NCBI GenBank assembly: GCA_017437145.1
Contig: JAFSBT010000003.1
Coordinates: 1 to 64,000, forward strand
Length of the DNA: 64,000 nucleotides
Direction: 5' to 3'
Origin: Clostridia bacterium
GTDB taxonomy: Bacteria; Bacillota; Clostridia; TANB77; CAG-508
Both the position numbers and the translations under genes were made by a program. The notes beneath the pieces were generated by a model, which saw only the letters and a list, made by a program, of their open reading frames with translations, searched no databases and was not told the origin of the DNA. This document shows, piece after piece, positions 1-64,000 of the stretch (positions are counted from its first letter, which is position 1; each line of letters begins with the position of its first letter).

Positions 1-24
1 AACAATAAATATGTTAATAATTTT

Positions 25-138
25 TTGGTGACAATAACGATGAGGATACACCTGTACCCATACCGAACACAGAAGTTAAGCTCATTCGTGCCGAAGATAC
101 TTGCGAGTTACCTTGCTGGGAAAATAGGTCGTTGCCAA
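25..138 (+). rRNA. rrf: 5S ribosomal RNA
   Basis: The 5' strand ttggtgac (25-32) pairs with gttgccaa (131-138) as the closing helix. The interior carries the usual 5S signature CCGAACACAGAAGTTAAGC near 62-80. At about 114 nt it fits bacterial 5S length. It lies 9 nt before tRNA-Asn, so it is probably the tail of an rRNA operon whose 16S and 23S lie outside the window. Ends are set by the closing helix and may be off by one or two bases. Confidence 0.93.
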
Positions 139-147
139 TTTATATAT

Positions 148-223
148 TCCCCAATAGCTCAGTTGGTAGAGCGCTCGGCTGTTAACCGATAGGTCGTTGG
201 TTCGAGTCCAACTTGGGGAGCCA
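148..223 (+). tRNA. tRNA-Asn (anticodon GTT)
   Basis: A 76-nt cloverleaf: acceptor tccccaa (148-154) pairs with ttgggga (213-219), G73 discriminator, and an encoded CCA (221-223). The D arm has AGCTCAGTTGGTAGAGC and the T arm GGTTCGAGTCC. The anticodon loop ctGTTaa gives GUU, asparagine. It is the adaptor charged by the indirect AspRS/GatCAB route encoded further along this window, and its level is the likely signal read by the T-box at 6303. Confidence 0.96.
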
Positions 224-228
224 TAAGA

Positions 229-256
229 AAAGCCCATCGAAGATGGGTTTTTTTTA
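229..256 (+). terminator. Intrinsic terminator after tRNA-Asn
   Basis: Stem cccatc (233-238), loop gaa, stem gatggg (242-247), followed by a run of T. It ends the 5S/tRNA-Asn transcript. Confidence 0.85.
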
Positions 257-470
257 TGGCTTTTTAAATTGAATTGAGCAAAGGAGTATGATTACAGCCG
301 AGCGCAGCGAGGCCGTTAACTGCGACGAAAACGAGCGCTGCCGGTGGCAGATAAAGCGAGTTTGAGGAAGTGCAGTAACTGTTATTTTAAGAATTGCGAA
401 GCAAGGGTTAAAATGACTAGTTACAAACCGGATGGTCGTTGGTTCGAGTCCAATTTGTTGTATCAGTTTT
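257..470. other. Structured non-coding stretch with tRNA-Asn 3' fragment
   Basis: No open reading frame fits here. The stretch is locally GC-rich with self-complementary pieces: gttaactgc (about 314-322) faces gcagtaac (about 370-377), and ctgccggtggcag folds alone. From 434 to 453 it repeats exactly 20 nt of tRNA-Asn (192-211, variable/T-arm side), then diverges. This looks like a remnant of a duplicated tRNA end, as left by integration or tRNA gene decay. It is not a functional tRNA because no 5' half is present. Confidence 0.55.
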
Positions 471-511
471 TTAGTGAATAATGAATAGTTAATAATGAAT
501 AATTTTAATAA

Positions 512-538
512 TGTAGGGGCGAACTGTGTTCGTCCGCA
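512..538. repeat. TGTAGGGG palindromic repeat, copy 1
   Basis: Begins tgtaggggcgaac and ends gttcgtccgca; inner arms cgaac and gttcg pair. It is preceded by an AT-rich gtgaataatgaatagttaat tail that also accompanies copies near 2865 and 23655. It belongs to the dispersed family found throughout this window. Confidence 0.8.
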
Positions 539-624
539 TTTAGAAGGGATTTCTAATATAATTTATTTAGCATATATACATTTATTATAAAACGAACACT
601 TAAAATAATTTAAAAATCTTTTTA

Positions 625-653
625 TTTACATAAATACTAAAATATGATATAAT
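625..653 (+). promoter_or_regulatory. Promoter of gene 735
   Basis: TTTACA (625-630), 17-bp spacer, TATAAT (648-653) with TGA directly upstream (extended -10). The spacing and extended -10 match the other single-gene cassettes in this window. Confidence 0.75.
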
Positions 654-660
654 TCTGATT

Positions 661-698
661 GTAAAAGTACGGTTAATAAACCGTTGGTCAGACTTTTA
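661..698 (+). promoter_or_regulatory. Structured leader of gene 735
   Basis: Outer stem taaaagt (662-668) pairs with actttta (692-698). Inner hairpin cggtt/aaccg lies at 670-683, and GGTCAG (686-691) sits between them. GGTCAG also occurs after the leader hairpins of genes 1375, 1984 and 3056. The fold is read from the sequence; any regulatory role is inferred. Confidence 0.45.
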
Positions 699-734
699 TA
701 GTTCACTGCAATAACGTTTTTAGGAGTGACATAA

Positions 735-1130
735 GTGTTTAATTTTAAACAAACTTTAGCCAACCGAAGAAAGATGGACGACAGAGATTTTTTCCTTTCA
801 TTTATGCCTGAAAAAATTTTGATAAATGTTATTCTTGCATATGATTCACATAAAGAACAAATTGAATGTCAAAGAAAGGCAAGAAATATACAGCAGGAAA
901 CAGCTATATTTTCTCTGCATTCTTCAGATAATACAGAAGAAATATTCTATGTAACAATAAGATCAAATATTACTAATGATATTATTGAACAAATTTGTTT
1001 ACATACTGATGAAGATGCAATGAAACAAATTTTTAATACTTTAAAGGAAAATCTCAAAAATGAAGGATATAATCCTGTAAATCAAAAAACGGTTGGACGC
1101 GAAATGGATAGATTTTCAATTTATCTATAA
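735..1130 (+). CDS. Unknown protein, 131 aa
   Basis: I do not recognise a family. The product is soluble and mixed-charge with a basic N-terminus and no signal peptide or membrane segment. The GTG start is chosen because taggag (721-726) sits at the right distance. It is a single-gene unit with its own promoter, a structured leader of about 75 nt and a strong terminator straight after the stop. Together with genes 1375-1984 it forms an islet of short unknown genes next to tRNA-Asn. The codons include more CGA/CGC and fewer AGA than the housekeeping genes, which hints at transfer. Confidence 0.7.
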   Translation: MFNFKQTLANRRKMDDRDFFLSFMPEKILINVILAYDSHKEQIECQRKARNIQQETAIFSLHSSDNTEEIFYVTIRSNITNDIIEQICLHTDEDAMKQIFNTLKENLKNEGYNPVNQKTVGREMDRFSIYL

Positions 1131-1134
1131 TGTC

Positions 1135-1173
1135 AAAAAAAATAGTCTTGGTTTGACTGAGACTATTTTTTTT
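1135..1173 (+). terminator. Terminator after gene 735
   Basis: aatagtct (1141-1148) pairs with agactatt (1160-1167), flanked by A-run and T-run, so it may work in both directions. Confidence 0.85.
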
Positions 1174-1245
1174 CTTTTGTTACAATACATACAAAGCAAC
1201 TGCTCCAATGGAGTAGTTAAGAAAAAATTTTTTAAAAAATTTGAT

Positions 1246-1274
1246 TTGCAATTAACATAAAAATATGATAATAT
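1246..1274 (+). promoter_or_regulatory. Promoter of genes 1375-1638
   Basis: TTGCAA (1246-1251), 17-bp spacer, TAATAT (1269-1274) with TGA upstream. Almost the same promoter precedes gene 1984 (TTGCAATTAA shared). Confidence 0.7.
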
Positions 1275-1280
1275 ATATAA

Positions 1281-1342
1281 GTAAAAAAATTAGCATATAT
1301 CCTTATTTTTTACAACTATGGAACAGAAATGTTCGAGGTCAG
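1281..1342 (+). promoter_or_regulatory. Conserved leader RNA motif, copy A
   Basis: Stem gtaaaaaa (1281-1288) pairs with ttttttac (1306-1313) around a loop with TAGCATATATCCTTA. A small hairpin gaaca-gaaa-tgttc (1321-1334) and GGTCAG (1337-1342) follow. The loop and GGTCAG recur at 1900 and 2975 with different but compensating stem bases. No known riboswitch consensus is recognised. Confidence 0.6.
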
Positions 1343-1374
1343 CATAGGAAAAAATATTTAAAGGAGAGAACAAT

Positions 1375-1563
1375 ATGTTATCCAAAATCAAATTAAAACC
1401 TTTTGATAAAGGATTTATTGGAAGAGCTAAAAGAAGTGATAGAGCACCTTATAGGGAGAAAAGGCGAGAATCAGAAAACAGATCTTTCGGAAAAGACTCT
1501 TATTTTATTACACCAGAAAAACCTGAAGATATAAAAAAATGTCCAAAAGGAATAAAAAGGTAA
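1375..1563 (+). CDS. Unknown small basic protein, 62 aa
   Basis: A lysine/arginine-rich peptide (RAKRSDR, REKRRES) with no hydrophobic segment, so it is cytosolic and possibly binds nucleic acid or ribosomes. That is inference from charge only. AGGAGAG lies 8-10 nt before ATG. It is followed after 74 nt by gene 1638, another small charged protein, with no terminator between them, so the two are probably co-transcribed from the promoter at 1246. No family recognised. Confidence 0.65.
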   Translation: MLSKIKLKPFDKGFIGRAKRSDRAPYREKRRESENRSFGKDSYFITPEKPEDIKKCPKGIKR

Positions 1564-1637
1564 ATCATTAAAATTATCTTTTAAATACTTGTTGGTAAGC
1601 ATAGAAAAAAAATTATCATAGAGGTGAGATACTACAT

Positions 1638-1823
1638 ATGCCAAAGGAAAAATTTCAACGTGCTAAGCCTAAAATGACTGGCAAAGAACTCTTGGATGGA
1701 ATAGTTTGTCCATCAACTCCTGCAAGAGAAAAGATGAGAGAAGCAACTTTTGAAAAAATGCAAAGAATTGAAGAAAGATTAAAAAATGAAATCGAAACGC
1801 GTGAAACTTCAGAGGCTAAATAA
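1638..1823 (+). CDS. Unknown small charged protein, 61 aa
   Basis: Starts at ATG with gaggtgag 11-17 nt upstream. The second half is strongly helical and charged (KMQRIEERLKNEIETRE), suggesting a short coiled coil. A single Cys lies in GIVCPS. It is second in a two-gene unit with gene 1375 and ends in a strong terminator. No family is recognised. The bias to charged residues in both partners suggests they might act together, but nothing in the sequence proves this. Confidence 0.65.
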   Translation: MPKEKFQRAKPKMTGKELLDGIVCPSTPAREKMREATFEKMQRIEERLKNEIETRETSEAK

Positions 1824-1827
1824 CAAC

Positions 1828-1864
1828 AAGGCTCTTTGACTTAATAAGTCGAAGGGTCTTTTTT
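1828..1864 (+). terminator. Terminator after gene 1638
   Basis: About 15 bp with G-T pairs: aaggctctttgactt (1828-1842) against aagtcgaagggtctt (1846-1860), then a T-run. The next promoter overlaps its tail. Confidence 0.85.
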
Positions 1865-1865
1865 C

Positions 1866-1894
1866 TTGCAATTAATATAAAAGTATGGTAATAT
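1866..1894 (+). promoter_or_regulatory. Promoter of gene 1984
   Basis: TTGCAA (1866-1871), 17-bp spacer, TAATAT (1889-1894) preceded by TGG. Confidence 0.7.
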
Positions 1895-1899
1895 ATTAA

Positions 1900-1943
1900 T
1901 GCAAAAATGTGCAATAATCCTTATTTTTGCAACTACAGGTCAG
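1900..1943 (+). promoter_or_regulatory. Conserved leader RNA motif, copy B
   Basis: Stem tgcaaaaa (1900-1907) pairs with tttttgca (1924-1931) around loop TGTGCAATAATCCTTA, followed by aactacaGGTCAG (GGTCAG 1938-1943). It is the shortest version of the motif, without the extra hairpin seen in copy A. Confidence 0.6.
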
Positions 1944-1983
1944 ACAGTTATTATAAAATAATTTTTAAAGGAGGGAATCTTAT

Positions 1984-2295
1984 ATGCTATACAGAGCTAA
2001 AGTCACATCTATTCCGCTTAGAGACGCATATAAACATAGAAAGATTGGTGCAACTTCTCACTGGATAGTGCGGGGCAATTTAATTGGTATTAAACGCCAT
2101 CGCTTATTTGCACTTATGGAATTACATATTTTCTTTCATGATGATGATAATATGCATATTAGTATACACTATGTACTTCCTGATGGAGCACGCGTTTCTA
2201 CAGGTGAAGGACAACTATATTCATTAACTGAATTAGAGGCAAAATACCCTAAATTGTTCCAAAAAAAAGGAACACTGTGTTTCTACCCCAAATAA
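1984..2295 (+). CDS. Unknown protein, 103 aa
   Basis: A soluble protein with no signal or membrane segment. The middle has a His/Asp-rich stretch (FFHDDDNMHISIHY) that could bind metal, which is inference only. GGAGGG precedes ATG by 8 nt. Its own promoter, conserved leader RNA and terminator make it a self-contained cassette. Codons such as CGC, CGG and GCG are much commoner than in the housekeeping operons, supporting foreign origin. No family recognised. Confidence 0.7.
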   Translation: MLYRAKVTSIPLRDAYKHRKIGATSHWIVRGNLIGIKRHRLFALMELHIFFHDDDNMHISIHYVLPDGARVSTGEGQLYSLTELEAKYPKLFQKKGTLCFYPK

Positions 2296-2321
2296 AAGCA
2301 TTTAGGATAAAGTAACAGAAT

Positions 2322-2353
2322 GAAAACCGCACGTAAAGCGTGCGGTTTTCATT
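2322..2353 (+). terminator. Terminator after gene 1984
   Basis: Perfect 12-bp stem gaaaaccgcacg / cgtgcggttttc with loop taaag. The A- and T-rich flanks allow use on either strand. Confidence 0.8.
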
Positions 2354-2506
2354 AATTTTATTTAATACATATTCCTCAACAATACTTTCAATCATATTAT
2401 TGTATCTAGCCATAACAATAAATTCATTTGTTTTAGGTTCAGGATATGTTTGTTTTAATTGCTTTTCAATAAATGATTTGTATTCTGTAAGTTCTTTGAT
2501 TTTCAT
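2351..2506 (-). pseudogene. Possible remnant of a small minus-strand gene
   Basis: On the minus strand an open frame starts MKIKELTEYKSFIEKQ and continues with a plausible soluble helical sequence to about 2351. It has no good ribosome binding site and its frame runs on through the terminator hairpin at 2322. It lies just downstream of two tiny minus-strand open frames (2614-2691, 2541-2612). I read the group as either a decayed gene or a set of small peptides. The true 3' end is unclear, so the end given is where the hairpin begins. Confidence 0.3.
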
Positions 2507-2540
2507 AAAGATAATCCATAAGAGTACAATTTATAGTTAA

Positions 2541-2612
2541 TTAGCTATATTTAATAGGTTTATATTCCTTTAAATATTTTTTTAATATAATTTCATATTT
2601 ATCTAAAGCCAT
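2541..2612 (-). CDS. Possible 23-aa peptide
   Basis: ATG at 2612 (minus strand) preceded by a strong AGGAGG at normal spacing, reading MALDKYEIILKKYLKEY before TAA. The ribosome binding site lies inside the end of the next upstream small frame, as in translational coupling. The peptide is too short to classify. It may be real or the 5' end of a broken gene. Confidence 0.35.
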   Translation of the reverse strand: MALDKYEIILKKYLKEYKPIKYS

Positions 2613-2613
2613 T

Positions 2614-2691
2614 CTACTTACCTCCTAAATTAGAAAGTATTAAGTTCAAACAATCTCTAAAATCATATTTATAGTACTTATACATTAACAT
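2614..2691 (-). CDS. Possible 25-aa peptide
   Basis: Minus-strand ATG at 2691 with AAAGGTGG upstream, reading MLMYKYYKYDFRDCLNL to a TAG at 2614. The next small frame starts one base after that stop. Two good ribosome binding sites in series are unusual for random sequence. No family is recognised. Confidence 0.35.
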   Translation of the reverse strand: MLMYKYYKYDFRDCLNLILSNLGGK

Positions 2692-2770
2692 TATAAATAC
2701 CACCTTTCAAACTTGTATCTAATTTCAATATTGATATAAATTCTAATTCGCATATATGTATGTCTCCGGT

Positions 2771-2816
2771 CTTGGGGAGCAAAAAAAAAACTGATACGAA
2801 ACGTATCAGTTTTTTT
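2771..2816 (+). repeat. tRNA-Asn acceptor-like 10-mer and adjoining terminator
   Basis: cttggggagc (2771-2780) matches the tRNA-Asn 3' end (212-221). It is followed by an A-run and the hairpin ctgatacg-aaa-cgtatcag with T-run (to 2816). With the T-arm copy at 434 this could mark the far edge of an element inserted at tRNA-Asn. Ten bases is weak evidence. Confidence 0.35.
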
Positions 2817-2864
2817 ATGAATAATGAATAGTGAATAGTTAATAATTTTAAGATGCAGAGTATA

Positions 2865-2890
2865 TGTAGGGGTCGTCGCCCACGGCGATT
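2865..2890. repeat. TGTAGGGG palindromic repeat, copy 2
   Basis: tgtaggggtcgtcgcc... with ggcgat as imperfect return arm. It carries the same gaatagttaat upstream tail as copy 1. Confidence 0.7.
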
Positions 2891-2939
2891 CTATGTGAAA
2901 GGAACTGACTGAAATGGGTTATAAATAAACTTTATTCTA

Positions 2940-2968
2940 TTGCAAAAATTATGTAAATATGATAAAAT
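2940..2968 (+). promoter_or_regulatory. Promoter of gene 3056
   Basis: TTGCAA (2940-2945), 17-bp spacer, TAAAAT (2963-2968) with TGA directly upstream. Confidence 0.7.
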
Positions 2969-2974
2969 ATCAAA

Positions 2975-3019
2975 GCAAAACTTTTAGCAAATATCCTTAT
3001 GTTTTGCCTGTAAGGTCAG
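2975..3019 (+). promoter_or_regulatory. Conserved leader RNA motif, copy C
   Basis: Stem gcaaaac (2975-2981) pairs with gttttgc (3001-3007) around a loop with TAGCAAATATCCTTA. GGTCAG follows at 3014-3019. Compared with copies A and B the stem bases change on both sides while loop and GGTCAG stay. Confidence 0.6.
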
Positions 3020-3055
3020 TGCAGTAAATAATTTTAAAAGGAAAGGAAAAGTTTT

Positions 3056-3964
3056 ATGCAATCAAGAGAGTTTATTTCAAGAGGTAAAGCTTTTTTTCGG
3101 GATTTAAGAAAAGGCAATGAAAAATTTAAGTCAGAAATAAAAACAGAAATGGGTATTAGTTTTCCTGTTATAGATAAAATTATGCCTAATTTATTATTGA
3201 ATGGCCCATTAAAAGCAACAACTACGAAGAAACTAATGATTAATCCAAATTATCAATCATTTGCAGGAATTTATATTTCAAAAGATTCTATTGATATATC
3301 AGTGATAGATTTCTCAGGAAAAGAAATTCATTTTGAGACAAAAAAATTTGGTTTAGAGCTGTCATTTTTTGAAGCTTTACAAGAAGTCTTAAATCTGGAT
3401 TCATCAATTAAGGCAGTATCAATTTGCTCTGATGACTATTATGATTATTATGGAAATGCAAAAATAAATGAGTATTTTTTCATAGATAATAAGTTCATCA
3501 AAGAATATCTGCCTGATGGAATTGAATACTATTTTGAGAAAACTTGTGTAACAAATTCTTTCAAGTGGTATGAAGATGCTGAAAGTGACGAATTAAATGT
3601 TATTTTTTCTTTTTTTGGAGATGACTCATATTATACTATTATGAAAAACGGAGTTATAGTTCAAAAAAGAAGATATACAAAGAGTCTTGAGAAAATAAGT
3701 GATTTTTACGAAAACGTAATCTTTCCTGTATGGCAGACAATAAACCCTGACAATATGATATTTATTGCACCATTTGAAAATATTTTTGATTTTATAAAAT
3801 GTAATATACCAACATGGAGCGAAAAAATTAAAATGTCAGACATGGTTATTAATCAATGTTTCGAAATAAAAACAAGAACAAAATTGATTGTACAAGAACA
3901 AGTTCATTCTTCAGAAGCTGCTGCATTTCACGCAATGTACAGCTATTATGGATGGACGAAGTAA
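3056..3964 (+). CDS. ROK-like protein, degenerate
   Basis: 302 aa. Residues about 30-60 resemble the end of a winged helix (ISFPVIDKIMPNLLLNG). They are followed by a ROK/ASKHA-like opening (FAGIYISKDSIDISVIDFSGK) and a C-terminal SSEAAAFHAMY like the ROK 'GAA' helix. The glycine-rich phosphate loops and the zinc Cys cluster of sugar-kinase ROK proteins are not visible. It is therefore more likely a sensor or regulator than a kinase. It is monocistronic with promoter, conserved leader RNA and terminator; no sugar genes adjoin. ATG has AAAGGAAAGG upstream. The family call is by eye and tentative. Confidence 0.5.
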   Translation: MQSREFISRGKAFFRDLRKGNEKFKSEIKTEMGISFPVIDKIMPNLLLNGPLKATTTKKLMINPNYQSFAGIYISKDSIDISVIDFSGKEIHFETKKFGLELSFFEALQEVLNLDSSIKAVSICSDDYYDYYGNAKINEYFFIDNKFIKEYLPDGIEYYFEKTCVTNSFKWYEDAESDELNVIFSFFGDDSYYTIMKNGVIVQKRRYTKSLEKISDFYENVIFPVWQTINPDNMIFIAPFENIFDFIKCNIPTWSEKIKMSDMVINQCFEIKTRTKLIVQEQVHSSEAAAFHAMYSYYGWTK

Positions 3965-3969
3965 GATAA

Positions 3970-3998
3970 AGGAGCATTCTACGAAGGAATGCTCTTTT
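3970..3998 (+). terminator. Terminator after gene 3056
   Basis: gagcattc (3972-3979) pairs with gaatgctc (3987-3994), then TTTT. Confidence 0.8.
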
Positions 3999-4094
3999 GC
4001 TATTTTAATATTATTGTAATTTAAAAATATAACATCTAAATTCCAAACACATAAACACAAATTATATACTTAACTCATTTTACCTATAACAGTC

Positions 4095-4123
4095 TTGACA
4101 AAAAGACTTTTTTATGATATAAA
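4095..4123 (+). promoter_or_regulatory. Promoter of the proS T-box leader
   Basis: TTGACA (4095-4100), 17 bp, TATAAA (4118-4123) with TGA upstream; transcription would start just before stem I of the T-box. Confidence 0.75.
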
Positions 4124-4140
4124 TTTAGCATTATATTGAA

Positions 4141-4407
4141 AAGCAATGAAGAGAAATAGTATATATTTATGAACTTTCAGAGAAGAGTTGGTTGGTGAAA
4201 AACTTTAAGGAATTAAATATAGAACCAGTCTTGGAGCTGTATAGCAGAAAATAAAAGTAAGCTTTATCGGAAATCCACCGTTATCATAGGATATAATGTT
4301 GAAATGTAAAATGTAGACATTAGCAGAGTGTAGAAGAAATTCTAAATATAGGTGGTAACACGGATAATATATTCGCCCTAAGTTGATAAAACAGCTTAGG
4401 GTTTTTT
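4141..4407 (+). promoter_or_regulatory. T-box riboswitch, Pro specifier CCA
   Basis: Stem I is readable. The lower helix aaga (4149-4152)/tctt (4229-4232) and upper helix tatattta (4162-4169)/taaatata (4214-4221) enclose a loop with AGTA and, on the 3' side, GAA-CCA-G. The specifier CCA at 4225-4227 is a proline codon. The T-box sequence ggtggtaacacgg lies near 4351-4363, and terminator ccctaag/cttaggg with T-run at 4376-4407. In this family uncharged tRNA-Pro pairs at specifier and T-box and favours antitermination, so proS is induced by proline-tRNA shortage. Confidence 0.9.
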
Positions 4408-4431
4408 GTATAAATAAAAGGAGGAAATGAA

Positions 4432-6120
4432 ATGAGATTAAGTGAAGAGTTTTTTTATACTTTAAGAGAAAATGCAAGTGATGAAGATTCAGTAAGTGGA
4501 AATTTATTAGTAAGAGCAGGGTATATTACAAAAGTTAGTAATGGTGTATATGCTAAATTACCATTGGGAATAAAAGTAGCAGAAAATATTAAAAAAATCG
4601 TAAGAGATTGTATGAATGAAAAAGGTGCAACTGAAGTTGCAATGCCATTTTTAATTCCAATAGAGATTTTTGAAAAAACAGGTAGAGCAGACAATTTTGG
4701 AAGCTCAATGTTTACACTTCGTGATAGAATAAATAGAAAATATGCATTAGGTCCAACTGATGAGGAAATGTTTGCATTAGTTTCACTTAACAAAGTTAAA
4801 TCATATAAAGATTTACCATATACAATATATCAAATTGGTACAAAGTTTAGAGATGAAATGAGACCAAGATTAGGTTTAATTAGAACTAGAGAATTTACAA
4901 TGAAGGATGCATATAGTTTTGATACAGATCTAGAAGGATTAGATAAATCTTATCAAAAAATGTTTGATGCTTATAAAAAAATATTTGAAACTGTAGGATT
5001 AGATTTTGTTATAGTAACAGCTGATACAGGTGTTATGGGTGGAATGCTATCAGAAGAATTTCAAGCAATTAGTGATACAGGTGAAGATATACTTGTTTTA
5101 TGTGATTCTTGTGACTATGCATCAAATATTGAAATAAGTAAAAATGTAGTTAAAGAGCAAGATGATGCTGAAGAAAAAGGTGTAGAATTAGTAGAAACAC
5201 CAAACAAGCATACTATTGAAGAAGTTTGTGAATACTTAAATTTAGATGTAAAACAAACAGTTAAAGCAATGCTTATGAATGTTGATAATGAACTAGTTGT
5301 GTTATTTATAAGAGGAGACAGAGAATTAAATGAATCTAAAGTTCTAAAATTATTAAAAGCACAAGAAATAGCTTTTGCTAATGATGAGTTAATTGAAACA
5401 TCAAATGCAGTAGCAGGATACACAGGACCTATAGGATTAAATGCTAAAATAGTTGTAGATTCTGAAGTATTAGGTATGAAAAATTTCTGTTGTGGTGCAA
5501 ACAAAGAAGGATATCATTATATAAATGCAAATATAAAAGATTTTAATTATGACATTACTGGAGATATAGTTAATGTAAAAGAAGGAGATATTTGTCCAAA
5601 ATGTGGAGGAAAACTTGTATTTAAAAAAGGAATAGAAGTTGGAAATACATTCAAATTAGGTACAAAATATTCAGAAGGTATGGGATTAAATTATTTAGAT
5701 AAAGACAACAAACTAAATCCAGTAGTAATGGGATCATATGGTATAGGAATAGAGAGAATAGCAGCAGCTATAGTTGAACAAAACAATGATGAAAAAGGTA
5801 TAATATGGCCAATTAGTGTTGCTCCATATAAAGTTGCAATAGTAGTTATAAATCCAAAAGACGAAGAACAAAAAGAAGAAGGAGAAAAACTATACAAAGC
5901 ATTTAATGAAATTGGAATAGACACAATAATAGACGATAGAGCAGAAAGACCAGGCGTAAAATTTAATGATATTGATTTAATAGGTATTCCAATTAGAATA
6001 ACAGTAGGTAAGAAAATTAATGAAAATATAGTAGAATTAAAACTAAGAAACAGCGAAGAAGTAAAAGATTGTAAAATTGAAGATGTTGTTGAAGAAGTAG
6101 AGAATATTATAAAAAAATAA
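4432..6120 (+). CDS. proS: Proline--tRNA ligase
   Basis: 562 aa, the usual length of the bacterial-type (ProS type 1) class II enzyme, which charges tRNA-Pro with proline and ATP. Class II motifs are seen as RPRLGLIRTREFTMKDAY (motif 2) and the C-terminal GSYGIGIER (motif 3). Between them lies the inserted YbaK-like editing domain (about residues 235-370) that clears Ala-tRNA-Pro. Cys pairs at 224/227 and 388/391 (CPKCGG) could bind zinc. The C-terminal anticodon-binding domain follows from about 470. AGGAGG precedes ATG. It is monocistronic and controlled by the CCA T-box directly upstream. Confidence 0.97.
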   Translation: MRLSEEFFYTLRENASDEDSVSGNLLVRAGYITKVSNGVYAKLPLGIKVAENIKKIVRDCMNEKGATEVAMPFLIPIEIFEKTGRADNFGSSMFTLRDRINRKYALGPTDEEMFALVSLNKVKSYKDLPYTIYQIGTKFRDEMRPRLGLIRTREFTMKDAYSFDTDLEGLDKSYQKMFDAYKKIFETVGLDFVIVTADTGVMGGMLSEEFQAISDTGEDILVLCDSCDYASNIEISKNVVKEQDDAEEKGVELVETPNKHTIEEVCEYLNLDVKQTVKAMLMNVDNELVVLFIRGDRELNESKVLKLLKAQEIAFANDELIETSNAVAGYTGPIGLNAKIVVDSEVLGMKNFCCGANKEGYHYINANIKDFNYDITGDIVNVKEGDICPKCGGKLVFKKGIEVGNTFKLGTKYSEGMGLNYLDKDNKLNPVVMGSYGIGIERIAAAIVEQNNDEKGIIWPISVAPYKVAIVVINPKDEEQKEEGEKLYKAFNEIGIDTIIDDRAERPGVKFNDIDLIGIPIRITVGKKINENIVELKLRNSEEVKDCKIEDVVEEVENIIKK

Positions 6121-6130
6121 TTGTAAACGT

Positions 6131-6209
6131 TGTAGGGGCGACCATTGGTCGTCCGTAATTAAATCATATTTATGGTTTGCAGATCGCTGAGGGCGTCAAC
6201 CCCTATAAC
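6131..6209. repeat. Two facing TGTAGGGG repeats after proS
   Basis: Copy 3 (6131-6157, tgtaggggcgaccattggtc...) is followed by an inverted copy (6186-6209, ending cccctataa). The first starts 10 bp after the proS stop and is nearly identical to the copy at 46142. No T-run follows, so it is not a standard terminator. Confidence 0.75.
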
Positions 6210-6260
6210 ACAAATTCCAAATGTATTTATCAAATCGTTGAAAATAATTTTTTATAAATA

Positions 6261-6290
6261 TTGACTTTTTAGTATAAAATACTATATAAT
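6261..6290 (+). promoter_or_regulatory. Promoter of the aspS-gatCAB leader
   Basis: TTGACT (6261-6266), 18-bp spacer, TATAAT (6285-6290). Confidence 0.75.
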
Positions 6291-6302
6291 GGTAAAAAAT
6301 AT

Positions 6303-6512
6303 ATTGCGATGAAAATGGAAAGTAACTAGAGGTTGTTGATAGAGAATAACTGTCGTGGGCTGGAAGCAGTTAGAATAAACATAGTTTACGCAACGCATTG
6401 GAGCAATTTTTTAAAGTGGATAATAATTTTAAGAATTTATTATCAAGTTAGGGTGGTACCGCGGAAAATATTTCGTCCCTGCATTTTGCAGTAGGACGTT
6501 TTTTTGTATTTA
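6303..6512 (+). promoter_or_regulatory. T-box riboswitch, apparent Asn specifier AAC
   Basis: Basal helix attgc (6303-6307)/gcaat (6403-6407), then aatg (6314-6317)/catt (6396-6399). The specifier loop follows, with AGTA (6321-6324) on the 5' side, closed above by aacta (6324-6328)/tagtt (6382-6386). The base triplet plus purine just before the lower 3' strand is AAC-G (6392-6395), an asparagine codon. T-box gggtggtaccgcgg lies at 6451-6464; terminator cgtcc...ggacg with T-run ends near 6505. An Asn signal in front of aspS fits an AspRS used for tRNA-Asn. Presence of the T-box is firm; the specifier is my fold by hand. Confidence 0.85.
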
Positions 6513-6567
6513 TAAATATGTATATTAAAAAAACGTTTTACTAAAACATTTGTGAAAGGAGAAAAAA

Positions 6568-8337
6568 ATGAGTAAGTACAGAACACATAATTGCGGAGAA
6601 TTAAGATTAGCTGATGTTGGTAAAAAAGTTACAATTTCAGGCTTCTTAGAAACTATTAGAGATTTAGGAGGAGTTGTATTCTTAGATATAAGAGATATGT
6701 ATGGAATAACACAAGCAGTTACTTCTGGTAATTCAGAAGATGTTGAATTTGCATCACATATTCCAGTTGAATCAGCAGTTAAAATTATAGGAGAGGTTAG
6801 AAAAAGAGACGAAGAAACATTAAATAAAAAAATAGCAACAGGAGAAGTTGAAGTTGTTGTAGAAGAAATAGAAATCTTAGGGAAAAGAACAAAAAGTTTA
6901 CCTTTTGATGTATCTGATAGTAAAAATGTAAGAGAAGATTTAAGATTACAATATAGATTTTTAGATTTAAGAAAAAAAGATTTAAAAGATAGAATTGTTT
7001 TAAGAGCACAAGTAATGCAACATTTAAGAGAAAAAATGATTGAAAAAGGATTCATAGAAATCCAAACACCAATATTAACAAGTTCATCACCAGAAGGTGC
7101 AAGAGATTATTTAGTACCAAGTAGAGTTCATCCAGGTAAATTTTATGCACTTCCACAAGCACCACAACAATTTAAACAATTACTTATGGTGTCAGGAATT
7201 GATAAATATTTTCAAATAGCACCATGTTTTAGAGATGAAGATGCTAGAGCAGATAGGTCACCAGGAGAATTTTATCAATTAGATATGGAAATGGCTTTTG
7301 CAGAACAAGATGATGTTTTTGAAGTAATTGAATCTGTAATTCCAGAAACATTTGAAAAATTTTCTAACAAAAAAGTTACAAAAGCACCATTTACAAGAAT
7401 TCCATATAAAGAAGCTATGTTAAAATATGGAACAGATAAACCAGATTTAAGAAATCCATTAGAAATAGTTGATGTTACAGATGTATTTGAAAAATTAGAA
7501 TTAAGAGCCTTTAAAGGTGGAATAGTAAGAATTATAGCAGTACATGATGTAAAAGATGAAGCAAGAAGCTTTTTTGAAGGTATGACTGATTATGCTATTA
7601 ATGAATTAAAAGCCAAAGGATTAGCATGGTTAAGAATTTTAGATGATAGAAGTTTCCAAGGACCAATTGCTAAATTTATAACAGAAGAAGCTAAAGAAGA
7701 AATGCTAAAAAGAACAAATTCTAAAGAAGGTGACGCAATATTCTTTGTTGCTGAAAAACCAGGTAGAGTTGAAGAATTAGCAGGACAAATAAGAACAGAA
7801 TTAGGAAAAAGATTAAACTTAATTTCAAAAGATAAATTTGAATTTTGTTGGATAGTTGATTTCCCAATGTATGAATTAAAAGATGAAAAAATACAATTTA
7901 GTCATAATCCATTTTCTATGCCACAAGGTGGAATGGAAGACCTTATTACAAAAGATCCTTTAGATATATTAGCATATCAATATGATTTAGTATGTAATGG
8001 TGTTGAGCTATCTTCAGGAGCGGTAAGAAATCATGATATTGAAATAATGGTAAAAGCATTTGAAATAGCAGGATATAGCAAAGAAGAAGTAGAAACAAGA
8101 TTTGGAGCATTATTCAATGCATTCCAATACGGAGCTCCACCACATGCTGGTATAGCACCTGGATTTGACAGAATGGTAATGCTATTAGCTGAAGTAGACA
8201 CAATAAGAGATGTAATTGCATTCCCTATGACAAGTAAAGCAGAAGACTTATTAATGAGTGCACCAGGAATAGTTACAAGTGAACAATTAAAGGAATTGCA
8301 TATAAAATTAAATATTGAAAAAGAAAAAGAGAATTAA
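6568..8337 (+). CDS. aspS: Aspartate--tRNA ligase (probably non-discriminating)
   Basis: 589 aa bacterial-type class II AspRS: N-terminal OB-fold anticodon domain (1-110), catalytic core with FRDEDARADR (motif 2), GAD insertion (about 290-410), and motif 3 GIAPGFDRMVML near residue 535. It attaches Asp to tRNA-Asp. AAGGAG lies before ATG. It shares its operon with gatC, gatA and gatB, and its T-box appears to read tRNA-Asn. In organisms lacking AsnRS such AspRS also makes Asp-tRNA-Asn, which GatCAB amidates. The non-discriminating status is inferred from context, not residues. Confidence 0.96.
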   Translation: MSKYRTHNCGELRLADVGKKVTISGFLETIRDLGGVVFLDIRDMYGITQAVTSGNSEDVEFASHIPVESAVKIIGEVRKRDEETLNKKIATGEVEVVVEEIEILGKRTKSLPFDVSDSKNVREDLRLQYRFLDLRKKDLKDRIVLRAQVMQHLREKMIEKGFIEIQTPILTSSSPEGARDYLVPSRVHPGKFYALPQAPQQFKQLLMVSGIDKYFQIAPCFRDEDARADRSPGEFYQLDMEMAFAEQDDVFEVIESVIPETFEKFSNKKVTKAPFTRIPYKEAMLKYGTDKPDLRNPLEIVDVTDVFEKLELRAFKGGIVRIIAVHDVKDEARSFFEGMTDYAINELKAKGLAWLRILDDRSFQGPIAKFITEEAKEEMLKRTNSKEGDAIFFVAEKPGRVEELAGQIRTELGKRLNLISKDKFEFCWIVDFPMYELKDEKIQFSHNPFSMPQGGMEDLITKDPLDILAYQYDLVCNGVELSSGAVRNHDIEIMVKAFEIAGYSKEEVETRFGALFNAFQYGAPPHAGIAPGFDRMVMLLAEVDTIRDVIAFPMTSKAEDLLMSAPGIVTSEQLKELHIKLNIEKEKEN

Positions 8338-8338
8338 T

Positions 8339-8364
8339 CGTAGGGGCGATTTTAATTGCCCGTA
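8339..8364. repeat. TGTAGGGG-family repeat between aspS and gatC
   Basis: gtaggggcgat...attgcccgta, starting two bases after the aspS stop. The inner arms ggcgat/attgcc pair. Confidence 0.7.
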
Positions 8365-8403
8365 CTAAAATAATAAGAAATAAAAATAGGAGGGTTTATT
8401 TCA

Positions 8404-8688
8404 ATGAAAGTTAGTAAAGAAGAACTTTTGCATATAGCAAAACTTGCAAATTTAAAAATAAATGATGATGAATCTGAAAGCTATTTAAGAAATTTAAATG
8501 ACATATTAAATTTTGCAGATGTAATTAACAAACTTGATACAGAAAACATAAGTGAAACTATAGGTTCTACTGATAATGTAAATGTTTTCAGAGAAGATGA
8601 AATAAAGGTATTTGAAGATAATGCTGCATTGTTACAGAATGCACCAGAAGAGGAAGATAATATGTTCAAAATCCCTAAGGTTATTTAA
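8404..8688 (+). CDS. gatC: Asp/Glu-tRNA amidotransferase subunit C
   Basis: 94 aa, normal GatC length, with the family pattern (HIAKLANLKINDDE near the start, LNDILNFADVINKLDT in the middle, REDE then PEEEDNMFKIPKVI at the end). GatC wraps and stabilises the GatA-GatB complex that converts Asp-tRNA-Asn and Glu-tRNA-Gln into the amidated forms. AGGAGG precedes ATG. It follows aspS by 66 bp containing only a repeat. The 169-bp gap to gatA holds a palindromic element but no clear terminator with T-run, so transcription probably continues. Confidence 0.95.
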   Translation: MKVSKEELLHIAKLANLKINDDESESYLRNLNDILNFADVINKLDTENISETIGSTDNVNVFREDEIKVFEDNAALLQNAPEEEDNMFKIPKVI

Positions 8689-8700
8689 AACGCATTATAA

Positions 8701-8790
8701 ACGTCGTCTTACGTCGTTAGTCTTCATCTAAAAAATGCTCAACGTACCCTAAGTACGCCTCCGCTTTTTTAGATTTGACTGCCTAGTAAT
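8701..8790. repeat. Palindromic element in the gatC-gatA gap
   Basis: atctaaaaaa (8726-8735) faces ttttttagat (8765-8774), with an inner gtac...gtac pairing around ccctaa. GC content is higher than the flanks and the second half carries ctcgtttctaattcg. It is unlike the TGTAGGGG family. It could fold in RNA as a processing or partial termination site. No second copy was found in this window. Confidence 0.5.
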
Positions 8791-8857
8791 ACTCGTTTCT
8801 AATTCGTTTTATTGAGGATAAAATATATAAATTTCTAATAATAGAGAGGAGAAAGCG

Positions 8858-10315
8858 ATGGAACTTTACGAATTAACAGTTCATGAATTAATCGAGAAAT
8901 TAGATAAAAAAGAAATAACAATTTCAGATATAACAAAAAGTTATTTATCAAGAATAAAAGAAAAAGAAGATGATGTACAAGCTTTTGTTACTGTTACTGA
9001 AAAAGAAGCTTTAGAAAAAGCAGAAGAATTAGATAAAAAAGAAACAAGAACAAAATATATGGGGATTCCTATCGGAATAAAAGATAATATTTGTACAAAA
9101 GGTTTAAAAACAACATGTAGTTCAAAAATGCTTGAAAATTTTATTGCTCCATATGATGCTACTGTAATGGAAAAAATTAATAATGAGAATATGATTACAT
9201 TAGGAAAATTAAATATGGACGAATTTGCAATGGGAAGTTCAACAGAATTTTCAGCATTTAAAACAACAAAAAATCCATGGGACTTAAAAAGAGTTCCAGG
9301 AGGTTCAAGTGGAGGAAGTGCTGCATCAGTTGCTAGTAATATGGTGCCTTGGGCATTAGGTTCTGAAACAGGAGGTTCAATAAGACAACCATCATCATTA
9401 TGTGGAACAGTTGGTTTGAAAACTACTTATGGATTAGTATCAAGATTTGGTTTAATTGCGTTTGCATCATCATTAGACCAAATAGGACCTGTTACAAAAG
9501 ATGTAGAAGATAATGCTTTATTATTAAATGTAATAGCTGGATATGATTCTAAAGATTCAACATCAAAAAATATTGAGAAAAAAGATTATACAAAAGCTCT
9601 AGTAAATGATGTTAAAGGATTAAAAATAGGTGTACCAAAAGAGTTCTTTGGTGAAGGTATAAATGATGAAGTAAGAGAGTCTATAATACAAGCTATTGAA
9701 AAATATAAGGAATTAGGTGCAATTGTAGAAGAATGTTCATTAGATATTGCAAATGAAGCTTTATCAACATATTATATAATTGCTGGAGCAGAGGCAAGTT
9801 CAAATTTAGGAAGATTTGATGGAATAAGATATGGATATAGAACAAAAAATGCAAGTAATTTAAAAGAAATTTTTGTAAATTCAAGAACTGAAGCTTTTGG
9901 GCCAGAGGTAAAAAGAAGAATAATAACAGGAACATATGTACTTTCATCAGGATATTATGATGCATACTATAAAAAAGCACAAAAAGTAAGAACAATAATA
10001 AAAGATAAATTTAATGAATTATTTAGTAAATATGATGTTTTAATTACTCCAACATCACCAACAGTAGCTTTTGGTATAGGAGAAAAAACAGATAATGCAT
10101 TAGAGATGTATTTAGCAGATTTATGTACAATTCCAATAAATATTGCAGGAGTACCAGCTTTATCACTTCCTTGTGGTGTTGATAAAGAAGGAATGCCAAT
10201 AGGAATGCAAATTATAGGAAAACATTTTGATGAAGAAACAATTTATAGAGCAGCATATACTTACGAACAAAATACAAAATTCAGAGAAACATATAAACCA
10301 TATTTTAAAAAATAA
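8858..10315 (+). CDS. gatA: Asp/Glu-tRNA amidotransferase subunit A
   Basis: 485 aa amidase-signature enzyme that frees ammonia from glutamine for the GatB active site. The Ser-cisSer-Lys triad is visible: K75 (GIPIGIKDN), S150 in [11 protein letters not shown]174 in [11 protein letters not shown], the same 24-residue Ser spacing as known GatA proteins. GAGAGGAG precedes ATG. It lies in the aspS-gatC-gatA-HAD-gatB operon. A repeat copy and a HAD hydrolase gene separate it from gatB, an uncommon arrangement. Confidence 0.97.
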
Positions 10316-10318
10316 AAT

Positions 10319-10350
10319 TGTAGGGGATGGGCTATTTTTAATCACCTACA
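10319..10350. repeat. Diverged TGTAGGGG-family repeat after gatA
   Basis: tgtaggggatgggc...tcacctaca directly after the gatA stop. The ends tgtagg and cctaca are inverted; the middle has decayed. Confidence 0.55.
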
Positions 10351-10372
10351 AAATAGAAGAAGGAAATAGTTT

Positions 10373-11104
10373 ATGGAAAATTTTAAAGCAGTTATATTTG
10401 ATATGGATGGAACAATGTTTGATACAGAAACGTTACAATTAAAAACATGGATTGCAATAGGAAAAAAATATAATTTTAACATAACTGAGGCTTTAGTGAA
10501 AAGTTCATTTGGTATATCAAGACCAGAGACGAAGCAATTATTTCTAAAAGCTCTAGGTGATAATTTTGATTTTGATTATTATAGAGACATGAAAGAAAGA
10601 AATATGAAAGCTTATGTTGAAAAAAATGGAGTTCCTCAAAAAAGAGGATTAATGCAATTATTAAATTATTTACGAGATAATAGATATGCATTAGCAATTG
10701 CAACATCATCTACAAGAGAAAAAACATATAAATATTTAGATAAAGCAGGAATAACAGATTATTTTCATGTGATAATTACTGGAGATATGGTATCTAAGGG
10801 CAAACCGGAACCAGAAATATTTCTAACAGCATTTGAAAATTTGAACAATAAATTTGGAAACATACCAAAATCTCAATGCATAGTTGTAGAAGATACGCCT
10901 AGTGGAGTAAAAGCTGCAAATAGAGCTGGAATAAATGTAATTATGGTTCCAGATATGATACAACCAACTCCTGATGTTGAAGAGGTGTTGTATGCCAAAT
11001 ATGAAAGCTTAGTAGATGTGAAAAGAATGCTAGAGAAAGAAAAAGGAGTAAATATAAAAAGAGAACAGAAAGCTATTCGGAGAATAAAAATTAAAAAAAT
11101 ATAA
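10373..11104 (+). CDS. HAD-superfamily phosphatase, beta-phosphoglucomutase-like
   Basis: 243 aa. Motif I DMDGTMFDTE (near residues 9-18), motif II ATSST (near 105), the motif III lysine in SKGKPEPEIF, and motif IV VVEDTPSGVKAA are all present. The small helical cap between motifs I and II is the subclass I cap. Such enzymes hydrolyse sugar phosphates or similar small molecules; the substrate is not predictable. It sits between gatA and gatB with short gaps (12 nt to gatB), so it is co-transcribed with the amidotransferase, although no functional tie is known. The basic tail (RRIKIKKI) is unusual. Confidence 0.88.
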   Translation: MENFKAVIFDMDGTMFDTETLQLKTWIAIGKKYNFNITEALVKSSFGISRPETKQLFLKALGDNFDFDYYRDMKERNMKAYVEKNGVPQKRGLMQLLNYLRDNRYALAIATSSTREKTYKYLDKAGITDYFHVIITGDMVSKGKPEPEIFLTAFENLNNKFGNIPKSQCIVVEDTPSGVKAANRAGINVIMVPDMIQPTPDVEEVLYAKYESLVDVKRMLEKEKGVNIKREQKAIRRIKIKKI

Positions 11105-11116
11105 GGAGAGTAGAGT

Positions 11117-12556
11117 ATGTCAAAAGAAGATTATGAAATAGTAATAGGACTAGAAGTGCATAGTGAGTTATCAACAAAAACAAAAATATTTTGTTCTTGT
11201 CCAACAGAATTTGGTGGAGACCCAAATACACATTGCTGCCCAATTTGTATGGCAATGCCAGGAGCTTTACCAGTATTAAATAAAAAAGTTGTAGAGTATG
11301 CGATAAAAGCAGGGCTAGCAACAAATTGTGAAATTGCAAAAGAATGTAAAAATGATAGAAAAAATTATTTTTATCCAGATTTACCAAAATCATACCAAAT
11401 ATCACAATTTGATATTCCAATTTGTAGTAATGGATATGTAGAAATAGATACAGATAATGGTAAAAAGAAAATAGGATTAACAAGAATTCATATTGAAGAA
11501 GATGCTGGAAAATTAAATCATGATGCTTATGGAAGAGGAAGTTTAGTTGATTTAAATAGAGCTGGAGTACCATTAATAGAAATTGTATCTGAACCAGATT
11601 TAAGAAGTGCTGAAGAAGTTGAAAGTTATTTAAGAAAACTAAAATCAATATTAGAATATATTGAAGTATCAGATTGTAAAATGCAAGAAGGTTCATTAAG
11701 AGCTGACGTTAATGTTTCTGTAAGAAAAAAAGGTGCTAAAGAGTTTGGAATAAGAACAGAAATGAAAAATATGAACTCATTCAGGTCAATTGTAAGAGCT
11801 ATAAACTACGAAGCGGAAAGACAAATAGAAGTATTAGAAGAAGGTGGAGTAGTAACTCAAGAAACATTAAGATGGGATGATGTATCAGGAAAAACATTTG
11901 CAATGAGAGATAAAGAAGATGCTCAAGATTACAGATATTTCCCAGAACCTGATTTAGCGATAATAAAAATTTCAGATGAAATGAAAGAAGAAATAAGAAA
12001 AACTTTACCTGAAATGCCAGAAAAGAGAAGAGAAAGATATATTTCAGAATACAAACTACCTGAGTATGATGCAAATGTATTAACATCAGAAAAAGCATTA
12101 TCAGATATGTTTGAAAAAGCAACTGAAGTATGTAATAATCCAAAAGCTGTAAGTAACTGGATAATGACAGAAATAATAGGATTCTTAAATTCTAAAGAAT
12201 TAGAAGCAAAAGAAATTCCATTTACAGCAGAACAATTAGGAAATTTAATTGTACTAATTGATAAAGGAACAATAAGTTCAAGCATTGGTAAAAAAGTATT
12301 AAATAAAATGTTTGAAGAAGCAAAAGAACCTAAAGTTATAATAGAAGAAAATGGATGGATACAAATTTCAGATGAAGGTGCAATAAAAGAAGTTGTAATA
12401 AAAATATTAGAAGCAAATCCACAATCAGTAGCAGATTATAAAGCTGGAAAGGATAAAGCTGTAGGATTCTTAGTAGGTCAAGCAATGAAAGAAACAAGAG
12501 GAAAAGCAAATCCACAAATGTTAAATAAAATGTTCTTAGAAGAATTAAATAAATAA
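11117..12556 (+). CDS. gatB: Asp/Glu-tRNA amidotransferase subunit B
   Basis: 479 aa, full length. GLEVHSELSTKTKIFC near the N-terminus begins the catalytic cradle, and the Cys cluster CSCPTEFGG...CCPICMAMPG provides the zinc site. The C-terminal YqeY-like tail domain (about 330-479) ends in REGKANPQ-like sequence (TRGKANPQMLNKMF). GatB kinases the tRNA-bound Asp or Glu and uses ammonia delivered from GatA. GGAGAG precedes ATG. It is the last gene of the operon; a terminator follows at once. Confidence 0.97.
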   Translation: MSKEDYEIVIGLEVHSELSTKTKIFCSCPTEFGGDPNTHCCPICMAMPGALPVLNKKVVEYAIKAGLATNCEIAKECKNDRKNYFYPDLPKSYQISQFDIPICSNGYVEIDTDNGKKKIGLTRIHIEEDAGKLNHDAYGRGSLVDLNRAGVPLIEIVSEPDLRSAEEVESYLRKLKSILEYIEVSDCKMQEGSLRADVNVSVRKKGAKEFGIRTEMKNMNSFRSIVRAINYEAERQIEVLEEGGVVTQETLRWDDVSGKTFAMRDKEDAQDYRYFPEPDLAIIKISDEMKEEIRKTLPEMPEKRRERYISEYKLPEYDANVLTSEKALSDMFEKATEVCNNPKAVSNWIMTEIIGFLNSKELEAKEIPFTAEQLGNLIVLIDKGTISSSIGKKVLNKMFEEAKEPKVIIEENGWIQISDEGAIKEVVIKILEANPQSVADYKAGKDKAVGFLVGQAMKETRGKANPQMLNKMFLEELNK

Positions 12557-12562
12557 GGAAAA

Positions 12563-12600
12563 ATAAATGGTTGAAAATAATTTCAACCATTTGTTTTTAT
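12563..12600 (+). terminator. Terminator of the aspS-gatB operon
   Basis: aaatggttgaaa (12565-12576) pairs with tttcaaccattt (12581-12592), then gTTTTT. Confidence 0.88.
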
Positions 12601-12603
12601 AAA

Positions 12604-12629
12604 TGTAGGGGCGGGCCCTGTGTCCGCCC
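12604..12629. repeat. TGTAGGGG repeat, gggccctgtgtccgccc type
   Basis: Arms gggcggg-like and cccgccc-like surround ccctgtgt. It is essentially identical to the copy embedded in the methyltransferase gene at 32901. Confidence 0.8.
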
Positions 12630-12640
12630 AAATAATTAAT

Positions 12641-12672
12641 AAAAAACTCCCTCAATTTTGAGATTGAGGGAG
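12641..12672 (-). terminator. Terminator of gene 12697 (minus)
   Basis: ctccctcaat (12647-12656) pairs with attgagggag (12663-12672). On the minus strand a T-run follows the hairpin. Confidence 0.85.
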
Positions 12673-12696
12673 AACACTAGGTTTTTAAGGAAGGTA

Positions 12697-13065
12697 TTAA
12701 TGCTCGTCTTTTAAGTCAGGATGATTGGCAGTGAATTCTGCATATTTATGACAGCTTTCCTCATCGTTGAAGAAACAGATACCATCATAAAACAGCTTAC
12801 CTGCTTTCTCAATCTTAAAGACAAACGGGCGAGGAATATGGTTATCCTGCTCAACAGAATCAGGACTTTCTGGCAATGCTACAATCAGAGTGAAATCTTC
12901 ACGATTGTAATCCTCAAGGTTGGTGTCAATTCTCCAAAAATCAAATCCATCGTCACTTCTTTTGTAAAAATAAAGATTATTAAGAAGAGATAATAAACCT
13001 ATTTTGGAGTGTTCTACAATAGCCATATATTCCTTAGCACTTAAATACGGAGTGATGATTCCCAT
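12697..13065 (-). CDS. Unknown protein, 122 aa
   Basis: A soluble acidic protein with a compact N-terminal region (PYLSAKEYMAIVEHSK) and a C-terminal CFFNDEESCHKYAEF pattern reminiscent of SseB-type small domains. I cannot name a family. GGAGGAAGG precedes the ATG on the minus strand. It is a single gene on the opposite strand to its neighbours, with its own promoter, hairpin leader and terminator. Base composition is visibly more GC-rich than gatB or the aldehyde dehydrogenase. This matches the cassette pattern of genes 735-3056 and suggests acquisition. Confidence 0.7.
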   Translation of the reverse strand: MGIITPYLSAKEYMAIVEHSKIGLLSLLNNLYFYKRSDDGFDFWRIDTNLEDYNREDFTLIVALPESPDSVEQDNHIPRPFVFKIEKAGKLFYDGICFFNDEESCHKYAEFTANHPDLKDEH

Positions 13066-13112
13066 ATTTCCTTCCTCCTTTCTTTAAAAAATATAGTTAA
13101 AGAGATATAAAC

Positions 13113-13156
13113 AATTGGTGCAATTAAAAAGAAAGGTATTGCTATTTTGTACCAAT
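13113..13156 (-). promoter_or_regulatory. Leader hairpin of gene 12697
   Basis: Minus-strand attggt / accaat stem with inner A-run/T-run pairing around TAGCAATACCTTT, which resembles the TAGCAAATATCCTTA loop of the conserved leader motif. The match is weaker than copies A-C and GGTCAG is absent. Confidence 0.4.
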
Positions 13157-13174
13157 TAGTACTATGCAAAACCC

Positions 13175-13203
13175 ATTATATCATATTATGTTAAATTGAG
13201 CAA
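13175..13203 (-). promoter_or_regulatory. Promoter of gene 12697
   Basis: Minus strand: TTGCTC (13203-13198), 17-bp spacer, TATAAT (13180-13175) with TGA upstream. Confidence 0.7.
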
Positions 13204-13220
13204 ATATATAATCTTAATTA

Positions 13221-13250
13221 TTTACAAATATGTTATATTATTGATATAAT
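13221..13250 (+). promoter_or_regulatory. Promoter of genes 13278-13637
   Basis: TTTACA (13221-13226), 18-bp spacer, TATAAT (13245-13250), extended by TGA. Confidence 0.65.
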
Positions 13251-13277
13251 AAGAAAAATAAGAAAAGGAGAAATTTT

Positions 13278-13622
13278 ATGGATAGAATATATGCTGAAAA
13301 GTGGTTAAATAATTTAAAAGAGTATTGGTGGAATAAAGATGTAAGTGCTGCAACATCATTATTTAAGAAAACAGAATTTTATCAAGAGACACCATTTTGT
13401 GAACCTTATACAACATTTGAAGAAATTGAAAAAGAATGGGAACATGTAAAAGACCAAGATATAAAACACATTGAATTTAAAATACTAGCTATAGATAATA
13501 ATGTACTAATTGCTGAATGGATATTTAAAAGAGAAGGTGCGGAATATAATGGCATTTATGAAATAAAATTTAATGATAATTTAGAATGTATTTATTTTAA
13601 AAGTTGGGAAATGGAGAAATAA
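13278..13622 (+). CDS. NTF2-like / SnoaL-like fold protein
   Basis: 114 aa with the order typical of small NTF2-like proteins: an N-terminal helix (YAEKWLNNLKEYWWNKDVSAATSLF), the kink and FYQETPFCEPY segment, then alternating strands ending in IYEIKFNDNLECIYFKSWE. These cone-shaped domains bind small ligands or act as isomerases; no catalytic residues can be assigned. It lies 14 nt before an aldehyde dehydrogenase gene, so the two are probably one transcript and may act in the same conversion. Confidence 0.75.
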   Translation: MDRIYAEKWLNNLKEYWWNKDVSAATSLFKKTEFYQETPFCEPYTTFEEIEKEWEHVKDQDIKHIEFKILAIDNNVLIAEWIFKREGAEYNGIYEIKFNDNLECIYFKSWEMEK

Positions 13623-13636
13623 TATAAGGAGGAAAT

Positions 13637-15004
13637 ATGAATATGAAATCATATAATCCAGCTAATAATGAACTACTGGGAGAAGTGGAAGAAACAAATT
13701 TAAATGAAATTGAAAAAATTTTCAAGAAAAGTAAAAATGCAAGTAGTGAATGGGGGAAATTAACTTTATCAGAGAGAATTGAGTACATACAAAAATTATG
13801 CGATATTATTAGAAATAAAAAACAAGAATTTGCAGAATTATTAACAAATGAAATGGGAATGCCAATTTCTGAGTCTTTATATGATGTAGATAGTGGGTTA
13901 GAATGTATTGAATGGTATATGAATAATGCTGAAAAAGCTATAGGAGAAAAAGTTACTTATGAAGATCAAAATGAAATTGATAAAGTTATCTTTGAACCTA
14001 AAGGTGTAGCAGCAGTTATTATAGCTTGGAATTTTCCTTTTTCAAGTTTTGTATGGCAGGCAGTTACTAATTTAATTGTTGGAAATACTGTAATTATAAA
14101 ACATTCTGAACTTGTGCCTTTATGTAGTAAATATATTTATGATATGGTAGCAAGTGTGTTGCCTAAAGATGTTTATAGTGTGGTTTATGGTGCAGGAGAT
14201 GTAGGTAAAAAATTAGTAGAACAAGATGTTGATTTAATATGTTTTACAGGAAGTACGAAAACAGGACAAAGCTTATATAAAACTGCAGGAGAAAAGTTTA
14301 TTGATGCAATATTAGAGTGTGGAGGTTCTGCTCCTGGAATTGTTTTTGAAGATGCAGATATAGATAGTGTTGTTGAGGCAATGTATATAAATAAATTTGC
14401 TAATTCAGGACAAATATGTGATGGACAAAAAAGGCTTATAGTTCATAAAAGTAAATTTGAAGAAGTTTGTAACAAGTATAAACAATGTATTGAATCAAAA
14501 CATATAGGAAATCCATTAGATGAAAAAACAGAAATAGGACCAATAGTTTCAGTTGAACAATTACAAAAACTAGAAGAACAAGTGAAAGATGCAATTGATA
14601 AAGGTGCAAAAATAATTTGTGGTGGAAAGCGATTAGGAAATACTAAAGGAAATTATTATTTACCAACTATCTTAACTAACATTACAAAAGACATGAGAGT
14701 ATATAAAGAAGAAGTTTTTGGACCAGTTGTGCCTATAATAGAATTTGAAACAATAGAAGAGGCAATAGAAATTGCAAATGATACAGAGTATGGGCTAGGT
14801 GGATATGTTTATACAACAGATAGAAATAAATTTGATAGAGTTGTAAAAGAATTAAAAACTGGAATGATAGCGTGGAATAATTTGTATTATTTAAGACCAT
14901 GTAACCCATTTGGAGGATACAAAAAATCAGGTTTTGGAAAAAATAATAGTGAGTATGCATTACAGGAATTGTGTAATATTAAGGTAGTGACTTATGAAAA
15001 ATAA
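13637..15004 (+). CDS. NAD(P)-dependent aldehyde dehydrogenase
   Basis: 455 aa, of the succinate-semialdehyde/lactaldehyde dehydrogenase class, oxidising an aldehyde to its acid. The cofactor region AWNFPF and FTGSTKTGQ, the general-base glutamate E227 (ILECGGSAPG) and the catalytic cysteine C261 (NSGQICDGQKR) are present, as is EEVFGPVVPII. The residue after the Cys is Asp rather than the common Val/Thr/Ala. AGGAGG precedes two close ATG codons (13637 and 13643); the first is listed. Substrate cannot be named from sequence. Confidence 0.9.
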   Translation: MNMKSYNPANNELLGEVEETNLNEIEKIFKKSKNASSEWGKLTLSERIEYIQKLCDIIRNKKQEFAELLTNEMGMPISESLYDVDSGLECIEWYMNNAEKAIGEKVTYEDQNEIDKVIFEPKGVAAVIIAWNFPFSSFVWQAVTNLIVGNTVIIKHSELVPLCSKYIYDMVASVLPKDVYSVVYGAGDVGKKLVEQDVDLICFTGSTKTGQSLYKTAGEKFIDAILECGGSAPGIVFEDADIDSVVEAMYINKFANSGQICDGQKRLIVHKSKFEEVCNKYKQCIESKHIGNPLDEKTEIGPIVSVEQLQKLEEQVKDAIDKGAKIICGGKRLGNTKGNYYLPTILTNITKDMRVYKEEVFGPVVPIIEFETIEEAIEIANDTEYGLGGYVYTTDRNKFDRVVKELKTGMIAWNNLYYLRPCNPFGGYKKSGFGKNNSEYALQELCNIKVVTYEK

Positions 15005-15039
15005 ACTAAAGTTAAACGTATAAAATTTTATATAGCATA

Positions 15040-15070
15040 TAAAACTGATACTTTATGTATCAGTTTTTTT
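15040..15070 (+). terminator. Terminator after aldehyde dehydrogenase
   Basis: aaactgatac (15042-15051) pairs with gtatcagttt (15057-15066), then T-run. The same ctgatac stem is used at 2791. Confidence 0.85.
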
Positions 15071-15103
15071 GAATTAAGAGTTAAAAGTGAACAGTTAAAA
15101 CAG

Positions 15104-15132
15104 TTGACTGTTTATGTAAAACGTTATATAAT
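15104..15132 (+). promoter_or_regulatory. Promoter of the vWA/J-domain pair
   Basis: TTGACT (15104-15109), 17 bp, TATAAT (15127-15132). Confidence 0.75.
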
Positions 15133-15140
15133 ACTTTGGA

Positions 15141-15174
15141 ATAGCCAGATGCTATATACCTTTGAAGAGGCTAT
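15141..15174 (+). promoter_or_regulatory. Leader hairpin of the vWA/J-domain pair
   Basis: Stem atagcc (15141-15146) pairs with ggctat (15169-15174). The loop holds TGCTATATACCTTT, similar to the TAGCAAATATCCTTA loop of motif copies A-C. GGTCAG is missing, so membership in that motif is uncertain. Confidence 0.4.
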
Positions 15175-15213
15175 GCCTAAATAACCAACTTATATTAAAG
15201 GAGGAAAACACAA

Positions 15214-16032
15214 ATGAAAAATGACATGATGGATAAGCAACAAGGAGGACTTTCTAAATTGGAGTTGTTACGCAAAAAAAGAAGTCTTCCCCAAACAGAA
15301 GTCAATGTCGAAAAGGCAATCGACGGTTTTGCTTCATCGATTGATACTGAAACTATGATGGCAGAAATTGCACAGAATTCTGCTGTTATAAATTTCATGG
15401 TTGATCGCAGCGGCTCTATGGATGACACATCTACTCCAATTGCTAATGAGATAAACAACTTCGCTTTAAGACAGGCGACAAAACTTTATTCAACAAAGAT
15501 TTCTCTTACACTGTTTGATCATTATGTTGAATCACAGTTTAGCAAAGTAGATGTAAAATCTTTTACACCCATTTCTCCATGGCTATGCCCTGGTGGAACC
15601 AACATCTATGATGCTATAATTACAAGTATGCCTTCAATTCTTCCAACAGATGCAAATCACAAATTGCACTTGATTATAACTGATGGACAGAATGGAAGTA
15701 GTAATCATTCTTTGGAAGATGTAAGAAGACTAATTTCAAGCAGAATAAATGCTGGTGAGCATATTTTCCTGCTTTATAATGACATTAATAATCCGTGTTC
15801 TCAGACAAGCTCGAAAGAATATGCAGCCTCTCTCGGAATAAAATCTAATAATGCTGTGAACTTTAATCGTAATGGAGATGGTATAAAAATAATTTTCCAA
15901 GCAATTGAAGATTTGTTAGATGGACTTCGTACAGATGGCGCAATTCCGAATGATTGGTCAAAAGCAATATCGGCGCATCTTGCTAACCCTCTGGGTGTTA
16001 AAGCAAAAGAAACAAAATTTTTGTCCGAGTAA
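15214..16032 (+). CDS. von Willebrand factor A domain protein
   Basis: 272 aa. A complete MIDAS metal site is visible: D64-x-S66-x-S68 in DRSGSMDD, T129 in CPGGTN, and D157 in ITDGQN. The domain spans about residues 55-245, with no signal peptide or membrane helix, so it is cytosolic. Such proteins bind partners through the metal (TerY/YegL-like and chelatase-type systems). AGGAGG precedes ATG. The next gene, 76 nt on, encodes a large J-domain protein. The pair has its own promoter and final terminator, implying a shared job. Substrate unknown. Confidence 0.85.
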   Translation: MKNDMMDKQQGGLSKLELLRKKRSLPQTEVNVEKAIDGFASSIDTETMMAEIAQNSAVINFMVDRSGSMDDTSTPIANEINNFALRQATKLYSTKISLTLFDHYVESQFSKVDVKSFTPISPWLCPGGTNIYDAIITSMPSILPTDANHKLHLIITDGQNGSSNHSLEDVRRLISSRINAGEHIFLLYNDINNPCSQTSSKEYAASLGIKSNNAVNFNRNGDGIKIIFQAIEDLLDGLRTDGAIPNDWSKAISAHLANPLGVKAKETKFLSE

Positions 16033-16037
16033 TTTTT

Positions 16038-16074
16038 ACTGCTGTCAATAATTTTATAATTTTTTGACAGTGGT
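16038..16074 (+). promoter_or_regulatory. Hairpin between vWA and J-domain genes
   Basis: actgctgtcaa (16038-16048) pairs over 11 bp, with G-T pairs, with ttgacagtggt (16064-16074). No T-run follows, so it may be a processing or stability element that sets the ratio of the two proteins. Confidence 0.55.
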
Positions 16075-16108
16075 ACTCAAAAGACTATTAAGGAATGGGA
16101 GGAATCTT

Positions 16109-18910
16109 ATGGATCCTTATAAAGTTCTGGGTGTTGAGCGGGATGCATCAGATGAAACTCTAAAACGGGCATTTAGAAGTTTAGCAAAGAAATGTCATCC
16201 TGACTTGTTTCATACCGATGAAGAAAAAGCAGAAGCTACAGAGAAATTTAAAACTCTTAATGCTGCATGGGAATTGATAGGAACATCTGAAAGTCGTGCT
16301 ATTTACGATGCAAGTAATCCAGTTGTTGTGAATGTTTATGAATATTATTCAAATAAAAAAACTTCACACAAAGGTCACGAGGATTGCAAAAGTAAACGTT
16401 CAGATGTAGATATTGAAAATGAAAAGCAGCGAAAAGCTATTTTGCAATTTCTTAATGTCGAGTATGAGCACAAAGAAGAAATTTTTGAAATGTTTTCTGA
16501 ACTTGCTACTGGTGCTTTAAATGGTGTTTTTTCTGCAGAAGAGTATATTGAAATGCTTGAATTAGTGCTTCAAGAACAACAAGACTGCATAAAAAAAATA
16601 AAGCAAATTATAAGAGTGGCAAAAGAGAAAAATTTAACCGGTATGGAAGAAGCTTTAATTAAGGCTAAGCAAGTGATTGAAGAGTTAACACAAAAAGCTA
16701 AAGAAACTCCGAGAACTCTTACAGAAGCACATTATGTAGAAGAGACAAGAATATTAACTGAAAAGGTTAATAAACTTATTGCAGGATTTCCTGACAGAGT
16801 AAATTTCATATCTAACTTTGATCTTTTAGAAAAAACATGGGAATTTAATAACGATAGTGAAATAACTTCCTATTGTAAAAAAATAAAGAAAAAAGTTGCC
16901 AAAACCTTAAACGATATAAGGTGGGTAGAAAAAATTACGAATGAACGTAATATAAAAATAGGAACAATAGCTCTGGGCGATCCTAATTCAAGATGGGAAA
17001 GTGATAGAGATGAAAGAACTTTAAAACAATTGGAAGAAATTGTTTTAGATAAAAGTCAAGTTCTTATTTTAAGCCTTCAAAAGTTACGTGAGAAGTTTTG
17101 GGAAGAAAGATGTGATATTTCTAAAAATTCAAAGGGTCAAGTTGTTTTTTCTGGGACAAAATGGAACACAAGAAACTGCAAAGGAACATTTATATGTCCT
17201 GCAAATGTAACTTCCATTGATAGAGATGCATTTGATAATCTAAAAGAAATGAGTGCAATATCTTTATCTGCTTCACTTATTAGTGATTCTTATTCAATAG
17301 CGATACCATATAAGATAAAGGAATTAATTCTTAATTTCGATAAAAAAACACAAGTTGTGAATATTTCAAACTTTGATACACCATGTATAATTCGAAAAAA
17401 ACAGTATATTTGTATTAAACATAGGTATGACAGTCAGTTGTATTTTATACTTGTTGATGAAAATGGAGTATATGTTTATGAAGATTCAAAATTGTGTCAA
17501 TTAATGGGTGTAGAAACGACTAAAGAAGTTGAAGAATTAACTCATAAGTGGCGTTATAAGTTTCAAAAATATCACTTGCAAATTCATGCATGGGCACAAG
17601 TAAGTAAAAGGCTTCCGCAAGAAACTGTTATGAGATTTATACCAGCTAATGCAGAATCAGCTAAGAGATGGTTGGAAATCGATAAAACTAATTTTGAAAA
17701 AGTATTATCCCAAAACAGTGTTGAGTTGGAAGAACGAATTATTCGCTTGTATGTTGCTCTAGGAGCTTTAGGAGATGAATATTCTCATATGCAGGCAGAG
17801 TACTTAATTGCTCAGCTCGATATTGAAGGAATGTACCGTTCGAGATTAGAACGCATACCGCAAGAAAACATTGAATCAAAGTATCGTTCAAGAACAAAAC
17901 GTATAAGTTTGTGGCGAATAGGTGATGAGGAAAAAGTCAAAAAAGATCCAATGGGATATGTACCTAAAGAAGCAGTTGAATTTGTTAAATCAAATATTTG
18001 CAATAAAGAATTTATGCCCTATATTTTAACTTTTTTAGAGGGATATCAAATCTTTAATTCAGAAGCTAAAAAAGCAGGCGTAAAACTTTCACCGGAATTT
18101 GTAATTATAACTGCTCCACAATATATATTTCATGCTAAAACAAATGAAACTCAGGAATTTGCAAAACAGGTTTTAAACATTGAAAGAAGTGTAGAAAAAA
18201 CTGAGATTCTTGAAAAAATTCTTAAACTCAATGCTTATGCACAAAAACAGTTAAATATGGGAATCAAGAAAAAGATTATAGAAACTGTAGATATTGATGA
18301 AAAATCATTAATGCACTATAGATATCTTGATTTAAGCCGTTGTCAGACATATTTAGATTTCGCACACCAATTTCTAATAAAAAAAGACTATGGAAAAAAA
18401 AGAAATAGATTTTTTAGTGTAGAAGCTGAAAATGTTTTTGTTTCAAGTAATAGTCATGCTATAGAAATAGTGGATAGCGAAAATAAGCGTATAGCTATTG
18501 TAATACTAAATTTGTTTGATGAAGGGGAATTATTTGCAGATATAATGAGTTGTGAGACCAAAAGCATGGATGTAATACAAGTTATTAAACGTGCTCTAAA
18601 AGACCAAATGCATTGTAATAGCCGTGTTACAGGAATTTCTATCGGTACTAATGAAGCCCCAAGGGGTGAAAGATTTAATGAATGGAGGAACGTTTTAGAA
18701 GATTCAAATGTAGATTGGATTAAGTTTGAAGTTCATTTTAAAAATCGAGAAATTGGTATTGGATACAAGGGGTATCGTGCAAGATTTATGATTGAAGGAA
18801 ATGAGCAGAGGTTTGCTCGTCCACATCGTCATAGAACATATGCAGAAATATACCAGTATTATCAATGGCAAAGAAGAATAAACCGTCGTAACAACAGATT
18901 GGGATGGTAA
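16109..18910 (+). CDS. Large J-domain protein with LRR_5-like segment
   Basis: 933 aa. Residues 1-65 are a J domain with HPD at 30-32 (KKCHPDLF), so it should stimulate an Hsp70 ATPase. A long charged helical stretch follows (about 100-370). Next comes one leucine-rich repeat like the BspA/LRR_5 type (CPANVTSIDRDAFDNL), then about 500 residues with no family I can name. There is no membrane segment. The ATG at 16109 is chosen for GGGAGG at 16097; an upstream in-frame start lacks a site and would precede the J domain. It is probably co-expressed with the vWA gene. Composition is atypical, with many CGT/CGC codons near the end. Confidence 0.85.
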   Translation: MDPYKVLGVERDASDETLKRAFRSLAKKCHPDLFHTDEEKAEATEKFKTLNAAWELIGTSESRAIYDASNPVVVNVYEYYSNKKTSHKGHEDCKSKRSDVDIENEKQRKAILQFLNVEYEHKEEIFEMFSELATGALNGVFSAEEYIEMLELVLQEQQDCIKKIKQIIRVAKEKNLTGMEEALIKAKQVIEELTQKAKETPRTLTEAHYVEETRILTEKVNKLIAGFPDRVNFISNFDLLEKTWEFNNDSEITSYCKKIKKKVAKTLNDIRWVEKITNERNIKIGTIALGDPNSRWESDRDERTLKQLEEIVLDKSQVLILSLQKLREKFWEERCDISKNSKGQVVFSGTKWNTRNCKGTFICPANVTSIDRDAFDNLKEMSAISLSASLISDSYSIAIPYKIKELILNFDKKTQVVNISNFDTPCIIRKKQYICIKHRYDSQLYFILVDENGVYVYEDSKLCQLMGVETTKEVEELTHKWRYKFQKYHLQIHAWAQVSKRLPQETVMRFIPANAESAKRWLEIDKTNFEKVLSQNSVELEERIIRLYVALGALGDEYSHMQAEYLIAQLDIEGMYRSRLERIPQENIESKYRSRTKRISLWRIGDEEKVKKDPMGYVPKEAVEFVKSNICNKEFMPYILTFLEGYQIFNSEAKKAGVKLSPEFVIITAPQYIFHAKTNETQEFAKQVLNIERSVEKTEILEKILKLNAYAQKQLNMGIKKKIIETVDIDEKSLMHYRYLDLSRCQTYLDFAHQFLIKKDYGKKRNRFFSVEAENVFVSSNSHAIEIVDSENKRIAIVILNLFDEGELFADIMSCETKSMDVIQVIKRALKDQMHCNSRVTGISIGTNEAPRGERFNEWRNVLEDSNVDWIKFEVHFKNREIGIGYKGYRARFMIEGNEQRFARPHRHRTYAEIYQYYQWQRRINRRNNRLGW

Positions 18911-18925
18911 TTTACTACTAACCTC

Positions 18926-18970
18926 AAAGAAATAGGTGTTAGATTATTTCTAGCACTTATTTCTTTTTTT
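18926..18970 (+). terminator. Terminator of the vWA/J-domain pair
   Basis: aagaaataggtgttaga against tctagcacttatttctt, then a long T-run. Confidence 0.88.
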
Positions 18971-19085
18971 GTATTTGGAAGTTAAAATTTACAAGAAGAA
19001 AAGTATGATAAAACCAATTTTTTATTGTAAAAAAATGAAGAAGATTTATAAAAATTTAAATTTAATATAAAAATATACCATTTTA

Positions 19086-19114
19086 TTGACTTTTAACATA
19101 AAATGGTATATACT
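19086..19114 (+). promoter_or_regulatory. Promoter of the his operon
   Basis: TTGACT (19086-19091), 17 bp, TATACT (19109-19114). Confidence 0.75.
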
Positions 19115-19146
19115 AATTAAAATTTCAAAAAAGAAGGGTGTTTTTA

Positions 19147-19209
19147 ATGAGAAATATTATTAATGTTATAAAGGTACATCATCATTGTAAAAACACTTGT
19201 ATTGTATAA
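19147..19209 (+). CDS. His operon leader peptide, 20 aa
   Basis: ATG at 19147 has AAGAAGG upstream and encodes 20 residues including KVHHHC, with three consecutive CAT histidine codons at 19177-19185. A short peptide with a His run just ahead of alternative hairpins and a terminator before the his genes is the classical design of ribosome-mediated attenuation. Ribosome stalling at His codons when His-tRNA is scarce would alter RNA folding. Three His codons is a short run compared with enteric leaders. Confidence 0.75.
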   Translation: MRNIINVIKVHHHCKNTCIV

Positions 19210-19298
19210 AAAAGTTTATGCAGATACAAGTGTTAATTTGCTTGTACCTGCATTAGTAAGAAAGTAAAGCTATGTAGGTAAAAACTACATAGCTTTTT
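19190..19298 (+). promoter_or_regulatory. His attenuator with alternative hairpins
   Basis: Segments that can pair: aacacttgta (about 19190-19200) with tacaagtgtt (19225-19234); gcagatacaag (19220-19230) with cttgtacctgc (19241-19251); tacctgcat (about 19245-19253) with atgtaggta (19272-19280); and the terminator aagctatgtag (19267-19277) with ctacatagctt (19285-19295) plus T-run. The third pairing would block the terminator. Which fold wins during stalling cannot be settled by eye. Confidence 0.7.
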
Positions 19299-19321
19299 TG
19301 TTAGATATTAGGAGGTTAAAT

Positions 19322-20299
19322 ATGTTAGATGAATATTCTTTTTTAATACCAGAAGAAAGTAATGGAGTAATTATTCAAAATGTTAAAGAATTAAGAGGAG
19401 TTGAAACAAAATTAAGAGAAGTTTTTAATAAATATGAATTTAATGAAACTTTAATTCCTTTGTTTGAATATGTTGAACTTTATAAAAGAGTTTATACAAA
19501 TTTTGATGAAGAAAAAATTTATAAATATATTGGTCAAGATGGAAAAGTTATTGCTTTAAGATGGGACTTTACAATTCCATTAGCACGACATTATTTTTCA
19601 CAACATACTGAAGAAATAGGCAGATATTCATATTTTGGTAAAGTATATAGACAAGAAAAATCATATAAAGGTAGAAATAATGAAAGTTATCAGGCAGGCA
19701 TAGAATTAATAAACAATCCTGGAATAAATGGAGATATGGAATGTTTAAATATGCTTCAAGAAATATTGCCAAAATTAGAACTTAAAAATTTAAAAGTAGA
19801 ATTAGGTTCTGCAAAATTCTTTAATAGAATATGTGAATTGACTGGAAACAAACAAAAATTGATTGAAACATTAAATAAAAAAAGTATTAGCCAAATGGAG
19901 GATTTTGTAAAAGAAAATAATGATTTAAATGACAATTTAAAATTATTATTATTAAAACTACCAAGACTTTCGGGCTCTCTAAAAGTTATTGATGAACTAT
20001 TAGAAAATATTGATGATGAAATTATAAAAGATTCATTAATAGAATTAAAAAACATTTATGATAAGCTTAAAAATAAAGAAAATGTAATATTTGATTTGAG
20101 TATGTGTCCATCTATGGAATATTATACAAGTTTAATGTTTAAAGTATATAGCCCATATAGTCCAGAAGCAATAGTAAGTGGTGGTAGATATGATTCTTTA
20201 TATAAAAACTTTAAGAAAGATGTTTCTGCAATAGGAATGGGATTTTATTTAAATAATATTTTAAAAGCAATAGAAAAAGAAGGTGAAATAAATGATTAG
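19322..20299 (+). CDS. hisZ: ATP phosphoribosyltransferase regulatory subunit HisZ
   Basis: 325 aa, a HisRS-like class II fold without tRNA-charging function. It partners the short HisG and gives it activity and histidine feedback. Motif-2-like [16 protein letters not shown] is present, while the C-terminal anticodon domain of HisRS is absent, as expected. ATG at 19322 is chosen for AGGAGG at 19310; an in-frame TTG at 19298 lies inside the terminator. It overlaps hisG by 8 nt. First structural gene of the operon. Confidence 0.93.
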
Positions 20300-20921
20300 A
20301 ATTGCTATAACTAAAGGTAGAATTGAAAAAGATATGTGTAAATTGATGAGAGCTTGCGGATTTGATGTTGAGCCAATAGAAAATAAAGGTAGAGAGTTAC
20401 TAATAAAAACAAAAGATGATATTGAAGTGATTTTTGCCAAGGCAAATGATGTAGTAACATTTATTGAACATGGTATTGTTGATATAGGAATTGTAGGTAA
20501 AGACACATTAGAAGAAAGTGATTTCACAGATTACAATGAATTACTAGATTTAAATGTTGGGAAATGTTATTTTGCATTAGCTGCTTATCCTGAATATAGA
20601 AATAAAAGTTTTAAAAGAAGAAAGAAAATTGCAACAAAATATCCTACGGTTGCAAAAAAATATTTTAGTAAATTACAGGAAAATGTAGAAATAATTAAAA
20701 TTGAAGGCTCAGTAGAACTTGGGCCAGTAATTGGATTAACTGATGCAATAATTGATATAGTAGAAACTGGTTCTACATTAAAGGCTAATGGATTAGAAAT
20801 TATTGAAAAAGTATCAGATATTTCGACAAGATTAATAGCAAATAAAGTTAGTTTAAAATATAAAAGTGAAGAAATATACAACCTAGTAGATAAATTTTAT
20901 GATAAAATAAAAAAAGAATAA
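20292..20921 (+). CDS. hisG: ATP phosphoribosyltransferase, short form
   Basis: 209 aa, the short HisG that needs HisZ; no C-terminal regulatory domain. Catalyses ATP + PRPP to phosphoribosyl-ATP, the first histidine step. Visible landmarks are ITKGRIEKD at the start, [13 protein letters not shown] and the PRPP-loop region [19 protein letters not shown]. It overlaps hisZ and precedes hisH by 11 nt. Confidence 0.95.
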
Positions 20922-20932
20922 GGGGTACAGTA

Positions 20933-21541
20933 ATGATAGTAATTATTGATTATAATGTAGGAAATGTAAAAAGTGTATTAAATGCATGCAAAAGAATAGG
21001 ATTAGAAGCAATTATTTCAAGAGATGAAGAAGAAATAAAAAAAGCTAAAGGAATAATATTGCCTGGAGTTGGAAGCTTTGCTGTAGCAATGGAAAATTTG
21101 AAAAAATATGGATTAGTTGAGATATTAAATGATAGGAAAGAAAATAATATTCCAATTATAGGAATATGTTTAGGAATGCAAATATTATTTGAAAAAGGTT
21201 TTGAAGTTGAAGAATGTAAAGGATTAGGCTATTTAAAAGGAAATGTTGATATGATTAAAACAACAGAAAAATTACCACATATGGGATGGAATCAATTATA
21301 TTTTAATAGACAAAATCAAATATTAAAAAATATTAAGGAATTAGAAGATGTTTATTTTGTACATTCTTTCATGGCAGATTTTAATAATGAAAATGTTATT
21401 GCATATACGGAATATGGTGGAATGAAAATTCCTGCAATAGTAGGAATGGACAATGTAATAGGATGCCAATTTCACCCTGAAAAAAGTGGAGAAGTTGGAG
21501 AAAGAATATTAAAAGCTTGGAAGGAGATTGTAGAATGTTAG
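20933..21541 (+). CDS. hisH: Imidazole glycerol phosphate synthase subunit HisH
   Basis: 202 aa class I glutamine amidotransferase: oxyanion region GVGSF, nucleophile Cys in GICLGMQ, His and Glu in CQFHPEKSGEVG. It releases ammonia from glutamine for HisF. Its stop overlaps the hisA start by 7 nt. AGGGGT-like site before ATG is modest. Confidence 0.95.
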   Translation: MIVIIDYNVGNVKSVLNACKRIGLEAIISRDEEEIKKAKGIILPGVGSFAVAMENLKKYGLVEILNDRKENNIPIIGICLGMQILFEKGFEVEECKGLGYLKGNVDMIKTTEKLPHMGWNQLYFNRQNQILKNIKELEDVYFVHSFMADFNNENVIAYTEYGGMKIPAIVGMDNVIGCQFHPEKSGEVGERILKAWKEIVEC

Positions 21542-22261
21542 TAATACCTGCAATAGATTTAAAAGATGGAGAAGCAGTTAGATTATATAAAGGAGACTAT
21601 AATCAAAAAGTAGTATATAGTAAAGAACCGGAAAAATTAGCAAAAGAATTTGAAAACATGGGAGCTAAATATCTACACGTAGTTGATTTAGATGGTGCTA
21701 AAGATGGAGAATGTACAAATTTAGAAACAATAAAAAAAATTAGAGAAAGTATAACTATACCTATGGAAATAGGTGGAGGAATTCGAAATGAAGAAACAGT
21801 TAGTTTATACTTGGATGAAATAGGAATAAATAGAGTAATACTAGGAACCTCAGCTATAAATAATCCAGATTTCTTAAGTGAAATGATTAAAAAGTACGGA
21901 CCAGAAAAAATAGTTGTTGGTGTTGATGTAAAAGAGGGATTTGTTTCAATTTCTGGATGGCTTGAAAAAAGTGAAGTAAATTATTTGGATTTTATAAAAG
22001 AATTAGAAAAAATTGGTGTTAAGTATATAGTTGCTACAGATATATCAAAAGATGGAACACTATCTCGGACCTAATTTTAATATGTATGAAAAAATAAAAC
22101 AAGAATCTAATATTAATATTATTGTTTCTGGTGGAGTAAAAGATGCTGAAAATATATATGAAGTAGATAGATTAGGATATTATGGTTGTATAGTTGGAAA
22201 AGCATATTATGAAAAAAGAATAGATTTAACGGAGGTAATAAAATGCTTAGAAAAAGAATAA
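21535..22261 (+). pseudogene. hisA: hisA, split by a +1 frameshift
   Basis: Two frames together encode a full HisA (ProFAR isomerase, about 241 aa). The first runs from ATG 21535 to the conserved ATDISKDGTLS. One extra base (C22066 in tatctCggacc) then turns the expected TCT-GGA-CCT (S-G-P) into TCT-CGG-ACC-TAA. The second frame continues P-N-F-NMYEKI through IIVSGGV and stops at 22261, 18 nt inside the hisF start region. All other residues look conserved. Either this is a sequencing error, a recent mutation, or +1 recoding at the rare CGG codon. The histidine pathway would be blocked if it is real and not recoded. Confidence 0.85.
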
Positions 22262-23010
22262 TACCTTGTTTAGATATAAAAAATGGTAAAGTAGTAAAAG
22301 GAATTAATTTTGTTGGACTAACAGACATTGGTGATCCTGTTGATTATGCTAAAATGTATGAATTACAATGTGCTGATGAAATAGTTTTCCTAGATATAAC
22401 AGCAAGTTATGAGGAAAGAGCCATAATTAAAGATATAATTGAAAAAGGCGCAAATGAATTAAGGATTCCATTAACTGTTGGTGGAGGAATAAGAACATTA
22501 AATGATTTTAGAGAAATTCTAAAAAGTGGAGCAGACAAAGTGTCAATTAATTCTGCAGCAGTAAAAAATCCTGAGCTTATAACAGAAGCTTCTAAAGAAT
22601 TTGGAGCTCAATGTGTGGTTGTAGCAATCGATGGCAAAAGAGACGAAGAAGGTAATTTTAAAGTATTCGTAAAAGGTGGACGTGAAAATACGGGATTAGA
22701 TTTAGTTGAATGGGCTAAAAAATGTGAAGAACTTGGGGCAGGAGAAATATTATTAACTTCTATGGATGCAGATGGAACTAAAAAGGGATATGATATAGAA
22801 ATGACAAAAAGAGTTGTTGAGAATGTAAATATTCCTGTAATAGCAAGTGGAGGATGTGGAAGCATACAAGATATAGTTCAAGTTTTTAAAGAAACTAATT
22901 GTGATGCTGCTTTAGTAGCTTCATTATTCCATTACAAAGAAGCAACAATAGATGAAGTAAAAGAAGAATTAGAAAAAAATGATATTAGTGTTAGGAGGAT
23001 TAATAAATGA
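22243..23010 (+). CDS. hisF: Imidazole glycerol phosphate synthase subunit HisF
   Basis: 255 aa beta/alpha barrel cyclase. Catalytic Asp in [13 protein letters not shown] near residue 11 and the second Asp in [13 protein letters not shown] near 176 are present, plus phosphate loops VGGGIRT and ASGGCGS. It uses HisH-derived ammonia to make IGP and AICAR. It overlaps hisA upstream and hisI by ATGA downstream, indicating tight coupling. Confidence 0.96.
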
Positions 23011-23654
23011 AACCAGATTTTGAAAAAATGGAATTGATTCCAGCTATAGTACAAGATTTTTATACAAAAGAAGTTCTTATGTTAGCATATGTAAATGAAG
23101 AAAGTTATGAGTATATGCTTGAAAATAAAGAAACATGTTTTTATTCAAGAAGTAGAAAAGAATTATGGCATAAAGGAGAAACTTCAGGACACTATCAAAA
23201 AATAAAAAGTATATCATTAGACTGTGACAAAGATACACTATTAATTCAAGTAGAACAAATAGGAGCGGCTTGTCATACAGGAAGTTATTCATGTTTCTTT
23301 AATGAGGTTCAAACATCTGAAGAAGAATACAATAATTTAATAATTGAAGAAGTATATAAAATGATAAAAGACAGAAAAGAAAATCCTAGAGAAGGTTCTT
23401 ACACAAATTATCTTTTAGAAAAAGGTGTAGATAAAATCTGTAAGAAAATAGGAGAAGAAGCTTCAGAAACAATTATTGCAGCAAAAAATACAGATAAAGA
23501 AGAATTGATTGGAGAAATTAGTGATTTAGCATATCACGTGTTAGTACTAATGTTAGATAAAAATATAACAGTTGAAGATATAAAAATGAAATTATCTGAA
23601 AGACATAAAATAGAAGGAAATAAAAAGAAAGAAAATAAAAAAGGAGAATATTAA
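23007..23654 (+). CDS. hisI: Bifunctional PRA-CH / PRA-PH HisIE
   Basis: 215 aa fusion. The N-terminal cyclohydrolase has the zinc/Mg signature [24 protein letters not shown] and CHTGSYSCF. The C-terminal pyrophosphohydrolase (from about 115) has [20 protein letters not shown] and [12 protein letters not shown]. It performs steps 2 and 3 of histidine synthesis. Last gene of this operon; hisB, hisC and hisD are not here. A repeat begins the base after its stop. Confidence 0.95.
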
Positions 23655-23683
23655 TGTAGGGGCGGGCGACTTTAGTCCGCCCG
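23655..23683. repeat. TGTAGGGG repeat after hisIE
   Basis: Starts directly after the TAA; arms gcgggcg-like and cgcccg pair around actttagt. It is followed by gtgaataatgaatagtt. Confidence 0.8.
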
Positions 23684-23705
23684 AGTGAATAATGAATAGT
23701 TATGG

Positions 23706-23740
23706 AAAGAATTTGCTGGAAAACAGCAAATTCTTTTTTT
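23706..23740 (+). terminator. Terminator of the his operon
   Basis: agaatttgctg pairs with cagcaaattct around gaaaa, then a T-run. Confidence 0.88.
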
Positions 23741-23801
23741 AATAATAAAACAATCAACAAATATTCGAGTACAAATTTAAATTAATACAAATATTATTTC
23801 G

Positions 23802-23901
23802 TTTTACTGAAAATTTTTAAATTTTCAGTAAAAGTTAAAAAGCTAAAATAATTAATTTTTGACAAATGAGAATTCGTTTTCAAAAATTAATATTTTAGCT
23901 T
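23802..23901. repeat. Two-hairpin dispersed element, copy 1
   Basis: Hairpin 1 ttttactgaaaat/attttcagtaaaa (23802-23833), short linker, hairpin 2 aagctaaaat...attttagctt (23840-23901) with ttaatttttga/tcaaaaattaa inside. A second copy lies inverted at 56251-56350. No coding potential. It may be a miniature mobile element or a small RNA. Confidence 0.65.
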
Positions 23902-24002
23902 AATTAATATATTAGAAAAGTAGAAACAATTTGATTTATATTGCAACCATGAAATTTATATGTTAAAATTTATAATTGAAAAAAACAAAATTGGGGAAGA
24001 AA

Positions 24003-24524
24003 ATGAAAAAAATATATTTTATATTAACACATACAGGAACACCACTTGCAAATTTTATAAGATTTTATACTAAAGATGAATTTTCACATGTATCAATTGC
24101 CTTAGATGAAGAATTACAAGAAATGTATAGCTTTGGTAGATTAAATCCATACAATGCCTTTATTGGAGGTTTTGTACATGAATATATAGATAAAGGAACA
24201 TTTAAGAGATTTAAAAAAACTTATGCAAGAATTTATTCTATGGATATAGAAGATGAAAAGTATGATTTATTAGAGCAAAACATTAGAAATTTTCAAGAAA
24301 AAAAAGATGATTATGGGTTCAATATTATAGGAATGTTTGCTGTAGGATTAAACAAAAAAATTAAATTTGATAAAGCATTATATTGTGCAGAGTTTGTAAA
24401 ACAGATGATGGATGAATCACAAATTGAAAATAATTTACCAGAAATAGTAAAACCAGAAAATTTTAAAGATTTAGAAGGATTAGAGGAAATATATACAGGA
24501 AAGTTAAAGGAATATAAATATTAA
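24003..24524 (+). CDS. Permuted papain-like (YiiX/C92-type) protein
   Basis: 173 aa. HVSIALDE near residue 32 supplies the histidine and YCAEFV near 127 the cysteine, in the His-before-Cys order of permuted NlpC/P60-like enzymes. These cleave amide or thioester bonds in lipids, peptidoglycan or proteins; the substrate is unknown. No signal peptide, so cytosolic as read. The ATG at 24003 follows GGGGAAG; an upstream in-frame TTG lacks a site. Monocistronic, upstream of the pyrimidine operon promoter. Confidence 0.75.
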   Translation: MKKIYFILTHTGTPLANFIRFYTKDEFSHVSIALDEELQEMYSFGRLNPYNAFIGGFVHEYIDKGTFKRFKKTYARIYSMDIEDEKYDLLEQNIRNFQEKKDDYGFNIIGMFAVGLNKKIKFDKALYCAEFVKQMMDESQIENNLPEIVKPENFKDLEGLEEIYTGKLKEYKY

Positions 24525-24534
24525 TACTTTTTAC

Positions 24535-24563
24535 TTGACAATAATCGATATTTTTTGTATTAT
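24535..24563 (+). promoter_or_regulatory. Promoter of the pyrimidine operon
   Basis: TTGACA (24535-24540), 17 bp, TATTAT (24558-24563). The short leader to pyrC has no terminator hairpin or PyrR-type anti-antiterminator visible. Confidence 0.8.
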
Positions 24564-24599
24564 TAAATATAGTGAGTAAAAAAAGAAAGGATGGTTTTT

Positions 24600-25865
24600 G
24601 TGAAAATTTTATTAAAAAATGCAATGGCTTTTGTTGATAAAAAATTTACAAAATGCGATATTTCTATTGAAGATAATGTAATTAAAAATATTTCTACAAT
24701 CATTCCTCCTATGGAGGACGATTTTGTAATTGATTTAAAAAACAATTACCTTTTACCAGGTTTAATAGATGTTCATGTTCATCTAAGGGAACCTGGTTTT
24801 ATTTATAAAGAAACTGTAGAAACAGGAAGTATGGCAGGAGCAAAAGGAGGATATACATCAATTTGTGCAATGCCAAATTTAAATCCTGTACCAGATTCTA
24901 TGGAAAATTTAAAAATCGAGTTAGAAGCAATAGAAAAAACAGCAAACATAAATGTTTATCCATATGGTGCTATTACTAAAGAGGAAAAAGGAGAAGAACT
25001 TTCTGACATGGAAGAAATGTCAAAGTATATAATTGCTTTTTCTGATGATGGTAAAGGTATACAAGAAGAAAGAATGATGCTTGAAGCAATGAATAAAGCT
25101 AAAGAATTAAATAAAATTATTGCAGCACATTGTGAAGTAAATGCATTATTAAATAATGGATATATTCATGACGGAGAATATGCTAAATTACATGGACACA
25201 GAGGAATTTGTTCAGAAAGCGAATGGAAAGAAATAGAAAGAGATATTGAACTAGCTAAAAAAACAGGAGTTAAATATCATGTATGTCATATTTCTACAAA
25301 AGAAAGTGTTGAATTAATAAGAAAAGCAAAGAAAGATAATGTTGATATAACATGTGAAACAGGACCACATTATTTAATTCTAGATGATATGATGTTACAA
25401 GAGGATGGAAGATTTAAAATGAATCCTCCAATAAGAAGTAAAGAAGATAGACAAGCTTTAATTGAAGGAATATTAGATGGAACAATCGATATGATTGCAA
25501 CAGACCATGCACCACACTCCGAAGAAGAAAAAAGTAGAGGTTTAGAAAAAAGTGTTATGGGTATAGTTGGATTAGAAACAGCATTTCCTTTACTATATAC
25601 ATACTTTGTTAAAGAAGGTATTATAAGTTTAGAAAAATTAGTTGAACTTATGAATACAAATCCAAGAGAAAGATTTGAAATTGGAACAGAAATTAAAGTT
25701 GGAGAAAAAGCAGATTTAACAGTATATGATTTAAATGAAAAATATATTATAGATTCAAATAACTTTGCATCAAAAGGGAAAAGCACACCATTTAATGGAT
25801 ATGAAGTATTTGGTAAATGTAAAATGACAATGGTTGGTGGAAAAATAATATTTAACGAAATATAG
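24600..25865 (+). CDS. pyrC: Dihydroorotase
   Basis: 421 aa amidohydrolase of the class I dihydroorotase type, interconverting carbamoyl-aspartate and dihydroorotate. Metal ligands are DVHVHLREPG (HxH), later His residues in AAHCEV and YHVCHIST, and the Asp in IATDHAPHS. GTG 24600 is preferred because AGAAAGG is about 9 nt upstream, whereas the in-frame ATG at 24591 overlaps that site. First gene of pyrC-K-D-F-E-B-I. Confidence 0.95.
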   Translation: MKILLKNAMAFVDKKFTKCDISIEDNVIKNISTIIPPMEDDFVIDLKNNYLLPGLIDVHVHLREPGFIYKETVETGSMAGAKGGYTSICAMPNLNPVPDSMENLKIELEAIEKTANINVYPYGAITKEEKGEELSDMEEMSKYIIAFSDDGKGIQEERMMLEAMNKAKELNKIIAAHCEVNALLNNGYIHDGEYAKLHGHRGICSESEWKEIERDIELAKKTGVKYHVCHISTKESVELIRKAKKDNVDITCETGPHYLILDDMMLQEDGRFKMNPPIRSKEDRQALIEGILDGTIDMIATDHAPHSEEEKSRGLEKSVMGIVGLETAFPLLYTYFVKEGIISLEKLVELMNTNPRERFEIGTEIKVGEKADLTVYDLNEKYIIDSNNFASKGKSTPFNGYEVFGKCKMTMVGGKIIFNEI

Positions 25866-25894
25866 TTTTTCACTAACGTAAAAAAGGAGGAAAA

Positions 25895-26632
25895 ATGTAT
25901 AAAAGAGATTGTTATGAAGTAAAATCAAACAAAAACATTGCAAATTTAGTATATGAAATGGTTCTTGAAGGACCTACTACATATATTACAGCTCCAGGAC
26001 AATTTATAAATATTGAAATTGATGGTTTTTATTTAAGAAGACCTATTTCTATATGTGAGTATGATGAAAATACTATAAAAATTATTTATAAAGTTGTAGG
26101 AGAAGGAACCGAAGTTTTAGCTAAATTGGAAAGTGGCGCAAAACTTGATGTTTTAACAGGTTTAGGAAATGGATTTAAAACAATTAAGTGCGGTGAAAAA
26201 CCTTTATTAATAGGAGGAGGAGTTGGAACTCCACCAATGTATCAATTATGCAAAAACTTAATTAATGAAGGAAAAGAAGTAACTGTAGTTTTAGGATTTA
26301 ATTCTAAAAATGATGTTTTTTACGAAGAAGAATTCAAAAAACTAGGGGCAAAAGTATATATTACAACTGCAGATGGTTCTTATGGAACAAAAGGATTTGT
26401 AACTGATGTTATAAAGGATTTAAATGATTATACTTATTTTTATGCATGTGGACCAGAACCAATGTTAAAAGCGGTATATGATAACACAAATACAACAGGA
26501 GAACTTAGCTTTGAAGAAAGAATGGGATGTGGATTCGGTGCATGTATGGGATGTAGCTGTAAAACTAAATATGGAAATAAAAGAATATGTGTAGATGGTC
26601 CAGTATTAAAGAAGGAGGAAATAATATGGTAG
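25895..26632 (+). CDS. pyrK: Dihydroorotate dehydrogenase electron transfer subunit
   Basis: 245 aa. An FAD-binding region (YLRRPISICEYD), an NAD-binding region (LLIGGGVGTPPMY) and a C-terminal [2Fe-2S] cluster (CGFGACMGCSC plus a later Cys in KRICVDG). It passes electrons from PyrD to NAD+. AGGAGG before ATG. It overlaps pyrD by 7 nt, with the pyrD ribosome binding site inside this gene. Confidence 0.95.
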   Translation: MYKRDCYEVKSNKNIANLVYEMVLEGPTTYITAPGQFINIEIDGFYLRRPISICEYDENTIKIIYKVVGEGTEVLAKLESGAKLDVLTGLGNGFKTIKCGEKPLLIGGGVGTPPMYQLCKNLINEGKEVTVVLGFNSKNDVFYEEEFKKLGAKVYITTADGSYGTKGFVTDVIKDLNDYTYFYACGPEPMLKAVYDNTNTTGELSFEERMGCGFGACMGCSCKTKYGNKRICVDGPVLKKEEIIW

Positions 26633-27537
26633 ATTTATCAGTTGAATTAAGTGGATTAAAACTTGATAATCCAATTATTCCAGCAAGTGGAACATTTGGA
26701 TTTGGTCATGAGTTTGCTAAATTTTATGATATCAATATGTTAGGTTCTATTTCTTTAAAAGGAACAACACAAGAAGAAAGATTTGGTAATCCAACACCAA
26801 GAATTGCAGAATGTACAGCAGGTTTAATAAATTCGGTAGGACTTCAAAATCCAGGAATTGATAATGTAATAAAATATCAAATTCCAGAACTTGAAAAATA
26901 TTATAATAAAAAAGTTATTGCTAACATAAGTGGATTTTCACTTGATGAATATAAATATTGCTGTGAAAAAATAGACAAATGTGATAAAGTAGGAATAATA
27001 GAAGTAAATATAAGTTGCCCTAATGTTCATAATGGGGGAATGGCTTTTGGAACTGATGCAAAAAATGCTGCAGAAGTTACAAAAGAAATAAAAAAGGTTA
27101 CAACAAAGCCAATATATATTAAGCTTACACCAAATGTAACGAATATTGTAGAGATTGCAAAAGCATGTGAAGATGCAGGTGCTGATGGTATAAGTATGAT
27201 AAATACTTTACTAGGAATGAGAATAAATCCAAAAACTAAAAAGCCAATTATTGCTAACAAAATGGGTGGATTTTCTGGACCAGCAATTTTCCCAGTTGCA
27301 CTAAGAATGATTTATCAAGTTTACGAAGCAGTAAATATTCCTATTATAGGAATGGGTGGAGTAGCTAGTGCAAAAGATGTAATTGAAATGATGCTTGCAG
27401 GTGCTTCAGCAGTACAAGTAGGTGCTTCTAATTTAAAAAATCCTTATGCATGTAAGGAAATAATAGAAGATTTACCAGTACAAATGGAAAAATACAATAT
27501 TAAAAGTTTAAAAGAAATTATAGGAGGTGCTCACTAA
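26626..27537 (+). CDS. pyrD: Dihydroorotate dehydrogenase, class 1B catalytic subunit
   Basis: 303 aa FMN barrel. Visible are [13 protein letters not shown], substrate loop [11 protein letters not shown] with catalytic Cys, KLTPNVTN, and phosphate-binding [11 protein letters not shown]. It oxidises dihydroorotate to orotate with PyrK as partner, the NAD-linked system of Firmicutes. ATG 26626 has AAGGAGG 6 nt upstream. One-base overlap with pyrF. Confidence 0.96.
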
Positions 27538-28235
27538 TGGGTAAAGATGTTATAATTGCTTGTGATTTTAAAAACAGCATAGAAACATTAAATTTTTTAG
27601 ATAAGTTTACAGATGAAAAACCATTTTTGAAAATAGGAATGGAGCTATTTTTTGCGGAAGGACCAAGTATTGTTAGAGAAATAAAAAGAAGAGGACATAA
27701 AATTTTCTTAGATTTAAAACTTCATGATATACCAAACACAGTTAAAAGTGCTATGGCATCACTTAGTAAATTAGATGTTGACATGTGTAATTTACATGCA
27801 AGTGGAACAATAACAATGATGGAAGCAGCAATAGAAGGATTAACAAGAGAAGACGGAACAAGACCTATTCTTATTGCTGTAACACAGCTTACATCAACAA
27901 GTGAAGAAAGAATGAGAAGTGATATTTTAATTGAAAGACCAATAGATGAAGTAGTAATGCATTATGCACAAAATGCAAAAGTTGCAGGATTAGATGGAGT
28001 AGTTTGTTCACCATTAGAAGCTGGAAAAGTAAAAGAAGCATGTGGTAAAGACTTTTTAACAGTAACTCCAGGTGTTCGTTTTGCAGATGGTGATGTTGGA
28101 GACCAAGTAAGGGTTACAACACCAGCAAAAGCAAAAGAAATTGGTTCAGATTATATAGTAGTAGGAAGACCTATAACAAAAGCTGAAGACCCAGTTGCAG
28201 CATATAGACGCTGTGTAGAAGAATTTGTAGGATAA
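27537..28235 (+). CDS. pyrF: Orotidine 5'-phosphate decarboxylase
   Basis: 232 aa, decarboxylates OMP to UMP. The catalytic charged array [12 protein letters not shown] is complete (D, K, D) and the phosphate site [16 protein letters not shown] is at the C-terminus. TAGGAGG precedes its ATG, which overlaps the pyrD stop (TAATG). Confidence 0.97.
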
Positions 28236-28254
28236 TTTTTAAGGAGGAAATAAA

Positions 28255-28893
28255 ATGAAAGAATTAGAAAAAGAAATAGCAAAAGGACTATTATCAATAG
28301 AAGCAATATTTTTAAGACCAGAAGAACCATTTACATGGGCAAGTGGAATAAAAAGCCCAATATACTGTGATAACAGATTAACATTAACAGCACCAGAAGT
28401 TAGAATAAAAGTAGAAGAAGGATTAGCTCAAGTTATAAGAGAAAATTATCCAGAAGCAGAAGTTTTAATGGGAACAAGTACAGCTGGAATAGCACATGCT
28501 GCAATTACAGGACATATTATGAATTTACCAATGGGATATGTTAGAGCAGGAGCAAAAGATCATGGAAGAAACAATCAAATAGAAGGTTCATTAAAACCAG
28601 GACAAAAAGTAGTAGTTGTTGAAGATTTAATTTCAACAGGTGGAAGTGTTATAGAAGTTGTAAATGTACTTAGAGAAGCAGGAGCAGAAGTTTTAGGAAT
28701 AGTAAGTATATTTACATATGGAATGAAAAAAGGTTTAGACAGATTAGAAGCTGCAAATGTAAAAAATGTAAGTTTATCTAATTTTGATGTAATGGTTGAT
28801 GTTGCAGCAGAAGAAGGATATATTAAAGCTGAAGACAAAGAAAGATTAATAGCATTTAGAAACAATCCTAGTGATGAAAGTTGGATAAAATAG
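28255..28893 (+). CDS. pyrE: Orotate phosphoribosyltransferase
   Basis: 212 aa, joins orotate with PRPP. PRPP motif [16 protein letters not shown] and substrate loop [15 protein letters not shown] are present. AGGAGG before ATG. Stop lies within the ribosome binding site of pyrB. Confidence 0.97.
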
Positions 28894-28904
28894 GAGGAAA
28901 AAAG

Positions 28905-29819
28905 TTGAGACATTTAATGAATATAACAGATTTTTCTGTTGAAGAAATTAATGAACTTATTGAAGTGTCAAAAGATATAATAAATAATGGTTCTAAATAT
29001 TCAGAAAAATGTAAAGGAAAACAATTAGCTACTTTGTTTTTTGAACCAAGTACTAGAACAAGATTAAGTTTTGAATCTGCAATGTTAAGTTTAGGAGGAA
29101 GTGTTTTAGGATTTTCTTCAGCAAGCAGTAGTTCAACAGCTAAAGGAGAAAGTGTAGGAGATACAATACAAACAGTTAGCTGTTATGCTGATATAATAGC
29201 GATGAGACATCCTAAAGAAGGTGCGCCAGAAGTTGCTGCACAAACTACATTGGTTCCTATAATCAATGCAGGAGATGGAGGACACAATCATCCAACACAA
29301 ACACTTACAGACCTTTTAACTATTAGCCAAGAAAAAGGTACATTAGATAATTTGACAATAGGACTTTGTGGAGATTTGAAATTTGGAAGAACAGTACATT
29401 CACTTATAACAGCAATGAGCAGATATAAAAATGTGAAGTTTATACTTATATCTCCAGTAGAATTGCAACTACCAGATTATATAATAAAAGATGTTCTTGA
29501 AAAAAATAATATTGAATACAAAGTTACTCAAAGTATGGAAGAATATATGGACGAACTAGATATTCTATATATGACAAGAGTACAAAAAGAAAGATTTTTC
29601 AATGAAGCAGATTATATAAGATTAAAAGATTACTATATTTTAGATTGCAATAAATTAGGAAAAGCAAAAAAAGATTTATGTATTATGCACCCATTACCAA
29701 GAGTAAATGAAATTGCAAAAGAGGTTGATTCTGACCCAAGAGCAGCATATTTTAGACAAGTAAAATATGGGAAATATATAAGAATGGCTTTAATCCTAAA
29801 ATTATTAGAAATTAAATAG
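28905..29819 (+). CDS. pyrB: Aspartate carbamoyltransferase catalytic subunit
   Basis: 304 aa. Carbamoyl-phosphate motif [22 protein letters not shown], and the C-terminal HPLPRVNEI. It condenses carbamoyl phosphate and aspartate. TTG at 28905 is preferred because AGGAGG ends 7 nt upstream and the [10 protein letters not shown]-terminus aligns with the family; an ATG 12 nt later is the alternative. Followed 10 nt later by pyrI. Confidence 0.95.
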
Positions 29820-29829
29820 AGGTATAAAT

Positions 29830-30252
29830 ATGAATATAGATAGTATAACAAATGGTTATGTAATAGACCATATAGAAGCTGGAAAAAGCATGCAAATATA
29901 TGAATATTTAAATCTTGGAGATTTAGATTGTTCAGTTGCAATAATAAGAAATGTAAAAAGTAAAAGAACAGGCAAAAAGGATATAATAAAAATAGATGAA
30001 TTCATTGATATAAATATGGATGTATTAGGATATCTTGCTCCAGATATTACAGTTAATGTAATAAAAGATGGAGAAATTATAGAAAAGAAACATATGGAAT
30101 TACCTGAAGAATTAAAAAATATAATCAAATGTGAGAATCCAAGATGTATTACTTCTGTTGAACAAGATTTAGATAACATATTTAAATTAACAGATAGAGA
30201 AAATAGAGTTTACAGATGTAAATACTGTGAATCAAAAGCAAAAAATAATTAA
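29830..30252 (+). CDS. pyrI: Aspartate carbamoyltransferase regulatory subunit
   Basis: 140 aa. N-terminal allosteric nucleotide domain (NGYVIDHIEAGKS, IDEFIDINMDVLGYLAPD) and C-terminal zinc domain with four Cys (CENPRCI ... YRCKYCESK). It binds PyrB and should give feedback by CTP and ATP. Last gene of the operon, followed by two hairpins. Confidence 0.95.
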   Translation: MNIDSITNGYVIDHIEAGKSMQIYEYLNLGDLDCSVAIIRNVKSKRTGKKDIIKIDEFIDINMDVLGYLAPDITVNVIKDGEIIEKKHMELPEELKNIIKCENPRCITSVEQDLDNIFKLTDRENRVYRCKYCESKAKNN

Positions 30253-30347
30253 CAAGAAAAGTGGCTTTGCCATACTTTTCTTCTCGCCGATTTGAGCTTC
30301 CGAATGTAATGAGGAAGTCTCAACAGGCAATAGCGATTATAGCATTT

Positions 30348-30425
30348 GTATGTAATAGGAAAGTTCTACTTTCCTATTACATACAAAAACGGGGAGAATT
30401 GTAGTACACAATTTTCCCCGTTTTG
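30348..30425. terminator. Two adjacent hairpins between pyrI and gene 30470
   Basis: Hairpin 1: 16-bp perfect stem gtatgtaataggaaag/ctttcctattacatac, loop ttcta (30348-30384). Hairpin 2: aaaacggggagaattgt against acaattttccccgtttt (about 30387-30424), with A/T flanks on both sides so it can terminate convergent transcripts. From 30253 to 30347 smaller stems occur (tgagcttcc/ggaagtctca) but no gene. Confidence 0.8.
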
Positions 30426-30469
30426 CCAGCTACTAAAACCGTTTAGAAGCTTGTTTTGCTGTCAGTTGA

Positions 30470-31438
30470 TTATTCTTTCATGGCAAGATTGGCTAAGGAA
30501 ATCGCACTTTCAAGAGATTTTGTTGCTGCAAGAGCTCCGCTGGAATGACAATATAAAGCTTCAGGAATGTTTATATAATCATTGAGCATTATTGAAGCTT
30601 TTTTCCATAAATCAGGAAAAGGTTTTCTTAGATTTGAGCTATGTAATTTTTCAGGAATGCACCATACTCTATACTCGGTTTCGCGAACAGGGATTACGGC
30701 ATACATAATTTCGTTAGCTTTTTTATTTGTAGAGCTGAAAAATGCTTCTTTCCATTCTTCAAGACCAATAGATTGGTCAAAAACCATAATTCCATTGGCA
30801 GCAGAGTTTATAGCAGACTCCATCATTTCCTGAGTTGTTGCCTTAGAAATAGCTGTCTGAATAAACTTATCAAAGATAATTTCAGCACAGGAAACTGCTT
30901 GTAAAAATGCAGCATCAGAGTCTTCAGACTGATTATCCCATCGTGGATTGAAATTTTTAATAATTTCTGAAAAATTCATCGGTTGGATAGGAAAATTCAG
31001 AGTGGGAAGAACATTGTTGTCATATGCATCAATTCCCTGTATAAGATTCTGGTCAACAAAGTTTAAAACATAGTTGTTAACCCAATCACTATTATTTGGA
31101 AAAGTTTTGGAAAGAAGTTTTATACCAAAATCCTTCCATACAAGACCTGCTGAAGAATATGGAATACCGTTTTCGCGACTACCATTTCTTCCTTCTTGGT
31201 GGTGGTCATATTTTCCACCGCCAATATCATACACTATGACGGGATGTTTTCTCATTATCTCTCTTCTTCGAAGCTCTTTCTCGGTGGATTCTGAAAAATT
31301 GTTGATTCTTTCAACTGTAACGGTTCCACCTAAATACTTCGATAAAATCACAGTAGAAAGAACATCATCTGCATGGAATATGCCTGAATGTGTTACAAGT
31401 GCTGCATTGGAATAGAATACACTAGTTCTAATAGACAT
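30470..31438 (-). CDS. MYG1-family (UPF0160) metal-dependent hydrolase
   Basis: 322 aa. THSGIFHADDVLS near the start and DIGGGKYDHHQ near residue 75 are the metal motifs of the family, with the C-terminal CHSSGALAATKS as family signature. Relatives are DHH-like and at least the eukaryotic member acts as an RNA exonuclease; the bacterial role is unsettled. AGGAGG precedes ATG on the minus strand. Monocistronic, opposite in strand and clearly richer in GC than its neighbours, with its own promoter and long leader, so probably acquired. Confidence 0.85.
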   Translation of the reverse strand: MSIRTSVFYSNAALVTHSGIFHADDVLSTVILSKYLGGTVTVERINNFSESTEKELRRREIMRKHPVIVYDIGGGKYDHHQEGRNGSRENGIPYSSAGLVWKDFGIKLLSKTFPNNSDWVNNYVLNFVDQNLIQGIDAYDNNVLPTLNFPIQPMNFSEIIKNFNPRWDNQSEDSDAAFLQAVSCAEIIFDKFIQTAISKATTQEMMESAINSAANGIMVFDQSIGLEEWKEAFFSSTNKKANEIMYAVIPVRETEYRVWCIPEKLHSSNLRKPFPDLWKKASIMLNDYINIPEALYCHSSGALAATKSLESAISLANLAMKE

Positions 31439-31583
31439 ATTTTTTCCTCCATTCGGTTTTAATGTAGCTGTTTATAATCAGGAACTCAATTAACTTTTAG
31501 TATATATCATTTCAACCAAAGATAATCGACTGATTAAAAACAACTTTATTCAGTTGTCAATGTTCAAAAATAGAACTTCTGAG
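31439..31583 (-). promoter_or_regulatory. Long leader of gene 30470
   Basis: About 145 nt between -10 and start codon. Minus-strand hairpins include gttc-tattttt-gaac and acaact-gaata-aagttgt near the 5' end. The motif of copies A-C is not convincing here. Confidence 0.35.
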
Positions 31584-31612
31584 ATTATATCATATTTTAC
31601 ATAATATTTCAA
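31584..31612 (-). promoter_or_regulatory. Promoter of gene 30470
   Basis: Minus strand: TTGAAA (31612-31607), 17 bp, TATAAT (31589-31584), TGA upstream. Confidence 0.7.
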
Positions 31613-31626
31613 TATTGAAGCAATAT

Positions 31627-31656
31627 ATAAGGGTAGTTAATATAAACTACCCTTAT
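31627..31656. terminator. Hairpin after DUF378 gene
   Basis: ataagggtagtt / aactacccttat; flanking T content is moderate on either strand. Confidence 0.55.
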
Positions 31657-31685
31657 ATTTTTCATAAAATTTTGGATATAAAGTA

Positions 31686-31880
31686 CTAATCAGATACTTT
31701 ACTATAAAAGGCTATAGCCCAAATACCAGTGATACCAACTAATATATATATTAATCTAGTAATAAAACTTAAAGATCCAAATAAAGCATCAACTAAATTG
31801 AACTCAAATAAGCCCACTAATAACCAATTTAATGCTCCTATTATAACTAATGTAAGAGCAATTGCATTTAAAGTTTTCAT
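31686..31880 (-). CDS. DUF378 small membrane protein
   Basis: 64 aa with two hydrophobic helices (LNAIALTLVIIGALNWLLVGL and LIYILVGITGIWAIAFY). The GALNWLLVG pattern is typical of DUF378. Inner-membrane protein of unknown role. The ATG at 31880 is chosen for GGAGGT at normal spacing; an upstream in-frame ATG overlaps that site. Single gene divergent from the methyltransferase gene. Confidence 0.85.
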   Translation of the reverse strand: MKTLNAIALTLVIIGALNWLLVGLFEFNLVDALFGSLSFITRLIYILVGITGIWAIAFYSKVSD

Positions 31881-32004
31881 TTTTTTACCTCCAATCATTT
31901 TATGAGTCATCAATATTTTGTGTAAAATTTTTAGATATATACATAAAATATTGATTTTTCAAATTTTTTCAAATATAATTTAAAAAAATGACTAGGAGAA
32001 TAAA

Positions 32005-33372
32005 ATGTTAAAGAAAAATGACGAATATATTGTTGAAATAATTGATAATGGATTTCAGGGAGAAGGAATTGCTAAAATCGATGGAATAACAGTTTTCATT
32101 AATGAAGCAATTAAAGGAGAAAAAATAAAAATAAAAATTTTAAAAGTTTTAAAAAATTTTGCATATGGAAAAATAATAGAAATACTTGAATCTTCTAAAG
32201 CTAGAAAAACTCCTGACTGCAATACATATTCAAGATGTGGAGGATGTAATTTAAGACATATTGAATATAATGAAACTTTAAAAATAAAAAAAGCAATAGT
32301 TGAAAATTGTTTATATAAAGAATTAAAAAAAGAAATAAAAGTAGAAGATGTTATAGGAATGAAAGAACCTATTTATTATAGAAATAAATTACAATATCCA
32401 GTTGGAGTAGATAAAGACAACAAAATAACAATGGGAGTATATTCAGCAAGAACTCATAGTATAATTCCGACACAAAAATGTTACATTCAAAATGAATTGT
32501 GTCAAGAAATTGCAAATGATATTTTAGAATTTGCAAGAGCTCATAATGTTAGTGCATATAATGAAGAAACTTTAAAAGGAACATTACGACATATAATAAT
32601 TCGTATAGGAGTAAAAACAGGAGAAGTTTTAGTAACATTAGTTTTAAATGACAATAATCTAAAAGATGAAGCAAAATTAACAGATTATTTAACTATAAAG
32701 CATCCTAATATAAAAACAATAGCCAAAAATTTCAACAAAAAGAATACAAATGTAATTTTAGGTGATAAAACAGAAATAATTTATGGACCTGGATTTATAT
32801 ATGATATTTTAGGAGAATACAAATTTAAAATATCACCACTTTCATTTTATCAAGTAAATCCAATTCAAACAGAAATTTTATATAACACAGCAGTACAACA
32901 TGTAGGGGCGGGCCCTGTGTCCGCCCGCAATGATATTGCACTTGATTTATACTGTGGAATAGGAACAATAGGAATATTTGCGTCAAAGTATTTTAAAAAA
33001 GTATATGGAATTGAAATTATAGAGCAGGCAATAGAAAATGCAAAAGAGAATGCTAAAATAAACAATGTAGAAAACATTGAGTTTTATGCAGGAGATGTTG
33101 AAAAAGTTTTACCAGAAATAATAAAAAAGGAAAACTTAAAACCAAATATAATTTTTGTAGATCCACCAAGAAAGGGATTAGATAAAAATACAATAGAAAC
33201 AATATTAAATTTAAATCTTGAAAAGATAATATACATAAGTTGCAACCCTGCAACATTAGCAAGAGATATAGCAATGTTAGAGGAAAAATATGATTTAAAA
33301 GAAGTACAACCTGTGGATATGTTCCCATGGACAAGCCACGTTGAGTGTGTTACGGTGCTATATTTAAAATAA
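32005..33372 (+). CDS. rlmD: 23S rRNA uracil-C5 methyltransferase (RlmD/TrmA family) with inserted repeat
   Basis: 455 aa. TRAM domain (about 5-62), iron-sulfur Cys at 72, 78 and 81 (CNTYSRCGGC), SAM motif LDLYCGIGTIG, FVDPPRKGL, and the catalytic ISCNPATLARD. The family methylates C5 of a uridine in 23S rRNA using SAM. Uniquely, codons 299-308 (HVGAGPVSAR) are encoded by a TGTAGGGG repeat (32901-32928), inserted in frame in the linker just before the SAM motif. Elsewhere in the family this linker is short and variable. Which uridine is modified cannot be told. Confidence 0.92.
   Translation: MLKKNDEYIVEIIDNGFQGEGIAKIDGITVFINEAIKGEKIKIKILKVLKNFAYGKIIEILESSKARKTPDCNTYSRCGGCNLRHIEYNETLKIKKAIVENCLYKELKKEIKVEDVIGMKEPIYYRNKLQYPVGVDKDNKITMGVYSARTHSIIPTQKCYIQNELCQEIANDILEFARAHNVSAYNEETLKGTLRHIIIRIGVKTGEVLVTLVLNDNNLKDEAKLTDYLTIKHPNIKTIAKNFNKKNTNVILGDKTEIIYGPGFIYDILGEYKFKISPLSFYQVNPIQTEILYNTAVQHVGAGPVSARNDIALDLYCGIGTIGIFASKYFKKVYGIEIIEQAIENAKENAKINNVENIEFYAGDVEKVLPEIIKKENLKPNIIFVDPPRKGLDKNTIETILNLNLEKIIYISCNPATLARDIAMLEEKYDLKEVQPVDMFPWTSHVECVTVLYLK
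32901..32928. repeat. TGTAGGGG repeat inside the methyltransferase gene
   Basis: Same sequence as the intergenic copy at 12604. It adds G, C-rich codons (GGG GCG GGC CCT GTG TCC GCC CGC) wholly unlike the surrounding codon use and keeps the frame. Confidence 0.92.
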
Positions 33373-33554
33373 ATCCTGTAATGCTTGAATTTACAGCGTT
33401 TAGAGATAATGATATCTTAAATAATAGAACTAATATTAAAGCTAAAAAAAGAAAAAATAATGAAATTTTAGTTAAAGTTGAGTTAAACCTAGAATGTGGG
33501 AATATAAGAAAAAGGCTTATTAGATAAAAGATAATATTAATAAGGAGTTTTGAT

Positions 33555-34643
33555 ATGAAAATGAATTATGAAAATTCAAAAGGTAAAAAGTTTATAGGAC
33601 ATTTATCGTTTGGAGAAAATGATGCGTTGCCATATATTTTATTAATACCAAAAGAATTAGGTGAAGAAAAAGAATTAGTAGTAGAAAGTTTGAATTTTGA
33701 GGGAACTAATATAATAGATAAAATAGCTCCTCATGTAATTGAACAATTAAAAGGTGTGATAGAAATAATTGATGATGCACCAATATTGATTCCTTTTACT
33801 CCAGATGTAAGAGGAGGTATTCCATATTATCAACAATTATCAAGAGAATGTTTTGAAGAAGCAAATAATGGAGAGTATAAAATAGAATATCCTAGAATTG
33901 ATTTACAAATAATTGCTACAATTAATAATGCTAAAAATAAAATAAAGCAAGAAACTGGAAGAAATGTTGCAGATAAGATATTTTTAAATGGATATTCTTC
34001 TTCAGGTGTATTTGCACAAAGATTTGCTCTAATACATCCAGAAATTGTTGGAAGAGTATTAATAGGTGGAGCATCTGGTTCAATACCACTACCAATAACC
34101 GATTTTGATTATCCATTAGGAATTAAAGATTTTAGAGAATTATTTGGAACAGATTTTAACGAAGCTGAATACAGAAAAATTCAGTTTGCTTATTTTGTAG
34201 GAGAATTAGAAGCTAATACACCTGCATGGGAGCGCGATATAGAAGGAAAACCAATAGAAAGGAATCAAGAAGGTCAAATATTAAATCATAATCAAATAAT
34301 TCCACCAATGCACGATATGTCATATTATCCAAGAAGTATAGATGTTCAAAGAGGAAAAAATCAAAGACAAATATTAGGAGAAGATTTATCACAAAGACAT
34401 AAAAATTCTATAAAGTGGTATGAAAATAATGGATATAACATAACAAGCAAAATATATAGAGGAGCCGAACATAGAGGAATCTTTAGCAGAAGTAATCCAT
34501 GTTTTGAAACTTTATTAAGAGATATTATGCTATTTTATAGAAAAGGTGAAAGCTTTGCTAAAGATATAACTGGTGTAGAAGAAATAAGTATGAAACCACA
34601 AAGACAGAGGGAACAAAAATTAGTTAAAGACAAAATAGATTAA
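33555..34643 (+). CDS. Alpha/beta-hydrolase fold protein
   Basis: 362 aa. Nucleophile elbow GYSSSGVFAQRFALIHP near residue 149 and a late EHRGIF His near residue 306 suggest a Ser-His hydrolase; an Asp candidate is not obvious. No signal peptide. AAGGAG precedes ATG. Separated from the methyltransferase by about 180 nt with no gene I can support. The family is probably a putative esterase of unknown substrate. Confidence 0.7.
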   Translation: MKMNYENSKGKKFIGHLSFGENDALPYILLIPKELGEEKELVVESLNFEGTNIIDKIAPHVIEQLKGVIEIIDDAPILIPFTPDVRGGIPYYQQLSRECFEEANNGEYKIEYPRIDLQIIATINNAKNKIKQETGRNVADKIFLNGYSSSGVFAQRFALIHPEIVGRVLIGGASGSIPLPITDFDYPLGIKDFRELFGTDFNEAEYRKIQFAYFVGELEANTPAWERDIEGKPIERNQEGQILNHNQIIPPMHDMSYYPRSIDVQRGKNQRQILGEDLSQRHKNSIKWYENNGYNITSKIYRGAEHRGIFSRSNPCFETLLRDIMLFYRKGESFAKDITGVEEISMKPQRQREQKLVKDKID

Positions 34644-35003
34644 GTATTTTGTAAAGTTAAATAATTTTTTATGTTCCTAAGTAGCACTCAAGCATAATAA
34701 ATTATGTTCTTATGCGACAATCCATCCACGTGGAAGTCGTTTCGTTGCTAAGTATTAAGAAATAGTTCTAAAGCCTTGATACAAGCGAGATACAACAAAA
34801 TACAAAAAATGACTAAATTTAGCAAAAATTTTCTTAAAAATCAAAAAATGTATAATAAAAAAACAGAGGGTGGATGTAGTGGACATGTGATAAAAAACAC
34901 AAGAAAATTTCTCAAAGCATTGAAAAAAGCGAGATTTTTAAGCATCATATCTATGGACATACATAATCTTAATATAAAATATTGAAAGGATTAAGGGAAT
35001 CAT
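34644..35003. other. Intergenic region, no supported gene
   Basis: 360 nt. It contains small stems (gcataa...ttatgc near 34693-34716; ccacgtgg near 34729) and a frame of about 69 codons at 34776-34985 with no ribosome binding site or protein-like composition. Possibly relic DNA at the edge of the BRO/XRE/Fic cluster. Confidence 0.4.
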
Positions 35004-35495
35004 ATGGATTTTCAAATTGAAAAAGTAAGTAAAGAAAAATCAGAGGTATTAAAGAATTTATTAGAATATTATCAATACGATTTTAATGTTTATTATAATG
35101 AAGATTTAAATGAAAATGGAAGATTTGAATTTATAGATACAGAAATGTATTTTGAAAATGAAGATAGTCAAGCATTATTTATAAAGGTAAAAGAGAAATA
35201 TGCTGGATTTATATTAATAAGCAATAATACAAAATATACAAAAGAGGCAAAATGTATTGAAGAATTTTGGATTATGCCAAAATATAGAAAAGGAATGTTT
35301 GCTTTTAAAATTCTTAAAAAAGTATTTGATGAAATTGATGGAAAAATAGAATTTATTGTGCTTAAACGAAATGAAAGATGGCTTGAAACATTAAAGTATT
35401 GGATAGAAAAAAATTATAAAGTATTAAAAGAATACGATATAGAGAAATGGGATGAACAATTCACATTGTTTTTAGTAGATGCAAAAAATAAGTAA
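35004..35495 (+). CDS. GNAT-type acetyltransferase, putative
   Basis: 163 aa. The order fits the GNAT fold: KYAGFILISNN strand, CIEEFWIMPKYRKGMFAFKILKKVF with a weak acetyl-CoA loop (RKGMFA), then LERNERWLETLKYWIEKNYKV-like helix and strand. The canonical R/QxxGxG/A loop is partly degraded. The acyl acceptor is unknown. AAGGATTAAGGG lies upstream of ATG. Confidence 0.65.
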   Translation: MDFQIEKVSKEKSEVLKNLLEYYQYDFNVYYNEDLNENGRFEFIDTEMYFENEDSQALFIKVKEKYAGFILISNNTKYTKEAKCIEEFWIMPKYRKGMFAFKILKKVFDEIDGKIEFIVLKRNERWLETLKYWIEKNYKVLKEYDIEKWDEQFTLFLVDAKNK

Positions 35496-35566
35496 TAATA
35501 AATATTACCATATTGACATCAAGAACAAAAGTTTGGTAAAATACTAACCAAAGGAGATGGTAGAAT

Positions 35567-36457
35567 ATGGTAAATAAACTAGAAACGATTTCAAATCTAT
35601 TTGAAGATAAAGAAATACGAAGTATTTGGGATTCTGAAAAACAAGAATATTATTTTAGTGTAGTAGATATTATTAGTGCTTTAACTGATAGCAAAATTCC
35701 AAGGAATTATTGGAGTGACTTAAAAAGAAAGTTAATTAATGAAGGAAGTCAGTTGCACGAAGAAATCGTGCAACTGAAATTAAGGTCAAATAAAGATGGA
35801 AAAAGTTATTTAACAGATACATTGGATACAAAAGGAATTTTGAGATTAATAGAATCTGTGCCAAGTCCAAAAGCAGAACCATTTAAATTATGGTTAGCTC
35901 AAATGGGGAAAGAAAGAATAGATGAAGTTTTTGATCCTGAAATTGCAATAAAAAGGGCAATAGATTATTATAGAAATCGTGGATATTCAGATAAATGGAT
36001 AGAAGCAAGATTAAAAGGGATACTTGATAGAAATAAACTAACTGATATATGGAAAGAAAATGGAATTAAAGAAAATTATGAATTCGCAGTTTTAACAAAT
36101 GAAATATATGAGGCTTGGTCTGGAATGAAGGCAGCAAAATATAAAGAATATAAAAACATAAGAAAAGAATCTTTAAGAGATAATATGACAGATGTTGAAG
36201 TAGCACTTACTGATTTGGGCGAAATTGCAACTCGTGAATTAGCTAAAAAGCATAAACCGTTTGGTTTAAAAGAAAATAAAAAAGTTGCAAAAGCTGGTGG
36301 AGAAGTGGCTAAAACAGCACGAGACGATTTGGAAAAGAAATTAGGAGAAACAGTAATAAGTAAAAAGAACTCATTGAATTATAAATATATAGAACAAAAA
36401 GTTTTAGAGGAAATGAAAGATAGCAAAACAGAATTGATAGATGCGGAAAAGAAGTAA
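35567..36457 (+). CDS. BRO-N domain protein (phage antirepressor/DinD-like)
   Basis: 296 aa. Residues about 10-115 match the Bro-N pattern (IRSIWDSEKQEYYFSVVDIISALTD..., DTLDTKGILRLIESVPSPKAEPFKLWLA). The rest (AYRNRGYSDKWIEARLKGI-like, YEAWSGMKAAKYKEYKNI, MTDVEVALTDLGEIATREL) is the usual partner domain in chromosomal DinD/antirepressor-like proteins. These occur in prophages and in genome islands; direct function is uncertain. AGGAGATGG precedes ATG. A decayed relative lies directly downstream. Confidence 0.8.
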   Translation: MVNKLETISNLFEDKEIRSIWDSEKQEYYFSVVDIISALTDSKIPRNYWSDLKRKLINEGSQLHEEIVQLKLRSNKDGKSYLTDTLDTKGILRLIESVPSPKAEPFKLWLAQMGKERIDEVFDPEIAIKRAIDYYRNRGYSDKWIEARLKGILDRNKLTDIWKENGIKENYEFAVLTNEIYEAWSGMKAAKYKEYKNIRKESLRDNMTDVEVALTDLGEIATRELAKKHKPFGLKENKKVAKAGGEVAKTARDDLEKKLGETVISKKNSLNYKYIEQKVLEEMKDSKTELIDAEKK

Positions 36458-36559
36458 TAATAAATCACATATCTACGGCATAACATACAGGTCTATGTTT
36501 GTGTGGAAATTGAAAAGTCTATTGAATTGATACGACCTTTTCCTTAATATCTACCAAGC

Positions 36560-36822
36560 GACATGAGGTCATGTTGAGTGCAATGGAGAAATTTTATTAA
36601 AGTAATTGATAGAGCTAAATTAGCGTGTAAAAATAGTGGAAGAAATGTAGAAGACGATTTTGCTGAGGTCAGCAAAATCGTTGAAGCAGGCGCAACATAG
36701 AAGATATTGGAGGAACAATGCCAGAGGATTTGCCAACACCAGAAAAAAGTATTAAGGAAATTGAAAAAGAGCAATTGAAAAGATTGAAAGATAAAAAAAC
36801 AAAGTTAATGTTAGATGAATAA
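36560..36822 (+). pseudogene. Decayed BRO/DinD-like C-terminal fragment
   Basis: In one frame VIDRAKLACKNSGRNVEDDF then EAGAT and a stop (about 36604-36700). In another frame EDIGGTMPEDLPTPEKSIKE to a stop at 36822. The latter is typical of the DinD C-terminus. The frames differ, there is no start, and the N-terminal part is gone. A remnant of a second DinD-type gene next to the intact BRO-N gene. Confidence 0.6.
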
Positions 36823-36905
36823 AAGATTATATAAATAAAACTAGACACAAATGTCTATTTTAAAAAATTGAGAGTTAAGTTATATTGTTATCAGGAGGTG
36901 AAATA

Positions 36906-37482
36906 ATGGAAACTATTGACGAAAGAATAAAGAATATTAGAAAATTAAACAACTTAACTCTAGAACAATTTGCAGACAGGATATTGTGTAGTGTACGAAC
37001 AGTACAAAGATATGAAAAACGGAGTATCATTACCAGATGCTTATAATTTAAGAAAAATTTCAGCCGAATTTGGAGTATCAAGTGATTATGTATTAGGTTT
37101 GACAGATGAATTAGAAACAAAATATCTTGCACAAGATGTTACATTATTATATAAAAAGTACAAACAGTTACTTGTAAATCCAATAATGGAAAATGAAGAT
37201 TATTATTGGATTAAAATTGAAGTAGATGCAGATAGAGCATATATAAGATCAACACAAACAGAATGGGTTGGATTTACTGAAGATGGGAAAGAAATAAGAG
37301 TAGCCAGAAAAGTTATTCCTGAAAACGTAATTGAATTATGTAATAAAGTGGGTGATTCAGCTGTTATTATTAATAAAATATCTGATATAGGATTGTTTTA
37401 TTTATTTGGAGGAAATGCAATTATTACAGAAAATATGTGCAGAGAATGTATGCCAGAGGTTTTGGAACCTAAAATTAGTTAA
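36906..37482 (+). pseudogene. XRE-family regulator with frameshift
   Basis: ATG 36906 follows AGGAGGTG. The first frame gives the HTH region (IRKLNNLTLEQFADRI ... VRTVQRYE, 37 residues). Removing one A from the run at 37015-37019 restores the classic RYENGVSLPDAYNLRKIS and a protein of about 191 aa to 37482. As written the first frame stops soon after. The C-terminal part (to 37482) has no named domain. Either a homopolymer sequencing error, a phase-variable run, or a broken gene. It lies 34 nt before fic, so it may control it. Confidence 0.75.
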
Positions 37483-37516
37483 GTGGAGAATATAAATAAA
37501 TGAGGTGATTGATTTT

Positions 37517-38653
37517 ATGAAATTAGAAGAATATAAATCAGGTGATTATGTAAAAATGAATGACTACAAAGCATTTGTTCCAAGCAAAATAAATTATAAT
37601 TGGGGATGGGATGACACTAAGTTGGACAAGTTACTTGCAGAAGCAAATAGACAAATTGGAGAACTGAATGCATATTCACTATTAATACCAAATGTAGACT
37701 TATATATTAAAATGCATGTAAAAATTGAAGCTAATAAATCAAGTAGAATCGAAGGAACAAGAACAACGGTAGAAGAAGATTTATTAGATATTACAGATAT
37801 TAATCCAGAAAAAAGAGATGATTGGGAAGAAGTACAAAACTATGTTAAGGCAACAAATTATGGAGTTGAAAGAATAAGAGAAGGATTTCCAGTATGTACA
37901 AGGCTAATTAGAGAAATTCATGAAATATTAATGAACGGAGTTCGTGGTGAGCACAAAACACCAGGAGAATTTAGAATATCTCAAAATTGGATTGGTGGTA
38001 GTATGCCAAGTACAGCAGTATATGTTCCACCACCATATACAGAAGTAGTAGAATGCTTATCGGATTTTGAAAAATTTATAAATAATGAAAATATAGATAC
38101 ACCAGACTTAATAAAAATTGCGATTTTACATTATCAATTTGAATCTATACATCCATTCTTAGATGGCAATGGAAGAATTGGAAGATTACTTATTCCATTA
38201 TATATTCAAAGTAAAGGAATGTTAGAGAAATCTTGTTTATATATTTCAGATTATATTGAAAGAAATAAAGATACTTATTATGATATGCTTACAAGAGTAA
38301 GAACTCATAATGATATGATAAGTTGGATTAAATTTTTCTTAGAAGCGGTTATCGAAACCTCAAAAACAGCAAAAGAAAAATTTAGAAAAGTAGTTGAGTT
38401 AACAATGGAAATGGATAAAGTAATAATGGATTTGCCAGTAAGACCTGAAAACGCTAAAAAGGTAATTGATGTATTGTATGATGAACCAGTAATAAATAGA
38501 AAAAAAATAATAGAATTAACAAATATGAAAGAATCAACATTAAAAGATACTGTAAATACATTGTTGAAAAATAATATAATAGTAGAGACAACAGGATATA
38601 CAAGAAATCAAGTATTTGCTTTTCAAAAATATATAGATTTATTTTTGAAATAA
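37517..38653 (+). CDS. Fic-family AMP-transferase
   Basis: 378 aa. The active loop HPFLDGNGRIGR starts at H212 and is complete. The inhibitory helix motif SSRIEGT (S75-T81, Glu79) lies N-terminal to the Fic core, making it a class II, self-inhibited enzyme. A winged-helix-like C-terminus (KKIIELTNMKESTLKDTVNTLL) follows. Fic proteins transfer AMP from ATP to protein hydroxyls. ATG 37517 is chosen for GAGGTG at 37502. It sits with an XRE regulator and phage-like BRO gene, an accessory setting; a toxin-like or housekeeping role cannot be decided. Confidence 0.93.
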   Translation: MKLEEYKSGDYVKMNDYKAFVPSKINYNWGWDDTKLDKLLAEANRQIGELNAYSLLIPNVDLYIKMHVKIEANKSSRIEGTRTTVEEDLLDITDINPEKRDDWEEVQNYVKATNYGVERIREGFPVCTRLIREIHEILMNGVRGEHKTPGEFRISQNWIGGSMPSTAVYVPPPYTEVVECLSDFEKFINNENIDTPDLIKIAILHYQFESIHPFLDGNGRIGRLLIPLYIQSKGMLEKSCLYISDYIERNKDTYYDMLTRVRTHNDMISWIKFFLEAVIETSKTAKEKFRKVVELTMEMDKVIMDLPVRPENAKKVIDVLYDEPVINRKKIIELTNMKESTLKDTVNTLLKNNIIVETTGYTRNQVFAFQKYIDLFLK

Positions 38654-38656
38654 AAT

Positions 38657-38815
38657 TATAAGCCGAAAAAATCAAAAAAATCAACTTATAAAACTCTATA
38701 AGCCGAAAAAATTAAAAAATTCGTCTTATAAAATTGCGTAAGCCGAAAAAATCAAAAAAATAGTGATATAAAACTTATATCACGAAAAAAATTAATTTAT
38801 AAAATTTAAAATTAA
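38657..38815. repeat. Tandem 40-bp repeat, about four units
   Basis: Units begin near 38661, 38701, 38741 and 38781. Each has agccgaaaaaat, an A-rich middle and tataaaa; the fourth is diverged. Exact 40-bp period with base changes between units. It follows the fic stop. Confidence 0.75.
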
Positions 38816-38940
38816 AATACATATCTACAATCAACAAACGAGGCTAGAATTAGATATCAACGATAGGTAGACTAAACACATTGAATGTGTTGCGGTAATG
38901 TGTTGCGGTGATGAGTAGAAGAAATTAAAAAGATAATAAA

Positions 38941-38983
38941 AGAAAAAAGCCCAGCCATGTAGTTGCATGGTCAGGGCTTTTCT
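38941..38983. terminator. Terminator between fic and the efflux gene
   Basis: aaaagccc...ccatg against catgg...gggctttt, with A-run before and T-run after, usable by both convergent genes. Confidence 0.8.
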
Positions 38984-39027
38984 GTTAGATTTGGCAGAGC
39001 TTAAAAACGAAACGTTTAGAAAGAAAC

Positions 39028-39927
39028 TTAATGATGATGATGGTGGTGATGATGTCCATGATGATGAGGTTCTTCAATTGTGCATTCTATTTCATTGCAC
39101 ACATATCCAATTTCTTCAAATTCTATTGTTATGTGGTTTATACCGTGTTCTTTTAATTCTTCTTTGATTTCATTTTTTAGATGTTTAGTATCTTCAGAAT
39201 CTGTAACAATGTGCATTGTTGCATAATTGTTAAATCCGTCCATACTCCAAACGTGTATATGATGAACATCTTTCACACTTTCAATTTCTTGTAAATGTTC
39301 TTTTAGTTCTTCAATGTCAATTCCGTTTGGTGTTTTTACTAAAAATAAATCAACTATTGATTTAAAAGATTTTATTGCATGTGTTAATATAAAGATTGCT
39401 ACACCAATAGACATTATTGAATCAATTAATTTTATTTCTGTAAATTTAATAAGAATTGATCCTATTAAAACAACAGCCCATCCTAACACATCTTCTAACA
39501 TGTGTAAATTGACTGCTTTTTGATTAAGTGAGTTTCCTTCTTTTGTAAAATATGCTGCTAAAAAGTTTACAATTACACCAAAGATTGCAAAAATTATCAT
39601 TCCATCATAATTTATTTCTACTGGATTAATAATTCTTTTTACAGCATTAATTATTACTAAAACGGAACCTATTACTAAAATTGTATTTGTTATAAATGCG
39701 CCTAATATTGAATAGCGTCTATATCCATAAGTATAATTATTGTCCGGTTTTTTCTTGCTTTTCTTTTCTAAAAAATAAGATAAACCTATACTAATAGAAT
39801 CTCCAAAATCGTGCAAAGCATCTGAGATTATTGCAACACTATTTGTGAATATTCCTCCTATTAGTTCAAATATTGAAAATGCCATGTTTAATAAAAATGC
39901 GATTAATATGTTTTTTTCAGTTTTCAT
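39028..39927 (-). CDS. Cation diffusion facilitator (CDF) efflux protein
   Basis: 299 aa. Six membrane helices, metal-site signatures HDFGD in helix 2 and HMLED in helix 5 (HxxxD in each), and a cytoplasmic domain with VKDVHHIHVWSMDG. The protein ends in a His-rich tail (HHHGHHHHHHHH), a likely metal buffer. It exports Zn2+ or a similar divalent ion by proton exchange. The HxxxD/HxxxD pattern favours zinc. GGAGAATAC precedes ATG on the minus strand. Confidence 0.93.
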   Translation of the reverse strand: MKTEKNILIAFLLNMAFSIFELIGGIFTNSVAIISDALHDFGDSISIGLSYFLEKKSKKKPDNNYTYGYRRYSILGAFITNTILVIGSVLVIINAVKRIINPVEINYDGMIIFAIFGVIVNFLAAYFTKEGNSLNQKAVNLHMLEDVLGWAVVLIGSILIKFTEIKLIDSIMSIGVAIFILTHAIKSFKSIVDLFLVKTPNGIDIEELKEHLQEIESVKDVHHIHVWSMDGFNNYATMHIVTDSEDTKHLKNEIKEELKEHGINHITIEFEEIGYVCNEIECTIEEPHHHGHHHHHHHH

Positions 39928-40200
39928 GTGTATTCTCCTTTTGTAGTAATAACTTAGTAGTGATTTCTGCTGCTATTTGCTAAATAGGTAGTGTTTCGTA
40001 TTTAAATTCTCCTTTCTAAAGTACTTGATGTGAACATTGTCAACATAATAAAATTACAGAGTTATTATATTATGAATATTTCTATTTGTAAAGTATTCAA
40101 TATAACTAGTCAAAAAATATATGTTGTGTTATACTACTGTAGTAAGTAAAATTAATTAATGTATTATCAAATTCATTTTTTTAGAAGGGATAGTAGTTCT
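39928..40200. other. Divergent intergenic region
   Basis: AT-rich space holding the promoters of the CDF gene and gene 40201. I see no repeat, RNA structure or metal-regulator operator I can support. Confidence 0.4.
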
Positions 40201-40848
40201 ATGAAATATAAATTTATACATGATTATACTGAAAATGATGAATATTATTATGAAAAATCTTTAGATGGACTAAAAATAGATTACAAATTTAATTTTGAAG
40301 ATTTTAAAGTAATTGAAAATATAGAACATAAATATTTTGAAAATGATAATATAGCCCCAGCAGAAGAGTGTAAAAAATGGTATGAGAAGAACGATTTGAC
40401 TTGTGTAGGTGTAAGAAATTCTAAAAATAAAGTAATAGCAAGTGTAAGTATACTTCCATTAAAATATGAAATATACAAACAAATATATGAAAATAAAATG
40501 AATGAAGCAGAAATAAACTACAATCAAATAGAAGAATATCAAGATAGTAAATCATATTATATATATTTATCTTCGATTTCAATAGATATAAATTATAGAA
40601 ACAATTATAAAGTAATTACTACTTTATTAAAAGGTTGTATAGATTTGTTTGATATGCTTGCAAAAAGAAAAATATTAATTAAAGAAGTTATGGCAGAGGC
40701 TAGTACAATACATGGAGAAAAGATATGTAAAAAACTATTAAAAATGGAGTATATAGGAAATACTAGTCATGATTCAAAAATATATACTGTAGATAGAATA
40801 GAATTTACAAATATAATAAAAAAACTACAGAAAAAATTTAAAATATAA
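40201..40848 (+). CDS. Putative acyltransferase-like protein
   Basis: 215 aa. The central YYIYLSSISIDINYRNN then VITTLLKGCIDLFDMLAKRKI and a late KKLLKMEYIGNTSHDSKIY resemble a GNAT beta4-alpha3 and alpha4-beta7 arrangement, but no clear acetyl-CoA loop is visible. ATG 40201 is chosen for AGAAGGGA upstream. First of a run of small genes, many of which are GNAT-like or membrane proteins. Function unknown. Confidence 0.55.
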   Translation: MKYKFIHDYTENDEYYYEKSLDGLKIDYKFNFEDFKVIENIEHKYFENDNIAPAEECKKWYEKNDLTCVGVRNSKNKVIASVSILPLKYEIYKQIYENKMNEAEINYNQIEEYQDSKSYYIYLSSISIDINYRNNYKVITTLLKGCIDLFDMLAKRKILIKEVMAEASTIHGEKICKKLLKMEYIGNTSHDSKIYTVDRIEFTNIIKKLQKKFKI

Positions 40849-40903
40849 ATAAATTAATAAAAATGTTTGTGCGTAAGAAATACATATTTTATAGGAGAAT
40901 TAT

Positions 40904-41701
40904 ATGGTTAGTTTAGAAAAAATACAAGATTATAATTATGAAGGTCAACGATTATTATTTGAAAAATCAAAAAGACTTGATTATGATAGATTTACAATAT
41001 TATTAATTGATGAATTTAATGATGATTATTTAAATTTGGCAATAAATATAAAAGCGCAAAATGCGAAAGAATTTGAAGAGGATTATATAAGAATTAAAGA
41101 GATAATGAATAAACATAATAGAAAAACTTCAGTATTTATAAACAATGATGTATTGTTAAGTACGGTAGATTTTAAATCAAAAGGGCTTGAAATTTCAGAT
41201 AGCAGTGTATGGCTTATGAGAGATAATTTGAAAGATTTTATTAAATATGAAAAGGATATAGAAATAGACATATCAAAAATAAGTAAGGAAGAAGAAACGG
41301 AATATCCACTTTTAGTTGAAAATGGATTTAAGAAAAATAGCAAAGAAGACCCTTATGATGGATTATCTCAAAGTGTAATTGATGCGATTAAAAGAAGTTG
41401 TTATACAAATAATGAATTTACTACAGAACATTACGTGGCTAGATATAATAAAAAAATAGTAGGGACTATAACAATAATGTATGAAAAAGAAATTGCTTAT
41501 ATATATAATGTTACTACAGATGTGAATTATAGGAGAAAAGGTGTATGCAAACAACTAATGTCACATATATTTAATCGATTAATAGAAATAGGAATAGATG
41601 AGGTTGTATTGCAAACAGAATCTGGATTTTATCCAGAAAAAATATATAAAAAGATGGGGTTTAAGGAAATATTTAAAGGAATAAAATATACAGAAAAATA
41701 A
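40904..41701 (+). CDS. GNAT-family N-acetyltransferase
   Basis: 265 aa. C-terminal GNAT domain: IAYIYNVTTDVNYRRKGVCK contains the acetyl-CoA loop (RRKGVC), then EVVLQTESGFYPEKIYKKMGFKE. The N-terminal half is poorly conserved. A clear paralogue lies at 53632 (shared EDPY-G-LS and YNVTT...GVCKQ blocks). Acceptor unknown. GGAGAAT precedes ATG, and a YgjV-type gene follows 21 nt later. Confidence 0.8.
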   Translation: MVSLEKIQDYNYEGQRLLFEKSKRLDYDRFTILLIDEFNDDYLNLAINIKAQNAKEFEEDYIRIKEIMNKHNRKTSVFINNDVLLSTVDFKSKGLEISDSSVWLMRDNLKDFIKYEKDIEIDISKISKEEETEYPLLVENGFKKNSKEDPYDGLSQSVIDAIKRSCYTNNEFTTEHYVARYNKKIVGTITIMYEKEIAYIYNVTTDVNYRRKGVCKQLMSHIFNRLIEIGIDEVVLQTESGFYPEKIYKKMGFKEIFKGIKYTEK

Positions 41702-41722
41702 GAGTATAAGGAGTAATATTAT

Positions 41723-42229
41723 ATGGAATTAACGCCAATGTATATAGTGTCACAACTTTTAGTAATCATATATTATCTGATTTATAGTTGGACATTTCAT
41801 CTAAAAGATAGTAATAAAATCTTAATATTTGGAATTATTGCAACTATTATTAGTAGTATATCGTATTTATTATTGAATGCATATACTGGAATGGCAATGT
41901 GCTTTGTTGCAATAATTAGGAATCTGTTGTTTACAAAAAGCAAAAAGAGTGTATTTAATTTAGTATTGATTTTTATATTAATATTATTTGCTTCAATTTT
42001 TACATTTAATAATTATTTTTCTTTATTTAATATAATTGCAACACTATTGTATACATATGCTTTATGGCAAAAAAATACAAAAACATATAAATTATTAGGA
42101 ATAATTGTAAATGGACTTATGATAGTTTATGATATATATATTGGCTCAATTTTTGGAGTAGTTTTAATAAGTATAGCTTTTGTTAATTCTATTGTAGGTT
42201 TTGTTAAAGAAAATAAGAAAACAGATTGA
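41723..42229 (+). CDS. YgjV-family inner membrane protein, paralogue 1
   Basis: 168 aa with about six short hydrophobic segments and the family pattern of YgjV-type proteins (SQLLVIIYYLIYS, SSISYLLLNAYTGMAMCFVAIIRNLLF, ALWQKNTKTYKLLGI). Role unknown. Two more paralogues occur at 42983 and 55052. AAGGAGT precedes ATG. Confidence 0.75.
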   Translation: MELTPMYIVSQLLVIIYYLIYSWTFHLKDSNKILIFGIIATIISSISYLLLNAYTGMAMCFVAIIRNLLFTKSKKSVFNLVLIFILILFASIFTFNNYFSLFNIIATLLYTYALWQKNTKTYKLLGIIVNGLMIVYDIYIGSIFGVVLISIAFVNSIVGFVKENKKTD

Positions 42230-42267
42230 ATAATATAAAGTTAATTGATATTATTAGGAGAGTTGTT

Positions 42268-42963
42268 ATGGAGGAAATTAAAAATGAAGAAAATTATTCA
42301 AAAATATATAAATCAAATGTAACAGTTGGAAGCATGAATTTTTTTGAACAATTAGACCGTACAGTAGCAATTTTAGCTATAAATAACAATATAGAAATAA
42401 AGAAAGCATTACATATATGTATTACCAAAGAATCACTGAATATAGCAAAAAAAGAGTTAGATAATGAAGAAAAAATTGAAATAGTAAAAGCTCCATTAGG
42501 ATTAGCTATAGATAATATTATTCATCAAGATAACTATGAAGCTTTAATTATTTACGGTTTATTTAATAATCCAGCAATTATTGTAAAAAAAGATTTTGAA
42601 GTTTTAAAGGATGTTGTAGATACATACTGCATAATGCATGCAGTATCAAATAAAACTTTAGAAAAAGAAAAGGCATTTGAATTATTAAAAAATAAAGATA
42701 TGTATATTATTGGGACTTTACCAACGGAAAATATGAAAGCAGGAGATAAATTTGGATTTGAAGTAATGAAACGTAAAAATGAGCAAGAAGAATATGAGGT
42801 TATTAAATGCTTTATAACAAAAGAAAGTGCTAATAAATATAATGCAAACAAACTTCCAATAACTACTATAAAACTAATTGATATATTTAATTTGTTTGAA
42901 AATATTATAATTGAACCACATAGGAACTATTGGGTAGAATTTAGAAAAAAAGATTTAAAATAA
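42268..42963 (+). CDS. SseB-like protein, tentative
   Basis: 231 aa, soluble. The C-terminal half (IKCFITKESANKYNANKLPITTIKLIDIF ... IIIEPHRNYWVEF) resembles the SseB N-terminal domain layout of a strand, a residue-counting helix and a final nonpolar strand. The N-terminal half is similar in kind, suggesting two copies. ATG 42268 follows TAGGAGAG; an upstream in-frame ATG has no site. Lies between two YgjV paralogues. The family is a guess. Confidence 0.45.
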   Translation: MEEIKNEENYSKIYKSNVTVGSMNFFEQLDRTVAILAINNNIEIKKALHICITKESLNIAKKELDNEEKIEIVKAPLGLAIDNIIHQDNYEALIIYGLFNNPAIIVKKDFEVLKDVVDTYCIMHAVSNKTLEKEKAFELLKNKDMYIIGTLPTENMKAGDKFGFEVMKRKNEQEEYEVIKCFITKESANKYNANKLPITTIKLIDIFNLFENIIIEPHRNYWVEFRKKDLK

Positions 42964-42982
42964 AAATATTAGGAGAAATAAA

Positions 42983-43528
42983 ATGATAGAATGGACTACA
43001 ACATATATAGCATCTCAAATATTAGTTATAATAGTATATGTATGTTTATGTACAACATATTTTCTTAAAGATAGGAAGAAGATATTGATTTTAAATTTAT
43101 TTGCACATATAATACAAGCAATATCATTTTTACTATTAGGAGGTATGACAGGTGTTGCAATGAATGGGGTATATGTAGCAAGGGATATTCTTTTCATAAC
43201 AGAAAAAAATAAAGATACAAAAGCAGTTACCAAAAAAGATATTATAATTTTAGTTTGTTTTATACTACTAATTATAATATTTACATTATTTACATATGAT
43301 GGTTTGCTAAGCTTATTATCTGTAATAGCTACTATAATATCTACGTTTGCAATATGGCAAAAAAATACAAAGTTATATAAAGTACTAGGTATTCCTACAT
43401 CTATTGCATGGTTAGGATATCATATTTCATTAAATTCAGTATTTGCTATAACTTTAGAAGGTGTGCTGTTAATATCTACAATAATTGGTTACATATTAGA
43501 AGTATTAAAAAATAAAAAAAATAAGTAA
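42983..43528 (+). CDS. YgjV-family inner membrane protein, paralogue 2
   Basis: 181 aa, about six hydrophobic helices, with the same blocks as paralogue 1 (SQILVIIVYV, ISFLLLGGMTGVAMNGVYVARDILF, AIWQKNTKLYKVLGI). TAGGAG precedes ATG. Unknown role; co-directional and closely spaced with its neighbours. Confidence 0.75.
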   Translation: MIEWTTTYIASQILVIIVYVCLCTTYFLKDRKKILILNLFAHIIQAISFLLLGGMTGVAMNGVYVARDILFITEKNKDTKAVTKKDIIILVCFILLIIIFTLFTYDGLLSLLSVIATIISTFAIWQKNTKLYKVLGIPTSIAWLGYHISLNSVFAITLEGVLLISTIIGYILEVLKNKKNK

Positions 43529-43557
43529 TATATTAAAATTAATTAGGAGGCTAAAAA

Positions 43558-44469
43558 ATGGATTTTGAAGAATTATATAATGAATCTTTAAATGTAAAAA
43601 AGAATGAAAAAACAGTTACAGGAACTGTTATACAAGTATCTAGTAAAGGAGAAATATTTGTTGATTTTCAATATAAAGCTGATGGAATAATTCCAAAATA
43701 TGAATATTCAGATGATGAAAATAAAAATCCTAAGGATGAATTTAAACCAGGAGATACTATTACAGCAGATGTTTTAAAATGGAATGATGGATATGGAAAT
43801 GTTCTTTTATCATATAAAAAATATAAAAGAAGAGAGGATAAGAAACAAGAAGAAGCTTTAAGAATAAAAAGAATAGAAGAAAGAGAAAAACAAAAACAAG
43901 AAAGAATTAAAAATATTGAAGAATTTTGGAATAGCATTGAAGTAGGAAAAACATATACAGGAAATATTTCTAAAATTACAGATTATGGTATATTTGTTGA
44001 TTTAGGTCCTGTAAAAGGATTGGCACATATATCAGAATTAGTATGGAATAAAAACGAAAAACTTGATGAAAAGTTTGAAATAAATTCTGAAATAGAAGTA
44101 AAAGTAAAATCATTTAATAAGGAAGAAGGAAAAATAAGTTTAGAGTATCCTATGAAAGGTGAAAATCCTTGGCTTTCTTTAATAGATAAATATAAAACAA
44201 ATGATATTGTAACTTGTAAGGTTGTAAAGTATGCACCATTTGGAGCATTTTTAGAAATAGAAGAAGGATTAGAAGCATTAGTTCATAATTCAGAAATAAC
44301 AAGTTTAAGAAGAGTTGTAAAACCAGAAGATGAACTTAAATTAGGACAAATAGTTAATGCAAAAATTATAAATATAGATAAAGAAAAATATAAAATAGGA
44401 GTATCTATAAAAGAATTAGAAGGTACTTCAGCAGAATATGGATATGAAGAATATATAAGTACAAAATAA
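43558..44469 (+). CDS. S1 RNA-binding protein with three S1 domains
   Basis: 303 aa. S1 domain 1 at about 16-85, a charged helical linker of Lys/Arg/Glu (87-120), domain 2 at about 130-198 (ITDYGIFVDLGPVKGLAHISEL) and domain 3 at about 214-290 (YAPFGAFLEIEEGLEALVHNSEI). Resembles the shortened S1-like proteins of Firmicutes that bind mRNA or the ribosome. Domain 1 is the most diverged. AGGAGG precedes ATG. Confidence 0.88.
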   Translation: MDFEELYNESLNVKKNEKTVTGTVIQVSSKGEIFVDFQYKADGIIPKYEYSDDENKNPKDEFKPGDTITADVLKWNDGYGNVLLSYKKYKRREDKKQEEALRIKRIEEREKQKQERIKNIEEFWNSIEVGKTYTGNISKITDYGIFVDLGPVKGLAHISELVWNKNEKLDEKFEINSEIEVKVKSFNKEEGKISLEYPMKGENPWLSLIDKYKTNDIVTCKVVKYAPFGAFLEIEEGLEALVHNSEITSLRRVVKPEDELKLGQIVNAKIINIDKEKYKIGVSIKELEGTSAEYGYEEYISTK

Positions 44470-44491
44470 TTAATTAAGGGGAATTAAATAT

Positions 44492-45106
44492 ATGCCAGCA
44501 AAACGAAAAAGAAAGAGAAAAAATAGAAAAATTAAATTTAGTGAATTAAATTATGTTGAAAAAAATTATATGAAAAAGGGAAAAGCTGTAATTCCAGTAA
44601 AGCTCGAAAAAATATCAGATTTATACATGAAACATGACTATAAACAAATGGAGCTTTCAGACAGTGTATGTGATTATATTGAAGAAATTGCATATATGAT
44701 ACCAATAAATACAGATATTATATTAGAAATTCACTGTCCGGAAATTGATGAAGAACTTCAAACGAAAATAAAGAAAAATATAAAAAATAACTACGGAATG
44801 GAAATTGATGATAATGAATATGATTTATCAGTTAATAATAGACGAGCACTGATTTTTACAATTGTAGGTGTGATTTTACTTATTATAAATGTATTAACTG
44901 AACATCTTGGTACAATATTTTCAAATTTCCTAAGTGTTGTTTGGTGGGTAGCAATTTGGGATATGGTCGAAATTCTTTTTATAGATAATCAAGAGATTAA
45001 AGGAAGAAGATTAAATAATCAACAGTTATATGATAGCACTATAAAATTTGTGTTTGACGATAAAGAAAATAATGAAGAAGAAATAGAAAAGTCAGTAGCC
45101 TCATAA
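44492..45106 (+). CDS. Unknown protein with two membrane helices
   Basis: 204 aa. Very basic N-terminus (KRKRKRKNRK), a soluble middle, then two hydrophobic helices (FTIVGVILLIINVLTEHLG and FLSVVWWVAIWDMVEILF) and an acidic tail. AAGGGG precedes ATG. It is 22 nt after the S1 gene and could be co-transcribed. Its last codons form part of the terminator stem shared with dapB. No family recognised. Confidence 0.65.
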   Translation: MPAKRKRKRKNRKIKFSELNYVEKNYMKKGKAVIPVKLEKISDLYMKHDYKQMELSDSVCDYIEEIAYMIPINTDIILEIHCPEIDEELQTKIKKNIKNNYGMEIDDNEYDLSVNNRRALIFTIVGVILLIINVLTEHLGTIFSNFLSVVWWVAIWDMVEILFIDNQEIKGRRLNNQQLYDSTIKFVFDDKENNEEEIEKSVAS

Positions 45107-45124
45107 GAAGCTACCGACTTTCTT
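45089..45124. terminator. Terminator between gene 44492 and dapB
   Basis: aaagtc-gtagc pairs with gctac-gacttt, bordered by A- and T-runs, so it can end both convergent genes. Confidence 0.8.
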
Positions 45125-45139
45125 TTTACATCACAGCTT

Positions 45140-45910
45140 TTACAGCTGAAGCATATCATCCATGCTGTAAAGACCAGGTGAGGTCTGATTGAGCAGGAAT
45201 CTTGCTGCCTTAAGCGCTCCGACTGCAAAACCTTCACGCGAATGAGCGGTGTGTTTGATTTCGATAGTGTCACTGTTTCCAAAGAAGAATACAGAATGTT
45301 CACCTGTAACATTACCGCCTCTCAGCGATGCAATACCGATTTCATTTTCTGTTCTTTTGCCGGTTCGACCGTAAATGACCTCTTTATCATCGGTGTCAGC
45401 AAGGGCATCCTTGATTGCGTTTGCAAGAAGATATGCTGTTCCACTTGGTGCATCTTTCTTCCTGTTATGATGGGTTTCGAGAACTTCAACCTCATAGTCA
45501 GAAAGATAGGGAGTGATAAGCTGAAGCACCTTTTTAATAAGAGTGATGTTGGCCTCCATATTTGCCGATTTAAAAATCGGAATCAATTCGGATGCCGCAT
45601 AAATTTCTTCTTCCTGTTCATCAGTAAAGCCGGTTGTTGCAATAACCATTGGAACTTTAACCGATTTTGCATAGTCAAGAAGATTCATTGTGGCTTTAGG
45701 TGCAGAAAAGTCGATGATGATATCAGGGGGTGTTTCACCGTCACAGAGATAACCCATATTATTGAAAATAGGGAAACCTTTATACATTCTGACAGTATCT
45801 GGCTTATCAAGTCCATACTTGACATGAAAGTCATCGCTTTCGCGAATCAGCCGAGTAACAATTTTGCCCATGTAGCCGTTACAGCCAGAGATTAATACGC
45901 CTTTAGTCAT
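45140..45910 (-). CDS. dapB: 4-hydroxy-tetrahydrodipicolinate reductase
   Basis: 256 aa. NAD(P) loop SGCNGYMGK at the N-terminus, IDFSAP, and the signature ETHHNRKKDAPSGTA with catalytic His and Lys. It reduces the dapA product on the way to diaminopimelate and lysine. No other dap gene is near. It is a single minus-strand gene markedly richer in GC (GCC, GGC, CTT, CGA codons) than its surroundings, with its own promoter and a two-hairpin leader, so lateral origin is likely. AAGGAGG precedes ATG. Confidence 0.95.
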   Translation of the reverse strand: MTKGVLISGCNGYMGKIVTRLIRESDDFHVKYGLDKPDTVRMYKGFPIFNNMGYLCDGETPPDIIIDFSAPKATMNLLDYAKSVKVPMVIATTGFTDEQEEEIYAASELIPIFKSANMEANITLIKKVLQLITPYLSDYEVEVLETHHNRKKDAPSGTAYLLANAIKDALADTDDKEVIYGRTGKRTENEIGIASLRGGNVTGEHSVFFFGNSDTIEIKHTAHSREGFAVGALKAARFLLNQTSPGLYSMDDMLQL

Positions 45911-45939
45911 AAAAAGACCTCCTTAAAAAATGTGATGTG

Positions 45940-45985
45940 TTATGCGGTACAGATACCGCATAAAGTTCAAAGCGTAAATTGAACT
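45940..45985 (-). promoter_or_regulatory. Two-hairpin leader of dapB
   Basis: In transcript order: agttcaa/ttgaact (45985-45964), then the strong ttatgcggta/taccgcataa (45963-45940) with a 4-nt loop. No T-run follows, so neither is a terminator. It does not match a lysine riboswitch, which is far larger. Confidence 0.55.
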
Positions 45986-45990
45986 CTAAA

Positions 45991-46019
45991 ATTATATCAC
46001 AAATATTATGTAAATGCAA
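45991..46019 (-). promoter_or_regulatory. Promoter of dapB
   Basis: Minus strand: TTGCAT (46019-46014), 17 bp, TATAAT (45996-45991), TGA upstream. Confidence 0.72.
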
Positions 46020-46066
46020 ATTGGATTTTAGAAAACTTATTTGAAGTAAATAAATTTGAATTTACG

Positions 46067-46093
46067 TGTAAGGGCGGGCCTTGTGTCCGCCCG
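46067..46093. repeat. TGTAGGGG-family repeat
   Basis: tgtaagggcgggccttgtgtccgcccg: one-base variant of the opening, otherwise like 12604. Followed by an aatgaatagtgaataat tail. Confidence 0.75.
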
Positions 46094-46141
46094 AAGAAAA
46101 ATGAATAGTGAATAATACAAAATTTGCTTTGCAAATTTTGA

Positions 46142-46167
46142 TGTAGGGGCGACCATTGGTCGTCCGG
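46142..46167. repeat. TGTAGGGG repeat
   Basis: tgtaggggcgaccattggtc...: the same subtype as after proS (6131). Two subtypes lie within 100 bp here. Confidence 0.8.
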
Positions 46168-46283
46168 ATTTTATATAATTACAATCAAAAGAAAATACAA
46201 ATTATAGAATTGCATTAAGAGGTGAATTATGTTATTATATTATGTGGAAAAACATTAGAAAATTTATAAAGGAGAATTTATAT

Positions 46284-47099
46284 ATGGGTAATGAAACAAG
46301 AAAACAATTTATTAATAGTTTAGATACTGGATTAAAAAGACAAAAAAAGCTTTTGGAAGTTGGTATAGTTGATGATATGGCTGATAAAATAGAGAAAGAA
46401 ATAAAATCCGAAATTGAATGTATTGTTCGTACATTATCTTTAGAGGATTTTGAAAAAAAATCACCAGAATCATTTAATACTTATGATATATTATTTATTG
46501 ATGCTACATATGATAATTCTCGTACAGATACAATAACAGAAGTTGAAAGTTTAATAAAAAAAGAACCTGAACTTAGAGATAAAATCATGATAATAATTGG
46601 AACAGATGTTATAGACTGGGGAAGACATAATGACCCATATATAAAAAAACTAGTGTCTAGAGTACAAAGATTACCTAACATTATTTATGGTAAACCAAAA
46701 GGTACAAAAGTAGAACTTATGATAAAACATATGCAAAGTATTGGTAAAAAAAAGAATATAGAAGTTCCTAAAAAACTTCCTAAAGGCGTATGTGATGCTC
46801 ATTTATTGGAGCAACTGACATCGAAATTTGAAAAAATCGAAACTAGCATTAATGAACAAAGAGCTATTGGATTAAGTATAATAGAACAATTAGAAGGATT
46901 TGAACCTAAAAACGAGGATGAACGTAGAATTATAGCTAGAGCTTTGGAATTAGCTAGGTTAATTAAGGAAAATGGTCATATTATAGATCAAGTATATTAT
47001 CAATTAAGTGGGGCATGTAGAATAGCAGAAGCAAATTCTAATCAAGGATTAGATGATGGAAGTAAAGGTAGTGAAAGTAAAGTTATTGAAGGAAAATAA
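46284..47099 (+). CDS. Unknown protein in radical SAM operon, 271 aa
   Basis: Soluble. Residues about 60-150 (YDILFIDATYDNSRTD ... KIMIIIGTDVIDWGRHND ... RLPNIIYGKPKGTKVELMIKHMQ) have the alternation of a receiver-like alpha/beta domain, with Asp residues at strand ends. The remainder is helical and charged with a Gly/Ser tail. I cannot name a family. ATG 46284 follows AAAGGAG. Only one base separates its stop from the radical SAM gene, so the two are translationally coupled. Confidence 0.6.
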   Translation: MGNETRKQFINSLDTGLKRQKKLLEVGIVDDMADKIEKEIKSEIECIVRTLSLEDFEKKSPESFNTYDILFIDATYDNSRTDTITEVESLIKKEPELRDKIMIIIGTDVIDWGRHNDPYIKKLVSRVQRLPNIIYGKPKGTKVELMIKHMQSIGKKKNIEVPKKLPKGVCDAHLLEQLTSKFEKIETSINEQRAIGLSIIEQLEGFEPKNEDERRIIARALELARLIKENGHIIDQVYYQLSGACRIAEANSNQGLDDGSKGSESKVIEGK

Positions 47100-47100
47100 A

Positions 47101-47958
47101 ATGTTTAAAAAAATATATATAGAAATAATAAATATATGTAATCTTAAATGTAAATTTTGTCCTGAGACTAAAAGAAGTAAGAAGTTTATGAGTATAGGCA
47201 ATTTTGAAGAAATTATAAAAAAAGTGCATAAACATACAAATTTAGTATGCTTACATGTAAAAGGAGAACCGCTTCTACATAATAATTTAGAAGAATTGCT
47301 TAAAGTGCTAGAAAAATATAATTTAAAAGCAAATGTAACAACTAATGGTACATTATTAAAGGATAAACTTAAAATAATAAAAGATTCTAAAGCCATAAGA
47401 CAAATAAATATTTCGCTTCACAGTATTACACAAAATGAAAATATAAATAAAGAATATTTACAAGATATTTTTGAAAGTGTAGAACAATTAGAAGAACAAA
47501 TTATTTCATATAGATTGTGGAATTTAAAATCAATACAAGAAAATGATATTAATGAAAAAATAATAGATGAAATAGAAAATTATTATAATATAGAAAACTT
47601 AAAAGAAAAACTAATAACAAATGATTTCATAAAAATAAGCAATAATTTATTTATAAATCAAGATATAGAATTTACATGGCCAGATATTAATAAAGAAAAT
47701 ATTATTGAAAAAGGTAGATGCTTAGCATTAAAAGAACAAATTGCAATACTAGTAGATGGTACAGTAGTTCCATGTTGTTTAGATAATAATGGAGATATAC
47801 CACTTGGAAATATTTTAGAAGAAAGTTTAGAAGATATATTACAAAAGCCTAAAACTATAACTATAAAAAAGAATTTTGAAAATAGTGTAATAACTTGCAA
47901 ACTTTGTAAAACATGTGGTTTTTTGAAAAGATTAGAAAACAAAAGGAGAAATTTATGA
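47101..47958 (+). CDS. Radical SAM protein with SPASM-like C-terminus
   Basis: 285 aa. The [4Fe-4S]-SAM motif is C13-x3-C17-x2-C20 (CNLKCKFCPE). The C-terminus has VDGTVVPCCLDNNGDIPLGNI and CKLCKTCG, the auxiliary cluster pattern of SPASM/Twitch enzymes. It is shorter than most peptide-modifying SPASM enzymes. Substrate unknown; no obvious precursor peptide lies nearby. AAGGAAA precedes ATG. It overlaps the NUDIX gene by four bases (ATGA). Confidence 0.85.
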   Translation: MFKKIYIEIINICNLKCKFCPETKRSKKFMSIGNFEEIIKKVHKHTNLVCLHVKGEPLLHNNLEELLKVLEKYNLKANVTTNGTLLKDKLKIIKDSKAIRQINISLHSITQNENINKEYLQDIFESVEQLEEQIISYRLWNLKSIQENDINEKIIDEIENYYNIENLKEKLITNDFIKISNNLFINQDIEFTWPDINKENIIEKGRCLALKEQIAILVDGTVVPCCLDNNGDIPLGNILEESLEDILQKPKTITIKKNFENSVITCKLCKTCGFLKRLENKRRNL

Positions 47959-48413
47959 TAAATACAACCTTATGTTATATAGAAAGAGATAATAAATATT
48001 TAATGTTACACAGAACAAAAAAGGAAAAAGATATTAATAAAGATAAATGGATAGGAATAGGCGGGAAATTTGAAGAAGGTGAAAGTCCTGAAGAATGCCT
48101 TGTAAGAGAAGTAAAAGAAGAAACAGGACTAACGCTTAATTCATTTAATTTAAGATGTATAGTAACATATGAATCTACAAATTATGAAACAGAATATATG
48201 TATGTATTTACATCAGATGATTATACAGGAAAAATAATAGAATGTAATGAAGGCGAATTACAGTGGGTTGAAAAAAATCAGATTTATGACCTAAAAATAT
48301 GGGAAGGAGATAAAATCTTTTTAGAAAAAATCCAAAAAACTAACAAATTTTTTACAGCAAAATTTTGTTATGATGGGGATAAATTAGTTAAATATGATAT
48401 AAAAGAATATTAA
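47955..48413 (+). CDS. NUDIX (MutT-like) hydrolase
   Basis: 152 aa. Complete Nudix box GKFEEGESPEECLVREVKEETGL (G-x5-E-x7-REVxEExG). CYIERDNKYLMLHRTKK and WIGIGG precede it as in 8-oxo-dGTP or NTP pyrophosphohydrolases of the MutT group. The substrate is not certain. AAAGGAG lies inside the preceding gene. Confidence 0.9.
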   Translation: MINTTLCYIERDNKYLMLHRTKKEKDINKDKWIGIGGKFEEGESPEECLVREVKEETGLTLNSFNLRCIVTYESTNYETEYMYVFTSDDYTGKIIECNEGELQWVEKNQIYDLKIWEGDKIFLEKIQKTNKFFTAKFCYDGDKLVKYDIKEY

Positions 48414-48449
48414 AATAGAAAGATAAAATTTTATGTTAATTTAAAATAC

Positions 48450-48478
48450 TTGCAAAGAGTAAGGTGCTATGATATAAT
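48450..48478 (+). promoter_or_regulatory. Promoter of the ZIP gene
   Basis: TTGCAA (48450-48455), 17 bp, TATAAT (48473-48478), TGA upstream. Confidence 0.75.
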
Positions 48479-48516
48479 TTTACAGTAAAAATTTCATAAT
48501 TGGAGGCAACACGACA

Positions 48517-49203
48517 ATGTTAAAGTATTTCGTAAGCATTATTCCACTGGTGGGCACTTCTTTAGGAGCTTTTTTGGGAACAAACCGTAGTTTATATAAT
48601 AAATTACAAAAGCAGGAGAATACCTTGGTGGCTGTTGCCACAGGAATACTCTGCTCAATTGTATTTAATTTATTATTGGAGTCTATAGAGTTTAGGCGGG
48701 AGTCTACAGTCTATATAGGCATAGCTATAGGATTTTTGTTTTCAATACTCCTGAGTTTGATTTCTAAAAAGAAAAACTTAAGTGTGAAAAGTAAGGTCTT
48801 TTGGGCAATGCTGATTCATAATATTCCTGAAGGAATAGTTGTTGGGATTTCATTAGCCGACAATAAAATCTTGCCATCAACGATCCTAATTGTCTTAAGT
48901 ATTTCTTTACAGAATATACCGGATGGTTTAGTGGTTTCTATACCAATGGTTTCTACTAAAGGAAGAATGCTGGCTTTTTTGTATGGTTTCTTTTCAGGAG
49001 TAGTAGAACCAATATTTGCTTATGCAATTATTCTAACGGCAGGCAAGTTTTCACAAGTTCTTATGGCTGAGCCGCTTCTCATTGGATTTTCATTTTCGAT
49101 GATTTTAATGATAGCGATTGAGTTATTAAAGGAATGTGAAAGCAAAAAAATTGTTCTGGTCACAGCAATTGCGATCATAATATTCAATTGTATTCTTGGA
49201 TGA
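48517..49203 (+). CDS. ZIP-family metal transporter
   Basis: 228 aa with about eight hydrophobic helices. The paired metal motifs HNIPEGI (helix 4) and QNIPDGL (helix 5) are diagnostic. It imports or equilibrates Zn2+ or related ions across the inner membrane. The second motif has Gln where many relatives have Asn or His. Monocistronic with own promoter and terminator, and GC-richer than its neighbours. GGAGG precedes ATG. Confidence 0.9.
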   Translation: MLKYFVSIIPLVGTSLGAFLGTNRSLYNKLQKQENTLVAVATGILCSIVFNLLLESIEFRRESTVYIGIAIGFLFSILLSLISKKKNLSVKSKVFWAMLIHNIPEGIVVGISLADNKILPSTILIVLSISLQNIPDGLVVSIPMVSTKGRMLAFLYGFFSGVVEPIFAYAIILTAGKFSQVLMAEPLLIGFSFSMILMIAIELLKECESKKIVLVTAIAIIIFNCILG

Positions 49204-49206
49204 AAG

Positions 49207-49240
49207 AACAAAGAGGTGGCATGTTATGCCGCTTCTTTTG
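49207..49240 (+). terminator. Terminator after the ZIP gene
   Basis: aagaggtggcat against atgccgcttctt (two G-T pairs), then TTTTG. Confidence 0.78.
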
Positions 49241-49339
49241 TTGTATCTGGGAAAGAATGCCACTTATTATAACAAAAATATGTACTTTTTTATCATAATA
49301 TGTGATATAATCTATATAAATTTTGGAGAGGATGATAAT

Positions 49340-50257
49340 ATGTTAGCTAATAAGTTAAATAAAGGAGATACAATAGGAATAGTTTCTCCTTCATCACCAG
49401 TAACAGAAGATTTGATACCACAATTAAAACAAGGAATACAAGTTTTTAAAGATATGGGGTTTAATGTTGTATTAAGTAAAAATATTTATTCAAATACACT
49501 TAGATATTCTGCTACAATAGATGAAAAAGTTGAAGATATACATGAAATGTTTTCAAATAATGAAGTAAAAGCAATTATTTGTTCACAAGGTGGACAAAAT
49601 TCAAATGCAATTCTTCCTTATTTAAATTATGATTTAATAAAAGAGAACCCTAAAATAATAATGGGCATTAGTGATTCAACAGCTTTATTAAATGCAATTT
49701 ATGCAAAAACTGGATTAGTAACATATCATCAAAATGATATTATTTGGGGAATTGGTAGAGAAATATATGAAAAGGAAATTGCTGATTTGAAATTAAGATT
49801 GCTTGAAGGCAAAACAGGAGATATAGAACATTTTACGCAATGGAAATGCTTGAAAGAAGGAAAAGCAGAAGGTGTATTAGTTGGAGGTAACTTATGGACT
49901 TTTACAAAATTATTAAAAACACCATACTGTCCTGATTTGAGTAATTGTATATTATTTTTAGAAGAATTTGCATCAGAAACTCCTATAGACGAAATTGATA
50001 GCAAAATAAATTTATTAAAACAACATGGTGTTTTTGATATGATAAAAGGATTATGGCTAGGCTACTATGAAAAGGATAATAAAGATATTAAATTTGAAGA
50101 TGTTGTATTAAATAATTTAAGTGAATATAATTTTCCAATAATAAAATGCGATGATTTTGGACACAATTGCGAAAATGTACTTATTCCAATAGGTTCTAAA
50201 GTGAAATTTGATGCAACAAATTGTAAAATTGAGATAGTAGAAGAATTTTTGAAATAA
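49340..50257 (+). CDS. LD-carboxypeptidase, S66 family
   Basis: 305 aa. Nucleophile Ser in IMGISDSTALLNAIY, the Glu in LFLEEFA, and His in CDDFGHN form the S66 triad. It trims the terminal D-Ala from muropeptide tetrapeptides during wall recycling, or cleaves similar amides (MccF-like). No signal peptide, so cytosolic. ATG 49340 has GGAGAGG upstream; TATAAT at 49306-49311 is the likely -10. Confidence 0.9.
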   Translation: MLANKLNKGDTIGIVSPSSPVTEDLIPQLKQGIQVFKDMGFNVVLSKNIYSNTLRYSATIDEKVEDIHEMFSNNEVKAIICSQGGQNSNAILPYLNYDLIKENPKIIMGISDSTALLNAIYAKTGLVTYHQNDIIWGIGREIYEKEIADLKLRLLEGKTGDIEHFTQWKCLKEGKAEGVLVGGNLWTFTKLLKTPYCPDLSNCILFLEEFASETPIDEIDSKINLLKQHGVFDMIKGLWLGYYEKDNKDIKFEDVVLNNLSEYNFPIIKCDDFGHNCENVLIPIGSKVKFDATNCKIEIVEEFLK

Positions 50258-50281
50258 ATATATTAATTAAGGAGAATTTAA

Positions 50282-50665
50282 ATGGGGTCATATATAGAAA
50301 TGAATGATACTTTGCAAATAACCAAAGAACAAGGCTTCCCAAAAGAGTTAGATTGGAAACAACATAAAAAAACACCATATAATGCGGAACAGTTTAAAGA
50401 TATTATATTTGAATTTAAAAATAAACCTAATGTTAGAAATTATCATATGCCACCAGTACGTAATTTTTTAGTAGAGAATATTAATGGCAAATGGTTATAT
50501 TGGGGATTAGTACATATTTTGGAAATAAAACATGACTATATAAATAAAACTACATCTGGGAAATTTAAGATAGTTTATATTAATACTCCAGAAGAAATGA
50601 AAATTGCGCATAGTATCATAGATAGAAATAAAGATACATATTTTGATATTGATATAGAACAGTAA
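50282..50665 (+). CDS. Unknown protein, 127 aa
   Basis: Soluble; contains KWLYWGLVHILEIKHDY and IVYINTPEEMKIAHSIID. No family is recognised. AAGGAG precedes ATG. It lies 24 nt after the carboxypeptidase and 22 nt before a transporter, so it is probably part of the same transcript. Confidence 0.6.
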   Translation: MGSYIEMNDTLQITKEQGFPKELDWKQHKKTPYNAEQFKDIIFEFKNKPNVRNYHMPPVRNFLVENINGKWLYWGLVHILEIKHDYINKTTSGKFKIVYINTPEEMKIAHSIIDRNKDTYFDIDIEQ

Positions 50666-50687
50666 TTAGAAGGGGTAACAAAAGAAT

Positions 50688-51899
50688 ATGAATAAATTAG
50701 ATAAAAGTGCAAAAGCATTAATGACATGTGATTTAATTAATACTATAGTAAATTTATTTGGAGAAACTTTTTTAGTAGCTTATTTTTTACAAGTTTCAAA
50801 TGAAAATATAATACAAGTATCAATATATTACATAATTGTTTATTCGCTATTTGGAATAGGTAATATATTGCAAGGTAATATATTAAAAAGGAATCCAAAG
50901 AATAGAGTTACTACATACAGACTTGGAATAATAGTAATGTCAATATATATATTATTAATTGTTTTATTCAAGGAAAAGATAAGCGATTATTTTATACTTG
51001 TTGCTGTATTTTATGGAGTAGCTGGAGCTCTATATTGGGCAGCGCATGATGTTATGAATACGGAGATAGTTGATGAAACAAGACGAAAAAAATATATGAC
51101 TACTAAAAGAATTATAGGAAAACTAATAAATATAGTATTCCCTATAATATTAGGAACATCAATAGAACTTACGTCTTTTACAAAAATTGCAATATACATT
51201 TTTATATTAACTATAATTCAAATAATTATATCTTTTAATGTAGATAAAAATAAATTCAATACTAAATGCTGTGAAGAAAAATATAGTTTAAAAAATTATA
51301 TTAAAAGTTTATCAAGTGAACAAAAAGTAAAATTAAATAGAATAAATAAGTTAGCTTTTTTATATGGAATGATGATGGATGCAATAAGGGTTTTAGTTGT
51401 TATTATAACAATAATGACATTTAAAACATCTATGAATTTAGGGATTTTAACAACTATTTTTTCTATATTTTCAATGATATCACTTTATATATTTAATAAA
51501 AAATATTCAAAAAAATATGCAAAAGGATTTTTAAGTTTTGCTTCGATATTAGTAGTATTAGGTGTTTTAGGACTAATATTTAATATTAGTAAAACTAGTT
51601 TAATAATTTATAATTTTACTTATAGTATAACAATTTATATTTTAGAAGTTATGTTTAAAATTAAAGAAGATAATATAGTTAAAGAATATAAAATAGAAAA
51701 ATGGATTATAGAATATCATACATTTGTTGAAGGATTTATGGAGATTGGAAGAGTGGTAGGATTTTCTTTAATGATAATAGCAGGACTTTTAAATAATATT
51801 GTATATTTTAAAATATTACTTTTAATAGTTACAATTTCTATACCGATATATGCAAAAACGATGTATAATATAGAAAAAGAAAAACAAAATTCATTATAA
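50688..51899 (+). CDS. MFS-type transporter
   Basis: 403 aa with about 12 hydrophobic helices and a basic loop near the middle (about 190-225). The general layout is major facilitator superfamily; the conserved GxxxDRxGRR loop is reduced to GNILKRNPKNRV. Substrate unknown. GAAGGGG precedes ATG. Confidence 0.72.
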   Translation: MNKLDKSAKALMTCDLINTIVNLFGETFLVAYFLQVSNENIIQVSIYYIIVYSLFGIGNILQGNILKRNPKNRVTTYRLGIIVMSIYILLIVLFKEKISDYFILVAVFYGVAGALYWAAHDVMNTEIVDETRRKKYMTTKRIIGKLINIVFPIILGTSIELTSFTKIAIYIFILTIIQIIISFNVDKNKFNTKCCEEKYSLKNYIKSLSSEQKVKLNRINKLAFLYGMMMDAIRVLVVIITIMTFKTSMNLGILTTIFSIFSMISLYIFNKKYSKKYAKGFLSFASILVVLGVLGLIFNISKTSLIIYNFTYSITIYILEVMFKIKEDNIVKEYKIEKWIIEYHTFVEGFMEIGRVVGFSLMIIAGLLNNIVYFKILLLIVTISIPIYAKTMYNIEKEKQNSL

Positions 51900-51914
51900 A
51901 GAAAGGTGTATTTT

Positions 51915-52178
51915 ATGGATAACAAAGAATTAGAAAACGAGATATTAAAAATAAAAGAAAGAAATAAAAGAGTAGAACTAGATAAAGCATGGGAAACAAG
52001 TTGGACAAGAAGAATTTGCATTTGTATACTAACATATATAGTTGTGATTGTATATTCAAATATGATAAAAACATCTAGTAGCATATGGTTTAGCTCATTA
52101 GTACCAGTAATAGGTTTTACTTTATCAACATTATCTTTGAAAGTGGTAAGAAATATTTGGGAAAAAGGAGTAAAATAA
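51915..52178 (+). CDS. Small membrane protein, 87 aa
   Basis: A charged N-terminal helix (about 1-30), then two hydrophobic helices (ICICILTYIVVIVYSNM and WFSSLVPVIGFTLSTLSL). ATG 51915 has GAAAGG 9 nt before it; an in-frame GTG nine bases earlier overlaps that site. Lies one base before the EamA gene. No family recognised. Confidence 0.6.
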   Translation: MDNKELENEILKIKERNKRVELDKAWETSWTRRICICILTYIVVIVYSNMIKTSSSIWFSSLVPVIGFTLSTLSLKVVRNIWEKGVK

Positions 52179-52179
52179 T

Positions 52180-53061
52180 ATGAAAAAAGAATATATTTAT
52201 GCAGGTATATCAATATTTTTATGGTCAACAACAGCAACAGTTACTAAACTTTTATTAGGAAGTTTAAATAGTATGCAAATATTAGCTGTAAGCTCTTTCT
52301 TTGCTTTTATATTTTTATTAATTTTAAATTTATTTAAGAAAAAATTAAATGAAATAAAAAAATATAAAATAAAAGATTATTTGCAAATAGCTGGTATGGG
52401 AGCATTAGGTGTTTTCTTATATTACTTATTTTTATATTTAGGAACGAATAAGATGCTTGCATCACAAGCTTTTATATTAAACTATCTATGGCCAATGATG
52501 ACAGTAGTTTTTGCATGTATTATTTTAAAAGAAAAAATGACTTTGAGAAAAATTCTAGCAATTGTTTTATCGTTTGTAGGAGTTATAATTGTAACAGCAA
52601 ATGGCAATTTATTAAATATTGACAATAATACATTAATAGGAGCATTGTTTTGTATTCTAGCTGCAATTTCATATGGATTGTTTTCAGTTTTAAATAAATA
52701 TAAAGGTTATGATAAATATGCAAGTATGATGTTGTATTATTTAACAACATTTATTATTTGTATTATATATTTACTAATAACAAGAACTACAATTGATATC
52801 GGAATTGGTCAAGCAGGAGGATTGATATGGAGTGGAATTGCAACATCTGCAATAGCATTCACCACATGGGCTTTAGCATTACAAAAAGGAGATACCGCTA
52901 AAATTTCAAATTTAGCATACATAACACCGTTTTTATCATTAGTATGGACTTACTTTTTCTTAAAAGAAAATATAAGTATATATTCTGTATTAGGATTAGT
53001 TGTAATTGTTTTAGGAATATTTATACAACTTAAAGAAAAGAAAGTGGAGAAAAATTCATGA
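52180..53061 (+). CDS. EamA/DMT-family transporter
   Basis: 293 aa, ten hydrophobic helices in two repeats of five. The final ISNLAYITPFLSLVWTYFFLKE is typical of EamA proteins. Inner membrane metabolite exporter of unknown substrate. It overlaps the next gene by four bases (ATGA). Confidence 0.87.
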   Translation: MKKEYIYAGISIFLWSTTATVTKLLLGSLNSMQILAVSSFFAFIFLLILNLFKKKLNEIKKYKIKDYLQIAGMGALGVFLYYLFLYLGTNKMLASQAFILNYLWPMMTVVFACIILKEKMTLRKILAIVLSFVGVIIVTANGNLLNIDNNTLIGALFCILAAISYGLFSVLNKYKGYDKYASMMLYYLTTFIICIIYLLITRTTIDIGIGQAGGLIWSGIATSAIAFTTWALALQKGDTAKISNLAYITPFLSLVWTYFFLKENISIYSVLGLVVIVLGIFIQLKEKKVEKNS

Positions 53062-53627
53062 AAAATGTAATTCTTATACATGGGTACAATGGTATTCCAC
53101 CAGTATTTAAATGGTTGAAAACAGAATTAAATAAAAGAGAGTATAAAGTTATCATTCCAGAATTTCCAGTAAGAGAAGGCGTAAAATATTTAAATTGGAA
53201 AAATATTTTTAATCAATATAAAAATAATCTTAATGAAAATTCTATAGTTATAGCACATTCAATAGGAAATGAATTTTTTATAAAATATATGTATGAAAAT
53301 ACTATAAATATAAAAATGTATATTGGTTTAGCTGGATTTTCCAAGTCATTCATATGCGAAGGCAAAGACGACTTAACAAGAGCATTAAAAGAATTTTTAG
53401 TTAGTGATGAAGAATTGAATTATTTTAAAAATTCAGTGGATAAAAAATATGCAATATATAGTAATGATGACCATATAGTACCTTTTAATATATTAGAAGA
53501 TTATGTAAAAACAATTAAAGCAAATCCTGTATATATAGAAGGAATAGGACATATGGGGAGAAAAAGTAATGTAGAAAAAATTCCTGAAATTTTAGAAATA
53601 TTAAAAGATGATTTATATAAGGAGTAA
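53058..53627 (+). CDS. RBBP9/YdeN-type serine hydrolase
   Basis: 189 aa small alpha/beta hydrolase. Nucleophile in IAHSIGN (near residue 74), Asp in YSNDDHIVP and His in GIGHMG complete the triad. Substrate unknown. A paralogue broken by a frameshift lies at 55637. Overlaps the EamA gene start-to-stop. Confidence 0.85.
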   Translation: MKNVILIHGYNGIPPVFKWLKTELNKREYKVIIPEFPVREGVKYLNWKNIFNQYKNNLNENSIVIAHSIGNEFFIKYMYENTINIKMYIGLAGFSKSFICEGKDDLTRALKEFLVSDEELNYFKNSVDKKYAIYSNDDHIVPFNILEDYVKTIKANPVYIEGIGHMGRKSNVEKIPEILEILKDDLYKE

Positions 53628-53631
53628 AACC

Positions 53632-54444
53632 ATGATAAAAAAAATAAAAGGTTTAATAGATATTCATATAAATGGACAATTATATGCCTTAAACAAAAAG
53701 ATAAAAAACAATTATGACATTATTTATAGTGAAATAATTGATGATGAGTATTGGAATTTTGCATATATAAAAAATAATGAAATCAATATTAAAGCTGAGA
53801 TTAAAAATATAATAGATGATATGACTGAATTGAAAAGAACTCCTTTAATTTATATAACATCAAACATATCAAATGAAAATATAGAAAATCAAATAAAAGA
53901 ATGCAATTTAAAAAATTTATATACAGATGTATGGATGATAGTAGAAAATGTTGAACAATTTGATACATATAAAAGTAAGATTGATTTTACAGTAAGTGAA
54001 GTAAATAAAAACTTACAAGAGCAATTTATACAAACTGTAATGGAAGGATTTTCAGGAGATAATCCAGAAGATCCATATGGAGAATTGTCAGATGGATATA
54101 GAATTGCATTAAGAAGGACTTTTGAATATGATAGTGATTATAAAATAATTCATTATCTTGGAATTCATAATGATGAAGCAATTTCAACAGCAACAGCAGT
54201 TTGTAAAGAAGATAAAGCAATTATATATAATGTAACTACAAAGAAAAAATATCAGAAACAAGGTGTATGTAAACAAACAATGTCAGAGGTAATTAAAAAC
54301 TTAAATAATCTAGGAATAAAGACGGTGTGTATTCAAACAGAAGAAGGATATTACACAGAAAGAGCATATAAAAGTATGGGATTTAAGGAAATAATGAAGG
54401 GAAGAGCGTATATTATTGCTGATGGTGGAGTGATTTTAAAATAA
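53632..54444 (+). CDS. GNAT-family N-acetyltransferase, paralogue of 40904
   Basis: 270 aa. The C-terminal GNAT domain has AIIYNVTTKKKYQKQGVCKQ (acetyl-CoA loop QKQGVC) and TVCIQTEEGYYTERAYKSMGFKE. Blocks EDPYGELS and YNVTT match gene 40904. ATG 53632 has AAGGAG upstream. Acceptor unknown. Confidence 0.8.
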   Translation: MIKKIKGLIDIHINGQLYALNKKIKNNYDIIYSEIIDDEYWNFAYIKNNEINIKAEIKNIIDDMTELKRTPLIYITSNISNENIENQIKECNLKNLYTDVWMIVENVEQFDTYKSKIDFTVSEVNKNLQEQFIQTVMEGFSGDNPEDPYGELSDGYRIALRRTFEYDSDYKIIHYLGIHNDEAISTATAVCKEDKAIIYNVTTKKKYQKQGVCKQTMSEVIKNLNNLGIKTVCIQTEEGYYTERAYKSMGFKEIMKGRAYIIADGGVILK

Positions 54445-54530
54445 TTAATACTCTAATGAATAACATAAATAAAATATTGAACAAAAAAAGCTTTTATGTT
54501 AAAATATTATAAATTTTAAATATAATTTAA

Positions 54531-54604
54531 TTAGCTAGGTCAGTTTGCTAATTTTTACATAAATTCACATGTAATACAAGTTAGCAAAAAAGCTAATTTG
54601 TATT
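54531..54604 (+). promoter_or_regulatory. Structured leader of gene 54636
   Basis: ttagc...GGTCAG...gctaa (54531-54552) followed by a 13-bp stem aatacaagttagc/gctaatttgtatt with an A6 loop (54573-54604). No T-run. GGTCAG (54538-54543) is shared with the leaders at 661, 1281, 1900 and 2975. Confidence 0.45.
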
Positions 54605-54635
54605 GCAAATATTTTTGCAAAGGAAGAATTTTATA

Positions 54636-55010
54636 ATGAAGATTGCAAGATATATTTTTAATGTTCTTACAGTTATATCAGTAATAGCTACAATTGTTGT
54701 AGTCATTATAGGTAAAAGTGCTTTGATGATGATTTTTTTAATGGCTGCAATAATATTTTTTTCTGTATCTGATAAATTCAAACAAAAAGAAACTGCAAGT
54801 GAAATACGTGAATTGGCTAGTAAAGAATATGTTGAAATCCAATTAAAAGAATCTACGAATCCTATATGGGATGAAGTGCGGAAACACGGTAATTGTTATA
54901 TGAAAATTCAGGGGGATATTGCAACAATAAAAGTTGTTATTGGTGAGAAAGAAATAGAAATACCACCAATTAAATTAACAGATATTGAAAAATATATTAA
55001 TACAGACTAA
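54636..55010 (+). CDS. Unknown membrane-anchored protein, 124 aa
   Basis: Two hydrophobic helices at about 7-28 and 31-48, then a charged cytosolic domain (KQKETASEIRELASKEYVEIQLKES ...). No family recognised. ATG 54636 follows AAGGAAG. Monocistronic with a strongly folded leader. Confidence 0.6.
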   Translation: MKIARYIFNVLTVISVIATIVVVIIGKSALMMIFLMAAIIFFSVSDKFKQKETASEIRELASKEYVEIQLKESTNPIWDEVRKHGNCYMKIQGDIATIKVVIGEKEIEIPPIKLTDIEKYINTD

Positions 55011-55051
55011 ACATACTGACCATGTTTAGTTAATTTTTTTAGGAGGAATAA

Positions 55052-55573
55052 ATGTTTATAGTAGCACAGATTATAGGAATTTTATTAATAATATTAAATG
55101 TTATAAGTATGCAATTAAAAAATAAGAAAAACATAGTGTTTGTACTTTTAATAATTAATTTACTTGCTGCAATAAATCTTATGATGTTAGGTAGTTACAC
55201 TGGTTCTATAATTTGTTTTTTTGCAGCTATACAGGTAATAATAAACAGCTTTTTTGAAAGAAAAAATAAAGAAATTCCAAAAGTAATTTTAGGTTTTTAT
55301 TTCATAATATCAATTATATGTGGAGTTATTACATATAAAACTATGTTTGATATTTTACCTATAATTTCTTCAATATTATTTACAATAACAATAATTCAAA
55401 AAAAAGAAAAAAATATAAGAAGAATACATTTAATAAACATGTCTTTATGGGTAGTATATGATTTTATTTCAGCAGCTTACACAAATGTGATTTCTGACTC
55501 AATAACATTAGTATCAGATTTAGTAGGAATATATAGGTTTGATATACGTAAAAATGACAATAATAAAAAATAA
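55052..55573 (+). CDS. YgjV-family inner membrane protein, paralogue 3
   Basis: 173 aa, about six hydrophobic segments; AQIIGILLIILNVISMQLKNKK and INLMMLGSYTGSIICFFAAIQVIIN match the blocks in paralogues 41723 and 42983. AGGAGG precedes ATG. Role unknown. Confidence 0.7.
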   Translation: MFIVAQIIGILLIILNVISMQLKNKKNIVFVLLIINLLAAINLMMLGSYTGSIICFFAAIQVIINSFFERKNKEIPKVILGFYFIISIICGVITYKTMFDILPIISSILFTITIIQKKEKNIRRIHLINMSLWVVYDFISAAYTNVISDSITLVSDLVGIYRFDIRKNDNNKK

Positions 55574-55636
55574 AAAGATATACATATTTATAGTTTTGAT
55601 ATATAATACAATAAAATGTGAAAAGGAGAAATTTAT

Positions 55637-56190
55637 ATGAAAGAAAATTATTTTATAATACATGGGTCTTTTGGAATCCATTTGGAAATTGGTTTACATG
55701 GCTAAACAATTTTTTATCAGAAGAAGGAAAACAAGTTTATGTACCTAGTTTCCCTATTGGTGTTGGGTATCAAAATTATGAAAACTGGAGTAGTTTATTT
55801 AAATATTATTTAAATTTAGGATTAATAAATGAAAATACTACAATTATTGCACATAGTAGTGCACCAGTTTTTGTATCACAATTTTTAATAAAAAATAACA
55901 TAAAAATTAAAAAGTTAATATCAGTATGTGGTTTCAATAATTATTTAGGAATAAATGAAGATTATGATGCAGTTAATGAATCTATGTATATTGATAATTT
56001 GAAAGATGTAAAAGAACATGTAAATGAAATAATTTGTTTCTATTCAGATAATGACCCATATGTAAAATATGAAATTGAAAAAGAATTCGCAGATACTATT
56101 GCTACAGAACAAGTGCTAATGCCAGGAGCAGGACATATAAATAGCGAAGCGGGATATGACACATTTGAAGATATTGTAAATTATTTATAA
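55637..56190 (+). pseudogene. YdeN-type hydrolase, frameshifted
   Basis: ATG 55637 with AAAGGAG upstream reads MKENYFIIHGSFG, the expected start for this family, then derails to a stop at about 55705. One base missing near 55673-55677 (ggaatcc for ggaaatcc) would continue as PFGNWFTWLNNFL and the rest to 56190: IIAHSSAPVF, YSDNDPYV, PGAGHINSEAG. It is a paralogue of gene 53058, about 184 aa if repaired. Error, mutation or a real pseudogene. Confidence 0.75.
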
Positions 56191-56195
56191 TTTAA

Positions 56196-56223
56196 TGTAT
56201 GGGTCGGTCTTGACCGACCCGCA
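56196..56223. repeat. TGTAGGGG-family repeat, ggtcggtc type
   Basis: tgtatgggtcggtcttgaccgacccgca: near-perfect gggtcgg/ccgaccc hairpin, six bases after the preceding stop. The same core is in the copy at 58381. Confidence 0.78.
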
Positions 56224-56250
56224 TGAAAAATAAATTTTATTATATAAATT

Positions 56251-56350
56251 AAGCTAAAATATTAATTTTTGAAAATGAAAAATCATTTGTCAAAAATTAA
56301 TTATTTTAGCTTTTAAAATTTTACTGAAAAATATTTTATTTTTCAGTAAA
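56251..56350. repeat. Two-hairpin dispersed element, copy 2 (inverted)
   Basis: Hairpin 2 aagctaaaat...attttagctt (56251-56312), then hairpin 1 tttactgaaaaat/atttttcagtaaa (56319-56350). It is the reverse complement of the element at 23802. The stretch from 56351 to 56515 shows nothing else I can name. Confidence 0.65.
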
Positions 56351-56515
56351 TCGATGTAATTTTCATATTATTCTGATTTAGTAGCCGATTATAAGAAAGG
56401 TATTTTGCAAAGTCAGTTTGTAGCACATACTTTCCACAGCCCACTTCACACCTCAAAAAATCCAGGTACTATTTAAACTAAACTTTACATTTTATACCTT
56501 ATTTTACTAAAAGTG

Positions 56516-56544
56516 TTTACATAAATTAAAAACTGTGCTATAAT
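56516..56544 (+). promoter_or_regulatory. Promoter of gene 56578
   Basis: TTTACA (56516-56521), 17 bp, TATAAT (56539-56544). Confidence 0.7.
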
Positions 56545-56577
56545 ATTGCATTATGTTAAGTGGTAAAGGAGATTAAT

Positions 56578-58246
56578 ATGGAACAAAATCCTAAAAAAAA
56601 TCAATCTAATGCAGGAAAGCTTGATGTAACACAAGACGTAGTTATAAGTGGCGTAGATTTTAATGATATAATAACTGAAATTAAAGATGAATACAGAGAT
56701 CCAAAAGAAACTACAAAAATATATAATGATGATAAAAAGAATATTGGATAAAGCATTTGAATCATGTGGTAGTGAATTAAGTAAAGAAGAAATATTAAAA
56801 CAATACTTAGAGGAATATAGTAGTGATATACAATACAGAAGTAATGTAACTGACTTGTTTAGTGATATAATTCAATATAGAGGTTATAGAGATATATTAA
56901 GAAGTTATAAAAGTAATAGAAATGAATTTAATAAAGCTATGAGAGAGGCTAGATTACTAGAAGAAAAAGATAAAAATAGTCAAATACATTTAAATATTGA
57001 TGCCTATAAAAATATGGTTGGTACATTAAGAAATTTATTAAGAGGTAATCCAAAGGCTGTTGAATCAACAATAATACCATATGTTCAAAAATTAAAAAAT
57101 ATCAAAGAAGAAGCATTAAAGGAGGCTTTAATAAAGATTATTCAAAAACGTGTGAGCTTTCTTAATGGATATGGTATGCTAGAGCCACTTATAGAAGAAG
57201 CTAATAAGGAACTAGGTGAGCTTGGATTAGAAAGATTAAAATATAGATTAAGAAATCCGTTAACTCAAATGGATACAATTCCACAACCAGATGGTAGAAT
57301 ATTGCCAATTTTCGACGAAAATGGTAAAAGAATACAATATGATGGAAATTATATGGCTATTTCTGAAGATTCAGAAGATATAGGAGTTCTTGATGCTTAT
57401 TCAAGAGAATCATTACAAAAATATAGTCCAGAATATTTAATGATGCAACTTGCTTTTGTTCAATCAAAATATTGGGAAGAAAGAATAGAAATGTCTAAAG
57501 CAATGGCAACAATTGACTCATTAGAATTATGGGGAACTATTATAGATGGTGATGAAAGTGATATACAAAATTTAGATGAGACTACTGTTGATTCAGCACT
57601 AATAAAAGACTTGTTTTTAAGTAAAATACAAAGACATGGCATAGAAGTTACTCCTAAAATGGCAAGACAATACAAATCTTTTATAAAACAAAAAGGATTA
57701 GATAAAAAAGGTAATGGTATAAAAACAGATATATTAAAAACAAAACTTGAAATAGATGATTTAACAACATCAGTTGGAGATATAACAATATTACAATGTT
57801 TGATTCTTCAACAATTAAAAGAAAAAAATCCAGAAGTTTCAAGATGGGGAATAGTAAAACCAAAAAATGGAGAATCTACAACTTTTAGTTCAGAAAAACA
57901 AGGTGTGTTTAATGATAAAGAAGAGACTTCAGATGTAATTGTAATAGCAATTGACCACAAAGAATCTAGAGGAGAATTAGTTTTAGCATATTCAGAAGAT
58001 TTATTAAAACATTTTTTTAAAGTTGACAAATTAAATTTTCCTGAATATAAAGTAGTGATTCCTGATAAGTATAGTAGCGTAATGGCAAAATTATATCCAC
58101 CAGTTACCGAATGTTATAAAAGAATTATAAAAGAAGAATATAAAGCAAATCCATATTCTCCTATATTAGCATTTCTAAATGGTAAATCACCAAAAAAACT
58201 ACCAGGACAACCGAACGGAGGACAACCTGGAGGAGAAGCAAGATAG
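56578..58246 (+). pseudogene. Unknown protein, about 555 aa, split by a frameshift
   Basis: ATG 56578 follows AAAGGAG and gives MEQNPKKNQSNAGKL ... YNDDK, then a stop. Removing one A from the run 56734-56738 joins it to RILDKAFESCGSELSK and a long frame ending at 58246. No ribosome binding site precedes the second frame, so a single gene is likelier than two. The product is soluble, with helical N-terminal half, LEPLIEEANKELGELG, a later VIVIAIDHKESRGELVLAYSE segment, and a Gly/Pro/Gln-rich end. No family recognised. Monocistronic with terminator. Confidence 0.65.
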
Positions 58247-58282
58247 AATAATTAAATAAAAAGGAATGAAAAATTGAATTGA

Positions 58283-58327
58283 ACCCTAAATGTTAGATAA
58301 AAAACTCGCATTTAGGGTGTTTTTTTA
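58283..58327 (+). terminator. Terminator after gene 56578
   Basis: accctaaatg pairs with catttagggt, then gTTTTTTT. Confidence 0.87.
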
Positions 58328-58353
58328 TGATGAATAATAAAATATCAAAAATA

Positions 58354-58404
58354 TGTAGGGGCAGGTCTTGACCTGCCCAGGGTCGGTCAAGACCGACCCC
58401 TACA
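58354..58404. repeat. Head-to-head pair of TGTAGGGG repeats
   Basis: tgtaggggcaggtc...gacctgccc followed directly by gggtcggtc...gaccgacccctaca. The outer ends tgtagggg and cccctaca are perfect inverted repeats, so the whole 51-bp unit looks like a miniature element with terminal inverted repeats. Confidence 0.8.
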
Positions 58405-58442
58405 GTGAAATAAATTTTTTCCACTTTATTCTAACAAAACTA

Positions 58443-58472
58443 TTGTAAAAACTACATAAAAGAATATATAAT
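58443..58472 (+). promoter_or_regulatory. Promoter of galK
   Basis: TTGTAA (58443-58448), 18 bp, TATAAT (58467-58472). Confidence 0.6.
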
Positions 58473-58531
58473 AGGAATGATTAAATTTGACAAATATAAC
58501 AAGGAACAACAAGGGAAATAAGGAGGATATT

Positions 58532-59695
58532 ATGAAAGAAAAAATGTTACAAAAATTTCAAGAATTATTCGGATCAGAAGGAGAAATAAAAACTTATTTT
58601 GCACCAGGAAGAGTGAATTTAATTGGTGAGCATACAGATTATAATGGTGGGCATGTTTTTCCATGTGCACTTACAATAGGAACATATGCTGTTGCAAGAA
58701 AGAATAATGATAAAACATTAAGATTTTACTCTATGAATTTTGAAAATATTGGAACAAAAATATCTTCAATAGAAGAATTAAAATATGATAAAAGTGAAAA
58801 TTGGATAAATTATCCTAAAGCAGTTATCTGGGCAATGAAAGAAAAAGGATATAATATAGATTCTGGTATGGATGTTGTATATTATGGAAACATTCCATAT
58901 GGTTCAGGATTATCATCTTCAGCATCAATAGAAGTTTTAACAGGATTTATACTAAAGGATTTATTTAATTTAGATGTAGATATGACAGATATAGCATTAA
59001 TAGGGCAATTAGCTGAAAATAAATATGTAGGAGTTAATTGTGGTATAATGGACCAATTTGCTATTGCTAATGGTAGCAAAGATTGTGCTATTTTCTTAGA
59101 TACATCAAATTTAAAATATGAATATGCACCAGTAAAATTATCAAATGCAAAAATTGTAATTATGAATACTAACAAAAAAAGAGGTTTAGGAGATTCAAAA
59201 TACAATGAAAGAAGAGCTGAATGTGAAGAAGCATTAAAGGAATTACAAACAAAATTAGATATTAATTCTTTAGGAGAACTTACAGAAGAAGAATTTGAAG
59301 CCAATAAAGATTTAATTAAAAGTGATATAAGACAAAAACGTGCTAAACATGCTGTTTATGAAAATCAAAGAACTTTAAAAGCTGTAAAAGCTTTAGAAAA
59401 TAATAACATAGAATTATTAGGAAAGTTAATGATAGCATCACATGATTCTTTAAGAGATGATTATGAAGTGACAGGAAATGAATTAGATACAATAGTAGCA
59501 GAAAGTCTAAAACAAGATGGAGTTATAGGAGCTAGAATGACAGGAGCAGGTTTTGGTGGATGTGCTGTTAGTATTGTCGAAAATGACAAAGTAGATAGTT
59601 TTATAGAAAATGTTGGAAAAGAATATAAAAATAAAATTGGTTATGAAGCAGACTTTTATGTTGTAGAAGTTGGAGATGGACCAAAAATATTATAA
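58532..59695 (+). CDS. galK: Galactokinase
   Basis: 387 aa GHMP kinase. N-terminal galactose signature GRVNLIGEHTDYNGG, ATP loop PYGSGLSSSASIE, catalytic Asp in GIMDQFA and C-terminal GARMTGAGFGGCAV. It phosphorylates galactose to galactose 1-phosphate in the Leloir pathway. ATG 58532 has AAGGAGG 6 nt upstream. galT and galE are not adjacent. The gene is followed closely by a U32 gene. Confidence 0.96.
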   Translation: MKEKMLQKFQELFGSEGEIKTYFAPGRVNLIGEHTDYNGGHVFPCALTIGTYAVARKNNDKTLRFYSMNFENIGTKISSIEELKYDKSENWINYPKAVIWAMKEKGYNIDSGMDVVYYGNIPYGSGLSSSASIEVLTGFILKDLFNLDVDMTDIALIGQLAENKYVGVNCGIMDQFAIANGSKDCAIFLDTSNLKYEYAPVKLSNAKIVIMNTNKKRGLGDSKYNERRAECEEALKELQTKLDINSLGELTEEEFEANKDLIKSDIRQKRAKHAVYENQRTLKAVKALENNNIELLGKLMIASHDSLRDDYEVTGNELDTIVAESLKQDGVIGARMTGAGFGGCAVSIVENDKVDSFIENVGKEYKNKIGYEADFYVVEVGDGPKIL

Positions 59696-59713
59696 TTGGA
59701 AGGAATGACAAAA

Positions 59714-60943
59714 ATGATAAAACCAGAATTATTAGCACCAGCAGGTTCATATACAAAAGCTGTAACTGCATTTACATATGGTGCAGATGCTGTTTATATG
59801 GGAACTTCAAAACTTTCTTTAAGGTCAAGAGTTGAAGTTGAAAATGATGAATTAGTAAAAACAATTAAATATGCACATAGCATAGGAAAAAAAGTATATG
59901 TAGCTTTAAATATATATGCTAGAGATAATATGTATGAGGATATTAAAGAACAATTACAAATTTTAGAGAAAATCAAAGTTGATGGAGCAATTATTTCAGA
60001 TGGCGGAATAGTTGAAATGGCAAAAGAATATGCTCCTAATTTACCTATACATATAAGCACACAAGCTAATATAGTAAGTTATCATACAAGTAATTTTTGG
60101 TATAAGAATGGTGCAAAGAGAGTTATTCTAGCTAGAGAATTAAATAAAAAAGAAATAAAAGAATTAATACAAAATAAAGAAAAAGATTTAGAAGTTGAAA
60201 TCTTTGTTCATGGTGCAATATGTTATGCATATTCTGGTAGATGCCATTTAAGTGATTTTTTAGCTTCAAGAGGAGCTAATTTAGGAGATTGCGCCCAAAG
60301 TTGTAGATGGGCATATAATATGTATATTGAAGAAAAAAATAATCCAGGAAATATGATGCCAGTAGAACAAGATGAGCATGGAACATATATATTATCATCT
60401 AAAGATTTATGCTTATTAAAAGAATTACCTGAAATTATAGAAATGGGAGTAGATAGTTTAAAAATAGAAGGTAGATTAAAAACTGAATACTATCTTGCAA
60501 CAGTTATAAATGCTTATAGAAATGCAATAGATGAAGCCTATAATAACCCTGAAGAATATGATTACAACAAATTTTTAAATGAATTAGAAAAAACAAAAAC
60601 AAGAGGTTTAACAACATTTTATTTTAATGATAAAGGTAATAAAGATTTTCAGGAATATGAAGGAAAACAATATAATCCTAATTATGAATTTGGAGGAAAA
60701 ATTCTAGAAAAAGAAGATGATAAAACTATAATTGAAATTAGAAACAGACTACAAATTGGAGATGTTTTAGAATTAATAGTTCCCGGAGAAATAGAATCAA
60801 AAATATTTACTATAGATAAGCTATGGGATTATGAAACAAGTGAGGAAATAGAATTTGTTAATCCAGGTAGAGAAGGACAAAAAGTAAAGATGTATATACC
60901 TGTTGAAAACAAAGAAGGATGGATTTTAAGAAGAAAAAAATAA
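59714..60943 (+). CDS. U32-family protein (TrhP/YegQ-like)
   Basis: 409 aa. ELLAPAGSYTKAVTAFTYGADAVYMG at the start and the family signature EIFVHGAICYAYSGRCHLSDFLASRGANLGDCAQSCRW (listed by key parts: H-G-A-x-C, SGRC, GxCxQxCR) are present, with clustered Cys that may bind an iron-sulfur centre. Relatives act in tRNA uridine hydroxylation; older names call them peptidases. ATG 59714 is chosen for GGAAGGA at 59698; ATG 59705 abuts that site. Confidence 0.9.
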   Translation: MIKPELLAPAGSYTKAVTAFTYGADAVYMGTSKLSLRSRVEVENDELVKTIKYAHSIGKKVYVALNIYARDNMYEDIKEQLQILEKIKVDGAIISDGGIVEMAKEYAPNLPIHISTQANIVSYHTSNFWYKNGAKRVILARELNKKEIKELIQNKEKDLEVEIFVHGAICYAYSGRCHLSDFLASRGANLGDCAQSCRWAYNMYIEEKNNPGNMMPVEQDEHGTYILSSKDLCLLKELPEIIEMGVDSLKIEGRLKTEYYLATVINAYRNAIDEAYNNPEEYDYNKFLNELEKTKTRGLTTFYFNDKGNKDFQEYEGKQYNPNYEFGGKILEKEDDKTIIEIRNRLQIGDVLELIVPGEIESKIFTIDKLWDYETSEEIEFVNPGREGQKVKMYIPVENKEGWILRRKK

Positions 60944-60958
60944 AGGAATAAATAGATA

Positions 60959-61867
60959 ATGAAAAAAGTGAAAAACTTAATATTTTTTGTAATGTTATTA
61001 TCTTTGTTTGTTTTAGTTGGATGTTCAGATAATACAATAAGAGAAACTTCAGCACAAATGGATGTAGAAGAATATATAGAAAATGATAATGAAAATGGTA
61101 TTGAAGAAGAGGTTGAACAAGAAAATGAAGTAATTCGAGTTGTTTTAAATAGTGGATGGGAAGAAAGATTAAGAAAAGAAAGCATGATTAATGATTTAAC
61201 TCAAATTATGAATGGTTCAAATAACGGAGAAGAACAACAAGAACAAGAAGATGATAATAGTAGAGAAGAGATAAATTCCGATGAAAATAATAATGAAGAT
61301 GATGAAGAGCAAATTAATGAAGAAATTAATTATCCATATTACATAAAAATAAATTATCAAGCTAATGTTTTAAATATATATACAAAAGATGAAAATGGTG
61401 AATACACAGTTCCGTATAAAGCAATGTTATGTTCAACAGGTGCAGCAACACCAAGATCTGGAGTATATAGTATAATATATAAGTATAGATGGTTAGAAAT
61501 GATAGGTGGAGTTTATGCACAATATTGTAGTCAGGTGGTAGGAAATATATTAATTCATTCTGTACCATATTCAAGAGTATATGATAATTCTTCATTACAA
61601 TATTGGTCATATGATAAATTAGGGCAAAGTGTTTCTGCTGGGTGTATTAGGTTAACTGTTGGAAATGCAAAATGGATTTACGATAACTGTCCAAACGGTA
61701 CACCTGTTGAATTTTACGCAAGTAGTGATCCGGGACCATTAGGAAAACCAGAAGAAATGAAAATATCATCATTTACAGAATATAGAAATTGGGATCCAAC
61801 TGATCCAACTGAAGGAAATCCATGGACTAATTATTTTGAACAAACATCAGGAAGTATAATAGAATGA
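60959..61867 (+). CDS. L,D-transpeptidase lipoprotein (YkuD)
   Basis: 302 aa. Lipoprotein signal: KK, hydrophobic stretch, lipobox VLVGC with Cys22. An acidic, low-complexity linker (E/N/D-rich, about 30-130) spans the wall. The YkuD domain (about 130-270) has ILIHSVPYS and catalytic SAGCIRL with C229. Makes 3-3 peptide cross-links or attaches proteins outside the membrane. It follows the U32 gene by 15 nt and precedes ruvB by 19 nt. Confidence 0.92.
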
Positions 61868-61886
61868 TAAAAAGGGAGACAAAATA

Positions 61887-62888
61887 ATGGAAGAAAATTT
61901 ACTGATACCAGAAGTTCAAGATGGAACTGAAGAAGTTGCAGAAGTTTCATTAAGACCAAAGATTTTAAGAGAATATATTGGACAAGAAAAAGTCAAAGAA
62001 AACATGAAAATATATATAGAAGCAGCAAAAAAAAGAAATGAACCTTTAGATCATGTTTTGTTGTATGGACCACCTGGATTAGGAAAAACCACTTTAGCAA
62101 ATATAATTTCAAATGAGATGAATTCTAATATAAGAATAACCTCAGGACCAGCTATAGAAAAACCAGGAGATTTAGCTGCATTACTTACAAATTTATCTGA
62201 AAACGATATTTTATTTATTGATGAGATTCATAGATTAAATAGAAGTGTTGAAGAAATTTTATATCCTGCATTAGAAGATTATAATCTAGATATTATTATA
62301 GGAAAAGGACCAAGCGCAAGGTCTATAAGATTGGACTTGCCTAAATTTACATTAATTGGTGCAACAACAAGAGCAGGTTCTTTAACAACACCTTTAAGAG
62401 ATAGATTTGGTATTGTACATAGATTAGAATTATATACAGTAGAAGAGTTAAATACAATAATAAAAAGGTCTGCAGAAATTCTAAATATTGGTATAGAGGA
62501 AAAAGGTGCACTAGAAATTGCTAAACGTTCAAGAGGAACTCCTAGAATTGCAAATAGATTATTAAAAAGAGTTCGAGATTATGCATTAGTTTTAGGAAAT
62601 GGAAATATTACTTTTGAAATAGCTAGAATAGCACTAGAAAAACTAGAGATAGACGATTTAGGACTTGATAATATAGATGTAAAAATTTTAAAAACTATAA
62701 TTTTAAATTATGCAGGAGGACCAGTTGGAATAGAAACATTAGCATCAACAATAGGTGAAGAAGTTGAAACTATAGAAGATGTATATGAACCATACTTAAT
62801 GCAAATAGGATTTATTACAAGAACACCAAGAGGAAGAATGGTTACACCTAATGCCTATAAACATTTAGGAATTGAAATGATGTCATAG
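61887..62888 (+). CDS. ruvB: Holliday junction branch-migration helicase RuvB
   Basis: 333 aa AAA+ motor. Walker [10 protein letters not shown] at 61-69, Walker B LFIDEIHR, sensor [16 protein letters not shown], arginine-finger region, and C-terminal winged helix (RTPRGRMVT). Acts with RuvA, not seen in this window. AAGGGAG precedes ATG. Confidence 0.97.
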
Positions 62889-62894
62889 GCTTAT

Positions 62895-62923
62895 TGTAGG
62901 GGTTGCCGCCCTCGGCAACCCGC
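62895..62923. repeat. TGTAGGGG-family repeat after ruvB
   Basis: tgtaggggttgccgccctcggcaacccgca: ggttgccg/cggcaacc stem. Starts six bases after the stop codon. Confidence 0.78.
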
Positions 62924-62964
62924 ATTAATTTTTATATAAATTAATTTTGAAAAGAGGAATAAGA

Positions 62965-63903
62965 ATGAAAAAAATATCAGTAGTAGTACCTATGTATTAT
63001 GAAGAAGAAGTTGCAGAAGAATGCTATATAAGATTAAAAAAAGTTTTAAACGAATTAAGTAATGAGTATGAACATGAAATTATATTTATAAACGATGGGA
63101 GTAAAGATAAAACATTAGAAATATTAGAAACATTAGCATCAAATGATAAAAATGTAAAAATCATATCTTTTTCAAGGAATTTTGGACACCAATGCGCTGT
63201 AACTGCAGGATTAAGGTCTACTAGTGGAGATGCTGTATTAATTATAGATGCTGATATGCAAGATCCTCCAGAACTAATGAAGGACATGCTAGAGTTATGG
63301 AAAAATGGTAATGAAGTAATATATGCAAAACGTAAAAAAAGAAAAGGTGAATCTGCATTTAAACTATTATCAGCAAAGATGTTTTATAAAGCTCTAAATG
63401 GATTATCTGATGTCGAAATACCAAAAGATACAGGAGACTTCAGATTAGTTGATAGAAAAGTTGTTGATGTTATAAATTCTTTACCAGAGCATAATAAATT
63501 TTTAAGAGGTTTATTTGGCTGGGTAGGTTTTAAACAAACACCTATAGAATATGAAAGACAAGAAAGATTTGCAGGAAAAACAAAATATCCATTAAAGAAA
63601 ATGTTGAAATTAGCAGGAGATGGAATTATTAGCTTTTCTAATAAGCCATTAAGACTAATTGGAGGATTAGGGATATTTTCAATTTTTATTTCTTTTATAA
63701 TCCTAATATATGCATTATTATCATTTATTTTTCAATGGAATAATTTAACTGCAGGTTGGACTTCTATAATGGTAGTTGTTACATTTTTTGCAGGAGTACA
63801 ATTATCTTCATTATGGATAATGTCTGAATATATAGCTAGAATATATGATGAAACAAAGCAAAGACCACAATATATTATTGATAAAAGAATAAATTTAGAA
63901 TAG
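62965..63903 (+). CDS. GT2 glycosyltransferase, DPM1/GtrB-like
   Basis: 312 aa. GT-A domain (1-225) with VVPMYYEEE, INDGSKDKT, IDADMQDPPE (DxD) and TGDFRLVDR. Two C-terminal hydrophobic helices at about 232-258 and 265-290. Such enzymes load a sugar onto a polyprenyl phosphate at the inner face of the membrane. ATG 62965 is chosen for AAGAGGAAT upstream. The next, truncated membrane gene starts 11 nt later, fitting a glycosylation pair. Confidence 0.92.
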   Translation: MKKISVVVPMYYEEEVAEECYIRLKKVLNELSNEYEHEIIFINDGSKDKTLEILETLASNDKNVKIISFSRNFGHQCAVTAGLRSTSGDAVLIIDADMQDPPELMKDMLELWKNGNEVIYAKRKKRKGESAFKLLSAKMFYKALNGLSDVEIPKDTGDFRLVDRKVVDVINSLPEHNKFLRGLFGWVGFKQTPIEYERQERFAGKTKYPLKKMLKLAGDGIISFSNKPLRLIGGLGIFSIFISFIILIYALLSFIFQWNNLTAGWTSIMVVVTFFAGVQLSSLWIMSEYIARIYDETKQRPQYIIDKRINLE

Positions 63904-63914
63904 AGGAATTTCAA

Positions 63915-64000
63915 ATGATAAATAAAATAAAAAACAATAAAATTCACATTATAACAAGCATTTTATATTTTGCCATAATAATTATATATGAATTGTTATA
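63915..64000 (+). CDS. Membrane protein, 5' end only
   Basis: ATG 63915 with AGAGGAA upstream; the readable part is a short basic start then a hydrophobic helix (ITSILYFAIIIIYELL) running off the window. The position after a DPM1-like gene suggests a flippase or polytopic glycosyltransferase. Too short to say. Confidence 0.6.
   Translation, partial: MINKIKNNKIHIITSILYFAIIIIYELL

Follow-up and report, generated by a model that had tools for sequence, protein, structure and literature searches.

The CsrA/RsmA system is built on one global RNA-binding protein that recognizes GGA, as a rule at multiple sites close to where the ribosome binds, and the threonyl-tRNA synthetase operator is a mimic of the anticodon arm. 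In this article, I will discuss a set of leaders carrying the hexamer GGUCAG (GGTCAG in the DNA) that resemble CsrA/RsmA sites in being short hairpins on many unrelated genes with a fixed motif in a single-stranded loop, the kissing targets of trans-encoded sRNA regulons in joining a fixed loop to a free stem in many mRNAs, and the T-box (RF00230) and other Rfam leader families in placing a structured leader between promoter and gene. Some copies even share the outline of the threonyl-tRNA synthetase operator, with exactly 5 pairs and a 7-base loop in which GUC, the Asp anticodon, is central, although here only the geometry was compared. The leaders were recognized in a window of 64 kb (the whole stretch of Clostridia DNA that was analyzed) and, when compared across copies and genomes, they show the conserved, covarying structure of cis-acting leader RNAs. 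I consider it fairly probable that they form a lineage-restricted family whose GGUCAG is read by a trans-acting factor controlling an accessory regulon.

The original prediction had singled out three leaders whose first hairpin, called P1 here, changes its stem bases and still pairs, with GGTCAG following and an extra small hairpin in one copy, and all of this is found in the sequence at the expected places. All three lie on the forward strand, each with a promoter directly on its 5' side and a Shine-Dalgarno site on its 3' side. Copy 1 follows a promoter at 1246..1274 (TTGCAA-17-TAATAT, the other copies being laid out alike) with a P1 hairpin at 1281..1313 (arms GTAAAAAA/TTTTTTAC at 1281-1288/1306-1313, loop ATTAGCATATATCCTTA) that scores 94.4 bits with R2, a covariance model of P1, P2 and P3, and with a second hairpin, P2, at 1316..1347 (CTATG/CATAG, bulge GAGGTCAG, GGTCAG at 1337-1342) that scores 55.8 bits with R1, a model of P2 and P3. 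The extra hairpin, P3, sits inside P2 at 1321-1334 (GAACA-GAAA-TGTTC) and recurs in other leaders. Downstream come a gene for a 62-aa orphan protein (1375..1563, +), a 61-aa ORF (1638-1823, +) and a terminator found by scan, as were the others given below (1828-1860). Copy 2 (promoter 1866..1894, TTGCAA-17-TAATAT; leader 1900..1949) has P1 arms TGCAAAAA/TTTTTGCA at 1900-1907/1924-1931, GGTCAG at 1938 in the loop CAGGTCAGA, and a P2 of AACTA/CAGTT whose one mismatch is repaired to AACTG/CAGTT in the sister species Clostridiales bacterium SIG349 (SVGD01), which genome G084 matches; a 103-aa orphan protein gene (1984..2295, +) and a terminator (2319-2353) follow. Copy 3 (promoter 2940..2968, TTGCAA-17-TAAAAT; leader 2975..3024, 41.3 bits with R2) has P1 arms GCAAAAC/GTTTTGC at 2975-2981/3001-3007, and its P2, CTGTA/TGCAG, closes the 7-base loop AGGTCAG (GGTCAG at 3014) ahead of a gene for a 302-aa divergent ROK-like protein (3056..3964, +) and a terminator (3967-3999). 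The P1 loops of copies 1, 2 and 3 contain AGCATATATCCTTA, TGCAATAATCCTTA and AGCAAATATCCTTA, respectively. An ordinary T-box leader (RF00230, Rfam 113 bits) stands before proS at 4137-4383.

Two leaders of the window had been missed. Copy 4 (657..703, +) lies behind a promoter at 625..653 (TTTACA-17-TATAAT, an 11/12 match in the promoter scan, with a TG extension) and lacks P1; its P2, GATTGTAAAAGT/ACTTTTATAGTT, encloses the P3 ACGGTT-AATA-AACCGT and TGGTCAG, and it precedes a 131-aa orphan protein gene (735..1130, +) kept in SIG349/G084, with a terminator at 1135-1173. A probable copy 5 (54521..54553, +) consists of a -10 box TATAAT at 54521-54526 and a hairpin at 54529-54553 (P2 AATTAGC/GCTAATT, loop TAGGTCAGTTT), upstream of an ORF at 54636-55010 (+), and the identical stretch is present in G084. 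What had also been overlooked is P2 itself, the more general element: the leaders and their P1 hairpin are real, but P1 with its CCTTA loop belongs to part of the set only, and the invariant core, judged by comparison of the copies, is the P2 hairpin with GGUCAG rather than the P1 loop. GGUCAG lies in the P2 loop, or in a 3' bulge created where the optional inner hairpin P3 is inserted, and many leaders have the additional 5' hairpin P1 with a YGCA..CC-type loop, while about half of the members are without it and several amount to no more than a stem of 5 to 8 pairs closing a loop of 7 to 9 bases. In most leaders a hairpin begins 2 to 8 bases past the -10 box, that is, at the predicted 5' end; P2 often starts a few bases from the predicted transcription start, P1 taking that place in P1-bearing leaders, and the leaders of L343 and L007 are not at the very 5' end. 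The uneven presence of P1, these two positions and the mismatch of copy 2 count against a common reading of the leaders, as do several imperfect members: P1 is degenerate in L141, P2 is absent in L294, which has AGTCAG, and a promoter-linked GGTCAG stands without a convincing stem at L344, L357 and a 57-aa gene of G227.

The evidence that these structures are selected comes from pairing. With arms chosen by rule, the duplex energy between the 5' and 3' regions of one leader was set against that obtained with swapped partners in permutations, a test that ignores relatedness, for which a non-redundant set dropping the main groups of similar stems was also used. For P1, own arms beat swapped ones in the 8 P1-type leaders (p=0.0002) and, once two later copies had been added to make 10, in all permutations (0/50,000 as good); for P2, the 23 promoter-linked GGTCAG leaders, stemless ones included, gave z=-8.5 and the 15 non-redundant leaders z=-5.7, each with 0/50,000. 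P3, in a plain MAFFT alignment, shows double-sided changes at 4/5 pairs with every cell paired, and the signal is abolished when the partner is slid along the alignment. Folding of single sequences gave no excess stability (z -1.0 to +0.6 for copies 1-3), so that support for the structure rests on comparison and not on folding energy. By this comparison the leader structure is well supported, and the original claim of a selected RNA structure holds, with covariation in P1, P2 and P3 and recurrence of the motif in other genomes. Since the stems differ and yet pair, a longer DNA repeat does not account for the copies, and the predicted transcription start lies just upstream of the motif rather than downstream of it.

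The motif is likewise not confined to this locus. Searches by pattern, by R1 and R2, and through the upstream regions of neighboring genes found at least 10 more promoter-linked copies elsewhere in the 1.56-Mb genome. They stand before genes for 165 aa (C13:295.4k), a 323-aa ROK-like paralogue of the copy 3 protein (C5:219.2k), 177 aa (C5:238.4k), 112 aa (C5:236.1k, with AGTCAG and P2 lost), 80-85 aa (C5:260.1k), 115 aa (C5:225.9k), apparent paralogues of 135 and 131 aa (C5:223.9k and the preceding gene), two divergent genes of 392 and 145 aa with the loop TAGGTCAGG in both (C5:255.8k), and a PFK-like protein (C15:45.5k), whereas the stemless leaders at L344 (NagB-like) and L357 have a promoter and then GGTCAG. 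The R1 matches at C5:68279 and C4:109387 and the R2 matches at L298/L299 are coding and were judged chance. At L344, the leaders of a 114-aa gene and of the NagB-like gene both have GATTACTGCAATGTCAA after the promoter, with GGTCAG in one only, and GATTACTGCAATGTCAA is perhaps a second leader element; at L357 (about 1500-1545, reverse strand) and L405, the leader of an 82-83-aa gene has GGTCAG and then the hairpin TAGGCGGAAACGCCTA, conserved in two species.

Beyond this genome, leaders with intact, differing stems occur in G084, G117, G143, G204 and G227, all of the same genus. In a scan of 17 genomes of the genus for a -10 box, GGTCAG and flank, the own genome and G084 alone gave raw counts clearly above a reversed-pattern control. 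The bulk of the raw matches elsewhere are therefore chance, and the argument rests on the stems: ATTACTG/CAGTAAT ahead of PFK-like genes in G204 and G117; TATAAAAGT/ACTTTTATA with the P3 ACAGT/ACTGT in G143, a relative of the copy 4 leader that precedes an unrelated gene; and, in G227, a stem of 11 pairs together with the P3 GTAGC/GCTAC. One leader was also seen in G073, a different genus of the same family, which matches an uncultured Clostridium MAG (CANOPV01). The covariance-model search that had been proposed for related genomes gave R1 matches in only 6/390 family genomes at E<=0.01, and two of the six are weak and were judged chance; R2 matched nothing among 398 phylum genomes except the own genome. 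Neither model can detect a hairpin of the plain P2 type, so that these counts do not prove the motif missing beyond the genus. An exact-pattern search of contigs returned two copies in SIG349 and a match in one uncultured Clostridium, the remainder being chance matches in coding DNA. G101, G168 and G192 repeat a perfect palindrome, GGGAAAAAGGGGTCAGACCCCTTTTTCCC, behind TATAAT; it includes GGTCAG and is apparently a different repeat. A viral origin was considered and rejected, viral scans having given chance matches in coding DNA only and searches of phage and plasmid DNA no relative.

Now considering what these leaders precede, the targets are mainly unrelated short ORFans, together with divergent PFK-, NagB- and ROK-like proteins, and for most of them Pfam, PHROG and NCBIfam returned nothing. 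PFK active sites usually read TIDND; the PFK-like proteins have TIDGI at that position, where the enzyme of solved structure aligned with them has TIDN, and the NagB-like protein, a relative of glucosamine-6-phosphate deaminase, has FNMP against FNEP in the compared enzyme, both kinds scoring far under the NCBIfam curated cut-offs. The PFK-like proteins of L395, L396, L131 and L403 all combine TIDGI with a GYxSQSN motif behind GGUCAG leaders, and they are probably not ordinary phosphofructokinases; two PFK-like groups, 27-29% identical, have the same leader type (GTTACTG-GGAGGTCAG-CAGTTAC and ATTACTG-NNAGGTCAG-CAGTAAT). The copy 3 protein was modeled with AlphaFold from two sequences, at low confidence (mean pLDDT 45); the order of elements in the model, three N-terminal helices (HTH) followed by a duplicated ASKHA-like pattern, agrees with ROK. 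L341, L342 and L344 hold an apparent family of small paralogues (111-135 aa, tandem or nearby, several behind a GGUCAG leader) with an N-terminal helix and a C-terminal strand ending ITFN/VTF/DIGF, and L398, L407 and L294 hold short cysteine-rich orphan proteins whose leaders have GGTCAG (or AGTCAG). The downstream genes had been called atypical in composition, and as a set they are: set against 44 host ORFs, 19 genes borne by or next to a leader score lower for host codons and higher in GC3 (p about 1e-7 each), although singly those of the window are just mildly atypical, with ranks in the bottom 9-14% of host ORFs. CCG, CAG, CTC and AAG are part of the bias in the more extreme genes, and because these are hardly used in the host proS and aspS, the bias looks foreign rather than expression-tuned.

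Each unit consists of a promoter, a structured leader, a Shine-Dalgarno site and one or two accessory genes, in the window also a terminator (8 terminator-like sites were found against 0.7 expected). From the -35 box through just beyond the terminator, the 177-aa unit of this genome and its SIG349 counterpart are 94% identical, with different upstream neighbors; SIG349 has no copy 3 unit where one would stand between its 103-aa gene and the T-box of proS; and in G038 a decayed leader (GGTCAA for GGTCAG, altered promoter) leads straight to a terminator, the gene gone. From these three cases, units seem to come and go whole, with the loop decayed in the sole remnant seen. A mobile cassette with its own ends was rejected: the breakpoints are promoter and terminator only, no other ends are shared, and no phage or plasmid copies and no recombination site were found. 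In SIG349 the downstream neighbor is shared once a 599-aa gene is set aside, and ordinary local gain and loss therefore suffices. Several units adjoin repeated intergenic palindromes of the form TGTAGGGGTCG..CGACCCCTACA (window 525-545 and 2861-2888; L004 600-630; upstream of the leader in L130; L341 about 760-830), which may be sites where gain and loss are frequent.

That homology between unrelated genes begins at the -35 box and ends roughly at the ribosome site, with similar promoter spacers, and that the 177-aa unit is kept between species from exactly the -35 box to just beyond the terminator while its upstream flank differs, would also suit an element acting as DNA, either a promoter-plus-dyad module that spreads or an operator bound in double-stranded form; a dyad operator, however, should keep its half-sites, and here the half-sites vary yet pair around a fixed, asymmetric center, which makes this quite improbable, whereas shared descent of a promoter-leader module is compatible with a leader RNA. 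Nor do the leaders appear to be translated, the least credible of the readings: in P3-type leaders, ATG..TAG across P2/P3 would spell M-(E/K)-..-R-S-A-stop, and copy 1, L004, L007 and L272 each have a 9-codon frame ending RSA-stop (with CGG for AGG in L007), but the frame is off by one base in L141, absent in copies 2, 3 and 4, L130, L342 and L343, and preceded by no ribosome site, pairing is preserved through the P3 changes, and the peptide was rejected on its reading frame. The position of the hairpin at the predicted 5' end in most leaders could mean that it merely shields the mRNA from 5'-end-dependent decay, the loop sequence being of little weight; I find this unlikely, as it leaves unexplained both the invariance of GGUCAG over unrelated genes and species and its decay in the gene-less G038 remnant.

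A metabolite riboswitch, in which P1 and P2 would kiss through CCUU/AAGG to create a pocket and either free or mask the ribosome site, would suit the compact multi-helix leader, the conserved unpaired segments, the presence of divergent sugar-phosphate enzymes (PFK-like, NagB-like) and ROK-like proteins among the targets, and the CCU of the P1 loop that stands opposite AGG in most P1-type leaders (L272 retains CCUU, but its ribosome site is without AAGG). It has little likelihood in my opinion, since about half of the family does without P1, the smallest members would be small for an aptamer, and the targets, mostly orphans, share no pathway to which a ligand could be linked. The original prediction matched the motif to no known riboswitch, and Rfam 15 concurs: at gathering thresholds the window gives 5S, tRNA and T-box only, with nothing close to threshold for 600-3080 at E up to 10, and 19 other loci give tRNA and tmRNA only, while a full-text search with GGUCAG as a word found no paper in the one collection that it covered.

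I therefore return to the leader RNA read in trans. The motif, its place behind the -10 box, the covariation of P1, P2 and P3, and the recurrence before unrelated genes in several genomes are observed, and the factor and the direction of regulation are inferred. That the loop is constant while the stems vary points to a shared factor reading a single-stranded loop, and a place ahead of the ribosome site and at the 5' end, or close to it, would suit an effect on translation or decay. A single trans-acting factor, for which an RNA-binding protein is the first candidate and an sRNA kissing the loop through a complementary CUGACC the second, would recognize GGUCAG and, by analogy to CsrA with its GGA loops, set the translation or stability of all tagged mRNAs together. 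Where P1 is present, the CCUU in its loop might in addition pair either with AAGG in the P2 bulge or with the AAGGA at which the ribosome binds, making a simple on/off switch; the pairing is compatible with the sequences and indistinguishable from the AG richness of ribosome sites. More tentatively, and with some doubt, I propose a post-transcriptional regulon of one clostridial genus in which GGUCAG hairpins at mRNA 5' ends are recognized by a factor of their own that governs a shifting repertoire of genes, acquired or fast-evolving, new ones being joined to a ready-made promoter-leader module. That many unrelated, foreign-looking genes in one gut-type Clostridia genus share a leader suggests an undescribed RNA tag with one regulator for all. 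If true, such a tag would be a route to joint post-transcriptional control of acquired and orphan genes, would provide a handle on uncharacterized proteins by predicting that they are active under the same conditions, and would enable the factor that reads it to be fished with a short RNA bait.

How far, then, do the described systems reach? The loops carry GGUCAG where CsrA/RsmA sites carry GGA in a hairpin loop, and they do so once per leader and near the 5' end. With the T-box and other Rfam leader families there is no helix, length or conserved box in common. The likeness to the threonyl-tRNA synthetase operator breaks down in that position 33 is G, no target is a synthetase, and loops of 9 bases or an inserted hairpin occur in other copies. 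Structured leaders belong to a known kind of element, and the GGUCAG family, absent from Rfam, is unusual among them in tagging a changing set of orphan genes.
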